In this document: positions 1 to 64,000 of the stretch, in pieces
How positions within the stretch are numbered: position 1 is the first letter of the stretch
Layout: the number at the start of each line of letters is the position of its first letter
Source of the DNA: Bdellovibrio sp. KM01
GTDB lineage: Bacteria; Bdellovibrionota; Bdellovibrionia; Bdellovibrionales; Bdellovibrionaceae
Reading direction: 5' to 3'
NCBI RefSeq assembly: GCF_013752535.1
Contig: NZ_CP058348.1
Span: 2,046,001 to 2,110,000 of the forward strand
DNA length: 64,000 nucleotides
Notes under the pieces: model-generated
Databases searched by the model: none
What the model saw: the letters and a program-made list of their open reading frames with translations, nothing else
What the model was told of the DNA's origin: nothing
Position numbers and translations under genes: made by a program

Positions 1-1644
1 AGAGTATTCTTTGTGGGCTTGATGACCGTATTGCATACCCAAGAACACTTCGCCGCCTGATTTTTCAAACGCCAAAGGTCCCAACTTCGACATACCCCAT
101 TCGCAAACCATGCGGCGAGCGATTGAAGTGGCGCGTTCGATATCGTTACCCGCGCCCGTCGTTACATCCTTAAAGATCACTTCTTCTGCCGCACGACCAC
201 CGAACAAGAAGGCAATCATGTTCTCGGCAGTTGATTTCGACAAAGACACTGATTCTTTTTCTGGAAGCGTTTGAGTAACACCCAAAGCCATACCACGAGG
301 GATGATCGTCACTTTATGGATCGGATCCAAGCCCGCCAGTTTTCTATTTACCAGCGTATGACCCGCTTCATGGTAAGCAGTTACTTTTTTGTCTTCATCA
401 GAGATAACCATAGATCTTCTTTCAGAACCCATGATCACTTTGTCTTTTGCTTTTTCGAAGTCTTCCATCTCAAGATACTTTTTGTCTGTACGAGCCGCCA
501 CAAGAGCTGCTTCATTCACAAGGTTCTCAAGGTCGGCGCCCGAGAAGCCCGGAGTACCACGAGCGATTTTAGAAATATCAACGTCAGGTCCAAGCGGAGT
601 CTTACGCGTATGAACGCCCAAGATTTGCTCACGACCTTTAAGGTCAGGTTTATTTACAACAACACGACGGTCGAAACGACCTGGACGCAACAACGCTGGA
701 TCAAGAACGTCAGGACGATTCGTCGCTGCGATCATGATGACACCTTCAGATGATTCAAAACCATCCATCTCAACCAAAAGCTGATTCAGAGTTTGCTCAC
801 GCTCGTCATGACCACCACCCATGCCGGCACCACGATGGCGACCTACGGCATCGATCTCGTCGATAAAGATCAAGCAAGGAGCATTCTTTTTACCTTGTTC
901 AAACAAGTCACGAACACGGGAAGCACCCACACCCACGAACATCTCTACGAAGTCAGAACCAGAGATGGTAAAGAACGGAACGCCTGCTTCACCCGCTACG
1001 GCGCGTGCAAGCAAGGTTTTACCCGTACCCGGAGAACCCACCAAAAGAACACCCTTTGGAATACGGCCACCCAGTTTTGTATATTTCTTAGGATCCTTCA
1101 GGAAGCTTACGATCTCTTGCAGATCGTCTTTTGCTTCATCAACGCCGGCCACTTCTTTGAACGTCACACGATTTTTGTGCTCAGTTAAAAGACGCGCACG
1201 GGATTTACCGAAAGACATCGCCTTACCACCGCCGACTTGAATCTGGCGCATGATAAACAAGAACATCGCCACGATCAAAATCAATGGCAACCAGTTCACG
1301 ATCAATGATTGGAAAAAGCCTCCGTTATCAGCACGCTCGTAATTTGGCGTAATACCGTTTGCTTCCAAGAATTTGAAACCTTCATCTTGGGTGTTACCGA
1401 CGATTTGGAAATGAGTACCGTTGTACTTTTTCTCAAAGTCAGGTTTCATCTCACCGATGATTTCACTGGTCTCTTGACGGAAAGTTACGGAAGCTACTTC
1501 TTTAGCTTTGACCGCTTCTGTAAATTTAGAATAATTAAACTCGCCAATCAGTCTTTGGTGTTTGCTCTCATAGGCTTGAAACAAAAATACAGCCATGATG
1601 ATCAGGAAAAACCATAAGGCTAGCGTTTTCTGTGTAGATCGCAT
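1..1644 (-). CDS. ftsH: FtsH ATP-dependent zinc metalloprotease (3' end outside window)
   Basis: Membrane-anchored AAA+ protease that degrades misfolded membrane proteins and short-lived regulators. The frame is open from the ATG at 1644 to the left edge, giving 548 N-terminal residues of a protein usually about 640 long. Visible in order: an N-terminal membrane segment, a periplasmic stretch, a second membrane segment near residue 110, Walker A GSPGTGKT at 203-210, the Walker B run IFIDEIDA, the SRH arginines in RPGRFDRR, and the zinc site HEAGH at 425-429. An AAGGA ribosome site lies just before the ATG. It follows tilS by 140 bp, the common tilS-ftsH order. The truncation is only the window edge. 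Confidence 0.97.
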
Positions 1645-1784
1645 TTCGATTCCTTTCGCTCACTTCTCTCATCCAGATAGAACCACCTTAGACTAACAGA
1701 AGCCCCGAGCTAATTAAAGCAACTTTACGCAGTTTTCTCGAGAGGGAATGCCTCCGCCTAAAGGGCGGGCAACTTGGACTCAAA

Positions 1785-2765
1785 TCAAGACTCGACCTTA
1801 ATTTGCTGCGCGTTAATTTCCCAATCACAACCACTGACCTTAAAGCTGATCACTTTTTGCGGTTTGTCTAGGCGCTTTTGAATTTCTTCGAGCTGAGATT
1901 GTGAAAAATCTCGTTTTCCGAGAGAAAACAGATACTGTGCAAGCAAGCGACGCTGTTCAAAAGGAGATAATGTCAGATAGAAAGCTCGGGAGAGTCCTTT
2001 GACGTCCTGTGGTTTATAAGCCTCATTTTGACTCAGCAAATCAGTCCCGGGCTTGTTCTCCAAAGAATGAAGCTCCTGAGCCAACGTTTCGAGCGAACGA
2101 GCCAGGCTGTTCACAGCCCCTTTCTGGCGCTTTTCCAAGGACTTTAGCCAGTCTTCACGAACCCAGTTTCTAAACGGGTCCAGGAGCGCATTCGAGGGAT
2201 CTTCGAATGCGCGAAGCTTTTCTGAGCGCAAATATTTACGAAGCTCTGCTTTGGGGGTTTCTAAAAACGGCCGGAACACTCCGCCACTGTAGTAAGACAT
2301 GGCAACTAATCCCTGGGCCCCCGTGCCGCGCACAATACGCATCAGACGCGTTTCCAAAAGGTCATCGGCATGATGCCCTGTCGCCAGAACTTCAAAGCCT
2401 TCCTCTTTCTGTAAACGAGCCAATGCCTCATAGCGCTGCTCCCGGTATTGAGCTTCGGACTTTGCCAGGGAGCGGGATTTTAAAACAAAAAACTCCACAT
2501 TCAGCTTCCGGCAAAGCTTTTCACAAAAAAGTTGCGCTTCCTTGCGATATTCCTGATTTTTATCGTCACCGTGATGAAAGTAGCAAGCTCCCAAATTTTC
2601 GTGCTTCATAACTTTCGCTAGCACCGCAAGAGTTGCAACGGAATCGGCCCCACCCGACAGAGCCACCAGAATTTTCTTGTCCTGCAGATCAAACTTTTTA
2701 ATTAATTTCCAAACCTGATGATCCAAATCCTGCTTGAGGCGCGCACTCCCCGTCAATTTCTTCAC
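1785..2765 (-). CDS. tilS: tRNA(Ile)-lysidine synthase TilS
   Basis: ATP-dependent enzyme that adds lysine to C34 of the tRNA-Ile2 anticodon so that it reads AUA. The PP-loop ATP-binding motif SGGADS is at residues 37-42 and the region GHHADDLLETRLMRIVRGTGAQG is the conserved TilS core. At 326 residues it is shorter than the E. coli enzyme (about 430), with a reduced C-terminal part. The start is GTG and overlaps the stop of the upstream aldehyde dehydrogenase by 4 nt, so the two are probably translationally coupled. ftsH follows downstream. Confidence 0.93.
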   Translation of the reverse strand: MKKLTGSARLKQDLDHQVWKLIKKFDLQDKKILVALSGGADSVATLAVLAKVMKHENLGACYFHHGDDKNQEYRKEAQLFCEKLCRKLNVEFFVLKSRSLAKSEAQYREQRYEALARLQKEEGFEVLATGHHADDLLETRLMRIVRGTGAQGLVAMSYYSGGVFRPFLETPKAELRKYLRSEKLRAFEDPSNALLDPFRNWVREDWLKSLEKRQKGAVNSLARSLETLAQELHSLENKPGTDLLSQNEAYKPQDVKGLSRAFYLTLSPFEQRRLLAQYLFSLGKRDFSQSQLEEIQKRLDKPQKVISFKVSGCDWEINAQQIKVES

Positions 2766-4111
2766 TCAACTGCTCCCACACCGACCGTCTTGATATTCAC
2801 AAATTCCATGATTCCGAAATGACCCAGCTCGCGGCCATAACCAGAATCTTTAACTCCACCAAAAGGAATGCGTGGATCCGATTTTACAAAATCATTTACA
2901 ACAACAAAGCCCGCTTCCATCTCTTTTTCAACGAGCTCTTTCCCTTTTTGCAGGTCGCGCGTGAAGATCCCCCCGCCCAATCCATAGGGAGAAGAGTTCG
3001 CAATCGCCATCGCCTCGTCCGCATCTTTAGCGACAAAAACCAAAGCCACTGGACCAAATACTTCCTCATGATGAACTTGGGAATTATTTTTTTCAAAAAG
3101 CACCATGGACGCCGGATAAAAAGCGCCAGGCCCTTGCGGAGCTGTTCCTCCGAAGACCACTTTACCACCCCAGCTTTTTAATTTTTCCACTTGAGTGATG
3201 ATGGTGTCTTGAAAGCGCTTACTTGCTAACGGGGCCAGGGGCAGGATTTTCATCTCGTGCTCCATCGCTGACAAAAATTCCTGCAGAACTTTTTCAACGA
3301 CGATAAAGCGTTTACCGGCCACACAGCTTTGCCCACAATTTTGCAAACGCGTTTTCGCGCAGGCCTTCGCTGCTTTATAGATATCCGCATCTTCCAATAC
3401 GATATAGGCATCACTGCCACCAAGCTCCAAAACGATTTTTTTAAGATTCTTGGCTGCTGTTGTTGCGACAGCACGACCACCTTCGGTACTTCCCGTAAAG
3501 GTGATTCCTCGAACCATGGGGTGAGCGATGATTTTTTCAGCGACAGCGTGATCCACCTGGCAATTGCGCAAAAGAGTGATCTCCGAGGTCAGGTCTTTAA
3601 AGATCTTTCCGATTTTTTCAGCTACACCCGCCGTTAAGTCTGCATGTTTTAAAATAATCACATTCCCCGCCATCAAAGACGGAGCCGCAAAACGAATCAC
3701 CTGCCACAGAGGGAAATTCCATGGCATGACGCTGAAAATGACGCCCATTGGGGAAAAGCTGACTTCGGCATCATTATAGGGGGAGGCACTTTTTTGATTG
3801 GCCAGCATTCCGGCCGCTTCTTTTGCATAGTACTCGCAGGTGACAGCGCATTTTTCAACTTCAGCTTTGCCTTCGGGAATCAACTTTCCCATTTCCATAT
3901 GCATCTGCAAAGCCAGATCATCACTGTGTTTACGAAGACTTGCAGCAAGATTATGAAGGGCTTTCGAGCGCTCTGCGAAAGAATATTTACGCCATTTTTC
4001 AAAATCTTTCTTAGCATCAAGAATCATCAACTCGGCCTGATCCCAAGTGACGTGATCAAATTTTGAAAGCTGCTCGCCTGTTGCCGGATTAACCGTAGAG
4101 AAAGATGCCAT
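2762..4111 (-). CDS. NAD(P)-dependent aldehyde dehydrogenase, succinate-semialdehyde type
   Basis: Oxidises an aldehyde, most likely succinate semialdehyde, to the acid. All 449 residues align with the ALDH fold: MPWNFPLWQ near 129-137, cofactor-binding lysine K155 in ILKHA, GSTEGG at 207-212, general base E229 in LELGG and nucleophile C263 in NCGQSC. The short form without an N-terminal extension resembles the Sad/YneI-type enzymes. A GGGAGG ribosome site precedes the ATG. It overlaps tilS by 4 nt. The exact substrate is inference. Confidence 0.88.
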   Translation of the reverse strand: MASFSTVNPATGEQLSKFDHVTWDQAELMILDAKKDFEKWRKYSFAERSKALHNLAASLRKHSDDLALQMHMEMGKLIPEGKAEVEKCAVTCEYYAKEAAGMLANQKSASPYNDAEVSFSPMGVIFSVMPWNFPLWQVIRFAAPSLMAGNVIILKHADLTAGVAEKIGKIFKDLTSEITLLRNCQVDHAVAEKIIAHPMVRGITFTGSTEGGRAVATTAAKNLKKIVLELGGSDAYIVLEDADIYKAAKACAKTRLQNCGQSCVAGKRFIVVEKVLQEFLSAMEHEMKILPLAPLASKRFQDTIITQVEKLKSWGGKVVFGGTAPQGPGAFYPASMVLFEKNNSQVHHEEVFGPVALVFVAKDADEAMAIANSSPYGLGGGIFTRDLQKGKELVEKEMEAGFVVVNDFVKSDPRIPFGGVKDSGYGRELGHFGIMEFVNIKTVGVGAVE

Positions 4112-4170
4112 CGAAACCTCCCAACGCCGAACGGATCCACCGAACGTTCATTAGGATAGTCACATAGGAT

Positions 4171-4428
4171 TTAGAGAGTTGTAAACACCTGATAAAATGA
4201 CACAGCGGTGCCGACTAAAAACACGGAAGTCATCAGTGCCCATGCCATTATTTTGTAGCCCTTGCCAAGTTGCATGGCTCTGTGAGCATAAGGTCTTTGA
4301 TTGGCAAAAACCGGAATAGGAGCCACCACCGTATGAATCAATTGGCGACAGCAAAAACAAAATAAAACAACCGATATAAATGTCAGGATTTCTGTTTCCA
4401 TCATGACATTCTTATCGGTCGTAATCAT
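4171..4428 (-). CDS. Small two-segment membrane protein, unknown function
   Basis: An 85-residue hydrophobic protein with one membrane segment near residues 13-30 (rich in Val, Phe and Cys) and a second near 60-82. No known family is recognised. The first ATG has no clear ribosome site; an internal Met pair at residues 9-10 is an alternative start. It lies on the same strand as the genes either side, with 23 bp to the upstream gene and about 60 bp to the aldehyde dehydrogenase, so it could be part of the same transcript. Supported by length, composition and strand only. Confidence 0.55.
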   Translation of the reverse strand: MITTDKNVMMETEILTFISVVLFCFCCRQLIHTVVAPIPVFANQRPYAHRAMQLGKGYKIMAWALMTSVFLVGTAVSFYQVFTTL

Positions 4429-4451
4429 CTCAACTTGAGACGGACAAGAGT

Positions 4452-4823
4452 CTAGGCCTCGTCGGACTTAGCATCCTTGGAATCTTTTTTGATAATATCG
4501 ATTTCGGCAGAGATTTTGAATTTATGCGTCTCTGCGAATTTAGAAAACTCTTTTACGAAATCAATTTTTTGAATAATGCCGACGACTTCTTTGGTTACAC
4601 GCTGAGTGATTTCGTCTTTGGATTTATTCGCTCCCTGAATCAACAAATTCAGAGCTTCCTTCGGAAGTTTTAGTTCAGAAAGATAACTTTTAAGGCCTTC
4701 TTCGCTCATGAAAGCGGCAGAAACTCCCGCCGTAAAGACTTTCTTTACGGTGTCACCCAAAAGACCTTTGATGTCTGTGGGGCTTTCCTTTTCATCCTTC
4801 TTGGAGCCGGAATCAGACGCCAT
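4452..4823 (-). CDS. Phasin-like helical protein, unknown function
   Basis: A 123-residue, Lys/Glu-rich, mainly helical protein with no signal peptide. Residues 18-40 (GLLGDTVKKVFTAGVSAAFM) and the following amphipathic helices resemble small phasin or polyhydroxyalkanoate-granule-type proteins, but the match is weak and not diagnostic. Its start overlaps the end of the upstream SRPBCC gene by 11 nt, so the two are a translationally coupled pair. Confidence 0.65.
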   Translation of the reverse strand: MASDSGSKKDEKESPTDIKGLLGDTVKKVFTAGVSAAFMSEEGLKSYLSELKLPKEALNLLIQGANKSKDEITQRVTKEVVGIIQKIDFVKEFSKFAETHKFKISAEIDIIKKDSKDAKSDEA

Positions 4824-5244
4824 ACAATTGTTTCACTCGTTTGTGATAAGAGCTCATCATGTTCGGCAAGTTTACGCTCACCAAAGCATTGGCAATGGGA
4901 CCTGGAACAAACATGTTGAAGGTCGCTTCAACGGTGTAGGTGGCGCGAGTTTTCCCAGCCTCATCTTGAAGTTTCCAAGAGCCCACAGATGTTTTAAACA
5001 TATCACCAGAAGCAAACTCCCAAGTGATGCCCGTGGGCGGAGTTTCCGTCATCCACAATGCGTACTTGAAGGTTTTAACGACCGCTACGTTGTATTCAAC
5101 GAGTTTACGATTGCCTTCAGTTTTTAGGACTTTGCATTGTTTAACCTCTGCCAAAAACTCATGGTATTTTTCATAGTCAGAGATGATTTTAAAAAATTGC
5201 TCAGGGGTGCAGTTGAAAACTTCTGTGGTTGATGCTTTTGCCAT
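4813..5244 (-). CDS. SRPBCC / polyketide-cyclase-like lipid-binding protein
   Basis: About 143 residues with the START/SRPBCC (coenzyme Q-binding COQ10) pattern: an N-terminal strand, FFKIISDYEKYHEFLAEVK near residues 17-35, a hydrophobic central sheet and the C-terminal helix NMMSSYHKRVKQLYG. Such proteins form a hydrophobic cup that holds lipids or quinones, often at the membrane. The ATG at 5244 is taken as start; an in-frame TTG two codons upstream is possible. It heads a minus-strand cluster with the phasin-like gene. Confidence 0.82.
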   Translation of the reverse strand: MAKASTTEVFNCTPEQFFKIISDYEKYHEFLAEVKQCKVLKTEGNRKLVEYNVAVVKTFKYALWMTETPPTGITWEFASGDMFKTSVGSWKLQDEAGKTRATYTVEATFNMFVPGPIANALVSVNLPNMMSSYHKRVKQLYGV

Positions 5245-5417
5245 ATGCAATCACTGTGACTTTCAGATCACATACAGTCAACGCTAGCCTAGACCACCCC
5301 CGACATATGCCCTTAAATGCTTATGTTACATCGACTTAATCTTGCGTTCGACGTCAGGCTCTTAACTGGACAAGGCACAAAAGCTTACATATACCGGAGG
5401 CAGAAAGGAGTTCGATC

Positions 5418-5783
5418 ATGAAACACAAGATTCTTATCGTAGATGACGAAAAAGACTTACGTGACTTGATCTCCTACTTTCTGACTCGTGCCAACTACGA
5501 AGTTGCACTCGCCGAAGATGGCTGTGTGGGCTTTGAAAAGGTCAAATCCTGGAATCCCGATCTGGTTATCAGCGATATCCGTATGCCTGTTTGCGATGGC
5601 TTTGAGCTTCTAAAACGGATTAGCGACGTACCTAACGATGAAACCCGTGTGATGTTTATATCAGGCTATGTGGGCGGCGACGAAGACGAACTCAAAAAAA
5701 ATCCGCACTGTGTGGGCTTCATTCCAAAACCGGTGAACAGAGCCGAGCTTTTAGAAATGGTCAAACAAGCTCTGCCCGCCTAA
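5418..5783 (+). CDS. Stand-alone CheY-like response regulator
   Basis: A 121-residue receiver domain with no output domain. It has the acidic pair D9-D10, phosphoacceptor D53 in ISDIRMP, S82 in the Thr/Ser switch position and K104 in FIPKP. A strong AAGGAG ribosome site lies before the ATG. It converges with the histidine kinase at 5795-7162 with an 11 bp gap, so the two may be partners although they are transcribed separately. It probably acts by protein-protein contact rather than DNA binding. Confidence 0.93.
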   Translation: MKHKILIVDDEKDLRDLISYFLTRANYEVALAEDGCVGFEKVKSWNPDLVISDIRMPVCDGFELLKRISDVPNDETRVMFISGYVGGDEDELKKNPHCVGFIPKPVNRAELLEMVKQALPA

Positions 5784-5794
5784 TTTTTAAAAAT

Positions 5795-7162
5795 CTATTT
5801 GGGAAGTCGAATCACGAAAGACGTGTGCTGGTGGTCGGTATCGACATAAAGCTGCCCGTGGTGCGCCTCAATCAAGCCTCGGGAAATACTTAAACCCAAT
5901 CCCGTCCCCTTACCAATTTCTTTGGTTGTATAAAAAGGTCTAAAAATTTCAGCCTGAATCACCGGATCAATCCCCTCGCCACTATCAGTGATGCGAATTT
6001 CAATTTGGTCGCCCAAATCAAGCACGTCAATGGCGATCCATTTTTGAGGCAAATCACGAATGGCCTCAAAAGAATTGTTCAAAAGATTCAGCATCACCTG
6101 AGAGATCTGCACCGGGCGGCAGTGCAAAATTAAATTCGTTGGCGGGGGTAATCGCAGATCCACATTCGCTAGTTTAAACTTCTCATAGCAAAGTGAGAGC
6201 GTGTTATCGATAAGGGTTTGCACCGGAATCGCTTCAATCGGATCCTTTGCACCATCACGAGCAAAAGTACGAAGACCGCGGACGATGGTTGCAATACGAT
6301 TTGTTGTGGATTGAACTTTTTCAATCGAAGCCTTCATGGTCTCACGATCCATTTGACTGTCCTCCAAAAGCTCCATCTGCTGTTCCGCGGAAAGCAAAAT
6401 CACATTCAAAGGCGTATTGATTTCGTGGGCAATCCCCCCGGCCATCTCACCCAAAGAGGCAAGCTTGGCAGAGTATTCGGCACGAGACTTTTGATTTAAC
6501 AATTCGTCTTGGGTATTTTCCAATTGTTGAATTGCCAAGGTCAGATTTTGTTTTTCAATAGTAAGCGCTTCCTCGGTTTCATACCGTGTCACCATACTTT
6601 GGTAAAATTCACGAGAGTTTCCGTAAACGTAGACTACAAACGTAAAGACGAAAATAGTCCAAACGCCGTACGGTAGATCACCCTGATGGTTTGAAAACGC
6701 CAGGCACAACCCCGGAATGACTCCAACCCAAATTAAGAAGTAAGCCGAAATGCGCGGACTTAAAGAAAGGGAGGTCGCAGACCCCGCCATGATCGCACTG
6801 ACCAGAAAGCTTGTGACAAAGATCTTTGAGTCGGGATTTTGCGGATCCCAAAACCCCATCGAACAAAGAATCCCCAAACAAGTGGAACTGATTAGAATCA
6901 GAACACCATGAAGCCCCGCCCATTTATGAAGTGCTTTCAAGCCATCACGGCTCACGATGATACCAATAATCAAGCGCAGTGTGCTGCAGCCCAGAGCAAG
7001 CCCTGCCGCCAACTGATGCCAAACATAAAAAGAAGGAGTGGTGGCGACGGGTTTGATTAATAAAATCGTAAAAACCACCATAAAGCCGACTGCTGCCGCT
7101 TTACTACGACGGCAAAAATCCAGTTCAATATTATCCAGTACGGCACGACTCAGAGCTTTCAT
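5795..7162 (-). CDS. Membrane sensor histidine kinase
   Basis: A 455-residue kinase. Residues 20-180 form about six membrane segments with little periplasmic sequence, so the signal is probably sensed in the membrane. A coiled coil at 195-230 leads to the H box with phosphoacceptor H246 (GGIAHEINTPLN), the N box around N362 (QVMLNLLNNSFEAI), then GEGIDP and GKGTGLGLS. The type resembles the PAS-less HATPase kinases with HPK4-type dimerisation. No DNA-binding partner is adjacent; the receiver-only protein at 5418 converges on it. Confidence 0.93.
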   Translation of the reverse strand: MKALSRAVLDNIELDFCRRSKAAAVGFMVVFTILLIKPVATTPSFYVWHQLAAGLALGCSTLRLIIGIIVSRDGLKALHKWAGLHGVLILISSTCLGILCSMGFWDPQNPDSKIFVTSFLVSAIMAGSATSLSLSPRISAYFLIWVGVIPGLCLAFSNHQGDLPYGVWTIFVFTFVVYVYGNSREFYQSMVTRYETEEALTIEKQNLTLAIQQLENTQDELLNQKSRAEYSAKLASLGEMAGGIAHEINTPLNVILLSAEQQMELLEDSQMDRETMKASIEKVQSTTNRIATIVRGLRTFARDGAKDPIEAIPVQTLIDNTLSLCYEKFKLANVDLRLPPPTNLILHCRPVQISQVMLNLLNNSFEAIRDLPQKWIAIDVLDLGDQIEIRITDSGEGIDPVIQAEIFRPFYTTKEIGKGTGLGLSISRGLIEAHHGQLYVDTDHQHTSFVIRLPK

Positions 7163-7260
7163 CTGTTTAGACCTTAACAGACGTACGAAATGGTGTCACC
7201 AGCGCGACTCCAAATTAGAAATTTAGTGTGGTAAATTGCCTGGATATTTGTACGCATGAC

Positions 7261-7300
7261 TAAAAAAGAAAATGCACGGCATTTTAAGTCGTGCATTTTC
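7261..7300 (-). terminator. Rho-independent terminator
   Basis: A perfect 11-bp inverted repeat (7268-7278 with 7290-7300, GAAAATGCACG type) is followed, on the minus strand, by a run of T residues. It lies about 50 bp beyond the stop of the 7352-7717 gene and fits as its terminator. Confidence 0.85.
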
Positions 7301-7351
7301 ACTCGAGCGTCCGTCGTTAGCTTAAATCTTTCTCATCATTCAATTTCTTGT

Positions 7352-7717
7352 TCAATGAGTTGATTTTTTACTACGTCTTTCGCTGGAATTATCTATTAAA
7401 CTTTCGCGTCCGGTTCGCTCAAATTCCGTCTCATCGTCATCCTTAATCCGGCCCTTCCCGGATTTAGCCTGATTCACTTTCGAACCACGCAGTGAACGAT
7501 CGGCTTCCGTGGCGCCCGGTGGATTTCTTTGCGAAGCATTTTGAGCTGGAGACTCATCTTCCTCGGGCCAGTTGCTGTCTGCTTGAAATTCTTCATCAGG
7601 CAGTTGGCCAGATTGGTCGGAATGATATTTTTTATGCGTGTCCTCGGAAAATTTCGGAGGCACATCGGATTTTGGCATGCTGCTATTTTGCTTTTGAGAC
7701 ATCTCTCTGTTAGGCAT
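7352..7717 (-). CDS. Small disordered hydrophilic protein, unknown function
   Basis: A 121-residue protein made almost wholly of polar and charged residues (Ser, Glu, Asp, Asn, Lys, Gln, Pro) with no hydrophobic core, signal peptide or recognisable domain; it is probably intrinsically disordered. A very strong AAGGAGGG ribosome site sits before the ATG at 7717 and a hairpin terminator lies downstream, so it is a well-expressed single-gene unit. Composition recalls small stress or hydrophilin-like proteins, which is only inference. Confidence 0.72.
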   Translation of the reverse strand: MPNREMSQKQNSSMPKSDVPPKFSEDTHKKYHSDQSGQLPDEEFQADSNWPEEDESPAQNASQRNPPGATEADRSLRGSKVNQAKSGKGRIKDDDETEFERTGRESLIDNSSERRSKKSTH

Positions 7718-7907
7718 CTCACCCTCCTTTAAGAAAACTCACAGTTACAAGTACAATCCTAAACACGAAAAGCGAAAATGGCTACGGACGGAAGCCCCCT
7801 TTTGCATTTCGATTCGCGCAAAAAAGGAACCCAAAGTCCAAAAACTCCAGCCCAAAGCCCCTGATAGTGCCCGACAACGCAGTCGATTGCGTTGTATTCA
7901 CCATTTC

Positions 7908-8204
7908 CTATTTTTTAAAATTGAATAAAGCTTCAGCGGCCGCTTTCAATTTAGCCGCCTGATCTTCCTGTCCAGCTCCGCCCTTACGCGGAGTGAAATA
8001 ATCGCAAAAGTTTGCGCGATCTTTTTCGCGCACGACATCTGCCGAAGTTTCCCGGCATTCGTTGTAAACTTTTGGATCATAGAAATCGCAGTTTTTGCAC
8101 ACGTGCACATCGGCGCGACAGTGAGGGCATTCCTCACGACGGCCGATATTTCCTGCGAAGGATAATTCTTTTTTGCAACTGAAACAAAAAAGCTGTGCAC
8201 TCAT
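7908..8204 (-). CDS. Small zinc-ribbon protein
   Basis: A 98-residue cytoplasmic protein with four Cys pairs or singles: CFSC at 7-10, CPHC at 27-30, CKNC at 36-39, then C49 and C67. The first two pairs form a rubredoxin/zinc-ribbon type site and the later cysteines may form a second. It begins 3 nt after the glpX stop and so is the third gene of the thioesterase-glpX operon. Its role is unknown. No membrane segment. Confidence 0.8.
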   Translation of the reverse strand: MSAQLFCFSCKKELSFAGNIGRREECPHCRADVHVCKNCDFYDPKVYNECRETSADVVREKDRANFCDYFTPRKGGAGQEDQAAKLKAAAEALFNFKK

Positions 8205-8207
8205 GAT

Positions 8208-9176
8208 TTAGTTCTTCTTGTTTTTCTTCCAAGTAAAATCATGGAACGATTCAATTGTACGAATTGTGCCCGTTTGAGAACGCATCACAATCGAATGGCT
8301 TTTTGCTTTTCCGTCCGGAAGGAAGCGAACCCCCTTAAGCAAGGAGCCATCTGTGATCCCTGTTGCCACGAACATCACAGAACCACTTGCAAGTTCGTCA
8401 CAAGTGAATTTTTTGTCCAGGTCTTTTAGACCCATTTTAGAGGCACGAGATTTTTCTTCTTCGTTTCTCCACTTCAAGCGACCTTGGAAGTCACCACCCA
8501 AGCATTGCATAGCTGCCGCCGAGATAACACCTTCTGGGGCGCCACCGATACCGATCAGCAAATCGATACCCGAATCCGGCCAAGCTGCAGAAACCGCAGC
8601 AGAAACGTCGCCGTCGCCGATCAACTGGATGCGAGCGCCCGTTTTTCGAACTTCATCAATCAATTCTTTGTGACGAGGACGATTCAAGATCACAACCGTC
8701 ATGTCGCTGACTTCTTTACCCAAGGCTTTTGCAACAGCCTGTACGTTTTCAGTCGGAGATTTATCGATATCGATTTTACCTTTAGCCCCAGGACCGCAGG
8801 CGATTTTATCCATGTAGGTATCCGGCGCATGAAGGAATTTTCCTTTTTCAGCGACCGCGATAACAGAGATGGAACCAGGTCCACCTGTAGCGCAGATTGT
8901 AGTGCCTTCCAGTGGATCCAAAGCGATATCCAATGCCGGAGCATCGTCAGTTTTAGTTCCAACCTTTTCACCGATGTAAAGCATCGGAGCTTCATCACGC
9001 TCCCCTTCACCAATGACGACGGTGCCGTCCATACGAAGCACGTCGAAAGCTTTTCTCATGGCGTCCACGGCTGCGGCATCAGCGGCTTTTTCATCGCCTC
9101 TTCCCATCCAACGAGCGGACTCCAGTGCTGCTGCTTCGGTGACACGTACAAATTCTAAAGCCAGGTTTCTGTCCAT
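8208..9176 (-). CDS. glpX: Class II fructose-1,6-bisphosphatase GlpX
   Basis: Hydrolyses fructose 1,6-bisphosphate to fructose 6-phosphate in gluconeogenesis. At 322 residues it has the family's usual length. The Li-sensitive phosphatase motif DPLEGT is at 87-92, preceded by GEGERDEAPMLYIGE at 56-70, and GIGGAPEGVISAAA near 210-223 is characteristic of GlpX. GGAG lies upstream of the ATG inside the preceding gene, which it overlaps by 22 nt. Confidence 0.96.
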   Translation of the reverse strand: MDRNLALEFVRVTEAAALESARWMGRGDEKAADAAAVDAMRKAFDVLRMDGTVVIGEGERDEAPMLYIGEKVGTKTDDAPALDIALDPLEGTTICATGGPGSISVIAVAEKGKFLHAPDTYMDKIACGPGAKGKIDIDKSPTENVQAVAKALGKEVSDMTVVILNRPRHKELIDEVRKTGARIQLIGDGDVSAAVSAAWPDSGIDLLIGIGGAPEGVISAAAMQCLGGDFQGRLKWRNEEEKSRASKMGLKDLDKKFTCDELASGSVMFVATGITDGSLLKGVRFLPDGKAKSHSIVMRSQTGTIRTIESFHDFTWKKNKKN

Positions 9177-9565
9177 GATTCTTTCTCCACTGCGGCCTTA
9201 ATCCCGGCCGGTAATCTCATCAATTTCAAATCTTTATCCAAGGCCACATGCACTGTTTGCGCAACGGAACACGTCGTACCCCCACGCCCACGCATGCGGT
9301 ACTGGAAAATCAGACGACTTAGCTCCACACGAGCTTGAACCTCGATTTCCAGATCATCGCCAAAAAAAGTCGGCTTCAGATGCTTCACTTGGGTTTCATA
9401 GACCGCAAAGTAACTGGCAGATTCCGGTTTTTGATAGTCGATCAAGCCCTTGTCGATCGCCCATGCAACCCGCGCTTCTTCATAAAAACGCAGGTAATTG
9501 CTGTGATGGACAATTCCCATGAGGTCTGTTTCGTAAAACTGCACTTTATGACGATGAATAAACAT
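9155..9565 (-). CDS. Acyl-CoA thioesterase, YbgC/4HBT hotdog family
   Basis: A 136-residue hotdog-fold thioesterase that hydrolyses acyl-CoA. The 4-hydroxybenzoyl-CoA thioesterase signature YETDLMGIVHHSNYLRFYEEAR spans residues 11-32, with catalytic D14 and H20. Length and pattern match YbgC-type enzymes. It is the first gene of an operon with glpX (22-nt overlap) and the zinc-ribbon gene. No clear ribosome site precedes the ATG, so translation may be leaderless. It is divergent from pgsA. Confidence 0.9.
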   Translation of the reverse strand: MFIHRHKVQFYETDLMGIVHHSNYLRFYEEARVAWAIDKGLIDYQKPESASYFAVYETQVKHLKPTFFGDDLEIEVQARVELSRLIFQYRMRGRGGTTCSVAQTVHVALDKDLKLMRLPAGIKAAVEKESWTETWL

Positions 9566-9634
9566 TGATTATTTCTAGACTAAATTGTTAGTTTAAGTCT
9601 ACGCATTATTTTTTTCGCGCGATTTGGAGAATGC

Positions 9635-10198
9635 ATGCAAGTCACTGAGTGGCAAAAAAAGCTTCCCATGAGAATTACCATGAGCCGCATCTTTATGGTG
9701 CCGCTTGTTGTTGGGGCTATGTATCCCAACAAACTTGAATGGAATATCGTCGCGGCGCTCATCTTTATGCTCGCTTCCATCACGGACTATTTTGACGGTT
9801 TCTATGCTCGTAAATACGGCGCCGTCAGTAATTTCGGTAAATTCATGGACCCCATCGCCGATAAAATCCTGGTCACCAGTATCCTGGCGATGCTTTTGGC
9901 TTTGGGGAAAATCGACGCCTGGATGGTGATCATTATCTTGGCCCGGGACAACTTTATCGGGGGCATCCGCTCGGTTGCTGCGGCAGATCAAATAATCATA
10001 GACGCCAAACCAGCGGGAAAATGGAAGACGGCCATGCAAATGGTGGCCATTCCCATTGTAATTATTGGAAACATTGACCAATACGTGCCCTATTTGGACA
10101 AAGTTGGCTACGGGGTCTTGTGGGTAAGCGTCATTTTGAGTATAACTAGCGGTATCGAATACTATGTTGGTTACTTAAAGAGCAAAAAAAGCTCCTAG
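9635..10198 (+). CDS. pgsA: CDP-diacylglycerol-glycerol-3-phosphate 3-phosphatidyltransferase
   Basis: Makes phosphatidylglycerol phosphate from CDP-diacylglycerol and glycerol 3-phosphate, the first committed step to phosphatidylglycerol and cardiolipin. The full CDP-alcohol phosphotransferase motif is present: D54-G55, A58-R59, G68, D72 and D76, between membrane segments. The 187-residue length is typical. GGAGA lies before the ATG at 9635; an ATG 4 nt upstream ends quickly in a stop. Confidence 0.95.
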   Translation: MQVTEWQKKLPMRITMSRIFMVPLVVGAMYPNKLEWNIVAALIFMLASITDYFDGFYARKYGAVSNFGKFMDPIADKILVTSILAMLLALGKIDAWMVIIILARDNFIGGIRSVAAADQIIIDAKPAGKWKTAMQMVAIPIVIIGNIDQYVPYLDKVGYGVLWVSVILSITSGIEYYVGYLKSKKSS

Positions 10199-10204
10199 GA
10201 ACGT

Positions 10205-10360
10205 ATGCTTTTACACCTTTCACCAAGCAATTGGTTTTTCATCTTCTTGGCTCTTCTTTTGAGCAGCTATTTGAAGATCGCTTCTGCAAAAACGCAGAAG
10301 CCGGTGTTTTTTGCATCAGCCGGTACTTCTGTTTACCGCCTTCTTTCTTCCGATCGCTAA
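10205..10360 (+). CDS. 51-residue single-span membrane or exported micro-protein
   Basis: Starts 6 nt after the pgsA stop with an AGGAA ribosome site, so it is likely cotranscribed with pgsA. Residues 10-25 (WFFIFLALLLSSYLKI) form one hydrophobic helix followed by ASAK, which could be a signal-peptidase site, then a short tail. It ends 3 nt before the stop of the convergent barrel gene. Family unknown. Supported by ribosome site, spacing and hydrophobic profile only. Confidence 0.55.
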   Translation: MLLHLSPSNWFFIFLALLLSSYLKIASAKTQKPVFFASAGTSVYRLLSSDR

Positions 10361-10363
10361 AAT

Positions 10364-11320
10364 CTAAAACAAAGACGTCAATTGCAGCTTCAGATAAGGA
10401 CTTGTTCCCAAGTGAATTGCATTCTTGGGACTGATATCATAGTTCTCGTCCTGGAAATAACGACGATCAAATGAATAACCCACTTCCACTTCTGTGATGA
10501 ATTGTTGAGAAAGAGGCGTTTTAAATCCTGCATACACCCGCTTTTCATCATAAAACAGACGCTCTTTACGATTCGCGCGACCGTACAGGTAATAAGTCGA
10601 TTGCGAAAAATCGAGCCCCAAGGAAGCTTTCATCGGTCCCGCAATAGAATAATCCACAGAAGTCTTAATCACCCAAGGAATCAAAGTGAAAAAGTTGAGA
10701 GACCATCTATCAACAAACTCCCAATAAATTGTCGCAAAAGGCGCACCGAATGTTCCGCGGAATGTTTTCGAAGGCGTGTACATATAAGCAAAACCCGGAA
10801 GAGGAATTCCATTCAGAATCGGGCGATTGTTCGAATAATTCACCAAATAAACCCAACTGCCCGTTTCATCCACCGGATCGATATAAAAGAAATTTCCGCC
10901 GATAGTATCTACCGAAGGATCTTTAAACGGTTTATCACTGGCAGAACCAAAGTTTCCGTTCAAGGCCCAGTACGCTTTTTCATCCACCATGCGAGTGTAC
11001 GTCAAGCCCACATCAAATTGATAAAGATCTGGCATGGCAGTTTGATCTGGATATAAATCCATCCAATGCCCTAACATGCTGACGCCATAGCTTTCTTTTT
11101 CAGTTTTATAAACCGGAACACTCGTAATGACAGTGCCTCGATTCAAACTCGCTTTACCTTCTGTTGAATTAAATGTCGTATCAGGTTGAATGGAACCTGT
11201 GTACGTCAATACTCCACGCTGCTTGGAGGGCGGCATCAGCCCAGAAAACATCTGCGCCTGGGCTTTCAGCGAAATCAAAACGAAAAAGAAAAGGACAAAC
11301 TTCAAAAAATGATTCTTCAT
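10364..11320 (-). CDS. Exported beta-barrel-like outer membrane protein (DUF6268-like)
   Basis: A 318-residue protein with a cleavable signal peptide (residues 1-22, ending in KAQA-Q). The mature part is rich in alternating aromatic and polar residues and ends in LQLTSLF, typical of an outer membrane barrel C-terminal phenylalanine. The pattern resembles the DUF6268 barrel family, stated with low certainty. Its ATG overlaps the stop of the upstream terminase-like gene by one nucleotide (TAATG), so translation is coupled. Confidence 0.78.
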   Translation of the reverse strand: MKNHFLKFVLFFFVLISLKAQAQMFSGLMPPSKQRGVLTYTGSIQPDTTFNSTEGKASLNRGTVITSVPVYKTEKESYGVSMLGHWMDLYPDQTAMPDLYQFDVGLTYTRMVDEKAYWALNGNFGSASDKPFKDPSVDTIGGNFFYIDPVDETGSWVYLVNYSNNRPILNGIPLPGFAYMYTPSKTFRGTFGAPFATIYWEFVDRWSLNFFTLIPWVIKTSVDYSIAGPMKASLGLDFSQSTYYLYGRANRKERLFYDEKRVYAGFKTPLSQQFITEVEVGYSFDRRYFQDENYDISPKNAIHLGTSPYLKLQLTSLF

Positions 11321-11643
11321 TAAAAATCCTGCAGTCCTAAAATGTCTTTACAAATATCCATCTGGCGATCGATTTCCGCGACGGCTTTTTGCAATCGCAA
11401 AGCATCGCGCTCATCAACTTCGGCCTCCATCGCCGCTAGAACGATGGGATGTTTCTTCAGCCACGCACCTTGTTTAGAAGCATAGTTTTCGGGAACCCCG
11501 GAACGAAACGCCGCCAAGCGCGCATTTCCATCGCGAAGATACTCCACGATGAATTTCAAAGTCTCCAAAGTCAGGAGCTTACGATGTGCTTTTAAGCGAG
11601 ATGAGAAACCAACTTGTCGAATGCGCATCCGATGATGATACAT
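11320..11643 (-). CDS. Terminase small subunit-like DNA-binding protein
   Basis: A 107-residue basic protein. Residues 24-70 follow the phage terminase small subunit pattern (Terminase_2): a leading Leu-Thr, FIVEYLRDGNARLAAFRSG, then YASKQGAWLKKHPIVLAAM. In phages this helix-turn-helix binds packaging sites. No large terminase, portal or other phage genes are nearby, so this is probably a domesticated or convergent DNA-binding protein. It is TAATG-coupled to a barrel-like outer membrane gene. An internal Met at residue 6 is an alternative start. Confidence 0.65.
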   Translation of the reverse strand: MYHHRMRIRQVGFSSRLKAHRKLLTLETLKFIVEYLRDGNARLAAFRSGVPENYASKQGAWLKKHPIVLAAMEAEVDERDALRLQKAVAEIDRQMDICKDILGLQDF

Positions 11644-11766
11644 AGCAAGAGGGGGTACGCAAACATCTGACGTTTAGCATGACAGATTTTTTTTCGTTAA
11701 ACTCAAGTTCCTTTACACTCTGAAACAAGTCATTTACGCTATTTTTATCCAAGTGAAAGGATTCTC

Positions 11767-13206
11767 ATGAATAAAGATCAGGAAATGAACTATAAGGCCT
11801 GGCTCGCGGTGGTTATTTTAGGCGGTCTTATTTGGATCACTCCTCCCCCTGCCGGCCTAAAAGAAGGTGCTTGGCATTTGTTTGCGATCTTTATTTCAGC
11901 GATCTTTGGAATCGTTATCAAAGCCGCGACTATGGGAAGTATTTCGATGATTTCAATTGCCTTGGTGGCGGCCCTCCAGTTGCGCGCCCCGGGTGATATT
12001 TCTCAATCAGTGAAGCTAGCTTTAAGTGGATTCGGCAACGGCACCATCTGGATGATCACCATCGCCTTTTTTATTTCTCGCGGGTTTATAAAAACTGGTT
12101 TGGGAAAACGAATTGCCTATTGGTTCATCGTAAAACTTGGCGGCACACCTTTGGGTATTGCTTATGGTTTAGCCTTTTCAGATTTGGTTTTGGCGCCAGC
12201 CACCCCAAGCAACACCGCTCGTGCCGGTGGTATCTTGATGCCAATCATGAAATCCATCTCGATGGGATTTGGTTCTGATCCTGCCGATCCTAAAACTCAC
12301 CGTCGGATGGGCGCATATTTAACTTTGAATTCTTATTATGCCAATCTCCTAGGTGCGGCGATGTTCATCACAGGAACCGCCTCCAACTCCATGTGCCAGA
12401 AGTTTGCAAAAGACTTGGGCGTGGAAATTTCCTGGGGTAGCTGGGCGATGGCGGCCTTGGTGCCGGGACTTGTTTGTTTGGCTTTGACCCCTTGGCTGCT
12501 TTTTAAAATTTATCCCCCGGAATTAAAAGACACGCGTTCTGTGCAACAAGAAACCAAAGGAAAACTGAAAGAACTGGGAGCAGTGACTCGAAACGAATGG
12601 TTGATGGTGGTTGCGTTCGTGATGCTTTTGGTGATGTGGATTTTCGGACCACAATTGAAAATCGATGCGACTGTGGGTGCGATGATTGGCCTTTCCTTCT
12701 TATTGCTAAGCGGAGTTTTAACTTGGGAAGATGTAAAAGGTGAAAAAGGCGCGTGGGATACGATGGTGTGGTTTTCAGCTCTCGTTATGATGGCCGAAGG
12801 GTTGAATCAACTGGGATTCGTCAGTTGGTTTAGCGGCATCGTGAAAGGCGAGCTGGGTCATCTGCCATGGTATTGGGCTTTTCCCGCGGTGATCCTGGTT
12901 TACTTCTATACGCGCTATTTATTTGCGAGCGCAACAGCCCATGTCGCTGCGATGTATTCTGCGATGCTCGCGGTCGCTCTTGCGGTCGGCATTGAAGGAA
13001 AATTAGTTGCCTTGATGTTGGGATTTACGGGGTCTCTTTCTGGAGTATTGACCCACTATGCGCATGGACCGGCTCCTATATTATATGGGGTGGGCTATGT
13101 TGATTTGAAAGATTGGTGGAGAATTGGTTTCATTTTCTCTGTCGTTTACATCATTATCTGGATGGGACTGGGCGCTGTTTGGTGGAAAATCCTAGGGATT
13201 TACTAG
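11767..13206 (+). CDS. DASS-family di/tricarboxylate transporter (CitT-like)
   Basis: A 479-residue inner membrane protein with about 12-14 membrane segments. The two family signature loops are visible: APATPSNTARAGG near residues 141-153 and TGTASNSM near 201-208, the substrate and cation-binding SNT-type motifs of the divalent anion:sodium symporter family. The overall pattern is closest to CitT/SoDiT citrate, 2-oxoglutarate or malate exchangers. AAGGA precedes the ATG. It is transcribed alone. Substrate is inferred only at family level. Confidence 0.92.
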   Translation: MNKDQEMNYKAWLAVVILGGLIWITPPPAGLKEGAWHLFAIFISAIFGIVIKAATMGSISMISIALVAALQLRAPGDISQSVKLALSGFGNGTIWMITIAFFISRGFIKTGLGKRIAYWFIVKLGGTPLGIAYGLAFSDLVLAPATPSNTARAGGILMPIMKSISMGFGSDPADPKTHRRMGAYLTLNSYYANLLGAAMFITGTASNSMCQKFAKDLGVEISWGSWAMAALVPGLVCLALTPWLLFKIYPPELKDTRSVQQETKGKLKELGAVTRNEWLMVVAFVMLLVMWIFGPQLKIDATVGAMIGLSFLLLSGVLTWEDVKGEKGAWDTMVWFSALVMMAEGLNQLGFVSWFSGIVKGELGHLPWYWAFPAVILVYFYTRYLFASATAHVAAMYSAMLAVALAVGIEGKLVALMLGFTGSLSGVLTHYAHGPAPILYGVGYVDLKDWWRIGFIFSVVYIIIWMGLGAVWWKILGIY

Positions 13207-13405
13207 AAAACTCAACAGCCGTAAATGAGCCCCATTATTGGGGTTCGACGTTTCAATAGGGTCAACAGCCCCCATTCCCTCTGTGTTGTCTGCACTTCGC
13301 CTGCAATTACAAGCACTTACACAACAACCTTGCTTCCGTTAACTTAAAGTCCCTTTGGCGCTCTATTTGCTTTATTCAAGGCATATAGAAAAAAGGGAGA
13401 TTTCC

Positions 13406-15952
13406 ATGACACAAGTGAAAACGAAAAGCCGCGTGATGATGCTATCGTTGGCCGTTATCCTGGCACTACCTTCGTGCAAAACCGGTCCTTCACAAGATCC
13501 TCGCGATACTTTTTGGAATGGCAGATTCCCCCGCCAACTTGAATGGATGCGCAGTCAAGTGCGCGAGCTTTCCCAAAAAGAACGTGATGCCATCGTGATC
13601 CGTCAAGAAAAAGATGCACGCAGAACGGATCTATTACGAGTTGGTGTTATCGATAGCGGAGTCGATATTGCACATAAAGACCTCCAAGCACAAATTGACT
13701 ATCGTATCGTCGACGGCAGAGTCGCTGGCGCCGGTATTGACGTCATGGGGGGAGGCCCTTCGGGAACTCACGTGATGGTGGATCCAACCCTCTTTTCATT
13801 TGGCGCAAGAGAAATCAAAAATGGCTTAATTGTTGAACCCGTCGAAAGCCCACTTCAATTGATTAAACAGTCCAACGATATTTTCGTCGAGCATTTCTAT
13901 GCACTCCTGCAAAATGATCCAGAATTAAAGGAAAGTCTTTTTGCTCAACTTCCTAAAGAAAGTCTGTCTTTGCGAGGTGCTTTGGAAGTGACAAAGTTAG
14001 TAAAGATTGAAGACCATATTTCGACCTACGGAAAAGAAAAACCGTACTCACTTGAAGAACTGAAAACCAATAAAGCGTTCGATTTCTATACGGGACCTGA
14101 TAGCTATGTTCCAAAAATGATCAAATACGCTTCAAGAATGGAGCATGGAAAAAGATTTTATGAAGCCATGAAAGAAGCCTTGGAGGTTACGGATCAAAAG
14201 ACCGGACTTAACAAGAACATTGCGAATCTTGTGACCTACCTGAAAATTCAACAGGCTCAAGCAGCTCTACCAGTTGACCGCGGTGATGCCATCAGAACAT
14301 TAGATCCTGCCTTTAACATGGTTCTGTGGGGCGCTGACGCTTTTGATCCATTGACGCAGCTTGAACGCAAAATCAAAGCGAGCGACCGTTGGAACGATAA
14401 AACTCCTGTCGAAGTTGTGGAAAGTATCATTTCGGAAAACAAGCCTCGTTATGAACAACTTCTCAAAGACCTTTCCTTAAAAAAGGATGAGCGAGAAGCC
14501 GTTCGTAATGCTATCAAAAATATTGAAAAACTAAGACCCTTGGCGCAAACACTTCAGAATATCCAAAAAGATCCTGAAGCGTATAAAAAAATGAAATCGG
14601 ATCTGCGTCGTTATGTGATTCGCACACAACATCCGTATTTGGCCCCGGATAGCAATTCCAACAGTCACGCAACCCATGTATCGGGCGTGATTGCTCATCA
14701 AAATGAAGATATTCGTATCGTCCCTCTTCGCGTGACTACGGGCCCGATTGGCTTGTCCCCGGCAAGACAGAAAATGATTACGGATCAGTATATTTCGGAA
14801 TTTCACAACTGGATTCAGCTACCGATCGTCGCTGAGCTGATGAATGTTATCAGTAAAGAATATTCAGGAATGAAAATGACGCCAAAGCGGGCCGAGTCCA
14901 TTTTAAGAGACTACCTACAAACAACTAAGGGAACCTTGGATGCGGTTTTCATCAATGACGTCGTTAAGGCCGTTGAAGCCGCTGGAGCGGAACAACTGAA
15001 ATTAGCGAATGTTTCACTGGGTACGACTTTCAAAAAAGATCACAATCTCGACAAAAAGCACGAATCCATGGTGAATGATCTGTTTTCAGAGTTTGTTCGC
15101 TATAAAATTGGTCAAACGATGAACGAAAAAGCACCAGGCACTTTATTTGTTGTAGCCACCGGTAATGACGGTGGCTGGTTGGATGGCGTGACCAAAGCTG
15201 GATTCCCAGTGGGTATTACATCCACGCGCTTCTTGGAAATTTCTCAACGAAAAGGTTTTAAAGATACTCCAAACAATGCTGTTAAGAACATCTTGGCAGT
15301 AGGAAGTGTTAACGTAAATGGTACACTGACAGCATTTACAAATATTTTGATCGATCCGAAAGTCCCACAAATTTTCTCAACGGGCGAGGAAATCTATTCT
15401 TCGGTTCCGGCGAAATCTTCTGAAGCCACATTAAATATGGTTAGCGGTCAATTCAAAGGCGTTGCAGAAGCTCAAAGTCTCGTTGGCAAGACCTTTGAAA
15501 ATCTAGAGATCATGGAAAAAATTAAGGCTCAAGCCAATGCCTTCGAAACAACTTCTATGATCGATTCACTGCAACAGTCGATAGCTCTTAAAATCCATTT
15601 AGACGCGCCATTGGGTCGTCAAAACATGTCAGGCACCTCTATGGCAACCCCGACCGTGACGGGCATCTTGGCTAACTATCTGGTTAAGAAAATGGAAAAA
15701 GAGCGTATTTCCTCCAAAGATGCTTATTTGCACCCAAGCATGATGCCAGAACAAGTGGTCAAAGACGTGATGGCGATGGCGAAAGTCAGCCCCCACTCTC
15801 AGGTGATCACAATTAAAATGCTTACGGAAGGCATTAAAAAATGGGGCACGGCTAAAGAAGCGACGATTCAGGCAAGTAAAGCCAAAGAGATCTTTCACCC
15901 GAAGCCTACTGGTACAGGCTCTGTCGTACGCTGCGAGGTCGTGTTCAGATAA
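13406..15952 (+). CDS. Subtilisin-like (S8) serine protease lipoprotein with large insertion
   Basis: An 848-residue exported protease. ATG 13406 is chosen because AGGGAG precedes it and it begins a signal peptide with lipobox LPSC. The catalytic triad is complete: D83 in VIDSGVD, H421 in NSHATHVSG, S745 in SGTSMATP. About 337 residues separate the Asp from the His, against roughly 30 in subtilisin; this helical, charged insert may be a substrate-recognition or self-inhibition module. GNDGG near residue 585 is the oxyanion-hole Asn region. It converges with a small HTH gene 2 bp downstream. Confidence 0.93.
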   Translation: MTQVKTKSRVMMLSLAVILALPSCKTGPSQDPRDTFWNGRFPRQLEWMRSQVRELSQKERDAIVIRQEKDARRTDLLRVGVIDSGVDIAHKDLQAQIDYRIVDGRVAGAGIDVMGGGPSGTHVMVDPTLFSFGAREIKNGLIVEPVESPLQLIKQSNDIFVEHFYALLQNDPELKESLFAQLPKESLSLRGALEVTKLVKIEDHISTYGKEKPYSLEELKTNKAFDFYTGPDSYVPKMIKYASRMEHGKRFYEAMKEALEVTDQKTGLNKNIANLVTYLKIQQAQAALPVDRGDAIRTLDPAFNMVLWGADAFDPLTQLERKIKASDRWNDKTPVEVVESIISENKPRYEQLLKDLSLKKDEREAVRNAIKNIEKLRPLAQTLQNIQKDPEAYKKMKSDLRRYVIRTQHPYLAPDSNSNSHATHVSGVIAHQNEDIRIVPLRVTTGPIGLSPARQKMITDQYISEFHNWIQLPIVAELMNVISKEYSGMKMTPKRAESILRDYLQTTKGTLDAVFINDVVKAVEAAGAEQLKLANVSLGTTFKKDHNLDKKHESMVNDLFSEFVRYKIGQTMNEKAPGTLFVVATGNDGGWLDGVTKAGFPVGITSTRFLEISQRKGFKDTPNNAVKNILAVGSVNVNGTLTAFTNILIDPKVPQIFSTGEEIYSSVPAKSSEATLNMVSGQFKGVAEAQSLVGKTFENLEIMEKIKAQANAFETTSMIDSLQQSIALKIHLDAPLGRQNMSGTSMATPTVTGILANYLVKKMEKERISSKDAYLHPSMMPEQVVKDVMAMAKVSPHSQVITIKMLTEGIKKWGTAKEATIQASKAKEIFHPKPTGTGSVVRCEVVFR

Positions 15953-15954
15953 TT

Positions 15955-16266
15955 TTAAGTAACCTCTTCAACGACTGATTCCCAGAGCTCCTCTTTCAGG
16001 AGCTCTTTTTCGTGGAGCCCGAGCTCTTTCATATAATCTTTAATCAATTCGATTTTTAGCATCCTGGATGTGTGAACATCCATTTCCAGCGTCTGAATGA
16101 TTTGCTCCAACCGCGAAGTCGGCACCGTTTGTTTTCCAGTCAAAATGCGAGAAACAAAGCTTGGATTGACCGCAAGGTCCTTGGCGAAATTACGTAACGA
16201 ATATTTTGGATTTAGATTCTGTCTTCTCTCTAAAGCTGATCTTAAAATATGATGCACTCGACTCAC
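15955..16266 (-). CDS. Short TIGR02147-type helix-turn-helix protein
   Basis: A 103-residue protein matching the N-terminal DNA-binding half of the TIGR02147/DUF4423 regulators seen elsewhere in this window: residues 20-53 contain NPKYSLRNFAKDLAVNPSFV and RILTGKQTVP, near-parallel to the 27036-27785 protein. The C-terminal effector half is missing. Start is GTG with AGGGA upstream. Either a mini-regulator or a truncated paralogue. It abuts the subtilase gene tail-to-tail with 2 bp between stops. Confidence 0.75.
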   Translation of the reverse strand: MSRVHHILRSALERRQNLNPKYSLRNFAKDLAVNPSFVSRILTGKQTVPTSRLEQIIQTLEMDVHTSRMLKIELIKDYMKELGLHEKELLKEELWESVVEEVT

Positions 16267-16429
16267 TTGTTGTCCCTACCCCTCAGTGTCACTTTGCTCC
16301 CCTGCAAAGCTCATGAAGAATAAAAAGCAATTCGTGTACCAACGGTATATGGAGCCGTTTTAATACTGTTGCGATTCAGAGCAACAGAAGCAGCGAACAC
16401 CTGCAATCAGGGATCTATCGCTTAAAAAG

Positions 16430-16460
16430 AAAAACCCGATGCATTTCTGCATCGGGTTTC
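16430..16460 (-). terminator. Rho-independent terminator of the 16521-17437 operon
   Basis: A perfect 12-bp stem (16432-16443 with 16448-16459) with a 4-nt loop, followed on the minus strand by a T-rich tract. It lies about 60 bp beyond the stop of the 41-residue gene at 16521. Confidence 0.88.
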
Positions 16461-16520
16461 ATAATTTATAAATCAAATGTTTGGTAACGACTATCTGCTG
16501 TTGCCTGATATCGGAATCGG

Positions 16521-16646
16521 CTATCTGCCGTTTCCATGTGGAGGTTGGTTACCAGAACCACCGGAAGATCCGCCACCTGCGTATGCACTTTGGCCCGCGC
16601 CAATAACTAAAATAGAAGCAATAAGTAGTGCGATAAATAGTTTCAT
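16521..16646 (-). CDS. 41-residue exported Gly/Ser-rich peptide
   Basis: ATG at 16646 overlaps the stop of the upstream regulator by one nucleotide (TAATG) and a GGAGAA ribosome site lies within the regulator's last codons. Residues 1-23 are a textbook signal peptide ending AYA; the mature peptide is about 18 residues, GGGSSGGSGNQPPHGNGR. A terminator follows, so the transcript carries just the regulator and this peptide. The mature sequence has no recognised family. Size and location suggest a secreted peptide or a signal; that is inference. Confidence 0.72.
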   Translation of the reverse strand: MKLFIALLIASILVIGAGQSAYAGGGSSGGSGNQPPHGNGR

Positions 16647-17437
16647 TATTCATTCTCCAAAAGCGTGTCGATCGCCGTGAAAGCAAAAACTGGAATGTTT
16701 CCTTTTGCCTCAGGTTTTTCGAGAAGCTTTACGCGTTCTTTAAAAGCGCGCTCTTCAATCAAAATCCATTCCCGATATGTCTCTTCGCTAATTGATTCGA
16801 AATAGACATTCATTAAGTTCGCGAAGTTAACGTCGGAGTTACCCGGCTTTAAGTATCGCTCTGTGAGCCTGATTCCCACGGATTTAATAGTTTCCGCAGA
16901 AAATGGTGCTCTCACCTCACCTTGACCATAAAGTCCATTCCCGAGGGGTCGGAGAACTTTTTGGTCTACCATGCGTTCGAGCACTCCAAGACCATAAGAA
17001 CCGAATCTCTGTTGGACAAAATTAGCATCGAAGGGGCGAGTTTCGGCCAGAACATAAAGTTCTGTGAAACAAGGATCTTTCTGCAAGTCTGCTTCAAGAT
17101 CAAAATTAAAACGATGAAGGGGCGAAGACTTTAATTGTGGATCCGTCTTTTCAAGCTTTTCGCGAACCGAAGGTGGAACCTTCGTAATCAGATGAGTCAG
17201 ATCGCGAGTATCAAGCAAGCAGGAATACAATTTGTAAAGAGTGGAGTAATTTGGATTGTGAGATTTCTCTCGCAATCTATTCAACGTCTTTACGTGAATC
17301 TGGGACTTCGTCGCCAACATACTTAGACCCTTTTTCGGGTCCTTGAAACGCAACAAGTAAGTCTCAATATCCTGGGACACTTGGTCCGGAATTGAACTTA
17401 CCGTTTGGCGCTCGTTTAGTTCGACGTTAATTTCCAT
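16646..17437 (-). CDS. TIGR02147/DUF4423-like transcriptional regulator
   Basis: A 263-residue cytoplasmic protein. Residues 35-75 form a helix-turn-helix-like segment (MLATKSQIHVKTLNRLREKS) and residues 105-260 resemble the C-terminal domain of the TIGR02147 family (LYVLAETRPF, FGSYGLGVLERMVDQKVL, a winged-helix-like part). The match is looser than for the 27 kb regulator. It is TAATG-coupled to a 41-residue exported peptide and ends in a shared transcript terminator. A small inverted repeat, CCATC-N4-GATGG, lies at 17444-17457 next to the ribosome site. Confidence 0.68.
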   Translation of the reverse strand: MEINVELNERQTVSSIPDQVSQDIETYLLRFKDPKKGLSMLATKSQIHVKTLNRLREKSHNPNYSTLYKLYSCLLDTRDLTHLITKVPPSVREKLEKTDPQLKSSPLHRFNFDLEADLQKDPCFTELYVLAETRPFDANFVQQRFGSYGLGVLERMVDQKVLRPLGNGLYGQGEVRAPFSAETIKSVGIRLTERYLKPGNSDVNFANLMNVYFESISEETYREWILIEERAFKERVKLLEKPEAKGNIPVFAFTAIDTLLENE

Positions 17438-17505
17438 TGTTCCCCATCAATCGATGGCTTTCACTATCTCAGGACGGGGTTCAATGCAACGAGACAAACG
17501 ACTTT

Positions 17506-17527
17506 CGGGGCTTGGTGTCAAGCCCCG
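17506..17527. terminator. Hairpin without a T tract between convergent transcripts' ends
   Basis: A perfect 9-bp GC-rich stem (17506-17514 with 17519-17527) and a GTGT loop, just beyond the stop of the 17551 gene and upstream of the 17437 start. Lacking a T run it may be a Rho-dependent end, an mRNA 3' stabiliser or an operator. Confidence 0.45.
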
Positions 17528-17550
17528 GAGTCCTAACTAACAGTAAGTAA

Positions 17551-18018
17551 TTACTGGCAGTTTGGTACGTTCAATTGTTTTGTGAACAAGAACTTTTCGT
17601 AACCGTTTTTAGTGTTAAGAACTTTAGAAACTTTAGCGTCTACAGTTAGAGCGTAAGTTCCAGAGATAACTTTGTCAGCGCAAGTGCGGTGTTTACCGTT
17701 AACGTTCCATTCACATTCCCAAGCAGTACGAGTGTAGTTAATTGGAGTCGTCAAGAATTTAGAACCTTTGTAAACTTCTTTACGGTAGTTGTCACCGATA
17801 GTGATAACGTCGTATTGAGCAACTGGCTTTTTAGTGCGAAGGTTAGCACCGTCTACGCATACGAAAGTGTAGTCGATAGCAGAACCCATGAATACTGTGC
17901 CAGCTTCGATTTTGATTGTTGGGTCTTTTTCAAGAACTTCCCAAGAAGTGTCAGCAGAGTAGTTAGCTGCGAATGCAGAAGAAGAAACCAATAGAGCGAT
18001 CATTGCTACGAATTTCAT
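17551..18018 (-). CDS. Exported Cys-containing protein, unknown function
   Basis: A 155-residue protein with a signal peptide (residues 1-17, SSSAFA-A) and a beta-rich mature domain of about 138 residues with four Cys (FVCVDG, WECEWN, RTCADK, PNCQ) that probably form two disulfides. Not a recognised family. Codon use strongly favours a small set of codons (GTA, GCA, AAC, ACT), which suggests high expression. Its upstream region of about 250 bp contains a pair of overlapping hairpins (18139-18179). Confidence 0.75.
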   Translation of the reverse strand: MKFVAMIALLVSSSAFAANYSADTSWEVLEKDPTIKIEAGTVFMGSAIDYTFVCVDGANLRTKKPVAQYDVITIGDNYRKEVYKGSKFLTTPINYTRTAWECEWNVNGKHRTCADKVISGTYALTVDAKVSKVLNTKNGYEKFLFTKQLNVPNCQ

Positions 18019-18138
18019 TGTTATTCCCTTTGTTAAAAGTGTTTTTGTTTTAAAAACTTGTTCGTTTCGAATGAGATGGTGTTTCTACTTTTCCGCCGGA
18101 AATGTAAATTCGAAATTAAAGGGCTTTTTGGGATTGTT

Positions 18139-18179
18139 GGACAGACCAAACTTTGTCCAAGGTTTGTCCGGACAAAGTT
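18139..18179. promoter_or_regulatory. Two overlapping, mutually exclusive inverted repeats
   Basis: GGACAGACC at 18139-18147 can pair with GGTTTGTCC at 18161-18169, and AACTTTGTCC at 18149-18158 can pair perfectly with GGACAAAGTT at 18170-18179. The two pairings interleave. They lie about 120 bp upstream of the 17551-18018 gene and 90 bp beyond the stop of the scramblase-like gene. This could be an attenuator-like switch, a GTCC-repeat operator or a processed 3' end. Confidence 0.45.
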
Positions 18180-18269
18180 GAATGTGTCCAGCGTTAGGCG
18201 CGGTTTTTAAGGCGCGCCGCGAAGGGATCTTGAGAATATTTTGATAAAGGACGTCCGATTTTATCGGTT

Positions 18270-18890
18270 TTACGAGTTCGCTTTTCTTTCGAAGTATTGA
18301 AGATCGATGAAAATCGCTGAAGCCAGGATCAAACTGCGTTCTTCTTCGCTCAAATCAGCGCGACCGAACTCTACTTGGAAGTTATCTGCATCCATAAAGG
18401 CCTCTTTAAATAAGCCTGACCATTTCTTTCTGATAACCGCAGCCTCTTGGGAGTTTTTAAAGATAGGAAATGTCCAAAACTGCAAAAAGCCCGACTCCAT
18501 TTTCATGATCACTCGGCCTTGCGGTGTTTCGATATCAAACTTTTTACGAAAAATACCAAAACGCTGCTGAAGAGCCCCAATATACTGCCCCCGCGTAGAG
18601 AAGACTTCCAGACGTTGAAAGAAGATTTTAAAAGGATGTTTTACTGTAAAGACTTGCTGCCGTTGATTATCAAAGAAATGCAGTTCAAAGCTGCGCCAGT
18701 GGCCCAAAAACTGCCTGATTAAAAGCCCTAAAAAGCCCTTTTGTTGTTCAGCGCAGAAGCCAATCACCTGCCCGTTTTGATCACAAATCTCATACTTATT
18801 GCGAGTCTCAAAACCAATCAACTCCGCCAATTCCTTGCGCTGACGAATGATCAATTGATTTTGGTCTTTAAGAGCTTCCAGCAATGACAT
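18270..18890 (-). CDS. Phospholipid scramblase / LURP-one-related protein
   Basis: A 206-residue protein with the Tubby-like scramblase fold pattern: repeated beta-strand pairs such as YEICDQNGQVIGFCAEQ, HFFDNQRQQVFTVKHPF, VFSTRGQYIGALQQRF and FDIETPQGRVIMKMES. Bacterial members are cytoplasmic or peripheral membrane proteins of unknown activity. It is 10 bp downstream of the 18901-19323 gene, with AAGGA as ribosome site, so the two form an operon. Confidence 0.8.
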   Translation of the reverse strand: MSLLEALKDQNQLIIRQRKELAELIGFETRNKYEICDQNGQVIGFCAEQQKGFLGLLIRQFLGHWRSFELHFFDNQRQQVFTVKHPFKIFFQRLEVFSTRGQYIGALQQRFGIFRKKFDIETPQGRVIMKMESGFLQFWTFPIFKNSQEAAVIRKKWSGLFKEAFMDADNFQVEFGRADLSEEERSLILASAIFIDLQYFERKANS

Positions 18891-18900
18891 AGATCAATCC

Positions 18901-19323
18901 TTATTTGCCGACTTGGGGGTACCATTTAAATTCTTTGCCATCCCAGTACAGAGTGCCCGAGGTCGCAAATTCTTCGGAGAGCTTCAGAGTATCACCTTTA
19001 GCCACGGGAGCTTTACCGGACCCTTTGATTGTGGATTTTTCGATGGGTCCTTTATGCAGCTCCCAAAGGTTCATCCACATTAAATCCGTAAGGCCTTTGA
19101 TGGACTTTTCCCCGGCGCCAATGATCACCTGCTTGCCACTACCAAATTTAATGCGAATGCCGCGCTTATTAGAGTTTTCGACCAGGTCTGCGATGTCTTC
19201 TTTAGTGTCGCCATCGAAGTCTCCTTTGATGGAACAGGGCTGTGCAAAACAATGAGGCTTTATTTGAGCATTTAACATTGCGGGTGCAACTAAAAGAACA
19301 ACTGTGATGAAGGCTGATTTCAT
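18901..19323 (-). CDS. Exported protein with FG-GAP/dockerin-like calcium loop
   Basis: A 140-residue protein from the ATG at 19323, chosen because it begins a signal peptide (MLNAQ cleavage near residue 20). Residues 35-45 DFDGDTKEDIA are a DxDxDxxxD calcium-loop of FG-GAP/VCBS type, followed by a stretch GIRIKFGSGKQVIIG typical of one such repeat. No enzyme signature. Cotranscribed with the scramblase-like gene. The longer reading frame to 19410 has no export signal at its start. Confidence 0.72.
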   Translation of the reverse strand: MKSAFITVVLLVAPAMLNAQIKPHCFAQPCSIKGDFDGDTKEDIADLVENSNKRGIRIKFGSGKQVIIGAGEKSIKGLTDLMWMNLWELHKGPIEKSTIKGSGKAPVAKGDTLKLSEEFATSGTLYWDGKEFKWYPQVGK

Positions 19324-19543
19324 AAAATAATCATTCAAAACTTGGTGTCCAATGTCACATCCAAAACCGGGCGTCTGGACTGAAAATGACTTCTTAGGGC
19401 CGGTTGGCATTTGAAAATATTCCCACGCCGTTTTTGGTCCCTATCCTATAAACTTCCAGGTTCGTTCCGGAGTCCACGAGATTAAAAGATTTTTATCTGT
19501 TTGCGAGGTTAATTTCAGACGCACCCTATTCCTAGGACATTTG

Positions 19544-19572
19544 TTGACGCCTTGCTTGATCTGGATTACAAA
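19544..19572 (+). promoter_or_regulatory. Sigma70-type promoter of pgaBCD
   Basis: TTGACG at 19544-19549 and TACAAA at 19567-19572 are separated by 17 bp, a near-consensus vegetative promoter. Transcription would start near 19580, giving an 80-nt leader to the ATG at 19660. The rest of the roughly 330-bp gap between 19323 and 19660 shows no gene. Confidence 0.6.
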
Positions 19573-19587
19573 TCTGCCACTTAAAAA

Positions 19588-19614
19588 ACCACGGGGTAAT
19601 CCCCCGTAAGCGGT
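19588..19614 (+). promoter_or_regulatory. Leader hairpin of pgaBCD
   Basis: ACGGGG (19591-19596) pairs with CCCCGT (19602-19607), and flanking ACC/GGT can extend the stem. It lies between the predicted start of transcription and pgaB and has no T run, so it may control translation or stability. It does not match the c-di-GMP GEMM core I know. Confidence 0.4.
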
Positions 19615-19659
19615 GTAAAAACGATGACTTCCGTCCAAGACGTGAACTTACTAAATTTG

Positions 19660-21264
19660 ATGCTGAAATCAGCCCGATTTCTTATCTCATCGCTTGCCCT
19701 GCTTTGTGGTGCTGTTGCGACAGCTCAAGTCCTGAACGCTCCCGCAATGACATCCGCTCCACCAAATTCCTTTGCAGTTCTTTGTTACCATGACGTCAGC
19801 ACGGGCTTTGTCGGCAACGAGTTCAGCATCCGCAAAAAAGATCTGGTCGACCAATTCGACTATCTGAAAGCCCACTATAATGTCGTAAGTCTGCAAGACA
19901 TCATTGATGCCAACCATGGCAAAAAAACTCTGCCACCGAAAGCCGTTCTGATCACGGTGGATGATGGCTTGGCTTCATTTTATGACAATGTTTATCCGTT
20001 GCTAAAACAGTATAAGTACCCGGCAGTTTTCGCTGTCGTGACGAAATGGACTGAAGACGGTGCTGCTCCCGATTACGGATTTAAAGATTCCAATCCCAAA
20101 ATGGCAAACTGGAAGCAGCTTAAAGAAATGCAGAAATCAGGCTTGGTAGAGGTTGTCTCTCATACTCATGACCTGCATCAAGGCCAAGTTTTTAATCCTC
20201 AAGGTAACCAGGCGGCTGTGGCTGGATATTTCAAATATGATCCAACGACTAAGACCTATCAATCTGAAGAGGAGTTTGTAAGCCGCGTTCAAGCCGATCT
20301 TAAAAAGAGCAACGAGGCACTTAAGAAACACTTAGGAAAAGACAATACGGTCGTCGTTTGGCCTTACGGTCAATCCAATGGTCTGTCACGCAAAGCTGCA
20401 GAGGACGCTGGTATGAAAATCCAGATGAGCCTGCGTCCGGGCCTTAACAACGCCAGTGATATTTCTCACATCGGTCGGGGTCTTGTGATGTCGACAATGG
20501 AGATCCCGCAATTTGCGACGGTTCTGGAAAATGCCTTTAATGATCAATTCCCAATGCGCATGATCCGCGTAGACATTGATAGCTTCTGGAAAAATACTGA
20601 ATCTGAAACCGAACAAGGTTTGGGTGATTTATTGGAAAAGGGTCTTGCCCTGGGTCCAAGCGCTGTTTTAATCAAAGCGATTTCTGATTCTGGTGACGCT
20701 TACTTTGCGACAGACAAAATGAAAATGCGTGGCGATTACCTGAATCGCACAGCACACACAATGAAAAATCGCGCGCGCGTTGCTTATGCGTATGCGCAGT
20801 TCCCTCAGTCCTTCGTAAAAAACACAGCGCTGGCGACAGCCGCGATTCGTGACATGGCTAAATTTACTGATTTGGATGGCGTCTTTTTTGAGGTATCTCC
20901 GAAAGACAACCTGGAAGAGCTGCCGCTACAAACGTTGATATCAACAGCTCAATCTATTCGCCCCCGCTGGAAGTTTGGAATCATTGGCCAACAGCCATTG
21001 AATCCCAATATGTTTGACTATGTGATGTTGACGAGCGCGCAACTGGAAAAAGCGAAAGCCTTGCCTGGAGCTGGCATTATCCCGGCCAAAGAAGTCGTGT
21101 CTTTACCAAAAGACTATAAATCAGATGCCGCTCACCTGATTGCTCAAGGTTATTTGAATTTATATTACGATGTGAACTTTAAAGGATTTGAACCGGATGC
21201 AGAGTTTACCAACCTGTTCTCGGTGATTAAAAGCGTCCCTCAACACAAGGGAGAGGCAAAATGA
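19660..21264 (+). CDS. pgaB: Poly-beta-1,6-GlcNAc N-deacetylase PgaB
   Basis: Periplasmic enzyme that partly deacetylates poly-N-acetylglucosamine before export. From ATG 19660 (chosen because it starts the signal peptide; ATG 19624 is possible) it has 534 residues. The CE4 domain shows D101-D102 in ITVDDG and the metal site SHTHDLH with H168 and H173. The C-terminal part (from about residue 300) corresponds to the PgaB glycoside hydrolase-like domain but is shorter than in E. coli PgaB (about 670 in all). ATGA overlap with pgaC. Confidence 0.9.
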   Translation: MLKSARFLISSLALLCGAVATAQVLNAPAMTSAPPNSFAVLCYHDVSTGFVGNEFSIRKKDLVDQFDYLKAHYNVVSLQDIIDANHGKKTLPPKAVLITVDDGLASFYDNVYPLLKQYKYPAVFAVVTKWTEDGAAPDYGFKDSNPKMANWKQLKEMQKSGLVEVVSHTHDLHQGQVFNPQGNQAAVAGYFKYDPTTKTYQSEEEFVSRVQADLKKSNEALKKHLGKDNTVVVWPYGQSNGLSRKAAEDAGMKIQMSLRPGLNNASDISHIGRGLVMSTMEIPQFATVLENAFNDQFPMRMIRVDIDSFWKNTESETEQGLGDLLEKGLALGPSAVLIKAISDSGDAYFATDKMKMRGDYLNRTAHTMKNRARVAYAYAQFPQSFVKNTALATAAIRDMAKFTDLDGVFFEVSPKDNLEELPLQTLISTAQSIRPRWKFGIIGQQPLNPNMFDYVMLTSAQLEKAKALPGAGIIPAKEVVSLPKDYKSDAAHLIAQGYLNLYYDVNFKGFEPDAEFTNLFSVIKSVPQHKGEAK

Positions 21265-22490
21265 TTATTTCGTACCTGCCTGCGATTTTGAAATTCCTGT
21301 TCCTAGTTATTCCTTTCATGTTGCCAATGATCTGGATCATGGGCGCATTCGTTTTCTATTTTAAAAGAGAACGCAAACGTCTGGAGCTGACTGAGTTTTC
21401 AGACCAGCCCTACACTATTTTGATTCCTTGTTATAACGAGGAAAACTGCGCGGAAGCGACGATCCGTTCTTTGGATCACTTGCCTGCTGATAAATGCGAA
21501 ATCATCGCGATCAACGATGGCAGCCGCGATAAAACGCAAATGGTTCTGGAAAGACTTGCGATGACTCGTCCCCACATGCGCGTGATCAATCTGGTTCAAA
21601 ACCGTGGCAAGGCCGCCGCTTTGACTTTGGGTGCAATGGCCAGCCGTTATGAATTTATCCTATGTATCGATGCGGACTCAGAATTGGATGCTCAAGCTCC
21701 TCGCATTATGCTTGAACACTTCCGCGACGAACACGTGGCCGGCGTAACCGGTAATCCGCGCGTAAAAAATCGCGGGACATTAGTTGGTCGTTTACAGGTC
21801 GGAGAGTTCTCCGCCCTCGTAGGAATGATCAAGCGTTACCACCAGACTTTGGGTCGTTTGTTTGCGTTGTCAGGCGTCTTGGTGATGTTCCGTAAATCAG
21901 CAATCGAAAGCATCGGTTACTGGGACACGGATACTGTGACTGAAGACGTTGGTATCAGCTGGAAATTGCAAACTTCTGGTTGGTCTTTGAAATACGAACC
22001 GAAGGCAAAATGTGACGTGTTGATGCCTGACACTTTAAAGGGTTTGTGGAAGCAAAGACTTCGCTGGGCACAAGGTGGTTTTGAAGTTGTGCTTAAGCAC
22101 GGCAAATCTGTATTAAACAGCCGCGACGTGGGTTTACGTTTGATACTTTTGGAATATATCTTTTCTGTGACTTGGGCCTTTATGTTGCCAGTAACGATTC
22201 TGTGCGCAGTGTTCGGAACGAACCTGCACGACATCAACCCAAGTTATGCGATTTTATTGACTGGTGTGATGAGCTTTACCCAATTCTTGGTGGGCTTATT
22301 CCTGCACGGTCGTTACGAGCGTTCAACAGGCCTGGGCTTTGTAGCCATCTGGTATCCGTTCGCTTATTGGATGATTAATAGTTTTGTTTTATTTGTGGCG
22401 ATCCCGAAAGTTCTGTTTGGCCCAAAACGCCAATTCAGTTCTTGGATCAGCCCTGATCGTGGCGGAGTGACTTATGCGAAAATTGATTGA
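21261..22490 (+). CDS. pgaC: Poly-GlcNAc synthase PgaC (family 2 glycosyltransferase)
   Basis: Inner membrane processive transferase that polymerises GlcNAc from UDP-GlcNAc. 409 residues: N-terminal membrane segment at 5-33, GT-A core with NDGSRDK, LCIDADSELD and VTEDVGISWKL, the processivity motif QRLRW followed by AQGGF, then C-terminal membrane helices. It has the usual length. Overlaps pgaB by 4 nt and pgaD by 17 nt, so the three are one unit. In other bacteria PgaC-PgaD is activated by cyclic di-GMP. Confidence 0.93.
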   Translation: MIISYLPAILKFLFLVIPFMLPMIWIMGAFVFYFKRERKRLELTEFSDQPYTILIPCYNEENCAEATIRSLDHLPADKCEIIAINDGSRDKTQMVLERLAMTRPHMRVINLVQNRGKAAALTLGAMASRYEFILCIDADSELDAQAPRIMLEHFRDEHVAGVTGNPRVKNRGTLVGRLQVGEFSALVGMIKRYHQTLGRLFALSGVLVMFRKSAIESIGYWDTDTVTEDVGISWKLQTSGWSLKYEPKAKCDVLMPDTLKGLWKQRLRWAQGGFEVVLKHGKSVLNSRDVGLRLILLEYIFSVTWAFMLPVTILCAVFGTNLHDINPSYAILLTGVMSFTQFLVGLFLHGRYERSTGLGFVAIWYPFAYWMINSFVLFVAIPKVLFGPKRQFSSWISPDRGGVTYAKID

Positions 22491-22920
22491 AACCGGTTGC
22501 ACACTAATTCTATGGGCTGTTTTTATCAGCGGCAGCAGCATTGCTATTTTTGATTTCTTCTTTAATGTCGAAGCGTCCGAGAAGATTTCATCTCACATGC
22601 TTGTGATCGGCTGGGCGCCCTTTTTTGCAGTGTTGATCTTTGGAGCGATGATGTTCCTGGTACGTGTTTCAAAATACGATAACACCAAGAAAGCTATTGC
22701 AAGCGAACACACAGTTCAGTGGTCTGCTGAAGAATTGGCACTTGCTCAAAACGGTAAAGTCGTGGACTTGCACTTCGCTGGTGCCGGTCTTGCTTGCCAG
22801 GTTGTGACTCGTGATGAAGTTGCGGCAGTTCTGCATGCTGATAACAAAACGGTGCATGTTACGGTTGCAGCGCAAACAACGGAAGAATCGGTTATGGGTT
22901 TAGTTCGCCAAGCATTCTAA
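22474..22920 (+). CDS. pgaD: PgaD-like poly-GlcNAc synthase subunit
   Basis: A 148-residue inner membrane protein with two membrane helices at about 7-28 and 44-64 and a cytoplasmic tail of 80 residues. Topology, size, place after pgaC and the 17-nt overlap fit PgaD, the accessory subunit that binds cyclic di-GMP together with PgaC. Sequence similarity of PgaD proteins is always low, so the name rests mostly on context. A strong terminator follows. Confidence 0.8.
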   Translation: MRKLIETGCTLILWAVFISGSSIAIFDFFFNVEASEKISSHMLVIGWAPFFAVLIFGAMMFLVRVSKYDNTKKAIASEHTVQWSAEELALAQNGKVVDLHFAGAGLACQVVTRDEVAAVLHADNKTVHVTVAAQTTEESVMGLVRQAF

Positions 22921-22950
22921 TTTTCGATATTTATTTTTAAATCGTGATCA

Positions 22951-22982
22951 GCCTGTCTTTAACCAAGACAGGCTTTTTTTTT
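22951..22982 (+). terminator. Rho-independent terminator of pgaBCD
   Basis: A perfect 9-bp stem (22951-22959 with 22965-22973) and a run of nine T residues, 30 bp after the pgaD stop. Confidence 0.93.
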
Positions 22983-22985
22983 GGA

Positions 22986-23168
22986 TTAGCGCCCGAAAGA
23001 TTCAGCGACAGCGGTCGTGAACAACACCAGAAAACAACCTGAAAAGAACACGTGAAAATCCGTGGTCTCAAGTTTATCGATAAGACTGATACCACTACCC
23101 AAGGCAATCATACCGACGAAATAAATTGATTCTTTTCTGCGTAATAGATGAAGTCCCACAGATGTCAT
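22986..23168 (-). CDS. Possible 60-residue membrane protein
   Basis: An ATG-started frame with two hydrophobic segments (residues 16-30 and 38-55). There is no ribosome site before the ATG and its end touches the pgaD terminator. No family recognised. It may be real because the segment would otherwise be empty, but coding evidence is weak. Confidence 0.35.
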   Translation of the reverse strand: MTSVGLHLLRRKESIYFVGMIALGSGISLIDKLETTDFHVFFSGCFLVLFTTAVAESFGR

Positions 23169-23251
23169 GTAAACAAACTAAAGCTTGTTGTCATGGGATT
23201 TTGTTTAGATGCGGCTTGTAAATTGCTTGGTCTTATCCAAGATCTATTAAA

Positions 23252-23316
23252 GCCCCTGAGGGGGCAATAAATCGCACTTGAGGCGATCAAGGGACGCCAC
23301 TTTACGTCCTTTGATC
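23252..23316 (+). promoter_or_regulatory. Structured leader upstream of the trypsin-like gene
   Basis: Two hairpins: GCCCC-TGAG-GGGGC at 23252-23265 and a 12-bp stem (23285-23296 with 23305-23316, one G-U pair). No T run follows, and the second ends 31 bp before the ATG, so they are more likely leader structure than a terminator. No known riboswitch recognised. Confidence 0.4.
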
Positions 23317-23347
23317 AACCTTTATTCACGTTGGCGGAGAACCTGTA

Positions 23348-24700
23348 ATGAAAAATAGCATGTATTTGGTGATTTCGGTTTTGATGACCCTGGCAGCCTG
23401 TACAAACTCCCAGGGCAATGGCAATTTGGCTAAATCTAAAGCCCGTGAAAATATCTATGATGGTGAACTGACCCGCGAAGAAAACCTAATTTCAAAAACG
23501 ACGGTATTAATACATACAGGCAATGGCGTCTGCACAGGCAGTTTGCTAAGCCCCACGATTATCATCACGGCGGCCCACTGTGTGACCGAAAAAAAATCTC
23601 CCCGTACTCTTATTCCTGCCGAGAATTTCACGATCCTAGAGCCCTCGAATGCCAGCCTCTATTCTGACTGGATGAGAAACCCCGTGCCTGTTGCAAAGGT
23701 CGAAAAAACCATCGCTCATCCGATTTATTTGGACTTAACTCAAAGCACTTCAGATTACGATAAGGGCTATGACGTTGCTTTGATTAAGTTGAAAAATCCG
23801 ATGCCGGCGAAGTATAAAACTGTCGTGATTAATGACAGCTATGAAGCTTTAACGCAAAATCTAATTCGCATTGCGGGGTTTGGCACGCACTCCAATGATG
23901 CTGAGATAGAGACTTCACTAGACGGTCGCCTTCGTAACGGCACCGCGACCTTGAATTTAAGCAAGATTACTATCACGGCTCCGATTGAAGCCCCGGGGCA
24001 ACCAAAAGAAATTCCTTATTTAGTTACCAATAGACGGGAGTCTTCGATTTTGTCTTTGATTAAAAGCCCCTCCGATACCAGTCTTTGTCACGGCGACTCG
24101 GGTGGCCCGGTGTACTTTGAAAAAGATGGCAAAATCAACTTGGTAGGCGTGAATCAGGGCATGAGTGCGAAAGCTGGCGATAAAAACTGCGCCACTGACG
24201 GTATTGAACAGACTGTCGTGAACTTGGCGGGCCCATCACTTCGCTTTGTACTGGCTTCATATAAAGAACTGACTGGCGAATCTTTACCGAACAAAGTCGT
24301 TCCCGCAGAAGAAGATCCTTATACTTTTGAATTCCAAATGAAGAGCAATGATCTTCATCCGAAAAACGAGGACACAAACATAGAAGGCTTGTCAGTTCTT
24401 CACGATGAAACGACCGGCGAGTCGGCATTTATGGAAACCGACAGAGCGGAAGCCATGTGTAAGACAGGAAAATTTTTCGGCAATTATCCGTCATTGCTGC
24501 TTTTGATTCAGAAGGCAAAGTTAGATGGAAAATTGCCTGTTACTTTGATTGTCACAAAAGACAACGTATTTCAACAGCTGGTGGAAGCACGTATTGAAGC
24601 GCGAGGTGACAAGGTCAAAACCGTTATTCTGACGCCGAAGGGATACTTATCCGCAGAAATGCCTTTCATCAAATGCAGCCCTTCAACAAGTTCCAAATAA
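23348..24700 (+). CDS. Trypsin-like (S1) serine protease lipoprotein
   Basis: A 450-residue exported protease. Signal peptide with lipobox LAAC, giving lipidated C18. Catalytic triad H77 (TAAHC), D142 (YDVALIKL) and S251 (HGDSGGPV). The protease domain ends near residue 305; a C-terminal domain of about 140 residues follows with no family I recognise. The leader contains two hairpins. Attached to the cell surface or periplasmic face, it fits the many hydrolases of a predator. Terminator downstream. Confidence 0.92.
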   Translation: MKNSMYLVISVLMTLAACTNSQGNGNLAKSKARENIYDGELTREENLISKTTVLIHTGNGVCTGSLLSPTIIITAAHCVTEKKSPRTLIPAENFTILEPSNASLYSDWMRNPVPVAKVEKTIAHPIYLDLTQSTSDYDKGYDVALIKLKNPMPAKYKTVVINDSYEALTQNLIRIAGFGTHSNDAEIETSLDGRLRNGTATLNLSKITITAPIEAPGQPKEIPYLVTNRRESSILSLIKSPSDTSLCHGDSGGPVYFEKDGKINLVGVNQGMSAKAGDKNCATDGIEQTVVNLAGPSLRFVLASYKELTGESLPNKVVPAEEDPYTFEFQMKSNDLHPKNEDTNIEGLSVLHDETTGESAFMETDRAEAMCKTGKFFGNYPSLLLLIQKAKLDGKLPVTLIVTKDNVFQQLVEARIEARGDKVKTVILTPKGYLSAEMPFIKCSPSTSSK

Positions 24701-24714
24701 GAATATTTTCCAGA

Positions 24715-24744
24715 AAAACCCCAGAGAGCAATCTTCGGGGTTTT
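24715..24744 (+). terminator. Rho-independent terminator after the S1 protease gene
   Basis: AAAACCCC at 24715-24722 pairs with GGGGTTTT at 24737-24744, with extra inner pairing (GAGA with TCTT), 15 bp after the stop. A TTGTTCTT tract follows. Confidence 0.8.
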
Positions 24745-24796
24745 GTTCTTGAAACTTTGGTTGAAATTATGCTCCAATGCCGTTGTGAGGAGTCAC

Positions 24797-25801
24797 TTGG
24801 ATTTAAATCAAAAGAAAAAGCCGATTGAGTATTTCAATTTTTGGCAGATTCAAAACAAAATGACTTTGTTTTCTTTGATTGCCGTTCTGGCTTTGGCAGC
24901 GCTCTATGCGATTGGCAACGTCCTTTTACCTCAATACAGGACGATTCAGTTCGTCGCCTTCATCGTGCTGATTCCAACCTTCGCCTGCTTTGGAATTGCA
25001 ACCTGCCATGCCTCTAATCTTGAATCAGCGAAGGCAAAACGCGTTTACGGAATTTTGTTAGAGCGCCTTTCTGAAACTGAGGACTCACAACTGACCCTGG
25101 ATCGCTTTTTTTCTATCTCCAGTGATCTGATGGCGGTCGCTGGCAAAGATGGCTTGTTGAAAAAAGTCAGCTCTTCCCTGGTAAATACCTTGGGCTACAG
25201 CGAAGATGTTTTACTCACAACCCCGTTTTTCGAATTCATTCATCCCGACGATAAAGAAGCCACTCGCAAAAATATCGATGCGCTGAATTTAGGATTGCGC
25301 TCAATTGGCTTTGAAAACCGCTACCGAGCAGCAGACGGTCATTTTCGTACACTGAGCTGGAGTGCGGCAGCTGATACAGAGCTTGGTGTTCGATTTGCAT
25401 CGGCTCGCGATGTGACCGAAGAGCGCAACTATCAAATTCGCATGCAGCAGATTATGGATGCAGCTCCGTTTATTTTAATGATCAAAGATATGGATGGAAT
25501 CATCACTGGCTGCAATGATGCCTTGGCGGAGTCTTTGAATGTTTCTAAAAACCAGCTTCTGGGGCAAAACGCTAAAAATTTAATGACGGCAGAAAACTAT
25601 GCGGTCATTCAAGCCCAAGAAGATCAAGTGCTGAAGTCCCAACGACCTCTAACATTTGACGAAGTTTTATATGATCACGGCGACGCCACGACTTACCGTT
25701 CGACGATATTCCCGATCTTTGATCATGCAGCAAAAGTCGTCTCGCTGGGTAAGATTTCGATAAACATCAAGGGTAGATCGGGACTTCCAGTCCTTGAATG
25801 A
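24797..25801 (+). CDS. Membrane PAS-PAS sensor protein without an output domain
   Basis: TTG at 24797 is preferred because GAGGAG lies 4 nt upstream; this gives 334 residues. Two membrane helices occupy about residues 18-65. A coiled linker leads to PAS domain 1 (from FFSISSDLMAVAGKDGLLKK to ARDVTEERN) and PAS domain 2 (MDAAPFILMIKDMDGIITGC to the end). It stops after the second PAS, with no kinase, GGDEF, EAL or receiver domain. Either it signals by contact with another protein or the downstream part has been lost. Its last 35 bp overlap the convergent gene. Confidence 0.82.
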   Translation: MDLNQKKKPIEYFNFWQIQNKMTLFSLIAVLALAALYAIGNVLLPQYRTIQFVAFIVLIPTFACFGIATCHASNLESAKAKRVYGILLERLSETEDSQLTLDRFFSISSDLMAVAGKDGLLKKVSSSLVNTLGYSEDVLLTTPFFEFIHPDDKEATRKNIDALNLGLRSIGFENRYRAADGHFRTLSWSAAADTELGVRFASARDVTEERNYQIRMQQIMDAAPFILMIKDMDGIITGCNDALAESLNVSKNQLLGQNAKNLMTAENYAVIQAQEDQVLKSQRPLTFDEVLYDHGDATTYRSTIFPIFDHAAKVVSLGKISINIKGRSGLPVLE

Positions 25802-26393
25802 ACTTCCAGAATTTTTCGCTGTCGTACTTTTCACCAAAGATAAATCTATTAAAGGCTCTGGCTTTTACGGAATCCGTTGCCCCCAGCTTCATCAGGTGTT
25901 CATAAATGATTTCATGAGAAATCATTCCCGCCTGCTGCACTGGCGACAGTCGATCCCAAAGATCCTGGCGAATAATAAAAGTCTTTTCGCCCGGCAGTGG
26001 TGAACGTTTACGGATCACGACCTGGATCACCTCACAATCGGCCTCTACAGGTTTAAAAAGGTGATTGGAATCTTTGATGTTTGTTAGCGCAACACCCTCT
26101 TTAAAATCAATTGCTGAACGCAAGGTCTTAAGTCGACTTAGATACTGCTCACCCAATTTTGGTGCCGCACTTTTAAGTTCTGTAAACTTCTTTTCAGCTA
26201 TCGCGTAGGGATCTTTCTCGGTCGCGGTTGGTTTTAAATCCCCTTCATAGAAATCCAGGATTCGCGCGGACTCATTAGAGCCTTTGCAAAACACACCGTC
26301 CCCACCATTGCCGACTTTATTGCCTTCCGCATGCACCAGACATACGGAAAGCATCATCAAAATAGAACTGCTAACGAGATAACGGAATTTCAT
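25767..26393 (-). CDS. Exported GNGGD-motif protein, unknown function
   Basis: A 208-residue exported protein from ATG 26393 (GAGG upstream), signal peptide ending VHA-E. The mature N-terminus has the motif GNKVGNGGDGVFC, which I recall from many Bdellovibrio exported proteins, and a later HEIIYEH that looks like a metal site but is unproven. Third gene of the operon led by the TIGR02147 regulator; overlaps the lipoprotein gene by 23 nt. Its 3' end runs 35 bp into the PAS gene on the other strand. Confidence 0.78.
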   Translation of the reverse strand: MKFRYLVSSSILMMLSVCLVHAEGNKVGNGGDGVFCKGSNESARILDFYEGDLKPTATEKDPYAIAEKKFTELKSAAPKLGEQYLSRLKTLRSAIDFKEGVALTNIKDSNHLFKPVEADCEVIQVVIRKRSPLPGEKTFIIRQDLWDRLSPVQQAGMISHEIIYEHLMKLGATDSVKARAFNRFIFGEKYDSEKFWKFIQGLEVPIYP

Positions 26394-27036
26394 ACACGCC
26401 TCTTTTACCATCCACAGTCGTCACGTCAATTACCAGGGTTGTTAACTCTGCATTCGGTGGTTTATTCAACAGGAGCCAGCGACGCAAAAACATTTTTGCA
26501 GGGACAGATACCGGAGCATAAAGATGAGTACTTGGAACTTTGATCACTTCGTTTGCGTGACGCTGGTCTGCGGCGATGCCTGTGACCGCCGCCCATCCAA
26601 TTCCTCCCAGTGCCGCTACAGAACCTAATGCAGATACAGTGGAGTTCTTACTGGTCGCAGCTAAAACACCAGCACCCATTAGCGAAGCCTGAATAATATC
26701 CTGATTTAACTTATCGACTTTTGCCTGAGCCTGCTTTGCTTCAGCCCAGTCCACTAAGTCTTGCCCCACAACGGCGCTGACTTTACTTTCAGCAGGATTT
26801 GGCAAGCGCGGGCGAATCGACTCGATGCGAACCCATTCTTCGGAGGTGTTTTCGATGGTTACTTCGATCAATTGAAAGCTGTCTCTTTTAGAGTAATCCA
26901 GATTTTCGGCACTCACATTAATACTAATAGGATTTGAATTATCATACGAATGCCCGATTGCTCCGGGATGAACGCTGGCACAGGAAACCAGTAAACTTGA
27001 TGAGAGGACTGCCAAGGTGATGATTAGATTTTTCAT
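26371..27036 (-). CDS. Lipoprotein, regulator-coupled, unknown function
   Basis: A 221-residue lipoprotein: signal peptide with lipobox LVSC (lipidated C19). Residues 40-75 look like an immunoglobulin-type beta domain, and 110-150 is a Gly/Ala-rich hydrophobic stretch that may insert in a membrane. ATG overlaps the regulator stop by one nucleotide (TAATG) behind GGAGAA. Followed with a 23-nt overlap by the GNGGD gene. Confidence 0.8.
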   Translation of the reverse strand: MKNLIITLAVLSSSLLVSCASVHPGAIGHSYDNSNPISINVSAENLDYSKRDSFQLIEVTIENTSEEWVRIESIRPRLPNPAESKVSAVVGQDLVDWAEAKQAQAKVDKLNQDIIQASLMGAGVLAATSKNSTVSALGSVAALGGIGWAAVTGIAADQRHANEVIKVPSTHLYAPVSVPAKMFLRRWLLLNKPPNAELTTLVIDVTTVDGKRGVYEIPLSR

Positions 27037-27785
27037 TATTTCTCCAAAGGGGATGTCACGGGAACAAATTGAACATTTAAACTATAAACTTCGGTACCGG
27101 CTGACTTGCCAGAAAGGTCCGAGGCATTTTCCAAGAAATCATCGATCAGCTTTTTAAAGGCATCGATCTTTTTAGGATTGATCGGCAACGACATGGATTG
27201 AATCTGGCGCAGACTGTTTTCGACCGTGTCTATTTTCTCGATAGCCAGATCCAAATTCTGTTTGTGGTATTTACGGATCGCTTCAGAGGGTATTTCCGAA
27301 TCCACATCCAATAAATCACCCACCTGCTTGAATTTGGGCTTAGTCTGCAAAATCCCCATGCGCTCCATCCTAAGCACAGCCTGGTGTGCCTCTTCCACAC
27401 TGATTCCCAAACGACGCGCAATCCAGCGCGGGTCTGCCTTGGAATCCTTGATGCGGGTCAGACTTAAGATCGCGAAGTGATACCAGTCCGAAATCACATG
27501 AAAGCGATCTTGATCTAATTTCACCCGATGAGCCTCTGGCGGATGTTTAGAGCCGTCTTTTAAAAGAGCTTGGGCGATCTCGCTTTTTTCTGTTGGTGAG
27601 AGATCCAGGCGGGAGCCCATCTTTTTCATGGTTTTTACTGTAATGGTTCGTTTCCCCGTCATCATCTGTGACAACTGTGCAGGACTGACTTCCAGATATC
27701 TGGCAAAGGCCCTGAGGGAGAAATTGGGATTTCTCTCGCGGCGCTTATCAAATTCCAGTTTTAGAAGCTCTTGTGCTGTTTGCAT
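27036..27785 (-). CDS. TIGR02147-family transcriptional regulator
   Basis: A 249-residue regulator of the type expanded in Bdellovibrio and Fibrobacter. The helix-turn-helix is at residues 15-45 (NPNFSLRAFARYLEV, SPAQLSQMMTGKRTI); the C-terminal domain contains FHVISDWYHFAILSLTRI and DPRWIARRLGIS, both typical of the family. ATG 27785 is chosen over the upstream TTG at 27806 because the N-terminus matches the duplicated copy at 30237. It leads an operon with two exported proteins. Three TGAAACA boxes sit beyond its -35. Confidence 0.88.
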   Translation of the reverse strand: MQTAQELLKLEFDKRRERNPNFSLRAFARYLEVSPAQLSQMMTGKRTITVKTMKKMGSRLDLSPTEKSEIAQALLKDGSKHPPEAHRVKLDQDRFHVISDWYHFAILSLTRIKDSKADPRWIARRLGISVEEAHQAVLRMERMGILQTKPKFKQVGDLLDVDSEIPSEAIRKYHKQNLDLAIEKIDTVENSLRQIQSMSLPINPKKIDAFKKLIDDFLENASDLSGKSAGTEVYSLNVQFVPVTSPLEK

Positions 27786-27792
27786 GAAGTGA

Positions 27793-27857
27793 GTTGTATA
27801 AAGCACTTAAACCACGGTCAATAGCCTTTTTGAAACAGTGTTTCAGCTTCTGAAACA
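27793..27857 (-). promoter_or_regulatory. Promoter and triple TGAAACA operator of the TIGR02147 operon
   Basis: On the minus strand TTGACC (27816-27821) is followed 17 bp later by TACAAC (27793-27798; TATACA overlaps it). Nine bp upstream of the -35 lie three alternating half-sites: TGAAACA 27831-27837, TGTTTCA 27839-27845 and TGAAACA 27851-27857, forming two nested inverted repeats. They fit a dimeric regulator's operator, possibly for autoregulation. Binding is inference. Confidence 0.55.
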
Positions 27858-27997
27858 CCCGAGGAACAAGAAACCTTTACACCTGGACCGCCCCGGGACT
27901 GCAACATTTGCTGGAGGCTGCAGAGTACTGTTTTCAACAAACTTACATTTGTCTAATATCGATTTACAAATCACAGATTTGGCGTTATCTCCACCCA

Positions 27998-28648
27998 ATG
28001 GAAAATGCTGTAGAGTCCTTTAAAGCCAATGCCCTTAAGCTTTCTGAAGTGCTTAGGGAGCGTGGTATTGATACACCGGCACTTTCACCTTCCAGTCCAT
28101 TTGTACGCGTAAGTCATGAAATCCAAACCAAAGCTATTGAGCGAACTCTGAACCAAATAAAACAGATGGAAATCGTTCCCGTTCGCCTGGAAGAGTTTGA
28201 AAAGCTGCGCATGATTTGCCGTTTTCATGGCGTGAAACCTGTTTCCACCGAGGTCTATGAACGCTTAACGAACGACATGGCTTGGGAAATATTGGATTTC
28301 GGTTTAAACCAGCTCTATAGAAATGAAACGATCTTTAAGCTCGGCAATTATTCTATCGAAGACTATGAGTCTTACACGCCGGCGGAGCTCTTTAGCCGTC
28401 CGATGTCTGTTTTAAAACCTTTGGTGGAAAAAACTTTGGAAGTTAAAGCAAGCACGAAGGTTGTGGATCTAAGCAGCATCCCCTCTTATGTGATCGAGGA
28501 AACTCAGACTCGTCTGAAATCACAATTTCGTATTACCCATTCATTCGCTTGCGCGCTGAAGTCGATTTCGACGAATGAAAACACGATGTTTGTGTTTGCA
28601 TCCTATATCGAACCCATCGACCCCAGCCGCCGCGTTGCAATTATGTAG
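27998..28648 (+). CDS. Hypothetical cytoplasmic protein, unknown function
   Basis: ATG 27998 gives 216 residues; an upstream in-frame ATG at 27908 encodes an odd Cys/Tyr-rich start and is less likely. No signal or membrane segment, no ribosome site. Composition is that of a normal folded helical/beta protein. I recognise no family. It diverges from the TIGR02147 operon, whose operator region lies between them, and converges with the oxidase gene, with 2 bp between stops. Confidence 0.62.
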   Translation: MENAVESFKANALKLSEVLRERGIDTPALSPSSPFVRVSHEIQTKAIERTLNQIKQMEIVPVRLEEFEKLRMICRFHGVKPVSTEVYERLTNDMAWEILDFGLNQLYRNETIFKLGNYSIEDYESYTPAELFSRPMSVLKPLVEKTLEVKASTKVVDLSSIPSYVIEETQTRLKSQFRITHSFACALKSISTNENTMFVFASYIEPIDPSRRVAIM

Positions 28649-28650
28649 AA

Positions 28651-29280
28651 TTAGGCCGAAGCAACCAGCTTCTGATAGCTGCATTCATTTACTGTTCTTA
28701 AGATATTAAAATACATTTCGCAGGCCTGATAGAAATTCTCGGTGGCACCAGCTTCGTTTTCTGGAGGGAATGATTTGATAGTCTTTACGGCTTTTTCAAC
28801 GTGGTCAACGTCTTCAAAAGCATGGATCTTTACAAAGAGCGCTGCTTTTTCACCGTGGGCTTTTTTGACCGTTTCATACATTCTTGCGCCAACCTCGACT
28901 GAGAATGCCTCAAGCATCAGGATTTGTCCCAACAAGTGATACGGATGTTCAAACATGACTTTGAAGTATTGAGATTGATAGAATGCACTTGTCACACCAA
29001 ATGGTGGGTATTGGGTGATTTTTTTACCCATGGCTTCCATGTCTTTGACGGCTACCGTGTGATGTCCTTTTTCTTCACCGATGTGAGCAAGCATTCTGCG
29101 GCCCACAGGATTATCGATTGGCAGTCTGCCTGCGCTTAAAGACATTAAACGTACCGAGTGCGAAACAAAGTGATACGTTTGCGCAAGCCAGTTTGCGTAA
29201 ACTTCGGGGTTAGTGAAATCCATGGTGTTGAAATATTCTACGACAGCTCGAAACTCTTTTGATTTATGCAACTCGTTCAC
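28651..29280 (-). CDS. Heme-oxygenase-like diiron oxidase (HDO) family protein
   Basis: A 209-residue all-helical protein of the TenA/heme-oxygenase fold. Metal-ligand pattern fits the HDO group: E69/E70 and H73/H74 in HIGEEKGHH, E124 in LMLEAFSVE, and H153, D157 and H160 in HAFEDVDHVEK. Characterised members (UndA, SznF, CADD type) use two irons and oxygen to modify amino acids, fatty acids or amines. Start is GTG with AAAGG upstream, and it overlaps the GNAT-like gene by 17 nt. Substrate unknown. Confidence 0.8.
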   Translation of the reverse strand: MNELHKSKEFRAVVEYFNTMDFTNPEVYANWLAQTYHFVSHSVRLMSLSAGRLPIDNPVGRRMLAHIGEEKGHHTVAVKDMEAMGKKITQYPPFGVTSAFYQSQYFKVMFEHPYHLLGQILMLEAFSVEVGARMYETVKKAHGEKAALFVKIHAFEDVDHVEKAVKTIKSFPPENEAGATENFYQACEMYFNILRTVNECSYQKLVASA

Positions 29281-29938
29281 GTCTTGCCTGACCTTTCTTA
29301 ACTAGTTCATTGGAATTAAACGTCTCTAAAACATAATTTGGAAACTTTTGACTGGTTTGAATGATCTTCGTTTTCTCGAATGTGAAAAGATCTGTGGGAA
29401 CACCGTTATGGGTCACTGTCTCCAGCGCGTCCCCGCCCCACATTTTACCTAAGGAATTCATCGAGCGGTTGTTTCTCATCATCCCCAGCATCAGATCAAA
29501 ACCCAGATGGACTTGATATAGGACTGACAAGCAACCAGTTAGAAATGCGGTGTTGATATTTCCGCCCTCGATGGTTCTGCGGTGGTCTTTGTGAACCGTA
29601 AAATAGGAATTCACCAAGGCTTGATCATTCCCTTGCGCAACGAAAGTTTCAAAATGCTTTTGCTGCCATGGTTGGAACCAGGAATCCTGGGTCTGGACAT
29701 AGCTTTTAAGGGAAACTTCGCGCATACAATCTAAGGCGACACAGGTATCCTCTTTATAAAGCGCTACGATGTAATCCTGGCGTGTGAAATCGTTGGAGGG
29801 CATGACCATAGCTTGCCCCTTGATCGTGGAAAACTCCTCGCTCCAGGTGGTTTTAAAGGTCTCGTATGCTTGCTCATAGCGATTCGTTAGTTGAGCGTCG
29901 TTGAACCGCCCGTTTAAAACGTGAAACTCATACTGCAC
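29264..29938 (-). CDS. GNAT-fold acyltransferase, N-acyl amino acid synthase-like
   Basis: GTG 29938 is chosen since AGGGAG lies 6 nt upstream (a TTG at 29962 has none); 224 residues. The central motif VNSYFTVHKDHRRTIEGGNI resembles the acetyl/acyl-CoA loop of GNAT enzymes, and the layout recalls FeeM-type N-acyl amino acid synthases and acyl-homoserine-lactone-type synthases. It would then transfer an acyl chain to an amine. Cotranscribed with a diiron oxidase-like gene. The family assignment is moderate. Confidence 0.65.
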   Translation of the reverse strand: MQYEFHVLNGRFNDAQLTNRYEQAYETFKTTWSEEFSTIKGQAMVMPSNDFTRQDYIVALYKEDTCVALDCMREVSLKSYVQTQDSWFQPWQQKHFETFVAQGNDQALVNSYFTVHKDHRRTIEGGNINTAFLTGCLSVLYQVHLGFDLMLGMMRNNRSMNSLGKMWGGDALETVTHNGVPTDLFTFEKTKIIQTSQKFPNYVLETFNSNELVKKGQARRERVA

Positions 29939-30199
29939 TAGGCGCTCCCTGTTATGCGACAAGCACAGATTAGTTTAGTAGTTTGTTATTTGTTTATAGT
30001 TATGTTGAATGCGGGTGGAAAACTGTCCTTAGAGATGGAATTGTGGTCGGCTGCAGACAAAAGGATCTAGGTCTAGATCTCATTGAGCAAAGCCGTTACA
30101 TGCGTCTGGTCGCACTGTAATTGGTATTGAAATTGGGTTCAGGTCATTATCGCGTGGTAAATAGTGGTTTGTCTATGGCAAGAAAGAAGTATAGCCCAG

Positions 30200-30335
30200 A
30201 TTGACTGTGGTTTAAGTGCTTTATAAAACTCATTTCATGCAAACAGCACAAGAGCTCCTTAAGCTGGAATTTGATAAGCGCCGCGAGAGAAATCCCAATT
30301 TCTCCTTCAGGGCCTTTGCCAGATATCTGGAAGTT
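30200..30335 (+). repeat. Inverted partial duplicate of the TIGR02147 promoter and 5' gene end
   Basis: About 136 bp here match 27687-27822 on the other strand with roughly 8 differences, covering the promoter, the ribosome-site region and the first 33 codons. The TGAAACA operator boxes are not included. Three of the differences are synonymous changes in adjacent codons, so the copy is not very recent or was under selection. The two copies flank about 2.4 kb in inverted orientation. Confidence 0.85.
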
Positions 30336-30353
30336 ATTACACTCAATATTTAA
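30237..30353 (+). pseudogene. Truncated TIGR02147 regulator, 38-residue remnant
   Basis: ATG 30237 opens a frame whose first 33 residues equal the start of the 27036-27785 regulator except for one change (FSLRAF to FSFRAF), then reads ITLNI and stops. It retains a promoter (TTGACT with TATAAA) but only the first half of the helix-turn-helix. Probably a remnant; a functional mini-protein or interfering RNA cannot be excluded. The 460-bp gap 29939-30423 holds nothing else I can see. Confidence 0.75.
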
Positions 30354-30423
30354 AACCGTACCACCCACATGAAAATCTGCGCAGTCTTAACATAGACAAC
30401 AACTGATTTCCGGTGTCGAAATT

Positions 30424-30906
30424 CTAAAGCTTATTGGATTGCCATGGAGCCATAGTCATACATTTAAGAAAATCTGGTGAAGGATTTTTTAACCACTTTT
30501 TAGAAAGCTCATTACAAGCAGGCCCTCCTGCAAGAGTCGCAGCTTCCACAATCCGGCAGCAATCTGCAAGTTCCAGTTTTAAATCAACTACGTCACCCAC
30601 CTTTTTTTTACACATACTACCGACATCGTAGGTTAAATAACCGCCTGTGATCGTCGTTGCAATTTTAGTTACTTTTTTTGAGATAGGCCTAACGATTGCA
30701 TACTCAATAATGCAGCCATCCTGTGGAATTTCAATAGACCCGATTCGTTTCATGTTTTGGTTTACACTGCATATGGAAGATGCTGACTCAATACTAACGA
30801 TTTTAAATTTTGCGGAAAATGCATTCTTTTCGTAAGGAATACATTCAGCATAAACGGCATTTGAAAATATTAAGATTAATATAAACGAATAGAAATAGGT
30901 TTTCAA
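30424..30906 (-). CDS. Exported Cys-rich protein, unknown function
   Basis: TTG start at 30906 with GGAG upstream; 160 residues, signal peptide ending AVYA-E. About ten Cys in the mature part (CIPY, SICSV, CIIEY, MCKK, DCCR, ACNE, LKCM) suggest a disulfide-stabilised periplasmic or secreted domain. Unknown family. Codon use is AT-rich compared with most of the window, as is the next gene, with which it may be cotranscribed (74 bp gap). Confidence 0.72.
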   Translation of the reverse strand: MKTYFYSFILILIFSNAVYAECIPYEKNAFSAKFKIVSIESASSICSVNQNMKRIGSIEIPQDGCIIEYAIVRPISKKVTKIATTITGGYLTYDVGSMCKKKVGDVVDLKLELADCCRIVEAATLAGGPACNELSKKWLKNPSPDFLKCMTMAPWQSNKL

Positions 30907-30927
30907 TCAGCTCTCCGCAACACAGGA

Positions 30928-30949
30928 ATCTGCATTCATCGCAGATCCC
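30928..30949. terminator. Weak hairpin between the AT-rich genes
   Basis: ATCTGC and GCAGAT arms around 30930-30947 in the gap between the metalloprotease stop and the Cys-rich gene. No clear T run; could be an mRNA processing or attenuating hairpin. Confidence 0.3.
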
Positions 30950-30980
30950 TAACAATGATCATTTTGATAAAATTATAATT

Positions 30981-33575
30981 CTATAATGATCGAATGATCA
31001 AATTAATCTCATTCACAACAAAAGACTGGGAAACATCATATGGATCGCTAGACGAGTAACTTGCATTTGTAAATGCCTTAATCTGCGTGATTAAAGTAGT
31101 AAGGTAGGCATTAGCTCTGTTTTTATTATTTTTATCCATTTCAATCTTAGCATTCGTGGCCAGTTGACGAAGAAAATCCTTTTGCTTTTCCCTAACCAAC
31201 TGAGCAGCTTCAGGTGAAAGATTCGTCCCATCTTTAAATGATGCGAGTGGGATTCTTTCTATAAGCCCCGTTATCGCCAATCCGTTCTTACTGCTAGAAA
31301 TCACTTTTCTTCCAAAACTAAAAACTTCGACCTTTGCAATGCGAGAATCATCTCTGAGTCTAACAGCAAATGGAATTGATGTGCCTACAGTTTCACCTTC
31401 TGCCAAAAAGCTATTCGTAAAACTCGCTGGTATATTCTTTTGCACCACAATATTACCATTGGAATCCAAGCCCTTTACGACGAGTCCACCAACCGTCTCG
31501 CTTATCGTTTCAGTATTATTATCTATTTTATAAATATTGACGTTTGACGTTGAGCCATCTGAATTAACAATGCCGGTCAATAATACGATTCGAGTATTGA
31601 TCAACGGTTGACTCAAATATCGAAACGCAAACGAATAGTTTCTATTATCCATCCATCTCAGCTGACTGTGGCTTAAATTACCATCGTAAGGACCCGTATC
31701 CGAAACTGATGTTGTATTATATACGTCGCCTGTTCTAGCATTTAATCCTTCAGTAATCTGGCCAGGCTTTTGATTGTAGAGTTCTGATTTGACGCCAAAT
31801 GAATGCAATAATTCATGCGCGACAGTTGCGATTCGATTTTCCTGAACTAACATTGAACCCGGAATCGATGGATACCAGAACCCGCCGAATTGCATATAAC
31901 TTGGTGGCACTACTACAATCGCTCTATCAAATCCTGATAAAAGGCGTCTAACTTCAAATTGCATGAGGTCCAGCTGCTGAGCAATTTTGGTGGTATTTTT
32001 AATGCTAGATACCTGGCCCATATTCCAGAATGATAGTGAATTATCAGATATCGGGAGGATGTCATTGTAATAATCCTGCGCACTCAAGACTCTGTCGAAA
32101 TTATTCGGAGCAACCTCTGTGTTTCCATATTTTAATTTATATACAGCTGTGATCGGCGTATAGGTTTTTACGACATCCAATGTAAAACCATTCATTCCAA
32201 CTTTTTCGACTTGCTCGGATGACTCAACTTCTACTTCTACAGATAAATGAAATATACCAGAATCCTTTGGGATATATGGTGCCAACACCGGGCCTCGCAG
32301 GGCATTTAATGGAATTTTATAGGCACCGCCTCCAGGGGGAAGAATATTAAAAGGAATCTTTTGAGTTCTCCATATTTCCGCATTGCCTGATTTAACTATG
32401 ACACTGAAGTTACCTTCAGAGATACCTCCAGAGACCGCAACTTCCGGTTGAAAATCTAAACTTTTTCCTAAGACTGCAGTGAAACTTTTTGTCTCAGCAA
32501 AAGGCAATGGCTCATAATCAGGTAATATAAGTGCTTCACTGCTTTCAAAAATATAGTTTTGATCAAAATGTGATTTTTCGGGATTAAGAACTACCTGCGC
32601 CAAAGTTAATCCTTTGACCGATATTTTCTTATCTACTTTTCCTTCTTTCACCGGAACTCGAAGGTAGTTGTTCGAATAATTCACTTCCGTTAAATTACCA
32701 AGTGTATTGATTCCAACCTCTATCGCGGTCGGCTCGCCCTCCCACCAATCAAAACCACTGAGTGTTTGGGTAACTTCAACACTCCCCTCCCTATATAGCT
32801 TAAGTCCATCAATTAATTGCGCAGTCGAATGATCTCCGGTTGTCACAATCAATGTATAAATCGCATGATTCCAGTTTTGAATTTCATCGAAATCAAAAGC
32901 TCCAGATACCTTTGCGGTAATAGTGTAATCTTGTGGGATCGTACCGGGCTTCGGACGTTCAATTATGTATCCACCTTCCCCGTCGGGAGAAATTCCAGGC
33001 CCAGTAACTTGTATGCTATCAACTTTCAAGTCAGAAGGACGTTCTGAAAGTGCTATGTTTGCGCCAAAATATTTATATCTATAGATATAACTATATTCAC
33101 ATGAACTTGGCCCATCGGGACAGTGGGCGTACGTACATTGATTTTGCACTTCAAATAACGTCGGATTCCACACGTTGATGTAATTATTTTTGGAAAACGT
33201 TTGAATGGATGGATTACCACTATTATCAAACACCTCTACAGATTCGGAAGTTGTGGAGCCAAATTGCCCATATAAAGGCATAAAACTGATGTAGTATTGA
33301 CCGTTCGATTTCTTGCCAGCATATGCTGTTACAATCCCATCAGCTCTTACCAACTGGCCACCATTACTAGATGGTGTACAATAGTTTTTTACATCAACGC
33401 TCACTCTGTAGTCGGCGGTAACTGCGACATTTTCAACTCCCAAAAATTCTGCACCAGGGAAGTTGTGAACCTGAAAAATCGGATTATAGCCATATGAGTA
33501 CTGAGCTCTCGCGACTGAAATTGACAGCAGGGAAAATATAAATAAGATGATAGAGCAATTAGATAACTTAGGCAC
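30981..33575 (-). CDS. Large exported HELLH zinc metalloprotease-like protein
   Basis: GTG 33575 is chosen because GGAGGA lies 5-6 nt before it; 864 residues with a signal peptide ending SVARA-Q. Residues about 60-450 are beta-rich, including Ig/CARDB-like stretches (VEVGINTLGNLTEVNYSNNY). The zinc motif HELLH is at 587-591, followed by SFG. The third ligand is not obvious. C-terminal 190 residues include an Ig-like domain and a helical tail. Visibly AT-rich. Inferred secreted or cell-surface protease, family unassigned. Confidence 0.8.
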   Translation of the reverse strand: MPKLSNCSIILFIFSLLSISVARAQYSYGYNPIFQVHNFPGAEFLGVENVAVTADYRVSVDVKNYCTPSSNGGQLVRADGIVTAYAGKKSNGQYYISFMPLYGQFGSTTSESVEVFDNSGNPSIQTFSKNNYINVWNPTLFEVQNQCTYAHCPDGPSSCEYSYIYRYKYFGANIALSERPSDLKVDSIQVTGPGISPDGEGGYIIERPKPGTIPQDYTITAKVSGAFDFDEIQNWNHAIYTLIVTTGDHSTAQLIDGLKLYREGSVEVTQTLSGFDWWEGEPTAIEVGINTLGNLTEVNYSNNYLRVPVKEGKVDKKISVKGLTLAQVVLNPEKSHFDQNYIFESSEALILPDYEPLPFAETKSFTAVLGKSLDFQPEVAVSGGISEGNFSVIVKSGNAEIWRTQKIPFNILPPGGGAYKIPLNALRGPVLAPYIPKDSGIFHLSVEVEVESSEQVEKVGMNGFTLDVVKTYTPITAVYKLKYGNTEVAPNNFDRVLSAQDYYNDILPISDNSLSFWNMGQVSSIKNTTKIAQQLDLMQFEVRRLLSGFDRAIVVVPPSYMQFGGFWYPSIPGSMLVQENRIATVAHELLHSFGVKSELYNQKPGQITEGLNARTGDVYNTTSVSDTGPYDGNLSHSQLRWMDNRNYSFAFRYLSQPLINTRIVLLTGIVNSDGSTSNVNIYKIDNNTETISETVGGLVVKGLDSNGNIVVQKNIPASFTNSFLAEGETVGTSIPFAVRLRDDSRIAKVEVFSFGRKVISSSKNGLAITGLIERIPLASFKDGTNLSPEAAQLVREKQKDFLRQLATNAKIEMDKNNKNRANAYLTTLITQIKAFTNASYSSSDPYDVSQSFVVNEINLIIRSL

Positions 33576-33799
33576 AAATTCCTCCAACGTACATTCGACA
33601 AACTAAAGTCGTGGTTATTTATCGGAGAAAACAACTGCCTATTTAGACCGTTCCCAAAGATCAGATTCCCCATCTCATATTCAGACGGATACATTACAAA
33701 ATGTGCTCGCCACAAATCGACTCACCCAAAGGTGGAGTTAGTTATGTAGGAGATCTCGTAAGTTCTATTTCAGAAAAATCTAGAAAGGCTTGAAAAAGA

Positions 33800-33827
33800 A
33801 AAACCCCGATATTGCTATCGGGGTTTT
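33800..33827 (-). terminator. Rho-independent terminator of tRNA-Gly
   Basis: A perfect 12-bp stem (33800-33811 with 33816-33827), TTGC loop, T-rich tract beyond it on the minus strand, 20 bp after the tRNA 3' end. The reverse tract of four T residues means it may also act on plus-strand transcripts. Confidence 0.85.
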
Positions 33828-33847
33828 AAAAATTTATCCAAAAAAAT

Positions 33848-33923
33848 TGGAGCGGGAGACGGGGCTCAAACCCGCGACCTATGCCTTGGCAAGGCATCGC
33901 TCTATCAACTGAGCTACTCCCGC
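33848..33923 (-). tRNA. tRNA-Gly (anticodon GCC)
   Basis: 76 nt on the minus strand. Acceptor arms GCGGGAG (33917-33923) and CTCCCGC (33852-33858) pair perfectly; the D arm is AGCTCAGTTGATAGAGC, the anticodon loop CTTGCCAAG reads GCC, and the T arm has GGTTTGAGCC. The 3' CCA is encoded (33848-33850). The AT-rich block 30.0-33.6 kb begins just beyond its 3' end. Confidence 0.97.
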
Positions 33924-33985
33924 GCTCAAAGAGAAGCCAAAATTACAGTTGCCACTGTTGGTTGTCAACGGCTAAAACTAAAAAA

Positions 33986-34144
33986 ATGAAAGCAATTTTG
34001 ATGAGCCGCGCGAAAAAATGGATGATTTTAGCCCTTATAGGCTGTTCTGCTTATTTTGTGGGCTACATTTGGGGGAAGGGCATACAAAAGGCGCCCATCA
34101 CGACGCCTCCGACCCTACAAACGCCGGCTCAGACTCCCCGATAA
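33986..34144 (+). CDS. Small single-span membrane protein
   Basis: A 52-residue frame (or 47 from an ATG at 34001) with one membrane helix (WMILALIGCSAYFVGYIWG) preceded by Lys/Arg residues and a Pro/Thr-rich tail of about 20 residues (PITTPPTLQTPAQTPR). The frame continues upstream through the tRNA, which cannot be coding. No ribosome site at the first ATG. Unknown family; plausible but weak. Confidence 0.42.
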   Translation: MKAILMSRAKKWMILALIGCSAYFVGYIWGKGIQKAPITTPPTLQTPAQTPR

Positions 34145-34157
34145 TCCGAAAATTTCC

Positions 34158-34475
34158 CTAATATCCTTGAGGCTGCTTAGCTTCGGCTTTGGTTTTTTGG
34201 TCTTCTTTGATCTTTTGATTTACGTCCTCGCGATTTTCCTGAACGCGATTTCTTTGCAACATGGTTTTTTTGCCGTGTATTTCGGCCGTAGGCGCGCCTT
34301 CCTTCATCTTGGTGTTCAGGTCAGCCTTATCCTTTTCAACCATCTGACGGGCTTCTGTGCGCTCTTTAGATTCATTGGCACGAGGAGGTGGTGTATCTCT
34401 TTGTGAATCGAGTGTTACTTGGGCGAATGCCAGGCCTGAAAATAGGCTCAAAGCGATGATGGCGTGAAAATTCAT
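34158..34475 (-). CDS. Exported charged helical protein
   Basis: A 105-residue protein with a signal peptide (SGLAFA-Q at 13-19) and a highly charged mature part with Lys, Glu, Gln and Arg in long helix (residues 35-100). AGGAGG lies before the ATG, so expression is likely strong. Unknown family. Confidence 0.72.
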   Translation of the reverse strand: MNFHAIIALSLFSGLAFAQVTLDSQRDTPPPRANESKERTEARQMVEKDKADLNTKMKEGAPTAEIHGKKTMLQRNRVQENREDVNQKIKEDQKTKAEAKQPQGY

Positions 34476-34536
34476 AAGTCCTCCTGTCGCCAGACTTAAA
34501 ACAGCATAGCGACAGCGAAGGACTTAAGCAGTTTGT

Positions 34537-34890
34537 TTATTTACAAGCGATCTCTTTGCTTTCCAAAGCACCGGAGATGTCGTTGATGCTCACCGTGATC
34601 TTACAAGAACGGAACATCTCCACACGGTCGACAACCACTTGATATTTACCGGAAGCATCGCCGTCGTATTTCAAGTGAGAGACATAAGACACATTGTACT
34701 TAGGAAGGTAATTCATGCGCGTGGAAACCTGGATATCGGCTTCAGCACCGATCACGCGAGCGTGAACGATGGCTACGTTTTTAGCCTGCTCCTTGGACAT
34801 CGCTTGAGTTTGAGTCAGCATACCGGCTTGGGAAACGGATACTGTCAAAGAAATTGCCAGCATACTCAAAGTCGTCATCATTTTTTTCAT
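34537..34890 (-). CDS. Exported small protein, unknown function
   Basis: A 117-residue protein with a signal peptide (SVSQA-G near residue 22) and a mature alpha/beta domain with two Cys (RSCKI and the C-terminal ACK) likely paired. GGGAG precedes the ATG. Similar small exported proteins are common in these genomes but I recognise no named family. Confidence 0.72.
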   Translation of the reverse strand: MKKMMTTLSMLAISLTVSVSQAGMLTQTQAMSKEQAKNVAIVHARVIGAEADIQVSTRMNYLPKYNVSYVSHLKYDGDASGKYQVVVDRVEMFRSCKITVSINDISGALESKEIACK

Positions 34891-35065
34891 AGAAACTCCC
34901 TTATTCCGATTTAAACATTTGTAAATCTATATAAGGGACATAATGCAATTCGAGTGCTTAGCTTCGGGGTAACTTTGGAAACTAAAGGAACACTAAGATA
35001 CCCACTCTAAAAACTAAAACCGCAGCAAGTTGGATCCAGGTATGTTTACTAAAATTCATTTTTAC

Positions 35066-35896
35066 TTAGAGAGCGGAAATCGACCGCAGCTGTTCGGCTT
35101 TTTCGTTAATATTGCTCTTTAAAGCCATCTTCTGCTTATCCGTCAGATTTGTCATCACCTGTGTGATCAGCTTTTGCAGATTTTCCTGATACGCCTGATT
35201 CGCTACACGAAATTCCGGCATATCGAATTTCTCTGCCGAAGTCGTGTACTCACGAACGAACTTTTTCATTTCATCCATCGAGTTTTGATGGGTTACGAAC
35301 TCAGCAAAAATATAGGCCTTGTTTTTAGCTTTAAGCTCTGCGGGATACGGAGACGCCTTCACACTTTCTTCGATCATTTGCTTTTGTTCTTTGGTCAAGG
35401 ACCCCAAAAACATCTCAAAGATATCTTCATACTTACTGCAATAGTCCTTTTGAAGCTTCGTTACGTTCTGAGCTTTCTCAATATCTTCCTGATTCTTTTT
35501 CGCGAAAGACTTTTTGAAATATTCAATTTGTTTTGGCTGAGTGGTCGCAATGAAGTCCACCGCGGTTGTGGCAAAGTGGGCATTGATCTGTTCGATGTCT
35601 TTAAAGAAGGACCCGAAATAGTCTGCAACCTTGGCGTCATTTAAAGTGCCTTGATCGATGTCATTTTGAATCTTATCAATGCGCTCCATCCATTGCGGCA
35701 GCAGCGTGGTTTTCATCAAGCCCAGATCTTTCTTGATGTCTTTTTTTAGCGCTTTACTTTGTTCCGAGGAGATATCGAAATAGTCGTCCACTTTAGAAGC
35801 AATATAAGTATCGGCCCAGCGATACGCGATATCCAAACGACTGCAACCAGATAACAGCATCACACCGAGCAACAAAAACAGTATTGTATTCTTCAT
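35066..35896 (-). CDS. DUF6279-family lipoprotein
   Basis: From ATG 35896 (chosen because it starts the lipoprotein signal, lipobox LSGC at 14-17): 276 residues. The opening CSRLDIAYRWADTYIASK, the following DDYFDIS and an all-helical body match the DUF6279 family, lipoproteins of unknown role common in Gram-negative bacteria. Helices contain many Lys/Glu and a repeated LTDKQK/LTKEQK segment. Monocistronic by spacing. Confidence 0.85.
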   Translation of the reverse strand: MKNTILFLLLGVMLLSGCSRLDIAYRWADTYIASKVDDYFDISSEQSKALKKDIKKDLGLMKTTLLPQWMERIDKIQNDIDQGTLNDAKVADYFGSFFKDIEQINAHFATTAVDFIATTQPKQIEYFKKSFAKKNQEDIEKAQNVTKLQKDYCSKYEDIFEMFLGSLTKEQKQMIEESVKASPYPAELKAKNKAYIFAEFVTHQNSMDEMKKFVREYTTSAEKFDMPEFRVANQAYQENLQKLITQVMTNLTDKQKMALKSNINEKAEQLRSISAL

Positions 35897-36008
35897 GCAA
35901 CCTCTTCCAACAAGGCTATCAAAACCTTGCTGGCAGCGGTTAACAGAGTGAGGACACCCGACTTTCGCTCTAGGCAAAGTGTCGGATGTTCATATTTATA
36001 GCCCGACT

Positions 36009-36377
36009 TTAGAGATGACTGCGGTAATCAGCGTCGGGTCTTTGCATTTCTTCTTCCTCTTCTTTAGCAGAAAAAGATCCTGGCAATTTATCCGCCAACA
36101 CATCAAAGCGCTCCACAATCGGTGGACGAGCCAACAGATCCGAGGCGCGGGAAATCAAGCTTGAGGCAACTTTACCTTCTAAATGCGCACGACGGCCGTA
36201 CTCATCCGGAAAGGCATCAAAGATCGCAAAGGCGGAGGGTCCGATACGACAGGCAAACCAGGCTGTGGTATTCACTTCTTCTTTCACCAGGGGTAAAGCG
36301 TCTCTTAAAAAGTTCTCCAGTTCAAATTCCCGCCCCGGCTTTGCTTCCAAACGAATGTACAGACCCAACGTTGTCAT
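36009..36377 (-). CDS. Antibiotic biosynthesis monooxygenase (ABM) domain protein
   Basis: ATG 36377 has GGAGG upstream; 122 residues. A ferredoxin-like quinol/heme-type monooxygenase domain: GLYIRLEAKPGREFELENFL, then FACRIGPSAFAIFDAFPDE, then helix to IVERFDVLAD. Family members oxidise quinols or degrade heme, or are inactive; no reaction can be assigned. A C-terminal charged tail (EEEEEMQRP) is unusual. Confidence 0.8.
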   Translation of the reverse strand: MTTLGLYIRLEAKPGREFELENFLRDALPLVKEEVNTTAWFACRIGPSAFAIFDAFPDEYGRRAHLEGKVASSLISRASDLLARPPIVERFDVLADKLPGSFSAKEEEEEMQRPDADYRSHL

Positions 36378-36550
36378 GGGGACCTCCGATAATTCACGAT
36401 ACTTTTTCTGGGAAGTGTCTCCAACTGAAACGATCATGTTTCTAATCAGAAAAAAATCGACTTTTTCCAGATTCTCCCTTCTTAAGTCCAGAGAAACTCC
36501 GATAGGTACCTCATCGTTCCCCTAAAAAGGAACTCACCAAGGAGTTCAGA

Positions 36551-36739
36551 ATGTTAAAGTTCACAGCAAAGATGACACTAGTCGTAGCAATGTTAGGAAT
36601 GGGCGCTTGCGCTTACTCTCCTGTAAATGAAGAACCCCGCTCTCCGTCGAGCTATACTGAAGAAAAAGCAGAGACTCCGCGCCCATGGCATTTTCCTTAT
36701 ATCCAAAAAGGAACTTCCCGCGCAGCAGCTTATTACTAA
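36551..36739 (+). CDS. Small lipoprotein, unknown function
   Basis: A 62-residue protein with signal peptide and lipobox GMGAC, then a 40-residue polar tail. AAGGAG ribosome site 8 nt upstream and a good terminator at 36766. A short unattached lipoprotein with no known domain. Confidence 0.75.
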   Translation: MLKFTAKMTLVVAMLGMGACAYSPVNEEPRSPSSYTEEKAETPRPWHFPYIQKGTSRAAAYY

Positions 36740-36765
36740 TTGAAGTATAAAACTAGATTGTGCAT

Positions 36766-36798
36766 AGACCGGCTGATCGAAAGACGCCGGTCTTTTTA
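36766..36798 (+). terminator. Rho-independent terminator of the small lipoprotein gene
   Basis: AGACCGGC (36766-36773) pairs with GCCGGTCT (36786-36793); TTTTTATTT follows. 26 bp after the stop. Confidence 0.88.
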
Positions 36799-36919
36799 TT
36801 TACAGCTATCGACAAAACTCCGCCCTGTCTCAGTTTGAGACATCCCACAAATCCCCGCCTCCACTTTAATCAGTTTTAAAACGCCGCGAGCTGGTATCAA
36901 TTTTGAACTTAAAGTTGCC

Positions 36920-37942
36920 ATGGGAATTTTGCGTTTATTATTTGCAGTACTTCTGTGGACCGTTATTAATTCATCTGTCGCCTTCGCCGGCGGAGAAGTC
37001 ACCCTTTATCAATGGTTGCCGACGGGGCACTTTGCAGCTCCCTTTATTCTTCCAGTAAAATCCGGTGAAACACCGGAAGCGGCAGCGGAACGCTATCTTT
37101 CAAATTTGGAAAAACATCCTGATCTGATGGAGCTTTTCCAAGGCCAGCGCCCGCAAATGTCTGCGCGAAATCTCACTCCTCTGGATGAGGCCCGTGAAAA
37201 ACGTGCCCTCTTGATTGCAAACTTACCAAAAGACTACGGAATGAATTCCCAACGCGTGAACAGCTTTAAGCGTATTTTTAAGGACGGCGGTCACATCAGT
37301 TACATTTTGCCTATCAATGCAAACTTAGGACTGACAGTGGATGAAACCCGCAGTCTTTTCACGAAAATTTCGGAAAGCTTTCCGATGATGGTGGCAATGG
37401 GTGGAGACGACGTCGACCCGGCTCAATACAAAAAAGAAAACATGCATGCACGAAACATCATTCCCACACGAGATCAGTTCGAGGTCTCATTGATTAAGAA
37501 TTATGTTGCAAGCGAAAAAGGCTTTTTCCTGGGAGTGTGTCGCGGATCACAGATCGCTTCGGTGGCCTTAGGCTATAAACTTGTGCAAGACGTTCCTGTG
37601 CAAGTGGGACCAGAACTTCCCCATGGAAATGACTGGCATGACATTGAAGTTAAAAAAACCACCAACGGAATTTTGTCTGCTCTTTTACCGGAAGGTTCGA
37701 ACAAGTTAACGGTGAATTCGCTGCATCACCAAGCGGTGCAATTCAAACCCGGTGGTCCTTTGGAACTTGCAGCCACAGCCGCTGACGGAGTCACTGAAGC
37801 GACAGAGTTTAAGAATGGTCGAGGTATTTTGCTGCAATTCCATCCGGAACTTATGGATAACGAATTAGGCAATAAGATCCTGTGGAAAATTCTCCAACAA
37901 AAGTCGAAAGTCATGCCTGCAAGCTGTTCCAAGGTCTTTTAG
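36920..37942 (+). CDS. Exported class I glutamine amidotransferase-like (peptidase C26) protein
   Basis: A 340-residue protein with a signal peptide (AFAGG). The gamma-glutamyl hydrolase-type fold is visible: GGDDVDPAQY near 157-166, nucleophile Cys in FLGVCRGSQI, and catalytic His in LLQFHPEL. C26 enzymes such as PuuD hydrolyse gamma-glutamyl bonds in the cytoplasm, so the signal peptide makes this an exported variant. Substrate unknown; cell wall or prey metabolites are speculation. Confidence 0.82.
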   Translation: MGILRLLFAVLLWTVINSSVAFAGGEVTLYQWLPTGHFAAPFILPVKSGETPEAAAERYLSNLEKHPDLMELFQGQRPQMSARNLTPLDEAREKRALLIANLPKDYGMNSQRVNSFKRIFKDGGHISYILPINANLGLTVDETRSLFTKISESFPMMVAMGGDDVDPAQYKKENMHARNIIPTRDQFEVSLIKNYVASEKGFFLGVCRGSQIASVALGYKLVQDVPVQVGPELPHGNDWHDIEVKKTTNGILSALLPEGSNKLTVNSLHHQAVQFKPGGPLELAATAADGVTEATEFKNGRGILLQFHPELMDNELGNKILWKILQQKSKVMPASCSKVF

Positions 37943-38027
37943 CTTAAGGTCCAAATTTCCGCTTAAAATTTGAACAGACTCACAAATATGCCGATCTCCT
38001 ACTTACATCTTCAAAAGGTAGGACGTT

Positions 38028-39224
38028 ATGAATATCGGCTTTTGGATGACAGCGCTTGTACTTTCATCTTCTGTAGCAACCACGGTTGCACATGCACAAA
38101 CTGTTGAAATCAAATGGGCTGGCAGCGAGCATCTTTCCTTAGGTGAAAGTGGTGCCTTTGCGGCTTGCCGTCAACTAGGCATCAGTAAAACAGATTGCCC
38201 GGTTACGGATCTTCCCCGTGGTGATAAAAAAATCTCTTTCCGGTACGGCGAGATTTTGATGTCCGCTGACTTTTACAACAGTCCTGATGAATTTTATTCG
38301 GACCGTCGCAAAGGTATCAAGCACGTGATCAAATGCACGCATGATGAAATTCATGGCGATAAACCTAAAACTTGCAACAACATCGCAACGTTTTTCTCGA
38401 TGCCAAAATATCTGGGTGTGGTTACTAAAAACTACAACCATTTCGGCTGGTATAACATGAAAGACTATGTGAAGTATCATCAACAAGCGATTGATAAAGC
38501 CCTTAAGTCCTACGCTTTAAAAGATTCCAATCCAGAAAAAAGTCTGCTGCTTTATCAACAAGCGATGATCGCTAACGCCTATGCGGATCACTATCTGACG
38601 GATGCTTTTGCTTCGGGTCACGTCCGCGTTCCTCGTGTGCAGGTTGTGGAATGGGCTAAAGCAAATCTTGAAGGATTTCTTAAAAAGAACCGTGGTGATT
38701 TGATTACAATGCTTTTGCACGACAACGAAAGCAAGAATTTGAAAACTGGTGTTGAAGAAGCCTTCCCGGTTTCCAATGCCTATGGTGATGAATGGGAAAC
38801 TCGGGGTGATGGACATTTGCAAATTGATGAAAATCCACTCGACCCGGTTCGTCTGCATCCAGAACACGCCGTGCGTGAGTCTGTGAAAGAAGTTTTGGTG
38901 GCGGCTCTTTACGGTGTTGAACCAAAAGGTATTTTCTCGGCCACTTGGATGGTCCCATTCAGTCAGGACATCCCGTTCTATCAAAAATTCACGGCCGCTC
39001 ATCAACAAATGACTGAAATGGATTTCGTAAATTCGTTCTTTAGAAAACAGCCTTTGATTAAAGCCACTCATGTCGCGCGCTATGATTTAGGCCGCTGCCT
39101 TAAAGCAATGCCTGATATTTTCGCCGAATTCCGTAAAGCAGTTCGTAAAGATATTCAAACAACTCCAGAGCTTTCTCGCCGTCTGCCGGCGCGCTATTTG
39201 GAAGCTTTCAGCAACGTCAACTAA
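38028..39224 (+). CDS. Zinc-dependent phospholipase C / P1 nuclease-fold protein
   Basis: A 398-residue exported protein, signal peptide ending AHA-Q. The S1/P1 nuclease-zinc phospholipase C helical fold is suggested by NHFGWYN, then YHQQAIDKA, and ANAYADHYLTDAFASGHVR, in which several His and Asp would bind zinc. Such ADHYLTDAFASGH strings occur in bacterial phospholipase C-like proteins. AAGG lies 9 nt before the ATG. Likely a periplasmic or prey-directed phosphodiesterase; substrate unproven. Confidence 0.8.
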   Translation: MNIGFWMTALVLSSSVATTVAHAQTVEIKWAGSEHLSLGESGAFAACRQLGISKTDCPVTDLPRGDKKISFRYGEILMSADFYNSPDEFYSDRRKGIKHVIKCTHDEIHGDKPKTCNNIATFFSMPKYLGVVTKNYNHFGWYNMKDYVKYHQQAIDKALKSYALKDSNPEKSLLLYQQAMIANAYADHYLTDAFASGHVRVPRVQVVEWAKANLEGFLKKNRGDLITMLLHDNESKNLKTGVEEAFPVSNAYGDEWETRGDGHLQIDENPLDPVRLHPEHAVRESVKEVLVAALYGVEPKGIFSATWMVPFSQDIPFYQKFTAAHQQMTEMDFVNSFFRKQPLIKATHVARYDLGRCLKAMPDIFAEFRKAVRKDIQTTPELSRRLPARYLEAFSNVN

Positions 39225-39265
39225 CACCCCAGCAGCACTTTGTTGCGTTGGCTCATGACTCCCTG

Positions 39266-39292
39266 GATGCTATGGGTTAAATCCATAGCATC
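39266..39292. terminator. Hairpin after the phospholipase-like gene
   Basis: GATGCTATGG (39266-39275) pairs perfectly with CCATAGCATC (39283-39292), loop of seven. It ends 29 bp before the predicted SCO1 start and lacks a T run, so it could be a processing or attenuating hairpin between the two genes. Confidence 0.5.
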
Positions 39293-39323
39293 TTCGTGAG
39301 CATCTGCCTTTTGTGGGGGAATT

Positions 39324-39896
39324 ATTAAAAAGCACATCATTCTTGCATCTTTGGTATCGGCAGCCCTGGCTATTACATTGGTTCTTGCATTGAAATGGTA
39401 CCAAAATCGCCAGCCTGAGCTGGGTGGAGATTTCCAGGCAAACTATAACGGCTCATCTTGGAAATTTTCTGACGATCCTAAAAAATTGAACCTTCTGTAT
39501 TTCGGCTATGCGAAATGCCCTGACGTCTGCCCGATGGCTTTAACTTATACCAGCCAGGCTTTTAGATCTTTGACGGAAGATCAAAAGAAAAACATCCGCT
39601 TGATCTTTGTAAGCGTTGATGTCGATCACGACACGCCAGCTAACGTGGCCGTTTATGCTCAGAACTTTGATCCAAGCTTTATCGGCCTCAGTGGTACGAA
39701 GCAAAACATTGATACCGCGGTTAAAACCTTCGCGGCGAGCTATATCGAGGAAAAAGACGCCAAGTCCTATCTGGGATATTCGATCTCGCACACGGACCGC
39801 ATTTATTTTCTGAACAAGAATGGTATTGTGCTTGATACATTACCAAATCCGCGTTCAGCTGATTCTATTGTACAAAAAATTAAGGAGAACCTATGA
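39324..39896 (+). CDS. SCO1/SenC copper-delivery protein, probable AUU start
   Basis: Assembles the Cu-A site of cytochrome oxidase. The thioredoxin-like domain has CPDVC, LIFVSVDVDHDTP and SHTDRIYF, with Cys, Cys and the metal His. No ATG, GTG or TTG precedes the signal anchor; the natural N-terminus KKHIILASLVSAALAI begins after ATT at 39324, with GGGGGA upstream. TTG at 39351 would cut the anchor and has no ribosome site. 190 residues from AUU. It overlaps PCuAC by 4 nt. Confidence 0.88.
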   Translation: MKKHIILASLVSAALAITLVLALKWYQNRQPELGGDFQANYNGSSWKFSDDPKKLNLLYFGYAKCPDVCPMALTYTSQAFRSLTEDQKKNIRLIFVSVDVDHDTPANVAVYAQNFDPSFIGLSGTKQNIDTAVKTFAASYIEEKDAKSYLGYSISHTDRIYFLNKNGIVLDTLPNPRSADSIVQKIKENL

Positions 39897-40360
39897 AGTC
39901 TATGATTCTTTCTGCAGTAATGGTTTTAGTTTCTTCTGCGGCGTTGGCAGCAGACATCGAATTTTCCAATCCCCACGTGTTTGTCCCGCTAAAGGGCACA
40001 AACACAACAGCGGGCTTTGGCACAATCAAAAACACGACAAAATCTGAAGTCGTGGTAAAAGTAGTTTCCGCAACTCCATTTAAAGCTGTTGAGCTTCATG
40101 AGTCGTCTGAAAAAAACGGCCGCATGACGATGTCTAAAATGGAAACGATCAAAATTGCAGCTGGTCAAACATTCGAGCTAAAACCTGGCGGCAACCACAT
40201 CATGCTTTTCGATGCGACAAAACCTGTTGAAGAAAAACAAACTGTGGCAATCAAATTGCTTGTGAACGACAAAGAGCAAACTGTGAACTTCCCAGTGGTA
40301 ACTCGTTTGTCTAAAGAAACAAAAACTGAAGACAAAAAAGAAGAACACCACCATCACTAA
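39893..40360 (+). CDS. PCu(A)C copper chaperone
   Basis: A 155-residue exported copper chaperone (signal peptide AALAA-D). The binding motif is visible: H in ELHESS, M in GRMTM, then H and M in NHIMLFD, close to the H-X10-M-X21-H-X-M pattern that supplies Cu(I) to cytochrome oxidase through SCO1. A Lys/Glu tail ends in four His (extra metal binding). AAGGAG site, ATGA overlap with SCO1. Confidence 0.92.
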   Translation: MKSMILSAVMVLVSSAALAADIEFSNPHVFVPLKGTNTTAGFGTIKNTTKSEVVVKVVSATPFKAVELHESSEKNGRMTMSKMETIKIAAGQTFELKPGGNHIMLFDATKPVEEKQTVAIKLLVNDKEQTVNFPVVTRLSKETKTEDKKEEHHHH

Positions 40361-40373
40361 AATGTGATCTAAC

Positions 40374-40431
40374 AAAAGGTACGGCCTTACTTTCTCCAAG
40401 TACCCTTGGAGAAAGTAAGGCCGTACCTTTT
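40374..40431. repeat. 27-bp perfect palindromic repeat, bidirectional terminator
   Basis: 40374-40400 pairs perfectly with 40405-40431 across a TACC loop, a 27-bp stem built on AAAAGGTACGGCC. It lies between convergent genes and its right end supplies the TAA stop of the ABC permease (40430-40432). A 25-nt arm is repeated at 63881-63905. AAAA before and TTTT after allow termination in both directions. Confidence 0.9.
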
Positions 40432-41509
40432 AGAGAGTGGTTTTGAAGCGATGCCAGCTGTAGCCGATGGCGGCAACAGCCATTGCCGCTAAAATCGAAA
40501 CGTCGAATAAAATGAGATTTGCATCCCCGCCTTTTAGCATGATGTTTCTTAAAAGATCGATGTAATAAGTGATTGGATTTACGTATGAAAACATGCGCAT
40601 AGCCCAGGGCATGTTTTCGACCGGGAAAGCAAGACCTGATAGCAGCATTGCTGGCAGCAGGAAAAGAAATCCCCCCATCATGGACTGCTGTTGATTTTTG
40701 GCCAAAGTCGAAATCATCAGACCGATACCCACCGTGCAGCAGACAAACATGAATGAGGCAAACATCAAGACCAGCAAACTTCCCCGCATGGGAAGTCCAA
40801 AGACGAAAACAGCTACAGCCAAAATCAGCGGAATATTACTCATCCCCAAAATCACATAGGGTACCGTCTTACCCATAATGACTTCTTCTGGTTTTACGGG
40901 GGCCGCAATCAGAGTTTCAAAGGTGCCGAGTTCTTTTTCCTTCGTAATAGACATACTGGTTAAAAGAATGGTGATCAAACACACCAACATACTCATGACA
41001 CCTGGAACCAGAAACAAAGCCGTGCGCATCGCAGGGTTGTAAAGAACCCTCACATCAAACTCCAAGGGAATTTTTAAACGCTCCGTTTGCTTCATTTGTA
41101 AAACGGCATTCACATAACGTTCAATACTTTGTCCACGAGTGGCATTGGTGGCGTTAATCAAAAGCTGAACTTTCCCCTCGCCCCGTCCGATACTGCGATC
41201 TAAGCCTCCTGGTGGCGCCACCAGGACCGCATCGGCCTCGCCCCCTTGCACTTGAGTGTATGGATCTGACGAACTCACCTGGGCCGGAATAAACCATCCT
41301 GAGGCAATGCAGTCCCGATACAAATTCATGAGCGAAGAATCTGTGGGAGCACCGAACACACTAAGTCTTATGTTACGCGCCTCCGTCGATAAAGCCGTCG
41401 CAAAAATAGTGAGCTGAATGCAAGGAGCCACGAAAAGTAAAATGCGCATGCGTGGATCGCGCAAAGTCTGCAGCATTTCTTTTTTCATAAAGCCCCACAG
41501 AGTTTTCAC
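40430..41509 (-). CDS. ABC-2 type transporter permease (YbhR-like)
   Basis: A 359-residue inner membrane permease: N-terminal helix (residues 20-41), a periplasmic region of about 130 residues, then five C-terminal helices including TKEKELGTFETLIAAPVKPEE and LLSGLAFPVENMP, the ABC-2 signature. Last gene of the hlyD-ATPase-ATPase-permease-permease operon; ATGA overlap with the previous permease. Its stop codon lies inside the 27-bp palindrome. Likely drug or lipid efflux; substrate unknown. Confidence 0.92.
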   Translation of the reverse strand: MKTLWGFMKKEMLQTLRDPRMRILLFVAPCIQLTIFATALSTEARNIRLSVFGAPTDSSLMNLYRDCIASGWFIPAQVSSSDPYTQVQGGEADAVLVAPPGGLDRSIGRGEGKVQLLINATNATRGQSIERYVNAVLQMKQTERLKIPLEFDVRVLYNPAMRTALFLVPGVMSMLVCLITILLTSMSITKEKELGTFETLIAAPVKPEEVIMGKTVPYVILGMSNIPLILAVAVFVFGLPMRGSLLVLMFASFMFVCCTVGIGLMISTLAKNQQQSMMGGFLFLLPAMLLSGLAFPVENMPWAMRMFSYVNPITYYIDLLRNIMLKGGDANLILFDVSILAAMAVAAIGYSWHRFKTTL

Positions 41510-42615
41510 GGCTCGACATCCTTTTTAAATTTCCGCGTCGCCACCGTCAGCATCACTAGCAACAACAAGCAGAGCATTGCAAACGAAGGAAGAATCTGCA
41601 TGAATCCCGCACCCTGTAAAAACAATTCCCTGCTAATTTCAATAAACCAGCGCGCCGGCAGGATCATCGTAAAGTAATAGAAAAAAGGTGGCATATGTTC
41701 CGCGGGAAAAATAAATCCCGACAAAAGCATCGAAGGCAAAAGTCCTGATAACATCGCAAACTGCATACTCAGCTGCTGACTGCGAGTTAAGACGGAAATA
41801 AGTAAACCTTGCGCCAAATAAGTACACAGAAAAACTAAAGCCGAAAGCATGTACAAAATAAAGCTGCCGCGAAAGGGCACCCGAAAAATCACCTTCGACA
41901 TCATAAAGACAAATAAAACTGAACCCACACCCATCACCGCATAAGGCAGAAGTTTGCCCACGATGATTTCTAAAGGTCTAACCGGCGTACCAAGTAGCAA
42001 TTCCATCGAACCATTTTCCCACTCGCGGGCCACGGTTAAGGCTGTCAGCAAAATGGATAAGATCGCAATAATAACCGCGGCAAGCCCCGGCACCACGAAC
42101 CACTGACTGTTCAATTCTGGATTAAACAAAAAACGAGATTGAATCTCAACTTTTTGGCGCAGCTCAATATCAGGAAATTCGCGACTCAGAGCGAGCTTTT
42201 GCACACCTCCTAAATATCCAATCACCGATGCCGCCGAGGAATTATCGGCCCCATCAATCAGAATTTGCACTGAGGATTGCCGCGTGGGAGTGAGATCACG
42301 CGCAAATTCAGGTTTAATGATAAGCGCGGTCTTGGCCCGTCCACCATCCAAGGCTTCGATCGCATGGGCGGGACTAAAAACATAGCGAGGAACAAAATAT
42401 TTGGAGCTAATGAAAGAATCGATCAAAATCCGGGACTCGGCGGTCTTACTGCCATCAAAAATCGCCAAGGGGATTTTATCCATGTTAAATTCAATGGCGA
42501 AACCAAAAAACAAAACCATCACAATCGGCATAAAGATCGCAACCGCAAGTGTGAACGGATCGCGCACGATCTGAAAGATTTCTTTTCTGGTGACAGCCCA
42601 AATGGATCCTTGCAT
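41506..42615 (-). CDS. ABC-2 type transporter permease (YbhS-like)
   Basis: A 369-residue permease paralogous to the next gene: first helix at about 22-42, periplasmic domain, then VAREWENGSMELLLGTPVRPLEII and LLSGFIFPAEHMP in the C-terminal helices. With the partner permease it forms the membrane heterodimer of the exporter. Start overlaps the ATPase stop by one nucleotide (TGATG). Confidence 0.92.
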   Translation of the reverse strand: MQGSIWAVTRKEIFQIVRDPFTLAVAIFMPIVMVLFFGFAIEFNMDKIPLAIFDGSKTAESRILIDSFISSKYFVPRYVFSPAHAIEALDGGRAKTALIIKPEFARDLTPTRQSSVQILIDGADNSSAASVIGYLGGVQKLALSREFPDIELRQKVEIQSRFLFNPELNSQWFVVPGLAAVIIAILSILLTALTVAREWENGSMELLLGTPVRPLEIIVGKLLPYAVMGVGSVLFVFMMSKVIFRVPFRGSFILYMLSALVFLCTYLAQGLLISVLTRSQQLSMQFAMLSGLLPSMLLSGFIFPAEHMPPFFYYFTMILPARWFIEISRELFLQGAGFMQILPSFAMLCLLLLVMLTVATRKFKKDVEP

Positions 42616-43358
42616 CAGCTGATCCCTTCGACCTGAGTGATAAAGACATCTTCCAAAGTGACTTTCTTTGGGTTCTTATGGGGAAAGGAATGTTTTTTCA
42701 GATTCAACGGGGAATCCAGCGCAATCAACTCCCCGTCCTTCATCAACGCGATTCTTCCGCACTGTTCAGCTTCATCCATATAGTGAGTGGTCACAAAGAC
42801 CGTCTTGCCACTGGCAGCAAGATCCCTGATCAATCCCCAAAAGCGCTGACGAAATGCAGGACTGACACCGGCTGTTGGTTCGTCCAAGAAAACCACCTGC
42901 GGGTCATGCAGGACCGAGGCAATAAGGCTGACCTGTTGTTTGATACCGCCCGGCAAATCGCGTACCATGGTTTTTTCGCTGCGCTGGAATTTAATGAATT
43001 CCAAAAGTTTTTGTTTTTGTTCTTTGAATTTCGCTTCATCGATTTTTCGTAAAGCGGCCGTAAACGCCAAATTCTCACCGACCGTCATATCGTCGTACAG
43101 AGTGAATTTTTGCGACATATAGCCAACTTGCTTTTTAACCGCGATGGAATCCATGCGCACATCGATTGCACAGACGTGGGCTTCACCTTCAGAGGGGATC
43201 AATAGTCCACATAAAACCCGGATCGTTGTGGTCTTACCCGCACCATTTGCACCTAAGAATCCAAAAATCTCCCCGGCCTCCACCGCAAAAGAAACATTCT
43301 TAACCGCATAAAAATCACCAAACTTAACTGAAAGATTTTTTACTTCCACTGATTTCAT
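42615..43358 (-). CDS. ABC exporter ATPase, canonical half
   Basis: A 247-residue ATPase with Walker A GANGAGKTT (res 36-44), Q loop, signature LPGGIKQQV, Walker B VVFLDEPTAGV and the catalytic-type H loop TTHYMDE. Resembles the C-terminal half of E. coli YbhF. Paired with the next ATPase to drive the ABC-2 exporter. ATGA overlap with the upstream ATPase gene. No signal or membrane segment. Confidence 0.93.
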   Translation of the reverse strand: MKSVEVKNLSVKFGDFYAVKNVSFAVEAGEIFGFLGANGAGKTTTIRVLCGLLIPSEGEAHVCAIDVRMDSIAVKKQVGYMSQKFTLYDDMTVGENLAFTAALRKIDEAKFKEQKQKLLEFIKFQRSEKTMVRDLPGGIKQQVSLIASVLHDPQVVFLDEPTAGVSPAFRQRFWGLIRDLAASGKTVFVTTHYMDEAEQCGRIALMKDGELIALDSPLNLKKHSFPHKNPKKVTLEDVFITQVEGIS

Positions 43359-44098
43359 GGCGTGGCCTCAAAGGATGCCAACGAAGAATCATAGCGTAAA
43401 AAGACTTCATCAAAGGTGTGGCAATGTTCTTTTTTTAGAATCTCCTCAGGCTCTCCTTCCAACAAGGTCTGGCCATCAAATAACAGATGCACATTTTCAC
43501 ACTTAAGTGCCTCGTCCATATACGACGTCGTCACAAGGATCGTGATCTTTTCCTGCTCGCGCAGTTCATACAATAGCTTCCAAAAATCACGACGGCTTAA
43601 AGGATCGACACCATTCGTAGGCTCATCTAAAAATAAAACTTGTGGTGAGGCGAGCAAGGCACAAACCAGACCGAGCTTTTTATACATACCACCCGATAAC
43701 TGCGAAGCCAGTCGTTCCTGAAAGCGCTCCAGGCGGGTCATCTCTAAAAGCTTACGGCTGCGCTCTTGAAAGTCCTCTTCTTTTAAACCATAGAGCGTTT
43801 TAAAAAACTCCAGATGCTCGTGAATACTAAGCTCGCCATACAGACTTTGCGTTTGGGGCATGTAAGCAAGTTGACGACGGATTTTATCAAAAGCAACAAC
43901 CTGCCCCTGTTGCAAGTATTCGATTCGCCCCTGATCTGCCTTTAAAAGTCCCATCAAGTGACGCATTAAAGTTGTTTTGCCAGCCCCCTCGGGTCCGATA
44001 ATTCCATGAACCAAGCCATCTGCGAACTCCATATTCAGTCCTTTGAGGGCTTGGACCTTTTTCATTTTTTTATGAAGATCTTGGACTTTTATTTCCAT
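43355..44098 (-). CDS. ABC exporter ATPase, degenerate half
   Basis: A 247-residue ATPase with Walker A GPEGAGKTT, signature LSGGMYKK and Walker B VLFLDEPTNGVD, but the H-loop His is replaced (TTSYMDEA), as in the non-catalytic half of asymmetrical ABC pairs. With the downstream ATPase it would form one canonical and one degenerate site, like the two halves of fused YbhF, here split in two genes. Overlaps hlyD by 10 nt and the next ATPase by 4 nt. Confidence 0.92.
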   Translation of the reverse strand: MEIKVQDLHKKMKKVQALKGLNMEFADGLVHGIIGPEGAGKTTLMRHLMGLLKADQGRIEYLQQGQVVAFDKIRRQLAYMPQTQSLYGELSIHEHLEFFKTLYGLKEEDFQERSRKLLEMTRLERFQERLASQLSGGMYKKLGLVCALLASPQVLFLDEPTNGVDPLSRRDFWKLLYELREQEKITILVTTSYMDEALKCENVHLLFDGQTLLEGEPEEILKKEHCHTFDEVFLRYDSSLASFEATP

Positions 44099-44814
44099 TC
44101 CAGAGTCATTCCGGGCTTAAGAATCCCCTCTTTGTTGGCGAAGCGGATCTTAACCCCAAACACTAAGCGCGTGCGCTCATCGCGGGTTTGGACATTCTTA
44201 GGAGTAAATTCTGCATCGGGATTTATGAATTCAATCACACCGGGAAACTTTTTATCGTCCATTTCAGGCAGCGTGACTTCGACCTGTTGATTAATTTTTA
44301 TGGAAGCAATTTCATCATGGGGTAAATAGAAGTAAGCATAGACCTCTTCCAGATTTCCGATGGTCACAAGCTTTGCGCCCGGATTAACCATCTCGCCTTC
44401 TTCAAAATATTTGGTCAGAACAGTGCCTTTGAGCGGAGACACCACCTCACACCAACCCACGCGGGTTTCCAGGTCATCTTTTTTACTGCGAACTTGATCG
44501 TAAGACTCCGCGGAAATATTTCCGCTCTTGAAGAGACTCGCACTCCGACGGTAAGTGGATTTCGCAAGCTCATAGCTGATTTTTATATCTTCGCAAGAAA
44601 GGGAAACCAGCTTCTGCCCTTTTTCCACGATCATGCCTTCTTTAACGGGCAAGTGACTGATGACAGCTTGAACTCGCAGGGGCACGTCCACTTTGGTGAC
44701 TTCAATGGTGCCGGCATAACGAAAGCTCGTGCGAAATAAATATTGGCGAACCAGGAAAGCGACCAGAATCAGAACGACGATGATGACGACGGGAACGATC
44801 TTCTTTTTGTTCAT
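44089..44814 (-). CDS. HlyD-family membrane fusion protein
   Basis: A 241-residue periplasmic adaptor (YbhG-like) with an N-terminal anchor (residues 6-25), a biotinyl-lipoyl part (VISHLPVKEGMIVEKGQKLVSLS, later VVSPLKGTVLTKYFEEGEMVNPG) separated by a short helical hairpin, and a beta-barrel domain to the end. It would connect the ABC exporter to the outer membrane. No outer membrane channel gene is adjacent. First gene of the five-gene operon. Confidence 0.92.
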   Translation of the reverse strand: MNKKKIVPVVIIVVLILVAFLVRQYLFRTSFRYAGTIEVTKVDVPLRVQAVISHLPVKEGMIVEKGQKLVSLSCEDIKISYELAKSTYRRSASLFKSGNISAESYDQVRSKKDDLETRVGWCEVVSPLKGTVLTKYFEEGEMVNPGAKLVTIGNLEEVYAYFYLPHDEIASIKINQQVEVTLPEMDDKKFPGVIEFINPDAEFTPKNVQTRDERTRLVFGVKIRFANKEGILKPGMTLEWK

Positions 44815-44860
44815 GCTTAAAAGGCTAGCACCAAACTAAGCAAACACAATCGTGAAAATA

Positions 44861-44893
44861 AAAAAAGCCGATGTTACAAACATCGGCTTTTTT
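44861..44893 (-). terminator. Rho-independent terminator (bidirectional form)
   Basis: 44861-44874 pairs perfectly with 44880-44893 (14-bp stem, 5-nt loop), with A and T runs on both sides. It lies 25 bp after the stop of the 44919-45812 gene on the minus strand. Confidence 0.9.
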
Positions 44894-44918
44894 ATTCTAA
44901 TTTACTCTAAAGAGTTAA

Positions 44919-45812
44919 TTAGTTGTTGCCTGGGAAAAACCAGCAAAGAGGGCGCGTGCCAACAGTCTCACGAGGAGCGTAGCAAGAACCTTGTTTGTAG
45001 TCTGTGTCGCTTAGGCGATCAGAAACTGCAACTGGGCACAAAGCACCTTGGAAATATGTATCCAAGCGGCATTGAGTTTTAGGGTGAGAGTCGTCAGTGC
45101 GACGAACCACAGTTTTATCTGGAGTGTCGAACTTAGGAGCTACTTTATCTTTAGAAAGATCCATGAATAGGTTAGCTACTTGCTGACCAGCTTCAGAGAT
45201 TCTTTGGCAGATAAGTTGGTCTGCTGTGTTGTGGTATTGAGTTTCGCAAGCTGCTTTAGCAACTGGATCGATAGTCAAACCAGCTACGATAGCTGCGTTG
45301 TCGTCTTCAGCGAAGAACAAACGAAGACATTTCAAAGATGCGAAATAGTCAGAAGCACCTTCGTTAGATGCCCATGCACCACCGTACCAAGAATCGATTT
45401 TAGGCGCGCCAGCATTGTGGTGACCCATTTCGTGGCAGGCAACCAAAGCCATACCTTCTACACCGATAGTTTTATGACGAGCCAAACCACCGTACATATT
45501 AAGGATACGTGTGTTGCCTTGGCGTTGAGCTGAAGCATTCACAGTACCATCTGTCCATAGACGGTTGATTTTCAATTTGTCACCAGCAGCAGTGATTTCT
45601 GGTGTATAGATTTTCTCCATACGATCCATAACCATCATGAACTGCTCTTGTGTGATCCCGCCGGTTTGGAACAAACCTACTGGAATATACATAGAGTTCT
45701 CTGGTACGAACCCGTGGCAACCTTCTTCTGTGCGTTCTGTGTTGAATGTGAAACCTACAGTTGCGATCAATGCAACTACGGCCAATCCACGACGTAGCGT
45801 TGTGTTTGTCAT
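44919..45812 (-). CDS. Exported zinc metalloprotease-like protein
   Basis: A 297-residue protein. N-terminal hydrophobic segment (residues 8-22) acts as a signal. The zinc motif HEMGHH (HExxH) is followed 20 residues on by NEGASDYFAS, whose Glu would be the third ligand as in gluzincins. Eight Cys in the mature part probably form disulfides. GGGGAAG precedes the ATG. Family not identified, but the HExxH-E pair supports a secreted peptidase. Confidence 0.82.
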   Translation of the reverse strand: MTNTTLRRGLAVVALIATVGFTFNTERTEEGCHGFVPENSMYIPVGLFQTGGITQEQFMMVMDRMEKIYTPEITAAGDKLKINRLWTDGTVNASAQRQGNTRILNMYGGLARHKTIGVEGMALVACHEMGHHNAGAPKIDSWYGGAWASNEGASDYFASLKCLRLFFAEDDNAAIVAGLTIDPVAKAACETQYHNTADQLICQRISEAGQQVANLFMDLSKDKVAPKFDTPDKTVVRRTDDSHPKTQCRLDTYFQGALCPVAVSDRLSDTDYKQGSCYAPRETVGTRPLCWFFPGNN

Positions 45813-46043
45813 GACTACTTCCCCTCCTTGAGTCTAGACGTTGGAAAAATGCTACCCTTAAGTCGCGGACAATTACAAATATAAAACTTTAGTCCTGTCG
45901 CATAGCAATAAAAAATCCTACGTCCGTTGGAAGGTCGAGTCCTGCTTTTCAAGGACATTCATGAGGATTTTGACCTCATCAAAATGCGAGTAAAGAAATC
46001 GGTAAAATACTTCGATAAAGAAACCAACAAGGGAGTCTTGTTT

Positions 46044-47708
46044 ATGAACGGTTTGAAATCTTGGTTTCGTGGCATTCGTGGAAAGTTATTGTTCTCTGCT
46101 TGTTTGCCTGTTGTTGCATTCACTATGATGACATTTGTTGCGTTACGTAGCACCAACAAGCTGGGCGATATGCTCAACACGGCTTACACAGACATCGTCC
46201 CTAATATGGATGCCCTGGGCCAACTAGCGATGCAACGTGCTCGCGTGGGTTATTTCTTTTGGGCTGCAGTCGGTCTGCACGGTGAATCCCGCACTAAGTT
46301 TATCAAAAAGACTGAAGATGCATGGCAAGACTTCAAAGAAGCCCAAGAGTACTACGAGAAAACTCCATTTGGCGAAGTTGAAGGTAAAAACTATCAAATC
46401 GTAAAAGATAATAAAGCGACATTTTATAAAGTCACTGAGGCCCTAACGGAAGCCCTTCGCAAAGACACTCCTGAAGTGGATGAAAAAGTTCGCGCCTCTT
46501 TAAATGGTGGCGAATGGCATCTTTTGGCTCTGCAAGTTCAAAAAATGTCAGAGCAAAACTTTAAATATTACCAAGAGATGGCAACTGAACAAAATGCGCA
46601 ACAAGTAAAAGACCGTAAAGCTTTGACACAAATGTTGGTCTTGATTGCGGCGATGAGTATCTTTGCTCTGTTCGGCATCTTAATGTGGATTGCCTACAAG
46701 GTATCCAACACCGTTAGCAGCATCGCAAACAAACTGACTGATTCTGGAAACCAAGTTTCTTCAGCAATCACTCAGCTTTCCGTGGCAGGCCAAACTCTTT
46801 CGACGGCTTCCACTGAATCTGCCGCTTCCTTAGAGGAGACCGTGGCTTCCTTAGAAGAAATGTCTTCTATGGTTAAAATGAATTCTGATAACGCCAAACA
46901 AGCAGCGACTTTATCGCAGTCTTCAAAAGATTCTGCAGAGGAAGGTCAACGCGAAATGGCTGCCTTGATTCAATCGATGCAAGGTATTTCTCAATCTTCC
47001 AAAAAAATCGAAGAGATTATCAACGTGATCGACGATATCGCCTTCCAAACGAACCTTTTAGCCCTAAACGCAGCGGTTGAAGCTGCGCGTGCGGGTGAAC
47101 AAGGTAAGGGTTTCGCCGTGGTTGCGGAAGCCGTGCGTACTTTGGCGCAACGTTCCGCAGTTGCAGCGAAAGACATCTCAACACTTATTAAAGACAGCGT
47201 TGAGCAAGTTGAAACCGGTGCAAAAGTCGCCGACCGTTCTGCTGAAGTTTTAAACACAATTGTGACTTCCGTTAAAAAGGTTTCAGACCTTAATAATGAA
47301 ATCTCGGCGGCAAGTACGGAGCAAACAACTGGTATTTCTCAGATTTCTCAGGCCATGAATCAATTAGATGCAGGTGTTCAAGGCAATGCAGCTTCCTCTG
47401 AGGAAATCGCGGCGTCATCTGAAGAAATCTCTGCCCAAGCTGATCTTATGAGTAAATTGGTTGCTGACTTAAACCTTGTAGTGACTGGGAACAGTGAGAT
47501 TCAGGGGGAGCGCTCCGTTGCATCAACCGCTCCACAAAGAAATGCAAGCGGTGGGAAAGTCGTGCAATTTAAAACAAAGCCGGCACCAACAGCTAAAGCC
47601 GCAAAGTCCCCTGCCCCTAAAAAGGCACAAGGCGGCGCAGCAGCCGATATGATCCCTTTTGACGATGAAGGTCCACGGGGCAAAGTCGGCACTACGGACG
47701 GCTTTTAA
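46044..47708 (+). CDS. Methyl-accepting chemotaxis protein
   Basis: ATG 46044 with AAGGGAG upstream (longer reading frames start at 45927 without one); 554 residues. Membrane helices at about 14-34 and 198-219 enclose a four-helix-bundle-type sensing region. The cytoplasmic signalling hairpin carries the conserved tip IDDIAFQTNLLALNAAVEAA. Methylation-helix sequences flank it (SAASLEETVASLEEMSSM). No clear HAMP domain. The C-terminal Pro/Ala/Lys tail of about 70 residues is not a CheR-docking pentapeptide. No chemotaxis genes adjoin. Confidence 0.93.
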   Translation: MNGLKSWFRGIRGKLLFSACLPVVAFTMMTFVALRSTNKLGDMLNTAYTDIVPNMDALGQLAMQRARVGYFFWAAVGLHGESRTKFIKKTEDAWQDFKEAQEYYEKTPFGEVEGKNYQIVKDNKATFYKVTEALTEALRKDTPEVDEKVRASLNGGEWHLLALQVQKMSEQNFKYYQEMATEQNAQQVKDRKALTQMLVLIAAMSIFALFGILMWIAYKVSNTVSSIANKLTDSGNQVSSAITQLSVAGQTLSTASTESAASLEETVASLEEMSSMVKMNSDNAKQAATLSQSSKDSAEEGQREMAALIQSMQGISQSSKKIEEIINVIDDIAFQTNLLALNAAVEAARAGEQGKGFAVVAEAVRTLAQRSAVAAKDISTLIKDSVEQVETGAKVADRSAEVLNTIVTSVKKVSDLNNEISAASTEQTTGISQISQAMNQLDAGVQGNAASSEEIAASSEEISAQADLMSKLVADLNLVVTGNSEIQGERSVASTAPQRNASGGKVVQFKTKPAPTAKAAKSPAPKKAQGGAAADMIPFDDEGPRGKVGTTDGF

Positions 47709-47750
47709 TCCGTTGCAGTATTTCTAGATTTCGGGCTATCTTTACGGGGC

Positions 47751-48887
47751 ATGAAAATTCCATTTAATCTGCCCCCGCATAGCCACAACGAAGAGAAATA
47801 TATTTCTCAAGCCATCGCCAATCGTAAATTATCTGGCGAAGGTGCCTTTAATAAAAAAGTCGTTGAGTGGTTTAAGAATCATCTGAAATGTGAAATGGCC
47901 GTCATCACTCCTAGCTGTACTTCTGCTTTGGAGATGGCGATGGTTCTTGCTGACATCGGCCCGGGTGACGAAGTCATCTTGCCTTCTTATACATTTACTT
48001 CCACGGCTAACGTTATTGCCCTTTATGGGGCGACTCCTGTTTTCGTTGATATCGATCCGAAGACTATGAATATGGACGTGGCTGCAATGGAAAAAGCAAT
48101 CACTCCTAAAACCAAAGCGGTTATGCCGGTTCACTATGCGGGTATATCCTGCGAAATGGATCGCATCATGGCTTTGTCTGAAAAACACGGCTTTATTGTC
48201 GTGGCCGATGCAGCTCAAGCGATTTTCTCTAATTATAAGGGAAAACCTACGGGAGCTTGGGGCCATATGGCGGCTTACAGCTTTCACGAAACGAAAAACA
48301 TCGTGTGCGGCGAAGGTGGTGCTTTAGTTATTAATGATAAACGTTTCGTTGCGCGCGCTGAAGTCGTGCGCGACAAAGGAACGAATCGTCAGCAGTTCTT
48401 AAATGGTCAAGTGGATAAATACACTTGGCAGGACAAGGGGTCTTCGTATCTGCAATCAGAATTGGCTGTAGCCTTCTTGTTTGCGCAACTGGAAGAGGGT
48501 GAAAAAATCACCGCTCACCGTGTAGCGCACTGGAATCAGTACCACCAAGGTTTTGCTGATTTGGAAAAACAAGGTCACCTATCTCGCATGCAAGTACCTG
48601 GCGACTGCCAAACGAATGCGCATATCTATTACTTCTTATGCAAAAACCCTGAAGAGCGCGCAAAACTTTGGTCTTTCCTTAAAGAAAAAGACATTCAATC
48701 GACAACTCACTATGTACCCCTTCACTCAGCTCCTGCCGGCATTAAATATGGCCGAGTAGCGGGCTCTATGAAGGTGACGGATGATTTGGCGAACCGCCTG
48801 CTGCGTATGCCGATGTACGAAGATCTTAAAAAAGAAGAAGTAGCATTCGTGATCAATCAGGTTCACGAATTCTATAAAAACCAATAG
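47751..48887 (+). CDS. dTDP-4-amino-4,6-dideoxygalactose transaminase (WecE/RffA family)
   Basis: A 378-residue PLP-dependent sugar aminotransferase (DegT/DnrJ/EryC1/StrS). The PLP lysine is in FHETKNIVCGEGGAL, preceded by AYS; DAAQAIF and TPSCTSALEMA belong to the cofactor site. Length and motifs match WecE/RffA, which turns a 4-keto sugar into Fuc4N. It is followed 12 nt later by a glycosyltransferase. Substrate is inferred from family. Confidence 0.9.
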   Translation: MKIPFNLPPHSHNEEKYISQAIANRKLSGEGAFNKKVVEWFKNHLKCEMAVITPSCTSALEMAMVLADIGPGDEVILPSYTFTSTANVIALYGATPVFVDIDPKTMNMDVAAMEKAITPKTKAVMPVHYAGISCEMDRIMALSEKHGFIVVADAAQAIFSNYKGKPTGAWGHMAAYSFHETKNIVCGEGGALVINDKRFVARAEVVRDKGTNRQQFLNGQVDKYTWQDKGSSYLQSELAVAFLFAQLEEGEKITAHRVAHWNQYHQGFADLEKQGHLSRMQVPGDCQTNAHIYYFLCKNPEERAKLWSFLKEKDIQSTTHYVPLHSAPAGIKYGRVAGSMKVTDDLANRLLRMPMYEDLKKEEVAFVINQVHEFYKNQ

Positions 48888-48899
48888 GATCTTTTCGCC

Positions 48900-50051
48900 A
48901 TGAAACCAGTCCGACTTCTGCATGCAATACATTCTTTTTCATGGGGCGGACTGGAGCTTTACTCCACAGAACTTATTATTAAACTTCAGGCGACTCATGT
49001 TGAACAATGGGTTTTGTGCTTTGAAGGCTCGCGCATTGCCAAGGAATTAAAAGCTGCTGGCGTGCGTACGATTGAAACGACTGGCAAAAAGATTTCTAAA
49101 CTCAACGAAGCGGGTCTGATTCGCGGAGCGATTCGCAAACACGACATCACTCACCTGCACTCGCATACTCGTATCGACATGTGGGCCGCTTGTGTGGCTC
49201 GCTGGTTTAACAAAGACATCAAACACGTTTATAATCTGTATATGAATGCCATCCCTAAGCGGGATTTCGTGCATAGAGCTTTATTTCGCCGCGTGGATGC
49301 CCTGTGCAGTTCTTCTGAAGATATTTTGAAGGACGTTAAAAGGAATTTTCCGATTGATCCATCAAAGTTAAAGCTAGTCCGTTATGGGCGCGACACGGAT
49401 AGGTTCGTTCCCTCCCCGGCGCTTCGCGAACAAATTCGCGAAAAGTTTGCGGTTCAAAAAGATCAAATGGTGATCGGAACCCTTTGCCGTATCGATGCGG
49501 GCAAGGGCGTTCGCGAACTGGTGGAGTCTTTGGACTATCTTCCTGACGAAGACCTTAAAAATGTACAGATCTGGGTTATTGGGGATCGTACGGTTTTGGG
49601 CCAAAGCGATAAGGGCGAAGTTATCTACGAGCCTGAATCTCAGGCTTTGTATGATTGGATGCTGGCTCGTGCCCAGTCAGATCGCTTGAAAAATCACCTG
49701 CACCATATTTCTTTTCAGCGCGAGTACATTCCTTATATCGATGCATTGGATATCTTTGCCCTGGCATCTTATAACGAAACTTATTCTTTAAGCGTGATTG
49801 ATGCGATGATGATGGGGAAGCCCGTGATCGGCACTAATGCGGGTGGAACTCCGGAACAAGTCGGTGGCAGCGAGCGTGGAGTTCTAGCCGAACCACGCTC
49901 TGGACAAGCGTTGGCAGATTGCATTCGCTATTACCTTATGCATCCCGATAAAGCGCTAAAGCACGGCGAAAAAGGTCGTGATTGGGCTTTGCACAACCAC
50001 AACTGGCCGAATACACTAAAGCACTTCATCGAGCTTTATCAGAAGCTTTAA
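48900..50051 (+). CDS. Family 4 glycosyltransferase
   Basis: A 383-residue GT-B enzyme. N-terminal domain begins HAIHSFSWGGLELYSTEL; the C-terminal donor domain has VIGTLCRIDAGKGVREL, and the E-X7-E-type ASYNETYSLSVIDAMMMGKPVIGTNAGG motif at about 300-327. Likely adds a sugar to a surface polysaccharide. It follows the aminosugar transaminase by 12 nt, so both probably supply one glycan. Confidence 0.9.
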   Translation: MKPVRLLHAIHSFSWGGLELYSTELIIKLQATHVEQWVLCFEGSRIAKELKAAGVRTIETTGKKISKLNEAGLIRGAIRKHDITHLHSHTRIDMWAACVARWFNKDIKHVYNLYMNAIPKRDFVHRALFRRVDALCSSSEDILKDVKRNFPIDPSKLKLVRYGRDTDRFVPSPALREQIREKFAVQKDQMVIGTLCRIDAGKGVRELVESLDYLPDEDLKNVQIWVIGDRTVLGQSDKGEVIYEPESQALYDWMLARAQSDRLKNHLHHISFQREYIPYIDALDIFALASYNETYSLSVIDAMMMGKPVIGTNAGGTPEQVGGSERGVLAEPRSGQALADCIRYYLMHPDKALKHGEKGRDWALHNHNWPNTLKHFIELYQKL

Positions 50052-50055
50052 GCCA

Positions 50056-50409
50056 CTAACCGTTGCCATCCCCAAGCTCATAACCCGCCATAATGCATTG
50101 GTGAGTATCTTGATTGTAAAGGAAGTCCACTGTAACGGAGGCACAAGAGTAATCTCCCTTTTCAATTTTTGACTTACAAGCATCGTAGTTTGCCCCGTTG
50201 AAAAAAGCTCTTTCGATCAGAAGTCCAGAAACCAATTCAACAACTTTTACAGTCGCTGAATGAGTGATTTCACCATCGCCCGATACTTGTCTGGAATATG
50301 ATGTTGCCCAATTACTGCACTCTTTTTGTGAGCTGGCTGGAAGGACTTTTACTGCCGCCTGCGCAGAAATACCTGCAAACATAATCGCCGCTAAAATTAC
50401 TTTCTTCAT
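50056..50409 (-). CDS. Exported small protein, unknown function
   Basis: ATG 50409 with AAGGAG upstream; 117 residues, signal peptide ending SAQA-A. The mature part has four Cys (KECSN, DACKS, YSCAS, HQCIM), likely two disulfides, and no named domain. The upstream frame to 50520 has no signal at its start and is not needed. Convergent with the glycosyltransferase gene, 4 bp between stops. Confidence 0.75.
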   Translation of the reverse strand: MKKVILAAIMFAGISAQAAVKVLPASSQKECSNWATSYSRQVSGDGEITHSATVKVVELVSGLLIERAFFNGANYDACKSKIEKGDYSCASVTVDFLYNQDTHQCIMAGYELGDGNG

Positions 50410-50598
50410 AGAATTCTCCTTGTTTGATTTGTTGTGAGCCCAATATAGAAGAATATTTCCGACCGTGCTGATTAAAGTGAAAGGACCCACAGGATAGCGG
50501 TGCCTTATGGTCACCACCATGAAGTATTTGTCTTTCGACCAGCCACACCCTACCGCTCACGGGCACATGCCGAACACAACTTGGCAAGCAAAATGAAA

Positions 50599-50629
50599 AA
50601 AGCCTGTTTCATCAGAAATGACAGGCTTT
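50599..50629 (-). terminator. Rho-independent terminator of feoAB
   Basis: AAAGCCTGT (50599-50607) pairs with ACAGGCTTT (50621-50629); on the minus strand T residues follow. 30 bp beyond the feoB stop. Confidence 0.82.
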
Positions 50630-50659
50630 GAATTTTGATAATTCGCAATGAGTGAAAAT

Positions 50660-52594
50660 CTAAGAGACTCCGAGAGCTCGGAGTCCTTGGACGACGATGA
50701 CAACTAAGACATAGGCGACGACGTTAAACGCTATCAGTTGGCCCACGGCCATTTTGATAGAGCCGCTTTCACGGGCTTGAATTGCGACGGTAGTCATACA
50801 CTGAAGCGCGATCATAAAGAATATCATAAGCCCGATCACACTGCTGATCGTAAAGACTTTCTGACCGTCTTTATTGACCGCCTCGCTCATTTGCGTGAGG
50901 AGTGATTGTTGTTGAGTGTCTTCGTTGTCGTCAGCAACGTTGAACGTTACTGCCAATGATGAAACGAATACTTCTCGAGCAGCGAAGGCAGAAATCAAGC
51001 CCACACCGACGCGCCAGTCAACTCCCATTGGAGCAACGACGGGTTCGATCACTTTACCCAATTGACCGGCATATGACTGCTCAAGCTTGTCATGGGCATT
51101 TTCGTTATTGTAGTTCGGGAAGTTTGTTCCGACCCAAATGATCACCGCAAACACGAAGATCATAGGACCAGCGCGCTTTACGTAGTTCATCGTACGAGTC
51201 AAAGACTGACGAAGAAGAACGCGGAACTTAGGACGGCGGTAAATTGGAAGCTCCATCATAAAGAACGAGTTGTCGTTATGCGGAAGGAACTTATTCACGA
51301 TCCCAGCAGCCAAGCCACCGACAAACAATGAACCAAGATACAAGGATGCAAACACGATCCCCGCCATCAACGCCGACTCTCCGTGGAATAGGAACGCAAT
51401 CAATAAAGCATAGACCGGCAAACGAGCCGAACACTGCATCAGTGGAATCACGAATGAGGTGATCCAACGATCACGCGCTGAAGAGATATTGCGAGTTGCG
51501 ATGATGGCTGGAACTGCACACGCAAAACCAGACAAAATTGGAACGAAAGAACGACCACTCATACCCAAAGCCGAGAACGGACGATCAATCAATGTCGCCG
51601 CACGCGCCAAGTAACCAGAGCTTTCCAGCAAACCGATACCAAAGAACAAAATGAAAATCTGCGGAACGAACACCAGGACGGCACCGAAACTTGAGACCAC
51701 GCCGTTTGCCAGGAAGTCTGCCCACAAAGTTCCAGGTCCTAAATCGTTTACGACTTTGTTTAAGAAGCTAAAACCTTGATCCACGTAATCCATGAAGGGT
51801 GCCGCCAACCAGAAGATGGAAGAAAACAGCGCACTCATGATCACCAGGAACATGATCAAACCAAATGTTGGGTGCAACAAAAGGCGATCGATCTTTTCGG
51901 TTTTCTCGACAATCTTTTTAAGACGAACTTCAGGATGATCCGTTTTATGAGAAAGAGCTTCCTTCGCAATGCGATCGCACTCTTTCATTTTCAAATCTAA
52001 TTCATCAAAGTCCCATACGCGGGGACGTTTTGGGAAAGAATCGAGGGAAACATTTTTAGCCGCTTCCACGATTTCAAGCAATCCCCCCGCCAGCAGTCCA
52101 TCGAATTGGATCACTGGACAGCCCAGGGTTTTACGCAGGTATTCCATGTCGATCTCGATACCTTCTTTGCGTAAAAGATCGGCCATCGTGATCACGACGA
52201 TCATGGGGAATCCGGTTTCTTTCACCTGCAAAGCCAGTTGCAAATGTCGAGACAACTGCGTTCCATCCAGAACAACTACGATGGCAGTCGCTTCGCCGAA
52301 TTCAGGATTTTCATAGATTGATTTAATGGTAACGACTTCGTCGGCACTCTTAGGATGAAGACTGTAAGTTCCTGGAGTGTCCATCGCAAGGATACCGTGC
52401 CCCAAATGCGGAGCAAGCTTGCCCAAAGAGTACTCAACCGTCGCACCCGGATAGTTCACAGTTTTAAAACGCGAACCCGTAAGCCAGTTATAGAGAGTTG
52501 TTTTTCCAGAATTCGGCGCACCGACCAGAGCGATCACACGTTCTTCACTGCCTGCGGCAGCAATGTTTACGCTTTCAACGTCACTTGGGCACAT
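50660..52594 (-). CDS. feoB: Ferrous iron transporter FeoB
   Basis: Imports Fe(II) across the inner membrane. 644 residues, shorter than E. coli FeoB (773). G domain: G1 GAPNSGKTT, then MDTPGTYSLHP and a G4/G5 region (VITMADLL), then the Gate domains with 8 or more helices, including FVIPLMQCSARLPVYALL with the conserved gate Cys. FeoA overlaps upstream by 28 nt. No FeoC. Confidence 0.95.
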   Translation of the reverse strand: MCPSDVESVNIAAAGSEERVIALVGAPNSGKTTLYNWLTGSRFKTVNYPGATVEYSLGKLAPHLGHGILAMDTPGTYSLHPKSADEVVTIKSIYENPEFGEATAIVVVLDGTQLSRHLQLALQVKETGFPMIVVITMADLLRKEGIEIDMEYLRKTLGCPVIQFDGLLAGGLLEIVEAAKNVSLDSFPKRPRVWDFDELDLKMKECDRIAKEALSHKTDHPEVRLKKIVEKTEKIDRLLLHPTFGLIMFLVIMSALFSSIFWLAAPFMDYVDQGFSFLNKVVNDLGPGTLWADFLANGVVSSFGAVLVFVPQIFILFFGIGLLESSGYLARAATLIDRPFSALGMSGRSFVPILSGFACAVPAIIATRNISSARDRWITSFVIPLMQCSARLPVYALLIAFLFHGESALMAGIVFASLYLGSLFVGGLAAGIVNKFLPHNDNSFFMMELPIYRRPKFRVLLRQSLTRTMNYVKRAGPMIFVFAVIIWVGTNFPNYNNENAHDKLEQSYAGQLGKVIEPVVAPMGVDWRVGVGLISAFAAREVFVSSLAVTFNVADDNEDTQQQSLLTQMSEAVNKDGQKVFTISSVIGLMIFFMIALQCMTTVAIQARESGSIKMAVGQLIAFNVVAYVLVVIVVQGLRALGVS

Positions 52595-52800
52595 GCTGCC
52601 TCCTCATTACGTAAAGCCAAAAAGCTGGTTTTAAAACGAACTAACAACGGACCACCGAATGGTGCTCTGCCCAGAATCGTTAATTCCATACCAGAACGCA
52701 GTCCCATTTCATGAAGACGTTCACGCAAGAGATGCTCCCCGTCTATCTTCAGGATTTCAACGGTCTGACCCGGCTTTAATTTGGCGTCTAACAAAGTCAT
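52567..52800 (-). CDS. feoA: FeoA ferrous iron transport accessory protein
   Basis: A 77-residue SH3-fold protein: LLDAKLKPGQTVEILKIDGEHLLRERLHEMGLRSGMELTIL is the FeoA pattern. GAGGGA precedes the ATG. It interacts with FeoB and starts the feoAB operon, with a 28-nt overlap into feoB. A Fur-box-like sequence lies upstream. Confidence 0.94.
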   Translation of the reverse strand: MTLLDAKLKPGQTVEILKIDGEHLLRERLHEMGLRSGMELTILGRAPFGGPLLVRFKTSFLALRNEEAACAQVTLKA

Positions 52801-52893
52801 TTTTCCCTCTGAGAATGCGCGAATTACTAGTTAAAGTTATACCCCCGCAAATGGTAGTTCTTTACCCCCAGGTCCAGGCATTGAAAACCAGTT

Positions 52894-52912
52894 GATAATG
52901 GATTTCATTCCA
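52894..52912 (-). promoter_or_regulatory. Putative Fur box upstream of feoA
   Basis: A 19-mer starting GATAATG and continuing to TCATT matches the Fur consensus at 12 of 19 positions, with both half-sites recognisable. It lies about 94 bp upstream of the feoA ATG. Iron repression of feoAB is expected from the pathway; the site itself is only a weak match. Confidence 0.4.
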
Positions 52913-53014
52913 GCCCCCGTGGAGGCCACCTAAAATGAGGCCCGTTCGAAGACAATGGTCGTGATTTTGAACCCTTAGATTAAGTTCCCCCCTTTAAACC
53001 CGATCTGAAAATAG

Positions 53015-54064
53015 ATGCTATTTAAAGCCAAAACCACCCTTGTTGCCGGCTTCTTGTTCTTTGCTTCTGTTGCACCAGCGGCGGAGCTGTTCTATGCACC
53101 AGGCTTTTGCGATCCCAAAGCTTTGACCGTTTTTGTTCAAAACAAATCTGCAGAACCGGAAAAATGGTGGACCCAGGTTCACGAAAACGGTGTGATCAAA
53201 GAGGGTTATCAAGAACTCGACGCGAAATCAGAAATGAAATTAGCGGGAGCTGATTTCCTGCCCGATAAGCGTGGTTTTTCAGTGAAAGCGGCGACGGCGA
53301 ATGCTTTACGTTTTACTTTAACTTGCGACTCGCAAAAGGTTCTGCTGAGTTCAACGACATCACCTCAAGTAACACATTACCTCCCTGCGAACACTTCGAC
53401 GGTTAAACTTTCACTGTTAAACCTTTACTTGAACTCGAATGATCTCTCATTAAAAGCCTTTGATAGCACGGGTTTGCTGCTAGAAGAAAAGTCCCTGCAC
53501 TTTACAAAGCATTATGAAACAACGAACTTAAAGTGGAACTTGAATCGCGCGGTTTCCAGAGTGGAAATTACGGCTCCGAATCGTTTTCATTCCGAAGTTT
53601 TTTACGGTGACGACGACAAGCAAAGTCCTCCCCTGGTGTTGGCGCCAGTCAGATTACCAGCGGATATTTCCAAAAAGTACTTCCTGATCTCAACCAAGAC
53701 TCCCAGTGAAAATGGATCCTTTGTGATTGGTCTGGATGATGAAGAGACGATCACTACCGCTCGCGAACAAATCCGTCGCCCTGAACTTGAAAAGATCATC
53801 GTGGCGCGAATTGCTTTAGGGCTTGGTCCAGTTGCGAACCGAAACTTTCAGGCCCGCGATAAAGCGCCTTATTCGTGGAACGTGACGTATGTGGATGCCT
53901 TTGGGGATTTTGCGCACATCGATTGTGATGGCAACCCCGATCTGGTCGAAGAACGCCTGCAACAGCGTTTAAACGAAGGCGGTCGTATTTGTTTTTGGCG
54001 CTACCGTGTGGTGCGTGAGCTGACTCCGCTTGAAGTGAGCTCAGGGATTTTATCTAAACCTTAA
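53015..54064 (+). CDS. Exported protein with C-terminal BP74-like domain
   Basis: A 349-residue exported protein (signal peptide ending APAAE). The N-terminal 200 residues are a beta-rich domain. The last 110 resemble the N-terminal domain of Dictyostelium calmodulin-binding protein BP74 and its bacterial relatives: FVIGLDDEETITTAREQI at the start, then a WNV-strand, CDGNPDLVEERLQQ and FWRYRVVREL. BP74-like domains bind calcium or sugars in some proteins; here that is inference. Divergent from feoAB. Confidence 0.72.
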   Translation: MLFKAKTTLVAGFLFFASVAPAAELFYAPGFCDPKALTVFVQNKSAEPEKWWTQVHENGVIKEGYQELDAKSEMKLAGADFLPDKRGFSVKAATANALRFTLTCDSQKVLLSSTTSPQVTHYLPANTSTVKLSLLNLYLNSNDLSLKAFDSTGLLLEEKSLHFTKHYETTNLKWNLNRAVSRVEITAPNRFHSEVFYGDDDKQSPPLVLAPVRLPADISKKYFLISTKTPSENGSFVIGLDDEETITTAREQIRRPELEKIIVARIALGLGPVANRNFQARDKAPYSWNVTYVDAFGDFAHIDCDGNPDLVEERLQQRLNEGGRICFWRYRVVRELTPLEVSSGILSKP

Positions 54065-54066
54065 GG

Positions 54067-54555
54067 CTATTTTCCGACGGCTGTCGAAGCGCCCTGACCT
54101 TGAGTTTCCTCAACTGAAACCACGACTTTTTGCACGCCGTATTTTTTGAATTCCGCAAAAAACTCTTCTGCTAAAATCTTTGAGAGATTTTCCACGCTGG
54201 TATTCGTAACTGGCAGCAAGATCACTTCGTTTAACGGGAAAACATAAAAACGATCACGGAAAGTCACTTCCAGGGACTTATCCGTTTTTTTGAATTTCAT
54301 GTCAGGATGATTTTGCGGCAAAAGGACGATTTCATCCCACACATCCAAGCGCGCCTTGATGAATTTCTTAAAGACATTGAAATCCATAAAATAGCCGTCC
54401 GAGTGCTGAGATTCGTCAGCCGGGGCATTGATGTCGACTTTGACCTGATAATTGTGGCCATGAAGCTTTTCCGCATGCGTTTCATCAAAAATCAGAAAGT
54501 GCGCTGCTGAAAATTTGAAATTTTGCTTGGCCAAATGCAAGGTGGTCGTAGACAT
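54067..54555 (-). CDS. QueD/6-pyruvoyltetrahydropterin synthase-like protein lacking catalytic Cys
   Basis: A 162-residue T-fold protein. Zinc ligands are H19 in FSAAH and the HGH pair in LHGHNYQ. The Cys of the canonical CxxxHGH (QueD) or Cx5HGH (PTPS) motif is absent; the stretch before HGH is HAEKL. ETQGQG near the end is the substrate-binding Glu region. It may be a 6-PTPS variant with a different reaction. AGGGAG before the ATG; starts 28 bp from the divergent paralogue. Confidence 0.8.
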   Translation of the reverse strand: MSTTTLHLAKQNFKFSAAHFLIFDETHAEKLHGHNYQVKVDINAPADESQHSDGYFMDFNVFKKFIKARLDVWDEIVLLPQNHPDMKFKKTDKSLEVTFRDRFYVFPLNEVILLPVTNTSVENLSKILAEEFFAEFKKYGVQKVVVSVEETQGQGASTAVGK

Positions 54556-54583
54556 ATCTCTCCCTAGTGGTTATATCCATAGC

Positions 54584-54943
54584 ATGAAATTCGAACTGAA
54601 GCAGCATTTTCAAATTGAATCCGCCCGTTTCCTACCCCATTTACCAGCAAGTCATCCTTGTTCGCGCATGCACGGACACAGTTTTAAGATTGTACTGACT
54701 CTTGTTGGCCCCTTGGATGAAAAAATTGGATGGGTCATCGATTATAACGACATTCAAGCTGCGATGAAACCGATTCTGGAACAGATCGATCACCGAGTTT
54801 TAAACGAAGTGCCGGGCCTGGAAAATCCCACATCAGAGTTGCTGGCAAAGTGGATCTTTGATCACGCTAAAAAAGCGCTCCCGATTTTGACTCGTGTTTC
54901 AGTCGCGGAAACGCCACTGACCGAATGTGCCTACCCCGCATAA
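54584..54943 (+). CDS. queD: QueD 6-carboxy-5,6,7,8-tetrahydropterin synthase
   Basis: Makes carboxytetrahydropterin, a step in queuosine synthesis. 119 residues from ATG 54584, which begins the MKFELKQHFQIESARFLPHL strand (the longer frame reads through the divergent gene's start). Zinc and catalytic residues: H in FLPHL region and the CSRMHGHSF motif with CxxxHGH, then the conserved E in VSVAETPLTECAYPA. Canonical length. Divergent from the Cys-less paralogue. Confidence 0.92.
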   Translation: MKFELKQHFQIESARFLPHLPASHPCSRMHGHSFKIVLTLVGPLDEKIGWVIDYNDIQAAMKPILEQIDHRVLNEVPGLENPTSELLAKWIFDHAKKALPILTRVSVAETPLTECAYPA

Positions 54944-55024
54944 GGACTGGTCTAGAACCGTCATTTGACAGTTTTTCCCTTTAGAATCGCTCGCTCCACC
55001 TTGTAGAATAAATTCTGAGATGGA

Positions 55025-56140
55025 GTGAGCTTTTTGTTTTTAAAGGAATCGATTTTATTCAGCCTTTTAGTTTTGAGCTTAGGAGTGTCGGCACAACCGA
55101 ACACACCGGCAAAACGTAACAAGAAGACACCGGTCACGATCACCTCGCAGCCGGTACTCACTCCATCGAAAACTTCTCCTCCACCAACACCGCATCCATC
55201 CCCGACACCGACTGGTGTTTCTGCAGCCGAAAGCGCAAGATCCGAAGCCACTAAGAAAGCTATCAAAAGGGAATACGAAAACTCACTGCAAGTCGGTATG
55301 CTTTTAAAAACTTTGAAAGCCACAACTTCGGGAGCGGGTGATAATCACAACGTGGCTCTGGATCCGAATACTCCGCCGGGTTATGCCCTTGGTTATTCCA
55401 ATCGACCCTTGGGTATATCCTTAGAAGCGAACGTTGCTTACGGGGCTGCTCGCGCGGATAAAGTGGCGACTTCGGCTGAGGACTATCAACTTCGTTATTT
55501 CAATGGCCGCTTAGGGGCTGAGTTTATTTATCAACGCTATCAAGGTTTCAATCAAAGCCCCACCGCTGATGCCAACAATGACGGCTTTATCACCGCCGAC
55601 GAATATTCGTTGCCGGATTTAAAAATTTCGATGCTGCAGTCGCAGTTTGAGTGGGCTTATTATGGCGTGAGTGCCTTGGAAGCTTTTGGTCCTAACTGGA
55701 AAAAGCCCGCTGTGGATGGTTTGGCTTTTTATGCGCTGATGAGTCTGTCGCAAGTTGAAATTGAAAATCCCACTCCGTTCTTGCCGCAAAGTACGCCTGC
55801 CGATTACGGCGAAGATGCTACTTTGGTGAAAGGGAAATATCAGAGTATGGCCGTGGGCCTCGGGTCTTCTTATGTGTGGCAGTGGACAAGATTTTATGTT
55901 GCGATTTTCGGCAGCGCTCAGGCGGGTCCGCAAAAACAAGTTTACGAAACAACATCCACTCGCTGGGATAATTTAAAATACACGTGGTGGGTTCAAGCCA
56001 AGATGGCCATCGGTTATGACTGGGGTCCGTGGTATGTCAGCATCATCGGTCATACTCAGCCTGTGAACGTCGATTTAAAAACGATGGATATGTCGTTCTT
56101 CTCACAAGCCGCCGGTTTGTATGTAGGCTCCCGCTTTTAA
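55025..56140 (+). CDS. Exported barrel-like protein with EF-hand-like loop
   Basis: GTG start at 55025 (TTG at 55034 also fits GGAG spacing); 371 residues. Signal peptide near residues 8-24, then a Pro/Thr/Ser-rich linker (residues 35-65) and a 300-residue beta-barrel-like body with alternating aromatic residues and a final GSRF. Residues about 181-192 DANNDGFITADE match an EF-hand calcium loop, unusual in such a barrel. The stop is immediately followed by a GGTGCCAGG repeat copy. Family unknown. Confidence 0.75.
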   Translation: MSFLFLKESILFSLLVLSLGVSAQPNTPAKRNKKTPVTITSQPVLTPSKTSPPPTPHPSPTPTGVSAAESARSEATKKAIKREYENSLQVGMLLKTLKATTSGAGDNHNVALDPNTPPGYALGYSNRPLGISLEANVAYGAARADKVATSAEDYQLRYFNGRLGAEFIYQRYQGFNQSPTADANNDGFITADEYSLPDLKISMLQSQFEWAYYGVSALEAFGPNWKKPAVDGLAFYALMSLSQVEIENPTPFLPQSTPADYGEDATLVKGKYQSMAVGLGSSYVWQWTRFYVAIFGSAQAGPQKQVYETTSTRWDNLKYTWWVQAKMAIGYDWGPWYVSIIGHTQPVNVDLKTMDMSFFSQAAGLYVGSRF

Positions 56141-56205
56141 GGTGCCAGGTCCTGTTTACGTATGCACCGCAGAACCGCTGCGGTTCCGCACTGCATTCCG
56201 AAAAG
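56138..56205. repeat. Palindromic repeat remnant between convergent genes
   Basis: AAGGTGCCAGGTCCTG begins at the 55025 gene's stop codon (TAAGG) and shares GGTGCCAGG with the hairpin at 58702. A 7-bp inverted pair, GAACCGC and GCGGTTC, lies at about 56172-56186. The region separates convergent genes and may act as a terminator for both. Confidence 0.55.
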
Positions 56206-56212
56206 GGAACTG

Positions 56213-57040
56213 TTACTTGATTAACGAAGCATTCACTTTAACGGAAGGTCCCAGGTTCAACTGGGCGCCGAATTTCTCGCGGAAGGCTGGTGGGTAAAGC
56301 ATCACGATGGTGGAACCCATACGGAACATCCCCAACTCATCGCCACGTTTTACCGTCAATGCAGGAGTGTACTTTTTGTGTTGATACTCCGGCTCGCCCG
56401 CTTGGTTTCCGCGGATTTTTTCGTCAAAGCTTAGAACGATGTGACCTACGTTAGTAGCACCTACGAACACGACGCCCACGGGTCCCATGTCTGTTTGGAT
56501 TTCAACCAAAACGCGTTCGTTGATCGAAAACAGGTCTTTAACGTTCGTTGTGCTCCACTCATTTACGGGCCACAACTCCCCTGGCATATAGCGAACATCA
56601 CTGATGCCGCCATCTACTGGAGAATGCACACGGTGATAGTCCGTTGGGCAAAGATAGTAAGTCATAAAGAACCCACCATCCCATTTTTTATAAGCATCTG
56701 GATCCATTGTGAACTCTTTCAGTTCATAAGTGTGACCCTTTGCCTGAATCAGAGTGCCTTTTTCGATTTGTTGTGCTTGCGTGATCACGCTGTCAGCAGG
56801 ATGTACCGCCCACGCCGAACCCACCGGGCGAATGCCTGGCTTTAATTTACGAATGAAGAACTCGCCAATGCTTGGGTATTGGTTATAGGCTTTTTCAGCG
56901 TCCTCAAGGGCGATGTTGTACCACCAGGCAAAACCACGGATAGACAGGTTTGCCCACCATTTAGGCCCTTCAAAGTGCATTATTTTTCCAACCAGACGGC
57001 TGAGGCTTCTTTTAGGTAAAATACGAGTGATTGCTGACAT
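56213..57040 (-). CDS. psd: Phosphatidylserine decarboxylase
   Basis: Forms phosphatidylethanolamine. 275 residues, close to the E. coli Psd length (322) but shorter. HPADSVIT, DYHRVHSPVDG and GATNVGHI match the family. The self-cleavage site is FRMGSTIV, giving the pyruvoyl residue from Ser; the canonical LGST is here MGST. ATG at 57040. Together with pgsA it supplies the membrane's main phospholipids. Confidence 0.93.
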   Translation of the reverse strand: MSAITRILPKRSLSRLVGKIMHFEGPKWWANLSIRGFAWWYNIALEDAEKAYNQYPSIGEFFIRKLKPGIRPVGSAWAVHPADSVITQAQQIEKGTLIQAKGHTYELKEFTMDPDAYKKWDGGFFMTYYLCPTDYHRVHSPVDGGISDVRYMPGELWPVNEWSTTNVKDLFSINERVLVEIQTDMGPVGVVFVGATNVGHIVLSFDEKIRGNQAGEPEYQHKKYTPALTVKRGDELGMFRMGSTIVMLYPPAFREKFGAQLNLGPSVKVNASLIK

Positions 57041-57155
57041 ATATAAATTATCTAACTGATGTTACCCCCTTTGTCACGACACGAGCTTTCTGATATAAGC
57101 TTTGAAAACAAAAAGTTGACCAGTTTGGCTAATAACACAAGCCCGCGAGGTAAAA

Positions 57156-58700
57156 ATGGCGAAGATATTCAATAATATCGAGATTCCTATTGATCAGGAT
57201 CTTGAAGAGAAACTTCAATGGTTAGTTCCCGAGCATGGGCCCTACCGCATCCTTCGCCAAAGTGTCGACGCCCGTCGCGCTCATTCTCCCCACTTTGTTT
57301 ATTCGATTGAGGTCGCTGAAAAAGGTGAAACTCTCAACATTCCAGAATTCAATTTAGAAAAAATCGCGACTCCTAGAGAAAAACCCCTGATCGTCGGCAC
57401 CGGTCCTGCGGGTTTGTTTGCAGCTTTGCGCTTTGTCGAGCGCGGAGTGCCTTGCGTATTGTTCGAGCGCGGATCTGATTCTGGTGCGCGTATGAAGGGC
57501 ATCAATCAGTACTGGCGTCATGGCAAACTTGATACTCGTAACAACGTTTGCTTTGGTGAAGGTGGCGCGGGTCTTTACTCTGACGGTAAATTGATCACGC
57601 GTATTAAATCTCCGCACATTCCTTATGTGATGAATCGGTTGGTGCAATTTGGTGCACCGGCGGAAATTCAATGGTTATCGAATCCTCACGTGGGTTCGGA
57701 TCGAATTCGTCGTGTGATTCCAAAACTTCGTGAATACTTAAAAGCCAATGGTTGCGAAATCCATTTTAACACTCAGGTGACTGAGATTTTGATGGCAGGT
57801 AAGCAAACTGTCGGTGTGCGAACTGAGCACGGCACAGAATTCAAATCTCCGCACGTGATCCTGGCGACGGGTCACTCGGCTGAAGACATGATCAATCACT
57901 TGAACGAAATTGGCGTGCATTTGGATGGTAAATCCTTTGCGATGGGTCTGCGTATTGAGCACTCCCAGGCCGAGATCAATAAAATCCAATATCGTCAGTT
58001 CTCTGAACATCCTAAATTGGGTGCTGCGAACTATAAGCTTGCGGACCATGACGATAAAACCGGTATCGGTGTTTACTCATTCTGTATGTGCCCAGGTGGA
58101 TACGTATTATCTGCGGGAACTGAAGAAGACGGTATCGTTTGTAACGGGATGAGTAACTACAACCGTAATTCCCCGTTTGCGAATGCGGCGATTGTGGTGT
58201 CTATCGATCATAACAAACTTTTCGGCAATGACGTATTCGGCGGGATGAAACTGCGACGTCAGCTTGAAACTCAAGCTTTGAAATCCGTACGTGAAGCTGG
58301 TGGAACGAAAGAATTGCCTGCACAAAATCTTTTGGATTTCCTGGGTGGCACTTCTAAAAAAGGTCCTCGCAACTTGCGTGCGGGCTCTTCTCCTTCAGGT
58401 GCAATCAACATCCGTTTGGATGAGATCTTACCGGCACACATGACGAAACGTATTCAGGAAGGTTTGAATAAGTTCAACCGTAACATGAAAGGCTTCGTCG
58501 TCGAAGACGCTCAATTGTACGGTATTGAATCCCGTACCAGCTGCCCGGTGCGTGTCACGCGCGATAACGAGTCGTTGGAGAGCGTTTCTCATGCGGGTCT
58601 ATATCCTGCAGGTGAAGGCGCTGGATACGCTGGCGGAATCACTTCCGCTGCGTGTGACGGAATCAAAATCGCTGAAAAAATCATCGAAAAACTTCAGTAA
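57156..58700 (+). CDS. FAD-dependent oxidoreductase (COG2509-type)
   Basis: A 514-residue flavoprotein. The Rossmann dinucleotide motif is VGTGPAGLFAALRFVERGVPCVLFERG at residues 81-107. VCFGEGGAGLYSDGKL and ATGHSAEDM follow; the C-terminus has YPAGEGAGYAGGITSAACDG, which contacts FAD. The N-terminal 70 residues resemble the DUF4139-free extension of the COG2509 'uncharacterised FAD-dependent dehydrogenase' group. GAGG before the ATG. Substrate unknown. Confidence 0.9.
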   Translation: MAKIFNNIEIPIDQDLEEKLQWLVPEHGPYRILRQSVDARRAHSPHFVYSIEVAEKGETLNIPEFNLEKIATPREKPLIVGTGPAGLFAALRFVERGVPCVLFERGSDSGARMKGINQYWRHGKLDTRNNVCFGEGGAGLYSDGKLITRIKSPHIPYVMNRLVQFGAPAEIQWLSNPHVGSDRIRRVIPKLREYLKANGCEIHFNTQVTEILMAGKQTVGVRTEHGTEFKSPHVILATGHSAEDMINHLNEIGVHLDGKSFAMGLRIEHSQAEINKIQYRQFSEHPKLGAANYKLADHDDKTGIGVYSFCMCPGGYVLSAGTEEDGIVCNGMSNYNRNSPFANAAIVVSIDHNKLFGNDVFGGMKLRRQLETQALKSVREAGGTKELPAQNLLDFLGGTSKKGPRNLRAGSSPSGAINIRLDEILPAHMTKRIQEGLNKFNRNMKGFVVEDAQLYGIESRTSCPVRVTRDNESLESVSHAGLYPAGEGAGYAGGITSAACDGIKIAEKIIEKLQ

Positions 58701-58701
58701 C

Positions 58702-58730
58702 AAAAGGTGCCAGGACCTGGCACCTTTTTG
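58702..58730 (+). terminator. Terminator built on the GGTGCCAGG palindrome
   Basis: AAAAGGTGCCAGG (58702-58714) pairs with CCTGGCACCTTTT (58716-58728), T run to 58729. It starts 2 nt after the stop of the FAD gene and shares its core with the 56138 element. Confidence 0.9.
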
Positions 58731-58799
58731 TTAAACAACAAACGCACTTGATTATGTTGGCTGAGTCCTCAATAATTTTGTTTTAGAGGAGACTTGGAA

Positions 58800-59045
58800 A
58801 TGCATATTTTAGGCGTTTTGTTGATTGGCTTTCTGGTAGGACTCGTGGCTCGTTTCTTTATGCCGGGCAAACAGGGCTTGGGCATTATCATGACAACTGT
58901 CCTGGGCATCATCGGTGCGGTCGTTGGCACTTATATTGGCCAAGCACTGGGATGGTATGCAGAGGGAGAACCAGCTGGTTTTATTGCATCTGTTTTCGGT
59001 GCTATGGTGGTTTTGTTCGTCGCAAAACTGTTATCCAAAAAGTAA
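58800..59045 (+). CDS. GlsB/YeaQ/YmgE-family small membrane protein
   Basis: An 81-residue protein from ATG 58800, with AGAGGAG upstream. Three membrane segments: ILGVLLIGFLVGLVARFF, GIIMTTVLGIIGAVVGTY and AGFIASVFGAMVVLFVAKLL, with the family's GLVARFFMPGKQ between. Usually stress induced; function unknown. Single gene. Confidence 0.92.
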   Translation: MHILGVLLIGFLVGLVARFFMPGKQGLGIIMTTVLGIIGAVVGTYIGQALGWYAEGEPAGFIASVFGAMVVLFVAKLLSKK

Positions 59046-59188
59046 GAATAATAGGGTGGAAACGGTAACTTAATGAACCCGCCTCCGCCCTTCTTTTGGC
59101 GCCCTAATTGGGCACCTCGACAGCTCGTTTACAATCAGATCACTTATATTCGCTAATACCCCATATTGAGGCGGTATCGCATTTGCTT

Positions 59189-59210
59189 TAAATCCCCCAA
59201 AAGGGATTTA
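59189..59210 (+). promoter_or_regulatory. Hairpin that hides the ribosome site of the DUF1501 operon
   Basis: TAAATCCC (59189-59196) pairs perfectly with GGGATTTA (59203-59210), loop CCAAAA. The best ribosome-site match AAGGGA (59201-59206) lies partly in the stem, 7-8 nt before the ATG at 59214. This would reduce translation until opened. Confidence 0.5.
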
Positions 59211-59213
59211 ACT

Positions 59214-60110
59214 ATGAAGAAACTGAATTGGGCTTTCTCCATTGCGATAGCTTTGTCGGGCGTCTTGGCGCACGCGGAATCTGACCGACCACTGGGCATT
59301 CAGGATGACTCTGTTAAATTGGTGGAGTTACCAAACCAACCTTCCCGTTTGATTTTTGGTGATGGCCGTGAAGCCACGTTGATGGTCTCCAAAGAGGCCG
59401 TCGGCCAATACAATCTTCCTTTTAAAATCACTGAAAATGACTGCGCACCTTCGGCGAAAGCTCCGCGCTGCACCTACACAATGAACATGGGCCGAGCCGT
59501 GGCAAACTTCCTGTGGACCAAGAATCCCGATGCAAGTCGCCTGGGTCAGCCTTTGAAACTCGTTTATAGTGAAAATCAACAAACCAACATCGGCCCCGAG
59601 GATGTTGTTTCGACTGCTTATTCCAAGATCGCTCGCCCGAATGTTCCGAATAGCCTACCTGCCGACACCATCACTTGTGATCAGATGGATTGGCTGCCAC
59701 AAGGCCAGCAGAATTCGCAAAATGTTGTTATGAAGCTTTGGTCTGGCGAATTCATGACCCAGAACTCGGAATCTGACATGAATGAAAATCAGGCCTTCTT
59801 TACTTATGGTGATTTATCATGGCAGCGCCAAGGGAATAAATTAATCCTAAAAAATATCAAACAGCTATCGACGATCATTCTGTTTCCGGCAATGACTGAC
59901 ACTTCAATGATCGTCATGGATGATAGAGGTCAAGAATGCCAGATCTCTAGCGCTGGATCTTTAACGGCACTGCAGGGAGCAGCAAAACTGCCGGCGAACG
60001 AAATTACTGAAGTTGCGCCCTCGTATCTGCGAGTAAAAATGATTCCGAATTTTAAATTTTCCTTAGGTTATCCATTGAGCCTTCCTGATGGCGGAAAGAT
60101 CCTCAAATGA
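59214..60110 (+). CDS. Exported protein, first gene of DUF1588-DUF1501 operon
   Basis: From ATG 59214 (start of the signal peptide, LAHAE cleavage near residue 21): 298 residues. The mature part is beta-rich with four Cys, not a named family. It overlaps the next gene by 4 nt (ATGA), so it is the lead gene of a four-gene exported unit. The leader has a hairpin covering the ribosome site. Confidence 0.78.
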   Translation: MKKLNWAFSIAIALSGVLAHAESDRPLGIQDDSVKLVELPNQPSRLIFGDGREATLMVSKEAVGQYNLPFKITENDCAPSAKAPRCTYTMNMGRAVANFLWTKNPDASRLGQPLKLVYSENQQTNIGPEDVVSTAYSKIARPNVPNSLPADTITCDQMDWLPQGQQNSQNVVMKLWSGEFMTQNSESDMNENQAFFTYGDLSWQRQGNKLILKNIKQLSTIILFPAMTDTSMIVMDDRGQECQISSAGSLTALQGAAKLPANEITEVAPSYLRVKMIPNFKFSLGYPLSLPDGGKILK

Positions 60111-61588
60111 AAAAACTCATAACTCTTTCATTGGTTTTCCTTTTGTCTGCGGCAGCCTCAGCCCAGGAAAAAAGTCTTTCAGATAGCTCTTACTTAAATA
60201 AATTAAGTATGGCCTTGCGTGGTTATGCTCCGTCCATGGAAGAGTATTCGAATTTACAAAAAGCCCAATCCGCACCCGGTGGTTCTGCGGCATTCCTGCA
60301 AGAGTCTATTCAAAACTATATGCAGACTCCGCACTACCGCGAAAGAATGGTTTTAAGAATAGATGACCTGCTTTTTTTGAAGGCCTCGAGCACAAATCTC
60401 GTCCTCAATCCTCCAACCACAGCTAGAAATAATGGATTCCTGGATTACAAACAGCTTTCATCAACTCAAAACCTGTCTCGTGCTATCGCTAAAAACAATC
60501 TTTCCTGGGATAAACTATTAACTGGGAAAGACTATACCGTTCCGTATTTTGAAGGCGAAAACTATAATGAGTTGGCGTTCTATGATGGACCTCGTGGAAC
60601 GAAACAGGATTTAACTTATTCCTTCTTGGATATTAATCCCCCAAGCACACCACCAAAATTCGCAGACATCCATTTTGCAGAAAATGATCCGCGCATTGCG
60701 GGCGTTATCACAACTCAACGTTTTTATGCCCGTTATACGACAACCGCTTTAAATAAAAATCGTCGTCGTGCGGCGGCAGTTTTCAGAATTTTCCTTTGTG
60801 ATCCAATGGCGGCTGCTATCCCTGAGGTTCACGACACTTCGAAACTAAAGGATTTGATTTTCCCAGCGAATGGCCAAGTCAGCGAAAGTCAAGTGCGTGA
60901 GATTTTGTCAGACAAGCATGGCACACAAGAAGACTGTATGAAGTGCCACTATAAATTGGATCCGTTGGGAGCTACTTTAAGAGCTAGCCCACTAGTACTG
61001 CATGAACGCCCTTCCAGCGGAAGCTTGGTTTATCGCCGTGCGAATGGCGAAATGGTGAATCAGCACGTTGCTGGCGTCGGTGAACTTGCAAAAGTCATCA
61101 CGGAACAACCTGAGTACGCAGCTTGCCAGGTAGGATATTTCTGGAACTGGTTTATCGGCTCCGATATGCCTAGAACTGCAGAGATCAATCAGGAATTGGT
61201 TGCGAAATTCAATCAGCTAAATCGCAAAACAAATGATTTTGTCGCCTACATAGTGAGCCGTCCCGAGTTCCGTCAAAGAAAGCTTTCGACGCCACAAAGT
61301 GCGATGGCATCCAATGTTCGCGCGTTCTTGCAACGTTGTGATTCTTGTCACATGAGCCAACAACCTCACCTCCCGCAATTTGCAAAATGGCCAATTGGTG
61401 ATGCTTGCAGCGCAAAATCTTGGCTTCGTCAAATTTCCAAAGAACTGGATCTTGAACACGGTGGTGAAAACCGCAACATGCCTCCTGAAGATGGTTTCCG
61501 TCCATCGAAAGGTGATCTAAAGCTGATTAAGCAATGGATTGAACTGGGCGCCCCAGATGACCAAGGAAAAGTGATGGTGACGCCATGA
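60107..61588 (+). CDS. Exported DUF1588/1592-like cytochrome c-type protein
   Basis: A 493-residue exported protein (signal peptide ending ASAQ). Two heme-type CxxCH motifs: C277-MKC-H281 followed by YKLDPLG, the DUF1588 signature, and C411-DSC-H415. RRAAAVFRIFLCDP and FVAYIVSRPEFRQ also fit the DUF1592/1588/1585 proteins that usually pair with DUF1501. A C-terminal MPPEDG matches a cytochrome c Met region. Overlaps neighbours by 4 nt both sides. Heme binding is inferred. Confidence 0.8.
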   Translation: MKKLITLSLVFLLSAAASAQEKSLSDSSYLNKLSMALRGYAPSMEEYSNLQKAQSAPGGSAAFLQESIQNYMQTPHYRERMVLRIDDLLFLKASSTNLVLNPPTTARNNGFLDYKQLSSTQNLSRAIAKNNLSWDKLLTGKDYTVPYFEGENYNELAFYDGPRGTKQDLTYSFLDINPPSTPPKFADIHFAENDPRIAGVITTQRFYARYTTTALNKNRRRAAAVFRIFLCDPMAAAIPEVHDTSKLKDLIFPANGQVSESQVREILSDKHGTQEDCMKCHYKLDPLGATLRASPLVLHERPSSGSLVYRRANGEMVNQHVAGVGELAKVITEQPEYAACQVGYFWNWFIGSDMPRTAEINQELVAKFNQLNRKTNDFVAYIVSRPEFRQRKLSTPQSAMASNVRAFLQRCDSCHMSQQPHLPQFAKWPIGDACSAKSWLRQISKELDLEHGGENRNMPPEDGFRPSKGDLKLIKQWIELGAPDDQGKVMVTP

Positions 61589-62181
61589 AAAATATTTTGA
61601 TGCTTTTATTGTTAATCAGTCCATCTGCACAAGCAGCTTTTGATCAGACGAATACTCGTTACTTGAGCGGCACAGAAGTGGTGGAAAGACTGAACTTATT
61701 ATTTCCAGCAGCCGTAAAGTATGCGTCGGCCAACAATAATCCAATGTGCGCCATCGGTTCTATAGATCAATCTGCTGCAGGAATTAACACTCCCGCGACA
61801 GGACGTTCGATTTATCTCGAGCCCGGCACAGCATTTTTTAACTGGTACAAAAAGTGCTCGGATACATATGTCTATTTTGAATTCTCGACTGTTACTCAGG
61901 AAACTGCAAAGCTTCATCTCGGCCCTTTGTATTCTCCCCTCATCGATCTTAATGGGAATACAAATGTTTTCACTCCAGATCAATTGATGGAATTGATCAC
62001 TTATACTATGGCTCGAATGCTCGGTCCTGACGAGGTCATTCTGGAGTACGGTTACATCAAAGATTGCAACCTGTTCCGCCAAGAGCTCTTAAACAAGGTT
62101 AAATATTTCTCGCAGTTGAAAGATTTTTTGCAAACCGTTGAACGTGAGCTCATCAGCCGTGATGAGTTCTTAAGCTACTAA
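61585..62181 (+). CDS. Exported protein in DUF1501 operon, unknown function
   Basis: A 198-residue protein with a signal peptide (SAQAAFDQ) and a mixed alpha/beta mature part; Cys at MCAIG, KKCSD and KDCNL. No family recognised. It overlaps the preceding DUF1588-like gene by 4 nt and precedes the DUF1501 gene by 10 nt, so it belongs to the operon and perhaps to the same complex. Confidence 0.72.
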   Translation: MKNILMLLLLISPSAQAAFDQTNTRYLSGTEVVERLNLLFPAAVKYASANNNPMCAIGSIDQSAAGINTPATGRSIYLEPGTAFFNWYKKCSDTYVYFEFSTVTQETAKLHLGPLYSPLIDLNGNTNVFTPDQLMELITYTMARMLGPDEVILEYGYIKDCNLFRQELLNKVKYFSQLKDFLQTVERELISRDEFLSY

Positions 62182-62191
62182 AGAGGAATTT

Positions 62192-63415
62192 ATGAATCGT
62201 CGCCATTTTTTAAAAAACAGCGCCAGTCTTTTCGCTCTTAGTGGTCTATCGCAATTGATGCCTGCGATGAGCTGGGCTTTGCAATCACAAGATCAATATT
62301 TGCTAACCTTCCATTTAAGTGGTGGTGCTGATGTGAGCTTGGGCCTTGAGCCTTGGACGGCAGAGCAACGCCCGTTGGATACGGACTATTATATTGAATA
62401 CGGTGTAAATGATCTGGTTCGCGTAAATAACGTTATCTATGGCCCCGCGATGAGCAGTATTAGCAACGTATTGAGCGATTTCTCTGTGATCCGTGGTGTA
62501 TTCTTGTCTGAATCTGACAACGGTCACCCGGCGGCAGAAGCGATGATGAGAACGGGAAATGGCTCCGCTAAATTTCCAGACTTGGCTATTGAGTTTGCAG
62601 CCATGCATGACGAAGACGACAACTTTGGTGTGATTTCTTCTAATCCCCTGGTCCAACTAGATCGCAATGTCATTCAATATAGCATTTATGATCTGGCAAG
62701 CATGACTGGTTCTGGCAACCTTAGTTCCGGCTCGTCTCGAGGAGGTGCTTTGGATCGCGCTCGCGAAGAGCTCATCCGAAAATCCGGTCAAATCGATAAG
62801 TTTGTAGAACTTCGCAATAAAATTATAGCTGACACGAAAGCTCCATCAGAAATGGCAGCTGTGGCGGCGGCATTTGCAACGGGAGTATCACGATCCGCGA
62901 GTTTAAGACCAAACAGTGATCTTGATACGCACTCCGAGCATCCAAGAAATCACCTAACGAAGCAGGCTGCCGTCTGGGAGCAGTTCGCAGCGATGGTGAA
63001 AGTTCTAAAAGCTGTACCGACGGCGGATGGACAAAGTCTTTTTGATAAAACGACAATCGTGGCGTTTTCAGAATTCTCTCGTACGCCAGCATTGAATGAA
63101 GCGAAGGGAAAAGACCATAACCCATTGACGAACTCAGTGTTGGTGTCTGGACCGGGCTTTAAAAAGAACACTGCGATTGGTGGCAGTCGTATTGTGAATC
63201 GCCGTGTCTCTGCTTCGGGTACGCCATATCATGTGGCGGTCCCTGTTGACTTCACTACGGGCCGTGTAGCGACTCGCAGAGATGAATTCTCGATGGGTGA
63301 GATGATCACGCCAGAAAACGTGATGGCAACTGTGGCGGACAGCTTGGGCTTAAGCCGCGCGATGTTCGGTTGTGCTCGTCAGAACACGAAATCGATTCGT
63401 GGGATTTTAAAATAG
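62192..63415 (+). CDS. DUF1501 exported protein (Tat-like signal)
   Basis: A 407-residue protein of the DUF1501 alkaline-phosphatase-like superfamily. The N-terminus MNRRHFLKNSASLFALSG resembles a twin-arginine signal (RRxFL). TFHLSGGADVSL, SDNGHPAAEAMMRTGNG and TIVAFSEFSRTPALNEAKGKDHN are family features. AGAGGAA precedes the ATG. In other bacteria DUF1501 and DUF1592 genes occur as pairs with unknown role. Confidence 0.88.
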   Translation: MNRRHFLKNSASLFALSGLSQLMPAMSWALQSQDQYLLTFHLSGGADVSLGLEPWTAEQRPLDTDYYIEYGVNDLVRVNNVIYGPAMSSISNVLSDFSVIRGVFLSESDNGHPAAEAMMRTGNGSAKFPDLAIEFAAMHDEDDNFGVISSNPLVQLDRNVIQYSIYDLASMTGSGNLSSGSSRGGALDRAREELIRKSGQIDKFVELRNKIIADTKAPSEMAAVAAAFATGVSRSASLRPNSDLDTHSEHPRNHLTKQAAVWEQFAAMVKVLKAVPTADGQSLFDKTTIVAFSEFSRTPALNEAKGKDHNPLTNSVLVSGPGFKKNTAIGGSRIVNRRVSASGTPYHVAVPVDFTTGRVATRRDEFSMGEMITPENVMATVADSLGLSRAMFGCARQNTKSIRGILK

Positions 63416-63431
63416 AAATGATTTGAAAAAG

Positions 63432-63460
63432 AAAACGCCGCTGATGAAGCGGCGTTTTTA
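63432..63460 (+). terminator. Rho-independent terminator of the DUF1501 operon
   Basis: AAAACGCCGCT (63432-63442) pairs perfectly with AGCGGCGTTTT (63448-63458), T-rich tail. 16 bp after the stop. Confidence 0.93.
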
Positions 63461-63498
63461 TTTTATAACTAGATTGTTAGATTCAACAGAGAAATGAA

Positions 63499-63654
63499 CT
63501 AGCGTTTTTCCCAGGCGATGTTATGGAACGAATGAGCTTTCGTTTCTTGTTCCCCAGAGATCGCATGTGCCGCTGTCAGAAGAACATTGACGCCTGCTAA
63601 AATGATAGTCACGTAAACCACTGTTTTTTTGAGTTTGGAGATATTGTTTTTCAT
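63499..63654 (-). CDS. 51-residue exported or membrane peptide
   Basis: ATG 63654 (minus). Residues 6-30 are KLKKTVVYVTIILAGVNVLL, a signal or anchor segment, ending TAAHA-I; the mature part would be about 20 residues (SGEQETKAHSFHNIAWEKR). No strong ribosome site. Convergent with the DUF1501 operon, whose terminator lies about 40 bp away. Family unknown. Confidence 0.5.
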   Translation of the reverse strand: MKNNISKLKKTVVYVTIILAGVNVLLTAAHAISGEQETKAHSFHNIAWEKR

Positions 63655-63852
63655 ACAGGTTTACTAATGCAAACCCAGGGCCGTCATTCAAAGTGGAACG
63701 ATCCTTCCTCAACTCCGCCCTGTTCGATCTCGGACGTTATATCTCATCTTGAGACAGATAAGTGTTCCATTAATTGCGCTGGACCTGACAAGGATTGCAG
63801 GGCGTTTTACCTATTTTACCGAAGGTACTTTTAGAGTTGTACGCCGAATAAA

Positions 63853-63872
63853 AAAGAGAGTCTTGCGACTCC
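63853..63872 (-). terminator. Terminator of the edge gene
   Basis: GAGTC (63858-63862) and GACTC (63867-63871) with a TTGC loop, and on the minus strand a T run (63850-63855). It is about 85 bp beyond the stop at 63956. Confidence 0.6.
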
Positions 63873-63880
63873 CTTTCTGA

Positions 63881-63957
63881 TTGGAGAAAGTAAGGCCGTA
63901 CCTTTACAAGGCCGTACCTTTACACGCCGCACCCCCAAAAGGTACGGCGTACCTTTT
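63881..63957. repeat. Cluster of AAGGCCGTACCTTT / GGTACGGCGTACC repeats
   Basis: 63881-63905 equals the 25-nt arm at 40406-40430. AAGGCCGTACCTTT recurs directly (63892-63905 and 63908-63921), and AAAAGGTAC-GGC-GTACCTTTT forms a palindrome (63937-63957). A decayed match lies near 63820-63845. The gap 63655-63955 otherwise holds only the terminator. Confidence 0.85.
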
Positions 63958-64000
63958 AGAGGTTGCGGCGGTATTGGCCGCCTACTTCGTAGAGGGCTGT
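63956..64000 (-). CDS. 3' end of an unidentified gene cut by the window edge
   Basis: Fourteen codons ending ALYEVGGQYRRNL then TAA are open to the right edge on the minus strand. The TAA is supplied by the GGTACGGCGTACC palindrome, as in the 40430 gene. Too short to identify. Confidence 0.45.
   Translation of the reverse strand, partial: TALYEVGGQYRRNL

Follow-up and report, generated by a model that had tools for sequence, protein, structure and literature searches.

Introduction

In CqsA/CqsS-type signaling, the gene for the synthase lies next to that for a multi-transmembrane histidine kinase, and the synthase, CqsA, is a PLP enzyme. Bdellovibrio-type predators alternate between attack and growth, and must time their division and exit inside the prey. 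Heme-oxygenase-like dimetal oxidases (HDOs) form a superfamily, most of which carries a set of three histidine and three carboxylate ligands, and those of known function serve natural-product biosynthesis (PMC13108848). An HDO domain is also part of DtpC, a desiccation-tolerance factor (PMC13232832).

Our study focused on an HDO gene and an overlapping GNAT acyltransferase gene in Bdellovibrio sp. KM01, within a window of 64,000 nucleotides (NZ_CP058348.1, positions 2,046,001 to 2,110,000). In the openly licensed papers searched, we found nothing on this pair or on GNAT–HDO units, nor any self-made small-molecule signal tied to these genes or to the accompanying gene that we call c1. As the best reading, our findings suggest an undescribed quorum-sensing-like family in Bdellovibrionota, with putative sensing.

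Gene arrangement at the locus

The genome (G000) is one contig of 3.96 Mb, and the locus comprised the following features in window coordinates:

27036–27806, minus strand: TIGR02147/DUF4423 regulator with HTH_3, divergent from c1 (TIGR02147, 1.4e-32; PF14394, 6.3e-45)
27908–28648, plus strand: c1, third component, probable PAS-like sensor protein (clustering of neighbors, profile comparison)
28651–29280, minus strand: HDO, heme-oxygenase-like dimetal oxidase of 209 aa with a GTG start (Pfam PF14518, AlphaFold2 model, ligands)
29264–29962, minus strand: GNAT acyltransferase (AlphaFold2 model, Foldseek, VIA-align; no Pfam or NCBIfam family)

An ORF check placed both genes of the pair where the original prediction had them, on the minus strand with a 17-nt overlap (29264–29280), and the FTVHKDHRR motif was present in the GNAT. 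The GNAT probably starts at GTG 29938; TTG 29962 gives the longest frame (232 aa). The c1 gene converged with the HDO gene, leaving 2 nt between them, and ATG 27998 is a likelier start for it than 27908. The TIGR02147 regulator occupied the same position in the closest relative (G016, DNA 90.8% identical), making it a possible DNA-binding partner of the unit in the window's clade; it lay at most two genes from the unit in only 3 of 129 loci and was not conserved with the unit elsewhere. Promoter and terminator scans yielded matches no more frequent than chance.

A 135-nt inverted repeat (95%; arms 27688–27822 and 30200–30334) flanked c1, HDO and GNAT, and its left arm overlapped the TIGR02147 gene at the 5′ end. 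We rejected the idea that the repeats delimit a mobile or invertible unit, as the right arm was missing in G016 and the genome held two copies only; we read the repeats as a local partial duplication.

Fold and family of the two proteins

The HDO matched Pfam PF14518 (Haem_oxygenas_2) at 4.9e-12, above the cut-off, and its AlphaFold2 model, built from an alignment of 36 sequences, reached a pLDDT of 94.0. The model had the heme-oxygenase-like fold, matching 3dde (Sden_3740; Z 23.1), CADD (20.3), UndA (20.1) and also HrmI, and TenA structures matched it well too. The nearest solved structure of the subfamily, Sden_3740, has an annotation of unknown function, and among functionally characterized HDOs only MboA gave a significant profile match (3.6e-7). 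E70, H73, E124, H153, D157 and H160, spaced as ExxH...E...HxxxDxxH, were invariant in 130 of 130 relatives, as all six had been in an earlier alignment of 36, and together they make up the three-histidine/three-carboxylate set; D80 and G118 were likewise invariant. The loss of ligands in orthologues that would have spoken against the original prediction was thus absent. The prediction had offered E69 and H74 as alternative positions, and of these H74 fell outside the pattern, while E69 was nearly invariant (126/130). By fold and ligand set the protein would be a diiron-type oxidase, with predicted binding of a metal pair and activation of O2. Identity with the self-sacrificing pABA synthase CADD was rejected, as it scored 14.8 bits with the TIGR04305 model, whose cut-off is 200.

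For the GNAT, the AlphaFold2 model (alignment of 34 sequences) had a pLDDT of 90.2. Foldseek placed the AHL synthases RpaI and EsaI, together with NcdE, SbzI and FeeM, among the top matches, and VIA-align gave Z 15.6 over 196 residues for RpaI, 15.1 over 197 residues for BjaI and 14.4 over 178 residues for FeeM (2g0b). Arylalkylamine N-acetyltransferases, over ca. 170 residues, and polyamine N-acetyltransferases came within 1 Z of RpaI. The protein therefore has the GNAT-type fold of AHL synthases and of FeeM, which is common to other GNATs and so unspecific, and with several of them tied within 1 Z, fold alone leaves the substrate unfixed. Structure prediction of both proteins thus returned the anticipated GNAT and HDO folds and no other.

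Sequence families told less. The window protein and 33 relatives matched no Pfam or NCBIfam family over the cut-off, including the AHL synthase profile PF00765 in the Pfam scans and any FeeM family, and none of the genomes of the genus had a LuxI-type match that passed the cut-off. Searching PDB sequences with the GNAT sequence and profile returned chance matches only. A FeeM or LuxI identity by sequence profile was consequently dropped and retained as fold similarity only. The original description of the protein as FeeM-like was right as to kind, the AHL-synthase/FeeM kind by fold, and too specific as to name, as there was no sequence family and RpaI and BjaI fitted best. Membership in the thermostable hemolysin family was likewise rejected (hhalign E 0.14; PF12261 below cut-off in the genus).

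Pairing across Bdellovibrionota

Of 369 Bdellovibrionota genomes, 135 matched the GNAT profile and 125 contained the HDO subfamily (E below 1e-40); 117 genomes held both, 18 the GNAT only, 8 the HDO only and 226 neither. Outside the window's own family the corresponding counts were 69, 14, 3 and 217. This co-occurrence, together with the Pfam match, is far beyond chance. In neighborhoods based on simple ORF calls, the GNAT adjoined 118 of the 130 HDO genes examined in context, a descriptive figure, as the 130 loci were picked from GNAT and HDO matches; several of the exceptions were contig end cuts. A profile scan of genome contigs with a narrower HDO alignment gave 29 loci. The adjacency and co-occurrence in relatives on which the original prediction had staked its case were therefore both borne out. 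In two genomes, GNAT and HDO formed a single ORF (G017, 458 aa; G217, 455 aa).

Three diverged pairs were present in G000: besides that of the window, there was one at 1.819 Mb and another at 3.331 Mb. Only 15, 29 and 12% identity (GNAT, HDO and c1, respectively) linked the unit in the window to that at 1.819 Mb, and the latter was 60, 70 and 56% identical to a unit in another genome; low identity within the genome and higher identity across genomes indicated that the units are separate lineages. Across 83 complete loci, GNAT, HDO and c1 distances correlated (Mantel r 0.58–0.63, shared ancestry uncontrolled), as did those of GNAT and c1 given HDO (0.45), as is expected of units inherited together.

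Three further arrangements were observed. Several genomes of the window's genus (L113–L117) had a further GNAT gene; the stretch retrieved around it contained neither HDO nor c1, and no common partner was apparent. In G079 (L193:1198–2915), a subfamily HDO lay beside a type III polyketide-synthase-like gene, and no GNAT was called on that contig. Named Bdellovibrio records were among the loci related to the window pair, and on plasmid pBdHM1 of Bdellovibrio sp. HM001 (AP029175.1), XRE, GNAT, HDO and c1 genes lay together, annotated as hypothetical proteins.

The pairing bears on whether the two proteins act in one pathway. They could instead have separate housekeeping or stress roles and be merely co-transcribed, the GNAT for example as a small-molecule acetyltransferase and the HDO as a CADD-, TenA- or DtpC-like protein. 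The close scores of arylalkylamine and polyamine N-acetyltransferases, the good fit of CADD and TenA structures to the HDO model, and the precedent of DtpC as an HDO-domain stress factor all lean that way. The two fusions and the phylum-wide adjacency argue for one pathway, the CADD model scored far below its cut-off, and the alternative partners of the GNAT described below were desaturases, FAD oxidases and a P450 rather than stress genes. We consider separate roles unlikely.

A third component and alternative candidate sensors

The original prediction saw the pair as isolated, lacking any adjacent transporter or regulator. That claim failed with respect to regulators: clustering of all neighbors revealed that a third component, c1, is conserved, and throughout the phylum the pair was accompanied by genes for predicted sensors or regulators. 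The c1 gene lay within four genes of 91 of the 130 HDO genes and was convergent downstream in 66, so that GNAT and HDO on one strand, followed by c1 on the other, was the commonest architecture. In G003, which we assume may be B. bacteriovorus HD100, c1, GNAT and HDO followed one another on one strand. Several genomes (G000, G003, G006, G009, G013, G016 and others) held up to seven copies of c1, the majority not near the pair; with that many copies, we estimate that c1 would fall within three genes of a pair by chance in ca. 1% of cases.

No Pfam family matched c1, and the Pfam PAS models reached only 0.025–0.031, with one member each. Compared by hhalign with a local PAS profile, built from PAS domains of the same genome and loci, c1 aligned over 92 columns with E 1.6e-4 (probability 50), and unrelated control profiles gave 0.027–0.67. 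The alignment covered the conserved C-terminal half (IEIY...QlFRN..FF..CSYSLEEL...). From these comparisons c1 is probably a PAS-like domain protein, the PAS assignment being weak.

Two other types of regulator accompanied the pair. A small XRE-type HTH protein (ca. 98 aa, HTH_3) was encoded within two genes at 44 of 91 c1 loci and at 2 of 38 loci without c1. Histidine kinases showed the reverse distribution, being within two genes at 12 of 91 c1 loci and 30 of 38 loci without c1 (Fisher p 1e-12, with loci that are not independent). In 24 of these kinases the N-terminal region was homologous, and 22 of the 24 came from loci without c1. A simple hydropathy count suggested that this region may cross the membrane up to six or seven times. 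It includes invariant residues, R168 and G177 among them, and matched no Pfam family. The synthase genes were thus linked to a predicted sensor or regulator gene, as most loci had c1, XRE or a histidine kinase next to the pair.

Outside the phylum, the gammaproteobacterium Microbulbifer taiwanensis (L271:3125–5609) carried the pair next to a divergently oriented gene whose product had PAS_3, scoring slightly under the curated cut-off, and a LuxR-type GerE domain. This regulator would combine the presumed parts of c1 and XRE in a single protein. None of 389 other genomes of the Microbulbifer order held a GNAT copy, and so this one looks like a transfer. In the draft record, the 5′ end of its GNAT frame appeared shifted.

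Exchangeable oxidases

Where the GNAT occurred without the HDO, c1 or XRE was kept in most loci and another oxidase was usually close: PF00487 fatty-acid desaturases (L122, L280–L285), some labelled by a local profile only, FAD_binding_4 oxidases (L121, L276, L277) or a cytochrome P450 (L288). In G109, the GNAT was fused to an FAD_binding_4 oxidase (L120:6065–8377, minus strand), near a kinase of the multi-transmembrane family. Desaturases also adjoined the complete GNAT–HDO pair in some loci. The presence of desaturases and other oxidases near the GNAT suggests that the product is first acylated and then oxidized, and the retention of GNAT and sensor points to these two as the stable core.

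The pair may instead make an oxidized N-acyl compound other than a signal, either a secreted specialized metabolite or a membrane lipid component, whose production c1 and XRE, or the kinase, only regulate on some other cue. HDOs of known function serve natural-product biosynthesis (PMC13108848), the desaturases, FAD oxidases and P450 resemble tailoring enzymes, and regulators commonly adjoin biosynthetic genes. Such a role sits less easily with a minimal unit of two enzymes in which one sensor family or another is retained when the oxidase changes, and the unit was not accompanied by any conserved transporter, carrier protein or resistance gene. We regard it as a less likely alternative.

Proposed system and its significance

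The reading that we prefer, at evenly balanced confidence for the whole, is a modular system in which a GNAT acylates a small molecule, an oxidase tailors it and a sensor detects it. Support is good for the parts that form the synthase, whereas the product, its sensing and its secretion are inferred. The GNAT would take an acyl group, fatty or otherwise, from CoA or ACP and attach it to a small amine or an amino acid, and the HDO may then oxidize this molecule through a reaction such as decarboxylation, desaturation or hydroxylation. After putative export, the mature molecule would be sensed by the PAS-like c1, working with the small XRE-type DNA-binding protein; in other lineages, the multi-transmembrane sensor of the one histidine kinase family would bind and detect it. 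Exchanging the oxidase (HDO, fatty-acid desaturase, FAD-linked oxidase or P450) would yield a lineage-specific version of the signal, and a genome could hold several diverged copies of the unit. The original suggestion of an acylated, oxidized small product, possibly a signal, is kept as the best reading.

Several findings count against this synthase and sensor interpretation, namely the c1 copies away from the pair, the missing XRE neighbor at the window copy, the lack of a conserved transporter beside the unit and the almost equal fit of arylalkylamine and polyamine N-acetyltransferases to the GNAT model. The solo c1 copies resemble solo receptors, and may be receptor-like by this analogy. 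It is tentatively proposed, at slightly under even confidence, that the units represent a new class of small-molecule cell–cell signaling in predators, with a GNAT outside PF00765, an exchangeable oxidase on which the chemical identity of the signal would depend, two alternative receptor types (the PAS-like protein with XRE, or the kinase with its undescribed multi-transmembrane sensor), parallel channels within a genome and extra receptor-like copies.

These findings name specific genes and a chemistry for which to search. One synthase family with interchangeable oxidases beside it would offer a natural experiment in the evolution of signal dialects, and an HDO subfamily whose nearest structure, Sden_3740, is functionally unannotated gains a genomic context.

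Comparison with known systems

With the HDO superfamily (UndA, HrmI, BesC, MboA, CADD), the window HDO has in common the fold, PF14518 and the six ligands of the three-histidine/three-carboxylate set; it differs in forming a subfamily of its own, tied to the GNAT partner. A homologous HDO (hhalign E 3.5e-23) occurs in a T_hemolysin–AMP-binding–HDO–SDR cassette of Gamma- and Betaproteobacteria. Its first gene is annotated as thermostable hemolysin, and in several cassettes two-component genes follow; the cassette was conserved and plasmid-borne in L133, L134, L135, L138, L139 and L140, and openly licensed papers searched gave no function for it. However, the T_hemolysin protein had no detectable relation to the window GNAT (hhalign E 0.14), the AMP-binding and cassette SDR genes were absent at window-type loci, and an AMP-binding profile made from the cassettes matched in none of 60 Bdellovibrionota loci. 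The cassette is therefore treated as a parallel with a common HDO, not as membership.

FeeM N-acyl amino acid synthases have a similar fold (Z 14.4, 178 residues), whereas the window GNAT matched no FeeM sequence family and is paired with an HDO and sensor genes. The loci without c1 repeat the pairing of synthase and multi-transmembrane kinase known from CqsA/CqsS, although CqsA is unrelated to GNAT or HDO. LuxI/LuxR systems (RpaI, BjaI, EsaI, LasI) differ in that the GNAT had no PF00765 match, an oxidase is part of the unit, and the sensor would be a PAS-like protein with XRE, or a histidine kinase, rather than a LuxR protein. In common with them are the GNAT-type fold, with CoA-dependent AHL synthases as the best structural match, a synthase gene next to a sensor or regulator gene, the LuxR-type HTH of the Microbulbifer regulator, and extra receptor-like copies that recall LuxR solos.
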